From Methanobacteriota archaeon (lineage in GTDB: Archaea > Thermoplasmatota > Poseidoniia > Poseidoniales > Poseidoniaceae): a DNA stretch of 14,658 nucleotides. The DNA lies in contig NZMN01000052.1 in the NCBI GenBank assembly GCA_002694525.1, positions 9,437-24,094 on the forward strand, given 5' to 3'. A model generated the notes under the pieces. That model had not been told where the DNA came from. It did not search any database and saw only the letters and a list, made by a program, of their open reading frames with translations. Positions 1 through 14,658 of this stretch are shown piece after piece (within the stretch, counting starts at the first letter, position 1; each line of letters begins with the position of its first letter). The position numbers and the translations under genes are program-made.

Positions 1-861
1 GGCGTCGACTCCACCGTTGCAGCCGTCATTGCCAACAAAGCCGTGGGCAATCTGCTCCACTGCGTGTACGTTGACACCGGCTTCATGCGCAAGAACGAGA
101 CCGAACAAATCGAAGCCCTTCTTGAGGAACAAGGAATCAACCTGATCACCGTCAAGGCGGCTGACCGATACTTCGAGGCCCTCAAGGGCGTCACAGAGCC
201 CGAGCAAAAACGGAAGGTCATCGGGGAATTGTTCATCCGAATCTTTGAGGATGAGCAAAAAAAGTGCGGTGCGAAGTACCTCGTTCAGGGCACGATTGCC
301 CCCGACTGGATTGAATCGGGCGGTGGTGTCCGTGATACCATCAAGTCTCACCACAACGTCGGTGGCCTGCCTGAGGACATGACGCTTCAGGTTGTTGAAC
401 CCCTTCGTGAACTCTACAAAGACGAGGTTCGTGAGCTTGCACGAAAACTCGACATCAACGTCGCAGAACGCCAGCCATTCCCCGGACCCGGTCTTGCCGT
501 CCGCACCCTTGGAGAGTTAACGCCGGAGCGCGTGGCCGTCGTCCGGGAAGCGTGTGCGATCGTTGAGGAAGAATTTGAAGCGGCCGCTGAACGAGGTGAG
601 ATGGACCTGCCATGGCAGTACTTCGCTGCGTTGTTGCCCGTTCGCAGCGTGGGTGTCCACGGCGACGTGCGCGCCTACGGTGAAACCATTGTTGTTCGAG
701 CGGTCCAGTCCATGGACGGCATGTCCGCTCGGTACTCTGAGATTCCCCACAAAACGCTGCAAAAAATCAGCACGCGCATCACCAACACGGTGAAGGGGGC
801 GGTCAACCGAGTCGTTTACGACATCACGCACAAGCCACCGGGCACCATCGAGTGGGAGTGA
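1..861 (+). CDS. guaA: GMP synthase, ATP-pyrophosphatase (PPase) domain/subunit, 5'-truncated by window edge
   Basis: Amination of XMP to GMP with ATP and ammonia, the last step of GMP synthesis; cytoplasmic. The reading frame is open from base 1 and begins inside the PP-loop (GVDSTVAA, normally preceded by SG), so only the extreme N-terminus is missing. The 286 visible residues carry family hallmarks: YVDTGFMRKNE (~23-33), APDWIESGGG followed by IKSHHNVGGLPEDM (~100-127), the RQPFPGPGLAVR dimerisation-domain motif, and the C-terminal KPPGTIEWE ending. Many archaea encode the glutaminase (GuaAa) and ATP-PPase (GuaAb) as separate genes; whether a glutaminase is fused upstream cannot be seen here. 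The stop lies 47 bases before the likely start of the protease gene on the same strand. The identification is very secure; only the split or fused state is open. Confidence 0.96.
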   Translation, partial: GVDSTVAAVIANKAVGNLLHCVYVDTGFMRKNETEQIEALLEEQGINLITVKAADRYFEALKGVTEPEQKRKVIGELFIRIFEDEQKKCGAKYLVQGTIAPDWIESGGGVRDTIKSHHNVGGLPEDMTLQVVEPLRELYKDEVRELARKLDINVAERQPFPGPGLAVRTLGELTPERVAVVREACAIVEEEFEAAAERGEMDLPWQYFAALLPVRSVGVHGDVRAYGETIVVRAVQSMDGMSARYSEIPHKTLQKISTRITNTVKGAVNRVVYDITHKPPGTIEWE

Positions 862-908
862 ATCCCTCCGGGCATACCTTCTTCAACGAGACTCAGCGAG
901 GGTTCTGC

Positions 909-2303
909 ATGTCCGCAATGGATGCAACCGACGCTATCGTCGTTGGCTTGCTGGTGGCCGATGAGGTCGGAAATGCGAGAAAGACACGCATCCTCGGATC
1001 CGTGTTCGTGGTTTTGCTCCTGATTGGCCTCATGATCGGTGCGAACGCCCTCTTGGGCGAAAAGGCGTCCGACACGTCCTTTGTTGAGGGTCAGCCGACC
1101 TCAACCAACTGGCGACCCTACTCCGTGGTGGCGCCCATTGACACGGGCATCAACGTGTACCACGATCACTTCCGCACCAACGAAACCTACCCGGATTGGC
1201 TCCTCGATGGTTTGGGCGTGACCAAAACATGCACGCCGACCTTCAACGGCACCTGGCAGGAGCGATTTGACGCCGACAAAGCCACCTGCTGGGACACCAT
1301 CACCACCTCCGACATCGTTTACTTCAAGGGCACAAAAATCATCGGAACGTCCCCCGATGGCAACACGGACGTCCACATTCTCGACGACCCCTCGGACGGT
1401 CACGGAACGGCCGTGACCGGAGCGGTGCTCGATGCAAACCCCGACTCGGTGATTTTCTTCGTTGAGGGTTTCTCGACTGCAGCCGTCCTGGCTGCGGGGA
1501 ACCAGCCCCTGGTCGACATCGTCACCACGTCCTTTGGCGCCCCCGGTTCCCTGCCCGTTCCCGGCATTGAAACAGGAACCCACCAAACCGTTGTCGTGAA
1601 CAACAAAATTCACACCGGCGCTGCCGATAACACGCCTTCGCCGGCGGTTCAAGACGCAACCGCCGGTCCACCGTGGTCCATCGGCATCGCTGGCTACGCC
1701 GAGGAAGGCGACGACCAGAAGGAAACCATGAGCGGGTCGTACCCCGACATCGCTGCGGACTGGACGCAGATGCTTCCGAATCACGACGACGTGGACGGCT
1801 ACCACGAAACCTCCGGTACTTCGTTTGCCACGCCGAGGACGGCGGGGATTCTGTCCTTTGTCCTCGACCACCTTCGCGGGGAGGTAGGGGATTTCGGTTC
1901 CGGTGCATCGTCCGTGGACCGAAACGGTTCCCTCGTTCAAGGTGTCTGGCCCGATTCCAACCCCAACGCAGGAACGGAGGCAAGCATCACCAACGCAGAG
2001 GTTCGCAACGCCCTCAACCTTTCCGCTTGGTATCCATCGTTTACCACGTGGGATCCCTCGGCTGGAACCATGCCCATTTCGCCCGTGGCGCCCTGCACTC
2101 AGGTCGGCTGGGGCGTGGTGAATTTGTCCAACATCCAGCCCATGATCAAGCACCTTAACGGCACCGAACCCATCCCCGATCGTCCGGGCGATGTCGTCCT
2201 TTGCATGCAGATCAATCAAGAAGCTCGAGAAGCGTACTGGGGTGTCTACCCCTCTGAGGAACGGCCCGACCGAATCCTGCAGACGGCCTCTCGGGACGAG
2301 TGA
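909..2303 (+). CDS. membrane-anchored subtilisin-like serine protease (S8 family)
   Basis: Predicted extracytoplasmic endopeptidase of 464 residues. One hydrophobic segment near residues 28-49, after a short RKTR stretch, fits an uncleaved signal anchor. The catalytic triad is readable: Asp78 in PIDTGIN, His165 in DGHGTAV, and Ser305 in SGTSFATPRTAG. Asn241 in GAADN is a candidate oxyanion-hole residue. The Asp-to-His spacing (87 residues) is longer than in classical subtilisins, implying an insertion with two cysteines (Cys108, Cys127). I see no recognisable I9-type propeptide. I chose ATG 909 because GCGAGGG sits just upstream and the protein then starts shortly before the anchor. A GTG at 852 is in frame but would overlap guaA and add 19 unlikely residues. 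The family call is strong; the substrate is unknown, and linkage to guaA is probably positional. Confidence 0.9.
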   Translation: MSAMDATDAIVVGLLVADEVGNARKTRILGSVFVVLLLIGLMIGANALLGEKASDTSFVEGQPTSTNWRPYSVVAPIDTGINVYHDHFRTNETYPDWLLDGLGVTKTCTPTFNGTWQERFDADKATCWDTITTSDIVYFKGTKIIGTSPDGNTDVHILDDPSDGHGTAVTGAVLDANPDSVIFFVEGFSTAAVLAAGNQPLVDIVTTSFGAPGSLPVPGIETGTHQTVVVNNKIHTGAADNTPSPAVQDATAGPPWSIGIAGYAEEGDDQKETMSGSYPDIAADWTQMLPNHDDVDGYHETSGTSFATPRTAGILSFVLDHLRGEVGDFGSGASSVDRNGSLVQGVWPDSNPNAGTEASITNAEVRNALNLSAWYPSFTTWDPSAGTMPISPVAPCTQVGWGVVNLSNIQPMIKHLNGTEPIPDRPGDVVLCMQINQEAREAYWGVYPSEERPDRILQTASRDE

Positions 2304-2315
2304 CGACGCAAGGGG

Positions 2316-2328
2316 GGGGCTCGAACCC
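2316..2328. repeat. 13-bp duplicate of the tRNA-Asn T-arm
   Basis: GGGGCTCGAACCC occurs here and again inside the tRNA gene at 2373-2385, where it encodes the T-loop and part of its stem. The copy at 2316-2328 is in the same orientation, just beyond the 3' end of the tRNA. Outside the 13 bases the T-stem no longer pairs fully (ACGGG against CCCCC), and no matching acceptor or anticodon arm is found around it. It is therefore not a second tRNA. It may be a decayed tRNA fragment or an old integration scar, or chance. Confidence 0.5.
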
Positions 2329-2353
2329 GTGCCGATCGAGGCCACGCAGTGAT

Positions 2354-2361
2354 GTGTTTTT
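2354..2361 (+). terminator. possible T-tract terminator for the guaA-protease transcript
   Basis: A short T-rich run (TGTTTTT, with five consecutive T at 2357-2361) lies about 50 bases after the protease stop codon, on the plus strand, just before the convergent tRNA gene. Archaeal transcription often ends at T-tracts without a hairpin, so position and composition fit. The run is short, so this is tentative. Confidence 0.3.
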
Positions 2362-2362
2362 A

Positions 2363-2435
2363 CGCCGATTGTGGGGCTCGAACCCACGACCTTGGGATTA
2401 ACAGTCCCACGCTCCACCAGCTAAGCTAAATCGGC
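2363..2435 (-). tRNA. tRNA-Asn (anticodon GTT)
   Basis: On the minus strand the 73 bases fold into a complete cloverleaf. The 7-bp acceptor stem is GCCGATT with AATCGGC. The D-arm is GCTT/GAGC with GG in the loop, and the anticodon arm is TGGGA-CTGTTAA-TCCCA, reading GTT. The variable loop is AGGTC and the T-arm is GTGGG-TTCGAGC-CCCAC. The unpaired discriminator base is G, as is usual for tRNA-Asn. The 3' CCA is not encoded, since the next bases are TAA, so it must be added after transcription. There is no intron in the anticodon loop. The gene lies 26 bases downstream of the thymidine phosphorylase stop, on the same strand. Confidence 0.96.
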
Positions 2436-2457
2436 AAGGTGGGCGACAGGCCTCCCC

Positions 2458-2464
2458 TTTATCA
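2458..2464 (-). promoter_or_regulatory. possible TATA-like element for tRNA-Asn
   Basis: The minus strand reads TGATAAA, followed by GGGGAGG, centred about 26 bases upstream of the mature tRNA 5' end. That is the spacing expected for an archaeal TATA box and start site. It overlaps the stop codon of the thymidine phosphorylase gene. The match to a TATA box is imperfect, so read-through from the upstream operon followed by processing is an equally good explanation. Confidence 0.3.
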
Positions 2465-3793
2465 CGCCTTCGTTGATGCAAAATCAATCACTTCAAGCAG
2501 CCGTTCGGTCTGCTTCGGTTCATCATCGCCGACGGTGCACATCGCTTTGAGCAACCTGACCTCTGCCTCCTCCAGGGGTTGCGTGTGATGAAACGTGAAC
2601 AGCGGCTTGTTTTTGTCAACGTAGGCACCGAAGGGGGTCTGGATGACGAAACCAACGTGCGGGTCGATGTCGTCGTCCAATGCAAACCGTCCCGCACCGT
2701 GCCTGCGAGCAAGCTGCGCCATGGCCATGGCATCGTAGTCGTTCACGTACCCCGAGGCTTCAGCCAGCATTGTGGTCTGGTGATTGGCCACGCCGAGCAC
2801 CTTTTCGGGTGTGGAAATCAAGGTTTTCGCCGTGCTCGGATCAACGCCTTGCTGGACGCACATCGCCCGGAACACTTCGAGCGCTTTTCCGTTGTTTAAC
2901 ACCGACTCCATTCGTTTTCTCCCCTCTGAAAGGTCAACATCGTCAAAGGACATGGCCAGCAGTTGAGCGCCTTGGAGGACGACCAGTTCTCGCGTATCCG
3001 CTGACCCCTCACCCTGCATGACCTTGATGCTGCCTGCAACCTCCAAGGCATTACCCACATGGGTGCCGATCGGTTGGGACATTGCCGTGAGTTGGGCAAC
3101 GGTGCGTATGCCCAGGCCCTCGGCTGTCCTGACCATTGAGTGAGCCAGCGTACGCGCCTCCTCGGTTGTTTTCATGAAGGCGGCGGACCCGGTTTTGACA
3201 TCGAGCACCAAGGATTTGAGCCCCTCCGCCGCCTTTTTGGAGATGATGGATGCGGTGATGAGGGGAACACTGTCGATGGTGTCGGTCACGTCCCTCAGTG
3301 CGTAAAGCACACCGTCCGCAGGGGCGATGGCGTCGTTTTGAACCGCAATGCAGCACCCAACGGTCTCAACGGCGAGTTTCATGGATTCTGGCGTCAGCGC
3401 GCAGTCGAATCCAGGAATGGATTCGAGCTTATCGATGGTGCCTCCGGTGTGGCCCAAACCTCGACCGGCGAGCATCGGGACGCGACAGCCGCACGCAGCC
3501 AGGGCCGGCGCCAACACGAGCGACATCTTGTCGCCCACGCCCCCCGTGCTGTGTTTGTCCACCACCGGAACACCCGCGGTCCAATCAAGGTGGGCGCCGG
3601 AATCGATCATCGCTTTGGTCAGAATCACCGTGTCTTCCGTGGTCATGCCGTGCTTGTGAACGGCTTTGAGCCAGCGCGTGGCCGTCTCGGTTGAGATCGC
3701 TCCATCGGCGACCCCGTTTGCGAAGGCTCGAAGTTGCTCGGCGGGTTGCGGTACGCCTCCAACCACCGCTCGGATGAGGTCCTCGACGTTCAT
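2462..3793 (-). CDS. deoA: thymidine phosphorylase (pyrimidine-nucleoside phosphorylase family)
   Basis: Reversible phosphorolysis of thymidine (and probably deoxyuridine) to the free base and deoxyribose 1-phosphate; cytoplasmic, pyrimidine salvage or catabolism. The 443 residues match the length of bacterial DeoA rather than the longer archaeal AMP phosphorylase. Visible signatures are VVDKHSTGGVGDK (phosphate site, Lys80), AGRGLGHTGGTIDKLE (family signature, ~109-124), and ALRDVTDTIDSVPLITASI with Lys186, giving the base-binding set Arg167, Ser182 and Lys186. DVKTGSAAFM follows. The start at 3793 is preceded by GAGGGAG, a good ribosome binding site. It lies 9 bases after the stop of the oxygenase gene, so the two are probably cotranscribed and may act in one pathway. 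The bacterial-type form may have been acquired by transfer. Thymidine versus general pyrimidine specificity is not settled from sequence alone. Confidence 0.93.
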   Translation of the reverse strand: MNVEDLIRAVVGGVPQPAEQLRAFANGVADGAISTETATRWLKAVHKHGMTTEDTVILTKAMIDSGAHLDWTAGVPVVDKHSTGGVGDKMSLVLAPALAACGCRVPMLAGRGLGHTGGTIDKLESIPGFDCALTPESMKLAVETVGCCIAVQNDAIAPADGVLYALRDVTDTIDSVPLITASIISKKAAEGLKSLVLDVKTGSAAFMKTTEEARTLAHSMVRTAEGLGIRTVAQLTAMSQPIGTHVGNALEVAGSIKVMQGEGSADTRELVVLQGAQLLAMSFDDVDLSEGRKRMESVLNNGKALEVFRAMCVQQGVDPSTAKTLISTPEKVLGVANHQTTMLAEASGYVNDYDAMAMAQLARRHGAGRFALDDDIDPHVGFVIQTPFGAYVDKNKPLFTFHHTQPLEEAEVRLLKAMCTVGDDEPKQTERLLEVIDFASTKA

Positions 3794-3802
3794 CGGACTC
3801 CC

Positions 3803-4750
3803 TCAGATAAGGCCGATTTCTTTGAGGCGTTGATGCAGGTAGTCGCCTGCGGTGATGGAGGTGTACTCCGCTTCGCCTCCGGTCATTGCCACGAAGTCAG
3901 GGTGTGGCGTCAGGTCAATCTCGTTTCGGGGATGGACGAACATGGGCATTGAGTATCGGCGCGTGTTGGCGTCCTTCGGGTTCACCACCCTGTGGGTGGT
4001 GGATTTGAACAGGCCGTTGGTGAGGTTCTGGAGCATATCACCGGAATCAACGATGATTGCGTCCTGATCACCCTTGACCTGAATCCACGAACCGTCGTGG
4101 TCCATGACCTCCAGACCGTCGGCCGTGGCGGTCACCAAGAGCGTGATGAAATTGATGTCCTCGTGGGCAGCGGAACGGACGGCGCCTTCGGGGGTGTTTG
4201 CGTCCAAAGGCGGGTAGTGAATCATGCGCATGATGGTGTTTCCTTCCTTGGACATGTTGGGGAGCCAATCGTTCGGCTTACCGAGGTAAATTGAACAGGC
4301 TGAGAGCAGATGCATCGCCAGCGCCTCCATGCCCTCGAACAGATGTTCGGTGACGGACTGGAACCCTTCGACGTGGGCGGTGGGCCAGATGTTTTGCGGG
4401 TAGGTCGGTACGGTTCCATCAAGCGGGTAGGGGCGGCCGGCCTGCCAGAATTCTTTGAGATCGGGTGCTGGGTTGTCCTTGGCGTGCTCAACGCCGAAGG
4501 CCGTGTAGCCGCGCTGGTGGCCAATCTCAGGTTGCAGATAGGTGCGCTTGGTTTGCTCGTCCATGTCGAAGAAAGCATCGCACTGTTCGTAGGTGGCATC
4601 AATCAGTTCCCGCGGGATTCCGTGATGCGTGAGGGCGAAGAAGCCGATGTCCTTCAGTGCATCACCGACTTCAGAAACAAAGCGATCTCGGTCGGCCTGA
4701 TTGGCCGATGTCGCCAATCGAAAGTCGATGGAGGGAATGCTCCGACCCAT
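3803..4750 (-). CDS. Fe(II)/2-oxoglutarate-dependent oxygenase, isopenicillin N synthase-like
   Basis: Predicted non-haem iron dioxygenase of 315 residues, close to the family norm. The N-terminal DIOX_N-type region includes GDALKDIGFFALTHHGIP (~29-46), typical of the isopenicillin N synthase/plant-type group. The double-stranded beta-helix core holds the metal ligands His196 and Asp198 (AAHEDINFITLL) and His253 (STTHRVVNP). Arg265-x-Ser267 (RYSMPMF) is the expected 2-oxoglutarate carboxylate site. The presence of R-x-S indicates 2-oxoglutarate as co-substrate. I chose ATG 4750, 5 bases after the stop of the Bax-inhibitor-like gene; the longer 348-residue reading would overlap that gene. It sits directly upstream of thymidine phosphorylase. 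This suggests, but does not prove, a pyrimidine or nucleoside substrate, as in fungal thymine 7-hydroxylase of the same superfamily. Many homologues have unknown substrates. Confidence 0.9.
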   Translation of the reverse strand: MGRSIPSIDFRLATSANQADRDRFVSEVGDALKDIGFFALTHHGIPRELIDATYEQCDAFFDMDEQTKRTYLQPEIGHQRGYTAFGVEHAKDNPAPDLKEFWQAGRPYPLDGTVPTYPQNIWPTAHVEGFQSVTEHLFEGMEALAMHLLSACSIYLGKPNDWLPNMSKEGNTIMRMIHYPPLDANTPEGAVRSAAHEDINFITLLVTATADGLEVMDHDGSWIQVKGDQDAIIVDSGDMLQNLTNGLFKSTTHRVVNPKDANTRRYSMPMFVHPRNEIDLTPHPDFVAMTGGEAEYTSITAGDYLHQRLKEIGLI

Positions 4751-4755
4751 GGGTC

Positions 4756-5520
4756 TCAATCCCTGTAGGCATTCAACTTGGAGAGCAGACGCAAGGTTTC
4801 GATGTAGATCCAGATCACGGAGATCAGGATGCCGAAGGCGGCGTACCACTCCATGTTTTTGGGTGCGCCGTAGCGGGTTCCGGATTCAATGAATCCAAAA
4901 TCACTGATGAGCGTCAACGCTGCAACGACCAAAATGAAGCACGTGATGCCGATCCCGATGGGTCCGGAGCTGTGCAGGAAGGGGACGTCGTACGGCGACA
5001 CCAACTGCAGGACAAAGGACGTGAGGTACAGGAGCATGATGCTCACGACCAAGCCGAAGATGATCTTGTTGAAGGCGGGTGTGGGCCGGATGATTCGGGA
5101 GGCGTACATGACGTACATCGTTCCGGTGATGGCCATGGTTCCAAACACAGCCTGGAGCGCAATGCCCTTGTACGCCGTCAGTTCGAGGGCCAGGGACATG
5201 GAACCGACCGCCATGCCTTCGAGGAGAGCGTACAGGCTCATCAGCGCCACTGGATTGGTGGGTCGCGTGATGAACACCACGAGGGCGATGATGAACCCGC
5301 CGAGGAAACCAATCCCCATGAAAGCGGACACGTAGAGTCCACCGTTGCCGTTGTTGATGGCGTTCATGCACAACACGGCCGAAACGAGGGCGCTGACCAC
5401 CGTGAGCGAGAGCAGGTAGCCAATTTTCTTCATGCTGCCTTCGACCGTCATGCGGTCGGTGCCGGTGAGGTTGCTCCAGAACTTGCTCGACAGAACGGGG
5501 TTGCTGCTGCGGATTTCCAT
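4756..5520 (-). CDS. Bax inhibitor-1/YccA-like integral membrane protein
   Basis: A 254-residue protein with about seven hydrophobic segments between residues 33 and 247. The N-terminus RSSNPVLSSKF, the MTVEG motif at 24-28, the ALLEGMAVGS segment (~98-107), SGPIGIGI (~185-192), SDFGFIESG (~206-214) and GAPKNMEWYAAFG (~218-230) match the bacterial/archaeal Bax-inhibitor-1-like family (the BaxI_1 type). The BI-1 superfamily includes pH-sensitive calcium-leak channels; for this subfamily the function is not established. I chose ATG 5520 because the conserved family N-terminus begins there. The upstream in-frame start would overlap the preceding gene. It lies 25 bases after the giant LTD/PLD gene and 5 bases before the oxygenase gene, so it is probably in the same operon. 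The family call is confident; the role in this operon is unknown. Confidence 0.9.
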   Translation of the reverse strand: MEIRSSNPVLSSKFWSNLTGTDRMTVEGSMKKIGYLLSLTVVSALVSAVLCMNAINNGNGGLYVSAFMGIGFLGGFIIALVVFITRPTNPVALMSLYALLEGMAVGSMSLALELTAYKGIALQAVFGTMAITGTMYVMYASRIIRPTPAFNKIIFGLVVSIMLLYLTSFVLQLVSPYDVPFLHSSGPIGIGITCFILVVAALTLISDFGFIESGTRYGAPKNMEWYAAFGILISVIWIYIETLRLLSKLNAYRD

Positions 5521-5545
5521 GACCGTCGCTCGGCGAGGTCCTGTT

Positions 5546-8500
5546 TCAATGTTGCTCTGAGCGTGTGTGTTGAGCGACCTGTTCCTGGTAGTAGGTGACC
5601 AGCTGGTCCATGGTCCAGCCTTGGGCAAGGTATTGCTCCACCATGTCGGCCGTCCAGCCAGGAACTTTGGCCAGCATTTCCGGTGAGACGCCCGAACGGC
5701 TGGCGTTCAAAACCGGTTGCTGCCAGTTTTCGTTGCCGACCACGCCGGTGCTCACCTCGGCAAAAGCGGCTTCACTGATGGCGTCCTTGACGCTCTCGGA
5801 ATCCGATCGCATGCCTCGAAGCACGACGTACGCACCGCCTGAGAGAATCAACGCTGCGATCATCAACATCAGGAAGAAGGATTGAGCCCCATCACCGGCG
5901 ACGTTTTCGGTGCTGTCGCCGACCAGGTCTGCACGCTGGTCCGAAGAGCAGCCCTGTGCATCGGTGGCCACGCCGGGCGCCGTATCGGGGCAGTCGTCTG
6001 CGTCGTTCACCACGCCGTCATCGTCTTGATCGTTGTCCACCACGGTGGTGTCGCCTCCGTCGGTCTCGTCCACGGGTTGAATGTCGACGCCGGCCAGGTC
6101 GCACCCGAGCACTTCGCTGTCGTTGGTACCGTCTTGGTCTGCGTCCCAAAGGGTCAGTGCGGCGTTTGGTTCAATGTCGTCCATGCTTGAATTGAGGGCA
6201 CTGGCTTGCGCCCAAGCGACCTCGAGGTCGTCGGTGATGCAGTCGCCGTCGGTGTCGGCCAGGTTGGGGTCGCCGCCGTGGAGTTGCTCAGCGAAGTTGG
6301 TCAATCCGTCCTGGTCGGCATCCAGCATTGATTCGTCGGACAGCGGGTCGCCAGCAACGCTGCGCATCGTTCGGTTCAGCCCGTGGGCCACCTCCCACGC
6401 ATCGGTCAGACGGTCCTGATCGCTGTCCGTGGTGTTGTCCAATCGGTTCCAATCCTCGTACCATGATTCAATGAAGACGCTCGCAACCGATTCGCTCGAA
6501 AGCACGAGACCCATCTCTCGGTTGCGTACAAGGGCCGAATCACCCCAGTTGATGGAGGACACAAGGACGTGCTCTCCGTCCACAATGATGCCTTTGTTGT
6601 GCAGTTTTGTCACCTTATCGTCACTGCTCATCACGACGGCAGCCGTGTCGTAGCCCAAGGTGTGGTTCCAGTCTTCGTTGAAACGGTCGACAGCGTTCTG
6701 GATGTCTTCGTCAAGGTACGCCCCGTTGAGAATCAGGCGCAACCGAACGTCTCGCTGGGCTGCGGTTTCGAGGGCAGCGACGATGGGGTTTTCCCCCCAG
6801 CCCCACGACCAGTCCATGTCAAGGTACTGAAGCGAGAGAAGAATCTCTTCTTCAGCGGTGTCGAGAACGGCCACGAGGTCGTCGATGCAGTTGTCCGGGC
6901 ACACCAGCAGCTGCGCGTCGAGTTGACCTTCGATGCTGGGGGCGGTTTCACCCACGATGGCGGACGTTGAAGGCATCGTCCAGCCGGTCGGAGCATCGCT
7001 GGCCATGACCGGCGTGATGTGTTCTCTCGCTTGGTTTTCGTCAAAGGCGAGATGAGCGGCCACCATGGAGGCCAAACCGGCATCGTCGACGATCACGCCC
7101 CAGTCTCGATTTCCAGCATCGCCCGGAGCGGGATGCGAGGAGGAGCGCCAGTTTCCGGACCCGATCCACACGCTGGCGTTGTCTTTCACGGCAACTTTGC
7201 TGTGAATGTAGGCGTAGGGGTTCTCACCCGTATCGCCAAACCAACTCACCTGAACGCCCGCTGAGAGGAGTTCAGTGGCCATGCCTCGTTGCGTATCGAG
7301 GTCGTATTGTTTCCACCAACTGTCACCGTAGTCAAGCACGACCGTGACGTCAACACCTCGATTTTGTGCGTCGATCATGGCTTGGACCAGATGGACCTCC
7401 TGAAGGAGGTACATGTGGACGTGGAGTGAGGTCGAGGCGCTCTCAATCCAGGCCAGAAGGTCGGTCAGGCCGTGTTCCGGTCCCAGAAGCGGCGTGACCG
7501 ACGCCGTGGTGCTGATGCTCGTGTTCAAGCAGAAGGTGCTTCCACCAAGCCGGCTCCACTGCTCATGCCAGTCCGCAACGGTGTCGGTGTCGGGTGTATC
7601 GCCGCAACCGCTGCCGCGCAGATAGATGAGGTTGTCAAGGCTGGCCAGCGGCTCGGCGAGGGCGATACCGTTCCACCCCGAGACGGACACGGGTCCGTTT
7701 CCGTACACGATGGTGTCGACTTCGGCACCCGTGCCGTCGAGGAGTTGGAGTGCAGCACCGGAGTTGGGGAAGTAGAAATTGCGGTCGAGCGCCCCGTCAA
7801 CGTCCACCACAGCCCCGTCTTCGTAGACCCGAACGGCGTCGGCATCGTTCGCGAGGAGGACGCTTGAACCGGGCTGGATCATCAGGTCGTTCACCGTGGC
7901 GTTGTAGGACGTCATGGAACCGGTTGTGGTGCGCATGGTCCAACCGTTGAGCACGGCCAATTTGTCCCCTTGGTTGCTGATTTCAATGAACTCCATGTCG
8001 CTGGAGATGTCGGTGGAAGCGGACGGCATGAATCTCGTGAAACGAAGGTCGTCCTTGGTGGCGAAATCCGCCGGGTTTGGTTCGCCCTGCCCGGGCGTTG
8101 GCCAGAGCGTGTGTTGCCAGTCGTCGCCCTCCAGTTCTCCCGGCATGAGGGTTTGGCAGTCCGTGATGACCGTCCAGGACGCACTGTCAACGGACACGCC
8201 GTCCGGGTCGAGAAGGTCAAACGCATCACCGAGACCCGTCAGGACGTATTCGTCCATGACAAAAACGGCTCGTTCGTCCGGGTTCAGAACGACTTTCGCC
8301 GTTTGGTTTCCTTCGGTCCAGAGGCTGTCAAGGCGCATGAAGCGGCGCTCGCCTTCGGCGTTGACCACCGACCATCGGCTGATGTTCAACGGGGTGGCGC
8401 CGGTGTTGTGGACCTCCACCCAGTCCTCGGTCGGTTCGATGGAGTCGTCGTTGCAGTACGGCAGGACCTCGGTGATGGCAAGGTCGGTTGAATCGGTGTA

Positions 8501-10432
8501 GGGTGCCCAAACTGGGTTCACTTCCCCTGGGGTGGCCCACGCCGATAGAATCCAGTTCCCGGTGGCGTTTGAAGCGTCGGGCCCAACGCCAGCGTGGGTG
8601 CTGTTGGGAGCGATGAGGGATTCTCCTTCAACCGTGTCGGACCATGAAACGGTGTCGACGGCGGCCCCGTTGATGTCGACCAGTCCGATGGAGTCCGAGG
8701 AGGTGTGCTTGAGGTAGAAACTGCTCGTCCCGTTCAAGGCAATGAGCACGGCCTCGCCCCCCTTGACGACGGTCGTGTCCTGCAAGGGCATGTTGAATTC
8801 ATGCAGGGTCAGCGACCGAGACGCCGCCTTGAGCTTCCATCCTGCCAAGTCAACGTCCATCGTTCCGTAGTTGTAGAGTTCAATCCATTCACCCATGGGC
8901 CACATTTGACTGTCCGAGCCCTCAGCGTCGGGCAGCAGTTCGGAAAACCGAACCGTGGTGGCGGAAGGCATGCTCCCAGGTTCGGGCTGACCGGGGGTTT
9001 TCCACGCTGCGGGCGTCCACGAATCGGAGGGGTTGCTGCCTCGGATGAGGGCCATGTCCTCGCCGTAATCCGTGGTGTAATCGGCCGTGTCCACGACGGT
9101 GCCGGTCATGTCTCGCAGGAAAACATGGTTGTAATTGTCCCAGAGCTGCGTGTAACTTGTGAACTGGAGAAGGCGCCGTCCGTCGGGGTCGATGATGGTG
9201 GCGCCTTGGGTGGAGTTGAACACCAAAGTGCCAGGGTCGAAATGGGTTATGTTGCCCAACCCGTCCATGATGCTCCACCCCATCAGGTCGATCGATGTGG
9301 TCCCCGTGTTGTGAATCTCAATCCACTCGCCGTCCGGGAAGGTGGCCCCGTCGTTGGTTGCGTTGGGCAGGATTTCCGTCAGGTGCACATCGCCCACCTG
9401 TCGAGCCATCAGTTCCATCGGCAGAGGATTCATCTCCTCCGGGGTGGGGTAGGGTGCGCTGACCCACGGCGTGTTGGGCTGACCTGCGTCCATCAGCGCA
9501 AAGCCCTCGACGGTGGAGGTCCACGAAATCTCTTGGGATTTGCTTCCGTTCGGCCACTTCAGCGTGAGGCTTTCAACACCGTTGTTGAGCACGCCGTAGT
9601 TGCTCGTTCCGTTGACCGCCACGATGCGGTGTTGCCCGGGGCTGATGAGCATGCTCTGGGAAGCGTTGACGAGGTGCGTGCTGTTGAACGAAAGGACGTT
9701 GCCTGCGGCATCCTCAATGCTGTAGCCCGTGAGGTCGATGTCGGAGGTGCCGGTGTTCAAGATCTCAACCCATTCACCGCCAGGCCACGAGTCGGTGTCG
9801 TAGCTGGGCCACGAATTGGCCATCGCTTCGGTCATGATGATGTCGCCGGGAATCACGTTGTTCGAGACCGTCGCCGTGTTGACCTGACCCGGTGTTGGGT
9901 TGTTGGTTTGAACCCAGTTTGCGGTGGCGCTGCTCGGGTCTTGCTGGTAGCTCTTCCCCGACACGACGCTTCCCCAAGTGGCCTGGTGGAGGTTGTTGTT
10001 GTTGCTGTCCACGAGCGTCATGGACATCCCGGTGTTGGTCATGTAAAAGTTGGAATTTCCGTTTCGAGCGATAACGACGTACTCCCCTGCGCTGATGGTC
10101 CAGGTTGAGGCGTTGCCGCTCTGGTAGCCGACGATGGTGGTCGAATCAAAATTCAGCGTCTGCGATGCGGTGTTCGTGACCTTCCATCCGGTCAAATCCA
10201 CGTCGATGGTTCCGTTGTTGTACAGCTCCAACCACTCGCCTCCGGGGTACGCAGCATCGTCGTAGCCGTTCGGGTTGGGGATGACTTCGTTGATGCAAAC
10301 AAAGCCCGTGCACGCCGTTGAGCGACCCGCTGTGCGCATTTGCTCGGGTTCCGCCAACGTCGCACCGAGCGGCGAGGTGAGGGAGAGCAGGAAGAGCATG
10401 ATGAGGCTGGTTGCGGTCAAGGTCTGTTTCAT
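5546..10432 (-). CDS. giant surface protein: six lamin tail domains, tandem HKD phospholipase D/nuclease domains, type-3 calcium repeats, C-terminal anchor
   Basis: Predicted secreted, membrane-tethered hydrolase of 1628 residues. A signal peptide (MKQTL, hydrophobic ~5-20) is followed by six lamin-tail (LTD) repeats over ~42-945. Each of the first five opens with an (L/I/M)xE(V/I/A/L) strand, then GEW(L/V/I)E(L/I) and NxG, and closes near a TPG-like turn. Two HKD domains follow. The first has His1077-x-Lys1079-x4-Asp1084 with GSGNW; the second has His1278-x-Lys1280-x4-Asp1285 with SSINW. Both motifs are intact, so an active PLD-type phosphodiesterase is expected. Asp-rich repeats (DxDxDG, ~1335-1500) resemble thrombospondin type-3 calcium sites. 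One transmembrane helix (~1518-1540) and an ~88-residue tail end the protein. ATG 10432 is preferred to GTG 10441 as it starts the signal peptide cleanly. Substrate (DNA, RNA or phospholipid) is not determined by sequence. Many Asn-x-Ser/Thr sequons are compatible with surface glycosylation. Confidence 0.92.
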   Translation of the reverse strand: MKQTLTATSLIMLFLLSLTSPLGATLAEPEQMRTAGRSTACTGFVCINEVIPNPNGYDDAAYPGGEWLELYNNGTIDVDLTGWKVTNTASQTLNFDSTTIVGYQSGNASTWTISAGEYVVIARNGNSNFYMTNTGMSMTLVDSNNNNLHQATWGSVVSGKSYQQDPSSATANWVQTNNPTPGQVNTATVSNNVIPGDIIMTEAMANSWPSYDTDSWPGGEWVEILNTGTSDIDLTGYSIEDAAGNVLSFNSTHLVNASQSMLISPGQHRIVAVNGTSNYGVLNNGVESLTLKWPNGSKSQEISWTSTVEGFALMDAGQPNTPWVSAPYPTPEEMNPLPMELMARQVGDVHLTEILPNATNDGATFPDGEWIEIHNTGTTSIDLMGWSIMDGLGNITHFDPGTLVFNSTQGATIIDPDGRRLLQFTSYTQLWDNYNHVFLRDMTGTVVDTADYTTDYGEDMALIRGSNPSDSWTPAAWKTPGQPEPGSMPSATTVRFSELLPDAEGSDSQMWPMGEWIELYNYGTMDVDLAGWKLKAASRSLTLHEFNMPLQDTTVVKGGEAVLIALNGTSSFYLKHTSSDSIGLVDINGAAVDTVSWSDTVEGESLIAPNSTHAGVGPDASNATGNWILSAWATPGEVNPVWAPYTDSTDLAITEVLPYCNDDSIEPTEDWVEVHNTGATPLNISRWSVVNAEGERRFMRLDSLWTEGNQTAKVVLNPDERAVFVMDEYVLTGLGDAFDLLDPDGVSVDSASWTVITDCQTLMPGELEGDDWQHTLWPTPGQGEPNPADFATKDDLRFTRFMPSASTDISSDMEFIEISNQGDKLAVLNGWTMRTTTGSMTSYNATVNDLMIQPGSSVLLANDADAVRVYEDGAVVDVDGALDRNFYFPNSGAALQLLDGTGAEVDTIVYGNGPVSVSGWNGIALAEPLASLDNLIYLRGSGCGDTPDTDTVADWHEQWSRLGGSTFCLNTSISTTASVTPLLGPEHGLTDLLAWIESASTSLHVHMYLLQEVHLVQAMIDAQNRGVDVTVVLDYGDSWWKQYDLDTQRGMATELLSAGVQVSWFGDTGENPYAYIHSKVAVKDNASVWIGSGNWRSSSHPAPGDAGNRDWGVIVDDAGLASMVAAHLAFDENQAREHITPVMASDAPTGWTMPSTSAIVGETAPSIEGQLDAQLLVCPDNCIDDLVAVLDTAEEEILLSLQYLDMDWSWGWGENPIVAALETAAQRDVRLRLILNGAYLDEDIQNAVDRFNEDWNHTLGYDTAAVVMSSDDKVTKLHNKGIIVDGEHVLVSSINWGDSALVRNREMGLVLSSESVASVFIESWYEDWNRLDNTTDSDQDRLTDAWEVAHGLNRTMRSVAGDPLSDESMLDADQDGLTNFAEQLHGGDPNLADTDGDCITDDLEVAWAQASALNSSMDDIEPNAALTLWDADQDGTNDSEVLGCDLAGVDIQPVDETDGGDTTVVDNDQDDDGVVNDADDCPDTAPGVATDAQGCSSDQRADLVGDSTENVAGDGAQSFFLMLMIAALILSGGAYVVLRGMRSDSESVKDAISEAAFAEVSTGVVGNENWQQPVLNASRSGVSPEMLAKVPGWTADMVEQYLAQGWTMDQLVTYYQEQVAQHTRSEQH
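6443..6910 (-). other. second HKD (PLD) domain within the giant protein
   Basis: Residues ~1175-1330 of the LTD/PLD protein. The domain opens with a helix and the strand EEEILLSLQYL and carries HNKGIIVD, the second HxK(x)4D motif, followed by SSINW. Two conserved cysteines (CPDNC) precede it. With the first HKD domain it can form one complete two-motif active site, as in single-chain PLD enzymes. Confidence 0.88.
7043..7495 (-). other. first HKD (PLD) domain within the giant protein
   Basis: Residues ~980-1130 of the LTD/PLD protein. A core pattern of STSLHVHMYLL, then ARG-like NRGVDVTVVLD, leads to YIHSKVAVKD, the first HxK(x)4D motif, and WIGSGNW. This order is typical of PLD-type nucleases and phospholipases. 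Confidence 0.88.
7598..10309 (-). repeat. six tandem lamin tail domain (LTD) repeats
   Basis: Protein-level repeats of about 150 residues within the giant gene. Diagnostic opening segments fall near residues 47-85, 198-238, 350-387, 495-533, 653-687 and 797-831. Repeats 1-4 are the most alike (PGGEW/PDGEW/PMGEW, then DxDLxGW or DIDLTGY); 5 and 6 are more divergent (EDWVEV, MEFIEI). The decline toward the catalytic domains suggests stepwise duplication. Confidence 0.82.
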
Positions 10433-10450
10433 GGTGGTCACGTCCGGTGT

Positions 10451-11953
10451 TCAAATGAAGCCAAAACTGTCGAATTTTTGGGCGAAGGTGTAGATCATGA
10501 TGGGCACGAGAATGATGCCCATGCCGTGAGAGCGACGGATGCCGATTCGAGGGGGCAGCAGACCGATGATGGTGCCGACGATCAGGACGCCGATACCGAC
10601 AAAACCGGTCGACAGCCAAACGAGGGCGACGACGAAGATGATGACGCCCATCACCATTTGTTGCAGCGGAATGGCGGCGTGCAATCGAAGCATTCCCATT
10701 CCAACATAACGCATCATGGGCATGGCGAGAAGGCCAGCGGCGAGGGTGACCGCCAACAAGCGAATGAAATCGGAGGTTGGTTCAAGCGAGGACCACGTCT
10801 CAATGGGATACATCATCTTCAACGCCAAGGTTGCACCTGAACGTGAACGGCTGATGATGTAGAGGAAACCGAGGACCATCACGGTAACCGCCGTGTTGGT
10901 CGCCGAAAGAATGGCGATGATTTCGAGGTCCTGTTTGGTTTGGGGGCCTTCAACACCCTCCTCGGCTTCGGCTTTGGCAATTTCCAGGAGTTCATCGTCG
11001 CTCAGTTCGGTCAACCGACGCGTTTCCCAATCCATGCCGAAACCTTGCTTCCCCTGGGCTTTGGCGGCCAAGTTTCGCCCGCCCATCACGAGGACGGTTG
11101 CCTGCGAGGCGGTCATGCCGGGCAGCACCCCCATGGAAGCACCTGCGACACTCGACCAAAAGCAAGGGACGACGAGGGGCCGGGTGGGCGGAAGGGCCCA
11201 GTTCTCCCGCTGTGGGGGTAGGTGAGACGTTGTTGCGTAGATGTCGAGAAGATTGGCGATGCCGAACAAACCGGCCAGGCTCGGCAGCAGCAAGCTGGCA
11301 TCGGGCATGCCGATCGGTGAGCGTGCGGGCAAGGTGAACACGCCCCAACCGTACATGCCCGCCAGCAGGAAGAAGGCCGTGGCTGCGAGAAAACCTGCAA
11401 ACCGGGAGTCGCGACCGAGCCATCCTCCGGTTAATTTTTGCATCCACATCGGCCAGTCGAGTCGCGTGGTCTCGGTGGCCAAGAGCAAAAACGAGATCGA
11501 AAGTAAAACGAAGGGAAGGACGGAGCGGAGATCGTCGTACCATCCAAGTTCAGGGCCGAACGCGATGCGAGCCAGCACGATCAACGGCAACGACAAGAAC
11601 AGCCCCAACTGGGAACCCCGGGCCGACCATGCAACACCTCGGGCAGCGTTACCCGAGAGCAGCATCCGGTGGCCGGGAAGCAGCGACAGCGCAGTGTCGC
11701 CGTCCGGTGCCCCGATGAGGGCGGACGGGATGTAATTCAGGAAGGTGTGAACGGTCCCGGTCGATACGATGATGGCGGCCACCGAAGCCAGGGGTATGCC
11801 CAAATCCAGCAGAGCGGGCGAAAGCGCCAGCAAAATGAGCGCGACGTTGTTGACGTGAAAACCGGGGATGAGCCCCGTCAGGGACCCCAGCATGACGCCG
11901 AAGAAGAGGGAGCCCAGCAGCCACGCCAAGTCCAAAAAATACCCTTCCAACAT
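10451..11953 (-). CDS. TctA-family (DUF112-type) permease, archaeal form
   Basis: A 500-residue polytopic membrane protein with roughly a dozen hydrophobic segments. Two inverted-repeat-like motifs mark the TctA family: LTGLIPGFHVNNVALILL (~25-42) and GVLPGMTASQATVLVMGG (~275-292). The FLNYIPSALIGAPDGDTALSL segment and the C-terminal GLLPPRIGIRRSHGMGIIL stretch match the archaeal branch. An acidic hydrophilic loop lies at ~297-343. In bacteria TctA is the large permease of tripartite tricarboxylate transporters and works with a small TctB and a periplasmic TctC binding protein. Neither is seen in this window. The archaeal branch commonly lacks them, and its substrate is unknown. The start at 11953 follows GAGGTGA, a good ribosome binding site, 9 bases after the upstream stop. 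The gene overlaps none and lies 18 bases before the giant LTD/PLD gene. Confidence 0.86.
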   Translation of the reverse strand: MLEGYFLDLAWLLGSLFFGVMLGSLTGLIPGFHVNNVALILLALSPALLDLGIPLASVAAIIVSTGTVHTFLNYIPSALIGAPDGDTALSLLPGHRMLLSGNAARGVAWSARGSQLGLFLSLPLIVLARIAFGPELGWYDDLRSVLPFVLLSISFLLLATETTRLDWPMWMQKLTGGWLGRDSRFAGFLAATAFFLLAGMYGWGVFTLPARSPIGMPDASLLLPSLAGLFGIANLLDIYATTSHLPPQRENWALPPTRPLVVPCFWSSVAGASMGVLPGMTASQATVLVMGGRNLAAKAQGKQGFGMDWETRRLTELSDDELLEIAKAEAEEGVEGPQTKQDLEIIAILSATNTAVTVMVLGFLYIISRSRSGATLALKMMYPIETWSSLEPTSDFIRLLAVTLAAGLLAMPMMRYVGMGMLRLHAAIPLQQMVMGVIIFVVALVWLSTGFVGIGVLIVGTIIGLLPPRIGIRRSHGMGIILVPIMIYTFAQKFDSFGFI

Positions 11954-11962
11954 GCCGTCACC

Positions 11963-13714
11963 TCAGGATTGTGCGCTCTCGTGTTGTTCTCGGTCCGTTC
12001 GACCGTCGTCGTCGCTGTCTTCGGAGTACGGTGATGTGCCGATCTGATCTTCCAGCGTATCGCCGAGGCGGTCGCCGTCGCTGTCCAGCACGTCCGCTTG
12101 GTCGAGGGTGTAGACCAAACTCATGCCGTCGTCACTTTGCACCTGACGAAGCCGGCCCGCCCACGTCATGGACTGGTTGAGGTGAAGCTCGTCCACGCCA
12201 ACGGCGTTTGCTTGGAGATTCAGCACCACCGAATCGTTTGAGCCTTCTCGGACCAAATGCCACTGGCCGTCGATTTCGGTGGCCTTGCCGTTGAGGAGCA
12301 CGTTTTGATCTCGATTGTAGCTCCATTGCGTAGCGCCGTCGTCCCACAACAGCGTTCGTGCGCTCGGCGTCGTTCCCAACCTGTAGTCGTGCACGACCAG
12401 GCGTATGCGCATGTCTTCGTCGTCCCAAGCAACGGAGACGTTGGCGATGATGTTTTGGCCGGTTTCAAGCCAGACGGTGCGGGGTCCGGGGATGGATGCA
12501 GCAACGGTGGTCCAGCCGGGTGTGTAGGACGCTGCGTCCACGAAGTAGGCTTCTTCGTTTTCGACGCCGGGTTCCACGGCGTACTTCACGTACGCCGAAA
12601 GCGTGTAGGTTGCGTCGGGGTCGGCCACCATACCGACCGGGTCTGCGGAAAGCATGGCGAGTAGGCGGACGGGGGTCTCAGGGTTGATGAGCGTGGGGGA
12701 TGCACCTTCGTTGGCGTCGATGCACCAACCGCCCTCGGACTCCGACCACAGCAATCGGCCTTCAACCGTCTCCACGGTGTTGTGGACGGAACGGTTTCTG
12801 TCCCTTTCCCGGTCTGCTTCGCTGGGCAGCAGGCAAATGCTGGCACCGCTGGGGCCGTACAGGCGCCAGATGTCCGAACCGTTGGCCAGTGTGCCGGTCA
12901 TGGTGACGGTTTGACCGGATTGGTAACTCCAGGTCGCCTGCGCATTCCAGTCGAGTTGGGGCGGGCTGACCTCGTGGTTGCGATCCACGCCGATTTCAGG
13001 TCCCTGCACTTGCAAACTCCAACGCAGGTCTCGAACCTGGTAGCTGAGCATGCCTTGGACCTCGACCTTCGAACTGGCCTCCACCCACTCGCCGATGGCG
13101 GAACGAATGATGAGGTGCATTTGGTGTTCGGAGTTACCGTAGTTGGGGTGGTCTCCGAGATAAGCGGAGGTAAAGGTGGCGTCGGGCGCAATGGATTCTC
13201 CGATGAAGCCCGTGAGTCGAATCACTTCACCGGCGTAAGCGGCAGGGTCTTGGGCCACATCGGCGATGGCGAGCGTCTCGACCTCCGGCAGGTCATCGGA
13301 TGTCCACTCCATCGCTCCCGCACCGAGGGATTGAATCCAAATTCGTCCGTCGTATTCAATGACGTCACCCATGATGGTCACCGTCGTGCCGATGGGTGGC
13401 ATGTTCCCGGGGCGGTACCAACGGGATTCGACCACACCCGTACCGTCGTCGATGATGGCGTCAACCCGATCGTCGCCCGACGAGTAAGGGTCCTCAACCC
13501 ACGAGATGAGGGTGCCTTCCACCTTGACGACCTCGTTCTTGTATTCCAGGAGCTGGCGGACCTGAATCACCTCAGGTTCGCGGACGTAGGCGTACCAGTT
13601 GAGGGTGGCCACGAGAAACATGGCGAGCGCAAACATGACCCAGAGTTGCTGCCCTCGTGTCTCGGGGTCATCGTTGGTGATGCGGTCCATGAGTCCCTTC
13701 ACCGCGTCGGCCAT
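11963..13714 (-). CDS. membrane-anchored OB-fold protein with C-terminal type-3 calcium repeat
   Basis: A 583-residue protein, first gene of the minus-strand operon. A short N-terminal tail is followed by one transmembrane helix (~24-43); the rest is probably outside the cell, as argued by the C-terminal aspartate repeat. Residues ~58-137 have an OB-fold pattern (VVKVEGTLISW, IIDDGTGVVESRWYRP, IGTTVTIMGDVIEYDGRIWIQS) like tRNA-anti/nucleic-acid-binding OB domains. Residues ~161-240 repeat the pattern more weakly, and ~265-340 and ~465-540 may be further copies. DSDGDRLGDTLED and DSDDDGRTDRE (~544-576) resemble thrombospondin type-3 calcium sites. The ATG at 13714 has no clear ribosome binding site. 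I do not recognise a named family for the whole protein. Nucleic-acid binding is plausible from the fold but other ligands are possible, since OB folds also bind sugars and proteins. Confidence 0.82.
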   Translation of the reverse strand: MADAVKGLMDRITNDDPETRGQQLWVMFALAMFLVATLNWYAYVREPEVIQVRQLLEYKNEVVKVEGTLISWVEDPYSSGDDRVDAIIDDGTGVVESRWYRPGNMPPIGTTVTIMGDVIEYDGRIWIQSLGAGAMEWTSDDLPEVETLAIADVAQDPAAYAGEVIRLTGFIGESIAPDATFTSAYLGDHPNYGNSEHQMHLIIRSAIGEWVEASSKVEVQGMLSYQVRDLRWSLQVQGPEIGVDRNHEVSPPQLDWNAQATWSYQSGQTVTMTGTLANGSDIWRLYGPSGASICLLPSEADRERDRNRSVHNTVETVEGRLLWSESEGGWCIDANEGASPTLINPETPVRLLAMLSADPVGMVADPDATYTLSAYVKYAVEPGVENEEAYFVDAASYTPGWTTVAASIPGPRTVWLETGQNIIANVSVAWDDEDMRIRLVVHDYRLGTTPSARTLLWDDGATQWSYNRDQNVLLNGKATEIDGQWHLVREGSNDSVVLNLQANAVGVDELHLNQSMTWAGRLRQVQSDDGMSLVYTLDQADVLDSDGDRLGDTLEDQIGTSPYSEDSDDDGRTDREQHESAQS

Positions 13715-13749
13715 GCTCTGCCGTGCCGTTGACCATGCTTAGGCGTTGT

Positions 13750-13780
13750 CTTCTCGGTCGCTCGTGCTGATTCCGAGAAG
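13750..13780. promoter_or_regulatory. 8-bp inverted repeat, candidate operator
   Basis: CTTCTCGG (13750-13757) and CCGAGAAG (13773-13780) are perfect reverse complements separated by 15 bases, giving half-site centres 23 bp apart, about two helical turns. The right half ends three bases before the TATA box of the HD gene and overlaps where a TFB recognition element would sit. A dimeric regulator bound here could control both divergent transcription units. No regulator gene is visible in the window. Confidence 0.45.
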
Positions 13781-13782
13781 GG

Positions 13783-13790
13783 CTATAAAG
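13783..13790 (+). promoter_or_regulatory. archaeal TATA box for the HD-domain gene
   Basis: CTATAAAG, preceded by a purine-rich stretch (GAGAAGGG) that fits a TFB recognition element. The expected start site about 25 bases downstream falls near 13811, two or three bases before the ATG at 13814. The transcript would therefore be essentially leaderless, which agrees with the absence of a ribosome binding site before this ATG. Confidence 0.65.
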
Positions 13791-13813
13791 AAACGACTGG
13801 ACGGCAATACACC

Positions 13814-14658
13814 ATGAAGGGTCGAGACCGCGTCATTCGCGACGAGATTCACCGGGACATCTTGGTCCCCGCCTCTCATGCAGCCATCATTGACACGCCG
13901 GAGTTCCAGCGCTTGCGCGCCATTCAACAACTGTCGACCTGCGAATACGTGTTCCCTGCCGCCAACCACAACCGCTTTGCTCACTCGTTGGGCGCTTACC
14001 ACCTTGCAGGGTGTTTAGCGACGCACCTCAACGAAGTTCATCCGGGTTTGATGTCGGAAGAGGACGTGGAACTCGTTCAGCTTGCAGCGTTGCTTCACGA
14101 CATCGGCCACCCACCCTTTTCCCACCTGCTTGAAACGCCGCGCGTGTACGCCACCTTCCGTTCTCACGAGGCATGGGGGCGTGACATCCTCGAATCCACG
14201 TCCACGTCCATCGGCAACGCCGTCCGGGAGGTGCTCGGAGAGCGGCGTTTGGGTCGACTGTTTGCTCTCATGGACGGAGCCGACGAGCACGACGGCGAAC
14301 CGATTCCTCGTTTTATGAAAGAAATCGTCAGCAGCCAACTCGACGTTGACCGCATGGACTACATGATTCGCGATCAGGCCAACACCGGCGCTCAGATCGG
14401 TGGCTTCGACAGCGCCCGGGTCATCCGGGCTCTGCGGGTCGGCAGCGACGGTCGAATGTACGTCAAGCGGTGGGGTCTACCGGCCATTGAGGCCTACTTG
14501 GTCACGCGCTATCACATGTACCAGCAGGTCTACTTCCACAAGGTCAACATGCTGACGCAGGCCTACCTTGTCAACATGCTTGAGCGGGCCAAGGAACTGG
14601 CGATGAGCGGCGACCTCGAGGTCTCTGAAGAGCTGGCGCACATGCTGCTCAACGAGTC
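13814..14658 (+). CDS. HD-domain phosphohydrolase (SAMHD1/dNTPase-like), 3'-truncated by window edge
   Basis: Predicted metal-dependent phosphohydrolase; 281 full codons are visible and the frame runs off the window without a stop. The sequence follows the SAMHD1-like HD family. An N-terminal segment (EIHRDILVP, TPEFQRLRAIQQL) precedes the metal ligands His57 (NRFAHSLG), His95-Asp96 (LLHDIGHPPFSH) and Asp177 in SSQLDVDRMDYMIRD. Family members hydrolyse dNTPs to deoxynucleosides and triphosphate, which would connect to thymidine phosphorylase, but many prokaryotic members have unknown or other nucleotide substrates. The ATG at 13814 is supported by the TATA box about 27 bases upstream. The gene is divergent from the OB-fold operon and shares its 99-bp control region. 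The family is secure, the exact substrate is not. Confidence 0.93.
   Translation, partial: MKGRDRVIRDEIHRDILVPASHAAIIDTPEFQRLRAIQQLSTCEYVFPAANHNRFAHSLGAYHLAGCLATHLNEVHPGLMSEEDVELVQLAALLHDIGHPPFSHLLETPRVYATFRSHEAWGRDILESTSTSIGNAVREVLGERRLGRLFALMDGADEHDGEPIPRFMKEIVSSQLDVDRMDYMIRDQANTGAQIGGFDSARVIRALRVGSDGRMYVKRWGLPAIEAYLVTRYHMYQQVYFHKVNMLTQAYLVNMLERAKELAMSGDLEVSEELAHMLLNE

Follow-up and report, generated by a model that had tools for sequence, protein, structure and literature searches.

How archaea move DNA across their membrane is an open question, and in naturally competent archaea no ComEC homologue is reported to have been identified, a TctA-like protein being proposed instead (PMC10133366). 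A block of six genes on one strand of a Poseidoniales (Marine Group II) genome brings this question to the surface ocean: does such a set of genes take DNA from seawater, and in what form would the DNA enter the cell? An earlier note had interpreted the block as a nucleic-acid scavenging operon. That theme is supported by a nuclease-like HKD region, an OB-fold partner and conservation of the genes as a unit, and it appears likely, on balance, that the operon is a machine that takes up DNA from seawater and salvages it.

The six-gene block and its conserved core

The window, i.e., the whole analysed stretch of 14,658 nucleotides, carries all six genes on the minus strand, with intergenic gaps of 9, 9, 25, 5, and 9 bases, assuming ATG starts at 5520 (BI-1) and 4750 (Fe/2OG); the tight same-strand arrangement with gaps of 5–25 bases described in the earlier note was thereby confirmed in its coordinates and spacing. 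The genes encode an anchored tandem-OB protein of 583 aa with an N-terminal TM helix, approximately five OB barrels and an acidic DxDxDG-type tail (11963..13714); a TctA-family multi-pass membrane protein (PF01970, arCOG04469 type; 10451..11953), a proposed DNA import pore; the exported protein LTD-HKD of 1631 aa (5546..10441); a BI-1-like membrane protein (PF12811; 4756..5520); an Fe(II)/2OG oxygenase of the isopenicillin-N-synthase type (3803..4750); and a thymidine/pyrimidine-nucleoside phosphorylase, DeoA (2462..3793). The divergent intergenic region (13715..13813) contains a TATA-like TTTATA at 13784-13789 on the minus strand and is a candidate operon promoter; the box is kept in loci L002, L003, L007, and L013 and absent from five more distant loci compared. 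On its other side lies a plus-strand gene for an HD-domain phosphohydrolase, SAMHD1-type dNTPase-like (13814..14658), which runs off the window end.

Judged by gene order, the core is formed by four genes: those of the anchored tandem-OB protein, TctA, LTD-HKD and thymidine phosphorylase. Their order is kept in both Poseidoniales families, the window's own (f1) and the order's other family (f2), with the exception of genus g12 (g-numbers denote genera). Excluding five loci with a masked LTD-HKD stretch, OB is followed by TctA at 20/21 f1 and 16/16 f2 loci, TctA by LTD-HKD, directly or across one gene, at 21/21 and 15/19, and LTD-HKD by DeoA within 2.6 kb at 22/22 and 19/24, every f2 miss belonging to g12, where OB-TctA, LTD-HKD and DeoA occupy three separate places and are often still co-present. 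The comparison of gene order suggested in the earlier note thus upheld a conserved unit in both families, but not in g12. The arrangement recurs in relatives whose LTD-HKD identity falls to ~31%, and for this reason it is not due to chance. In most genomes DeoA and LTD-HKD share the fate of TctA, whether retained or lost: among 122 f2 genomes, 59 hold all three genes (63 with four in which LTD-HKD is masked), 46 hold none and 13 a part, although joint loss of adjoining genes may be a single deletion, which weakens this argument.

The BI-1-like protein and the oxygenase, which the earlier note had counted as members of the set, are lineage-specific extras outside the core, as judged from their distribution. 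The former (BaxI_1, PF12811, 209.1 bits) follows LTD-HKD at 19/23 f1 loci, one masked locus being left out, and at 0/20 f2 loci (tblastn, E 1e-5). The oxygenase matches DIOX_N (96.8 bits) and 2OG-FeII_Oxy (72.7 bits), and its closest solved structure, 3oox (192 bits), has no assigned function. Thymine-7-hydroxylase (T7H) was considered as its identity and rejected: the substrate residues of the Neurospora crassa enzyme include N87, E122, Y217, and N294 (PMC4787775), which align to Q79, Q103, I199, and H273, while the counterparts of R190 and F292 are kept here and in several other family members as well. The HD protein (PF01966, 58.8 bits; 2q14, 154.8 bits; 2o6i, 152 bits; SAMHD1, ~115 bits) is probably an f1 neighbour and not part of the core, its gene lying divergently beside OB at 17/17 f1 loci and 0/10 f2 loci with room for it. 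A guaA flank was found at 10/20 f1 and 0/25 f2 loci.

The exported two-HKD protein

LTD-HKD consists of a signal peptide, six lamin tail domains, two HKD domains, acidic calcium-type repeats, a TM helix and a short cytoplasmic tail. Pfam assigns LTD with 266.6 bits over six stretches and PLDc_2 with 123.1 bits over two, and hydropathy marks residues 7-31 and ~1514-1544, the latter corresponding to the C-terminal TM helix (5810..5902, minus strand). The predicted double-HKD catalytic region spans residues 960-1345 (6407..7564, minus strand), with HxKx4D motifs starting at residues 1080 (7145..7204) and 1281 (6542..6601). Both motifs are intact in the one chain: among 23 sequences, His and Asp of the first are invariant and its Lys is present in 22 and read as X in one, and all three residues of the second are invariant.

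The exported HKD enzyme of the earlier note was thus recovered, and by profile and predicted fold it resembles nucleases more than lipid-active enzymes. The profile search was led by Nuc, MitoPLD and NucT, and the NCBIfam scores for DrmC (91 bits, cut-off 133), NucT (49.8, cut-off 297) and Cls (34.9, cut-off 290) were all below cut-off. Among solved folds, the predicted fold is nearest to the PLD3/PLD4 exonucleases, at ~16% identity, with a lead over lipid-active relatives of only ~2 to 10 Z units; likeness of fold shows no function. Note that apparent fusions of LTD-HKD to DeoA (open frames of ~2,090-2,140 aa surrounding DeoA in four genomes of g19) proved to be runs of X in masked DNA, and these rows were dropped; the apparent replacement of LTD-HKD by another protein in g4/g19 was the same masking artefact, and an apparent fusion with the oxygenase in g15 shares the frame but has a TGA stop between the two.

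The OB-TctA pair

TctA reaches 141.9 bits against PF01970 (cut-off 28.9) and is the sole PF01970 gene found in the window's genome, which is 80.7% complete; its best segments in the GTDB contigs holding TctA were 81-99% identical, and the control search also found PF01970 in Methanocaldococcus jannaschii. A Pfam scan of 10 window proteins revealed neither TctB nor TctC, the partners of a TctABC tripartite tricarboxylate transporter, at the locus. What adjoins TctA instead, at a distance of 9 bases, is the OB gene, whose product has one hydrophobic stretch, so that the locus has the two outward features of an MMJJ_13020/13030-type OB/TctA pair, a multi-pass TctA-family protein and an adjacent one-TM OB protein. 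Neither Pfam nor NCBIfam gave a match for the window OB protein; the OB-fold partner claimed earlier is nevertheless borne out by its predicted model, a row of OB folds, and by two f2 orthologues matching PF01336 at 28.0 bits (above the cut-off of 27) and 17.3 bits (below it).

Elsewhere in the phylum, an OB gene lies directly upstream of TctA at 33/44 scorable loci and 170-240 bases away at three further ones, giving 36/44, and no OB neighbour was found at 8/44. The OB profiles, which are related to the window OB family (hhalign E 7e-8 and 2.5e-5), matched 36 among 1075 ORFs, all of them these TctA-preceding genes; seven of the 33 had been used for building the profiles, and without such members the adjacency stands at 26/37, or 29/37 with the more distant cases. 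When 12 outgroup loci were searched with all operon proteins (tblastn), the matches were to TctA only, and LTD-HKD and DeoA are therefore not beside TctA there. Read from this distribution, the OB-TctA pair is older than the rest of the operon, and the anchored OB protein is TctA's oldest neighbour.

In Methanococcus maripaludis, natural transformation requires each of three proteins: the single-TM OB protein MMJJ_13020, the TctA-like MMJJ_13030 and a secreted thermonuclease. According to the same study, archaea have no clear TctB/TctC homologues, and its authors could identify no clear homologue of MMJJ_13020 in Methanoculleus thermophilus (PMC10133366). Since a like pair is essential there, the cargo of TctA, by analogy, is probably DNA and not nucleosides.

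Discussion

The surface-ocean archaea carrying this locus probably take up and digest seawater DNA. In the favoured scheme, in which every activity is deduced from the genes, external DNA would be captured at the cell surface by the array of LTDs together with the anchored tandem-OB protein; the exported enzyme, whose two HKD sites are seen in the sequence, would cut or trim it; and the OB protein would pass a strand or oligonucleotides to the TctA-type protein, which, by analogy with the Methanococcus gene pair, would move DNA rather than free nucleosides across the membrane. Cytosolic enzymes would then break the imported DNA down, with DeoA splitting thymidine into thymine and deoxyribose-1-phosphate, and the BI-1-like protein and the Fe/2OG oxygenase would be lineage-specific additions. 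The family of DeoA is established by Glycos_transf_3 (163.9 bits), PRK05820 (446 bits, cut-off 269) and TIGR02644 (425 bits, cut-off 409), the narrower TIGR02643 remaining under its cut-off (379 against 570.7), and by 329 bits to the solved thymidine phosphorylase 2wk5; its role in the scheme is presumed. Some observations weigh against the scheme: the OB region (pI ~4.3) and the HKD region (pI ~4.2) are both strongly acidic, which makes DNA binding awkward without divalent cations, nor does an OB fold by itself establish nucleic-acid binding, as one OB protein of the outgroup also attains the cut-off score for CcmE, an OB family that handles haem. The dispersal in g12, the eight outgroup TctA loci lacking an OB neighbour and the case of Methanoculleus thermophilus count against it too. 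The DNA-trapping step is weakened by Shewanella oneidensis ExeM, whose action on external DNA does not require its LTD (PMC6085458). The earlier proposal that the thymidine is burned appears weak in the window's family, where DeoC was above cut-off in 0/30 genomes (one 20-bit fragment), against a match in 28/30 f2 genomes, 14 of these above cut-off; these genomes are incomplete, and single absences mean little.

The main competitor is the model of the earlier note, in which external DNA is degraded to mononucleotides by the HKD enzyme, and nucleotide anions or nucleosides then enter through TctA for use by DeoA. It would suit the PLD3/PLD4-like fold, the proposal that archaeal TctA homologues are carboxylate transporters (PMC5898192), and a possible use of nucleosides by DeoA and a PNP-type phosphorylase (55/60 genomes). 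We nonetheless regard it as unlikely: searches for the classical 5'-nucleotidase C-terminal domain and for CNT nucleoside carriers each gave 0/60 genomes, an absence that fits DNA as the cargo, and TctA's conserved partner is the OB protein, with TctB/TctC not seen at the locus and a like pair required for plasmid DNA uptake in Methanococcus (PMC10133366). That same requirement could instead point to a natural transformation machine serving gene exchange, with nuclease and DeoA incidental or processing leftovers, and the outgroup loci with neither gene beside TctA would agree. This is a rather improbable account of the Poseidoniales, where both genes are mostly kept or lost with TctA and stand beside it in every sampled genus except g12.

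Still less probable is envelope lipid or polymer remodelling by a phospholipase or transphosphatidylase, with membrane-binding LTDs and DeoA as an unrelated hitch-hiker; apart from the nuclease-led profile search and the PLD3/PLD4 fold, the DrmC and NucT scores exceed that of cardiolipin synthase, and OB and DeoA are left unexplained. Shared position without joint function, in a slowly rearranging region of streamlined genomes, would be in keeping with the neighbouring HD and o16 genes, also syntenic in f1, but it is very improbable indeed, as the flanks differ between the families while the core stays, and 109/122 f2 genomes have either the whole set (LTD-HKD being masked in four) or none of it. 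Seawater DNA uptake and salvage remains the reading we prefer, with the small-product import of the earlier note probably not the task of TctA.

A broader and more tentative proposal, to which we would give somewhat less than an even chance, is that the anchored OB protein and TctA form a widespread archaeal DNA translocon, equivalent in function to ComEC and preserved as a gene pair throughout Thermoplasmatota, which in Poseidoniales was turned into a feeding device: the lamin-tail array would capture DNA, a PLD3-like exonuclease would trim it at the surface, the OB-TctA pore would import it and thymidine phosphorylase would be fed; whole lineages would have lost the device in one piece. The locus adds independent genomic support for a TctA-like pore, since the OB-TctA pair holds throughout a phylum and in marine archaea without cultures is joined by a nuclease-like protein and a nucleoside phosphorylase, the whole being for the most part retained or lost as one. 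If DNA uptake and salvage is the right reading, many Marine Group II archaea would consume DNA, which would affect the cycling of phosphorus and nucleotides as well as gene flow, and a DNA import pore would become testable with a defined gene set.

In the open-licence literature, we found no description of this operon and nothing on a Poseidoniales lamin tail domain or a Marine Group II thymidine phosphorylase. Helicobacter pylori NucT, a PLD-family HKD nuclease, has a role in DNA salvage. The first HKD domain matches its model at a score far under the curated cut-off, and NucT, to our knowledge, has no LTD. The PLD3/PLD4 endolysosomal exonucleases share the double-HKD fold but are animal proteins without an LTD array (PMC8497607). 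ExeM is a secreted nuclease with LTD, OB-like and phosphodiesterase parts that degrades extracellular DNA, but its nuclease is of the EEP type and it is a single polypeptide (PMC6085458). Haloferax volcanii Hvo_1477 is an archaeal protein of extracellular DNA metabolism that combines a nuclease domain with a lamin-type tail, although the domain is a thermonuclease and DNA serves chiefly as a phosphorus source (PMC3929857). The putative "DNA-degradation loci" of Ca. Izemoplasmatales also combine transporters with a large protein that bears lamin tail, nuclease and nucleic-acid-binding domains; these loci are bacterial, with ABC and phosphate transporters and phosphohydrolases, and the available part of the report does not mention a TctA-OB pair (PMC8289736). 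With MMJJ_13020/MMJJ_13030, the locus shares, by analogy, a single-TM OB protein and a TctA-family protein, there with consecutive locus tags, and the involvement of a secreted nuclease, and it differs in having approximately five OB barrels, LTD-HKD in place of the thermonuclease, and this putative nuclease and DeoA within one operon (PMC10133366).

Organization of the locus and conservation of gene order

The window (contig C52, 9437-24094) belongs to a genome of 1.60 Mb in 65 contigs that is 80.7% complete, and the six same-strand, closely spaced genes claimed for it in the earlier note were confirmed. Running from 13714 to 2462 on the minus strand, with gaps of 9, 9, 25, 5 and 9 bases, they encode, in this order, a tandem-OB protein (OB), a TctA-family protein, a protein of 1631 aa with lamin tail and HKD domains (LTD-HKD), a BI-1-like protein, an Fe/2OG oxygenase and thymidine phosphorylase (DeoA). 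A tRNA-Asn (2436-2362) follows DeoA; beyond it, on the strand opposite to the operon, lie an exported S8 peptidase (852-2303, plus), with matches at just 8 of 72 loci, each from a close relative, and then guaA. An HD phosphohydrolase resembling SAMHD1-type dNTPases (13814-14658, plus) is divergent from the operon. The cytoplasmic tail of LTD-HKD (5546-5810, minus) carries a PGW...GW motif, also seen in those proteins of genera g15 and g19 that were inspected.

In 26 GTDB contigs retrieved with the LTD-HKD protein as query, the order OB-TctA-LTD-HKD-BI-1-oxygenase-DeoA was kept to the limit of each contig, TctA being the slowest-changing of the six (81-99% identity in best segments, against 52-89% for LTD-HKD). 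Adjacency was then counted by tblastn (E 1e-5) in regions from further genomes of the order, covering the window's own family (f1) and the other family of Poseidoniales (f2), with five loci whose LTD-HKD position is masked, one in f1 and four in f2, left out of counts needing this gene. OB preceded TctA in 20/21 f1 loci (in the single exception, the aligned parts lay 543 bases apart) and 16/16 f2 loci; LTD-HKD followed TctA within 400 bases in 21/21 and 8/19, with one gene of about 900 aa separating the two in 7 further f2 loci; and DeoA followed LTD-HKD within 2.6 kb in 22/22 and 19/24. The remaining f2 misses (four loci for TctA and LTD-HKD, five for LTD-HKD and DeoA) all fell in genus g12, coming from three genomes, two of them counted twice; here OB-TctA-CD36-like, LTD-HKD and DeoA occupy three separate places. 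The expected conservation of gene order thus holds for the core in both families, and fails in g12.

BI-1 followed LTD-HKD in 19/23 f1 loci and 0/20 f2 loci, and the oxygenase preceded DeoA in 23/24 and 3/23 (four of these 23 with masked DNA before DeoA), counts that may overlook strongly diverged copies of either gene. Since these adjacencies drop in f2 while the core order persists, OB, TctA, LTD-HKD and DeoA form the core and the other two are lineage extras, so that the six-gene unit proposed earlier stands only in its four-gene part.

The ~900-aa protein occurs in several f2 genera (L058:11706-14420, L084:7038-9821, L124, L126) and stays with OB-TctA in g12; the two members scanned gave weak CD36-family matches (18.9 and 29.9 bits, cut-off 26.5). 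At L058:6276-7349, L064:8625-9728 and L084:14258-15382 the gene after DeoA encodes an acyltransferase/HGSNAT-like membrane protein, the L058 copy having been scanned and the others judged on N-terminal likeness. In g15 (L055, L056, L093), LTD-HKD and the oxygenase share one reading frame, with one stop codon between them.

Joint presence and loss of the core genes

General synteny could by itself account for conservation of the block. Within f1 the flanks are also syntenic, the HD gene being divergent from OB in 17/17 loci with room and guaA lying within 1.5 kb of DeoA in 10/20, and synteny inside f1 alone is therefore weak evidence. The flanks differ between the families (0/10 and 0/25 in f2, respectively), and core persistence in f2 is stronger evidence; synteny as the sole explanation is accordingly most improbable.

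Among 243 genomes searched, TctA was found in 180, DeoA in 171 and LTD-HKD in 221 at E 1e-3, but only matches of E 1e-30 or better were counted for the latter. In the 122 f2 genomes, TctA, DeoA and LTD-HKD were all present in 59 (and in 4 more with LTD-HKD masked) and all absent from 46; two of the three occurred in 12, four per pair type, TctA alone in one, and DeoA or LTD-HKD alone in none. TctA and DeoA were both present in 67, single in 5 and 4, and both absent in 46 (P 4e-23 by Fisher's test, without correction for shared descent). In the genera with internal variation, the both/neither/one counts for these two genes were 6/3/1 in g12, 8/2/0 in g16, 12/3/1 in g18 and 2/9/0 in g20; in g19 they were 7/0/2. 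Because the g12 genes are unlinked, their joint loss is not explained by one deletion, although numbers are small. LTD-HKD is missing from three g12 genomes in which TctA and DeoA are retained, and incomplete genomes or unseen masking may explain some partial sets. The block is a real, order-wide, repeatedly lost module.

Possible function of the module

A nucleoside-import model is opposed by the carrier and phosphatase searches, which were limited to CNT carriers and the classical 5'-nucleotidase C-terminal domain: neither matched in 60 genomes of the order, against 4/14 and 10/14 control genomes. PNP-type phosphorylase was present in 55/60. DeoC was absent from 30 f1 genomes, save one 20-bit fragment, and matched in 28/30 f2 genomes (14 over the cut-off), some of these without DeoA. 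As f1 lacks convincing DeoC, deoxyribose-1-phosphate is probably not burned there by the standard route; the suggested burning of thymidine is thus weak in the window's family, where salvage of phosphorus, bases or nucleotides is more probable than carbon use.

The oxygenase is closest to 3oox (192 bits) and 3on7 (145 bits), bacterial proteins without assigned function; thymine-7-hydroxylase (T7H) scored 99 bits, equal to an ethylene/succinate-forming enzyme. Compared with the T7H substrate and cofactor residues given in the available part of PMC4787775, the metal ligands, most 2OG ligands and the counterparts of R190 and F292 are kept, and N87, E122, Y217 and N294 are all replaced. The R190/F292 pair is not diagnostic, because several other aligned family members also have both.

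The reading that we favor, with some reserve, is DNA uptake through an OB-TctA pore, combined with a surface nuclease and nucleoside salvage, all of these being activities that we infer. The acidic OB and HKD surfaces cast doubt on this reading.

Comparison with known systems

According to the accessible portions of PMC10133366, natural transformation of Methanococcus maripaludis is abolished when either MMJJ_13020, an OB-fold protein with one TM helix, or the TctA-like MMJJ_13030 (11 TM) is deleted, with rescue in trans, and a secreted thermonuclease is also required; in Methanoculleus thermophilus a TctA homologue is essential for transformation, and no single clear MMJJ_13020 homologue was found there. 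The window's OB-TctA pair resembles MMJJ_13020/13030 in its two families, neighbourhood and anchoring, as far as these are described in those portions. Of 50 TctA loci in other Thermoplasmatota (L128-L177), 44 could be scored, and in 36 of these an anchored OB-fold gene precedes TctA, in contrast to the mostly stand-alone TctA family of the published description, as far as this was available. No published description of the operon's gene combination was found in the open-licence literature searched. Judged from the available parts of each source, its nearest precedents include these methanogen transformation genes (PMC10133366), the Izemoplasma DNA-degradation loci (PMC8289736), Hvo_1477 (PMC3929857) and ExeM (PMC6085458).
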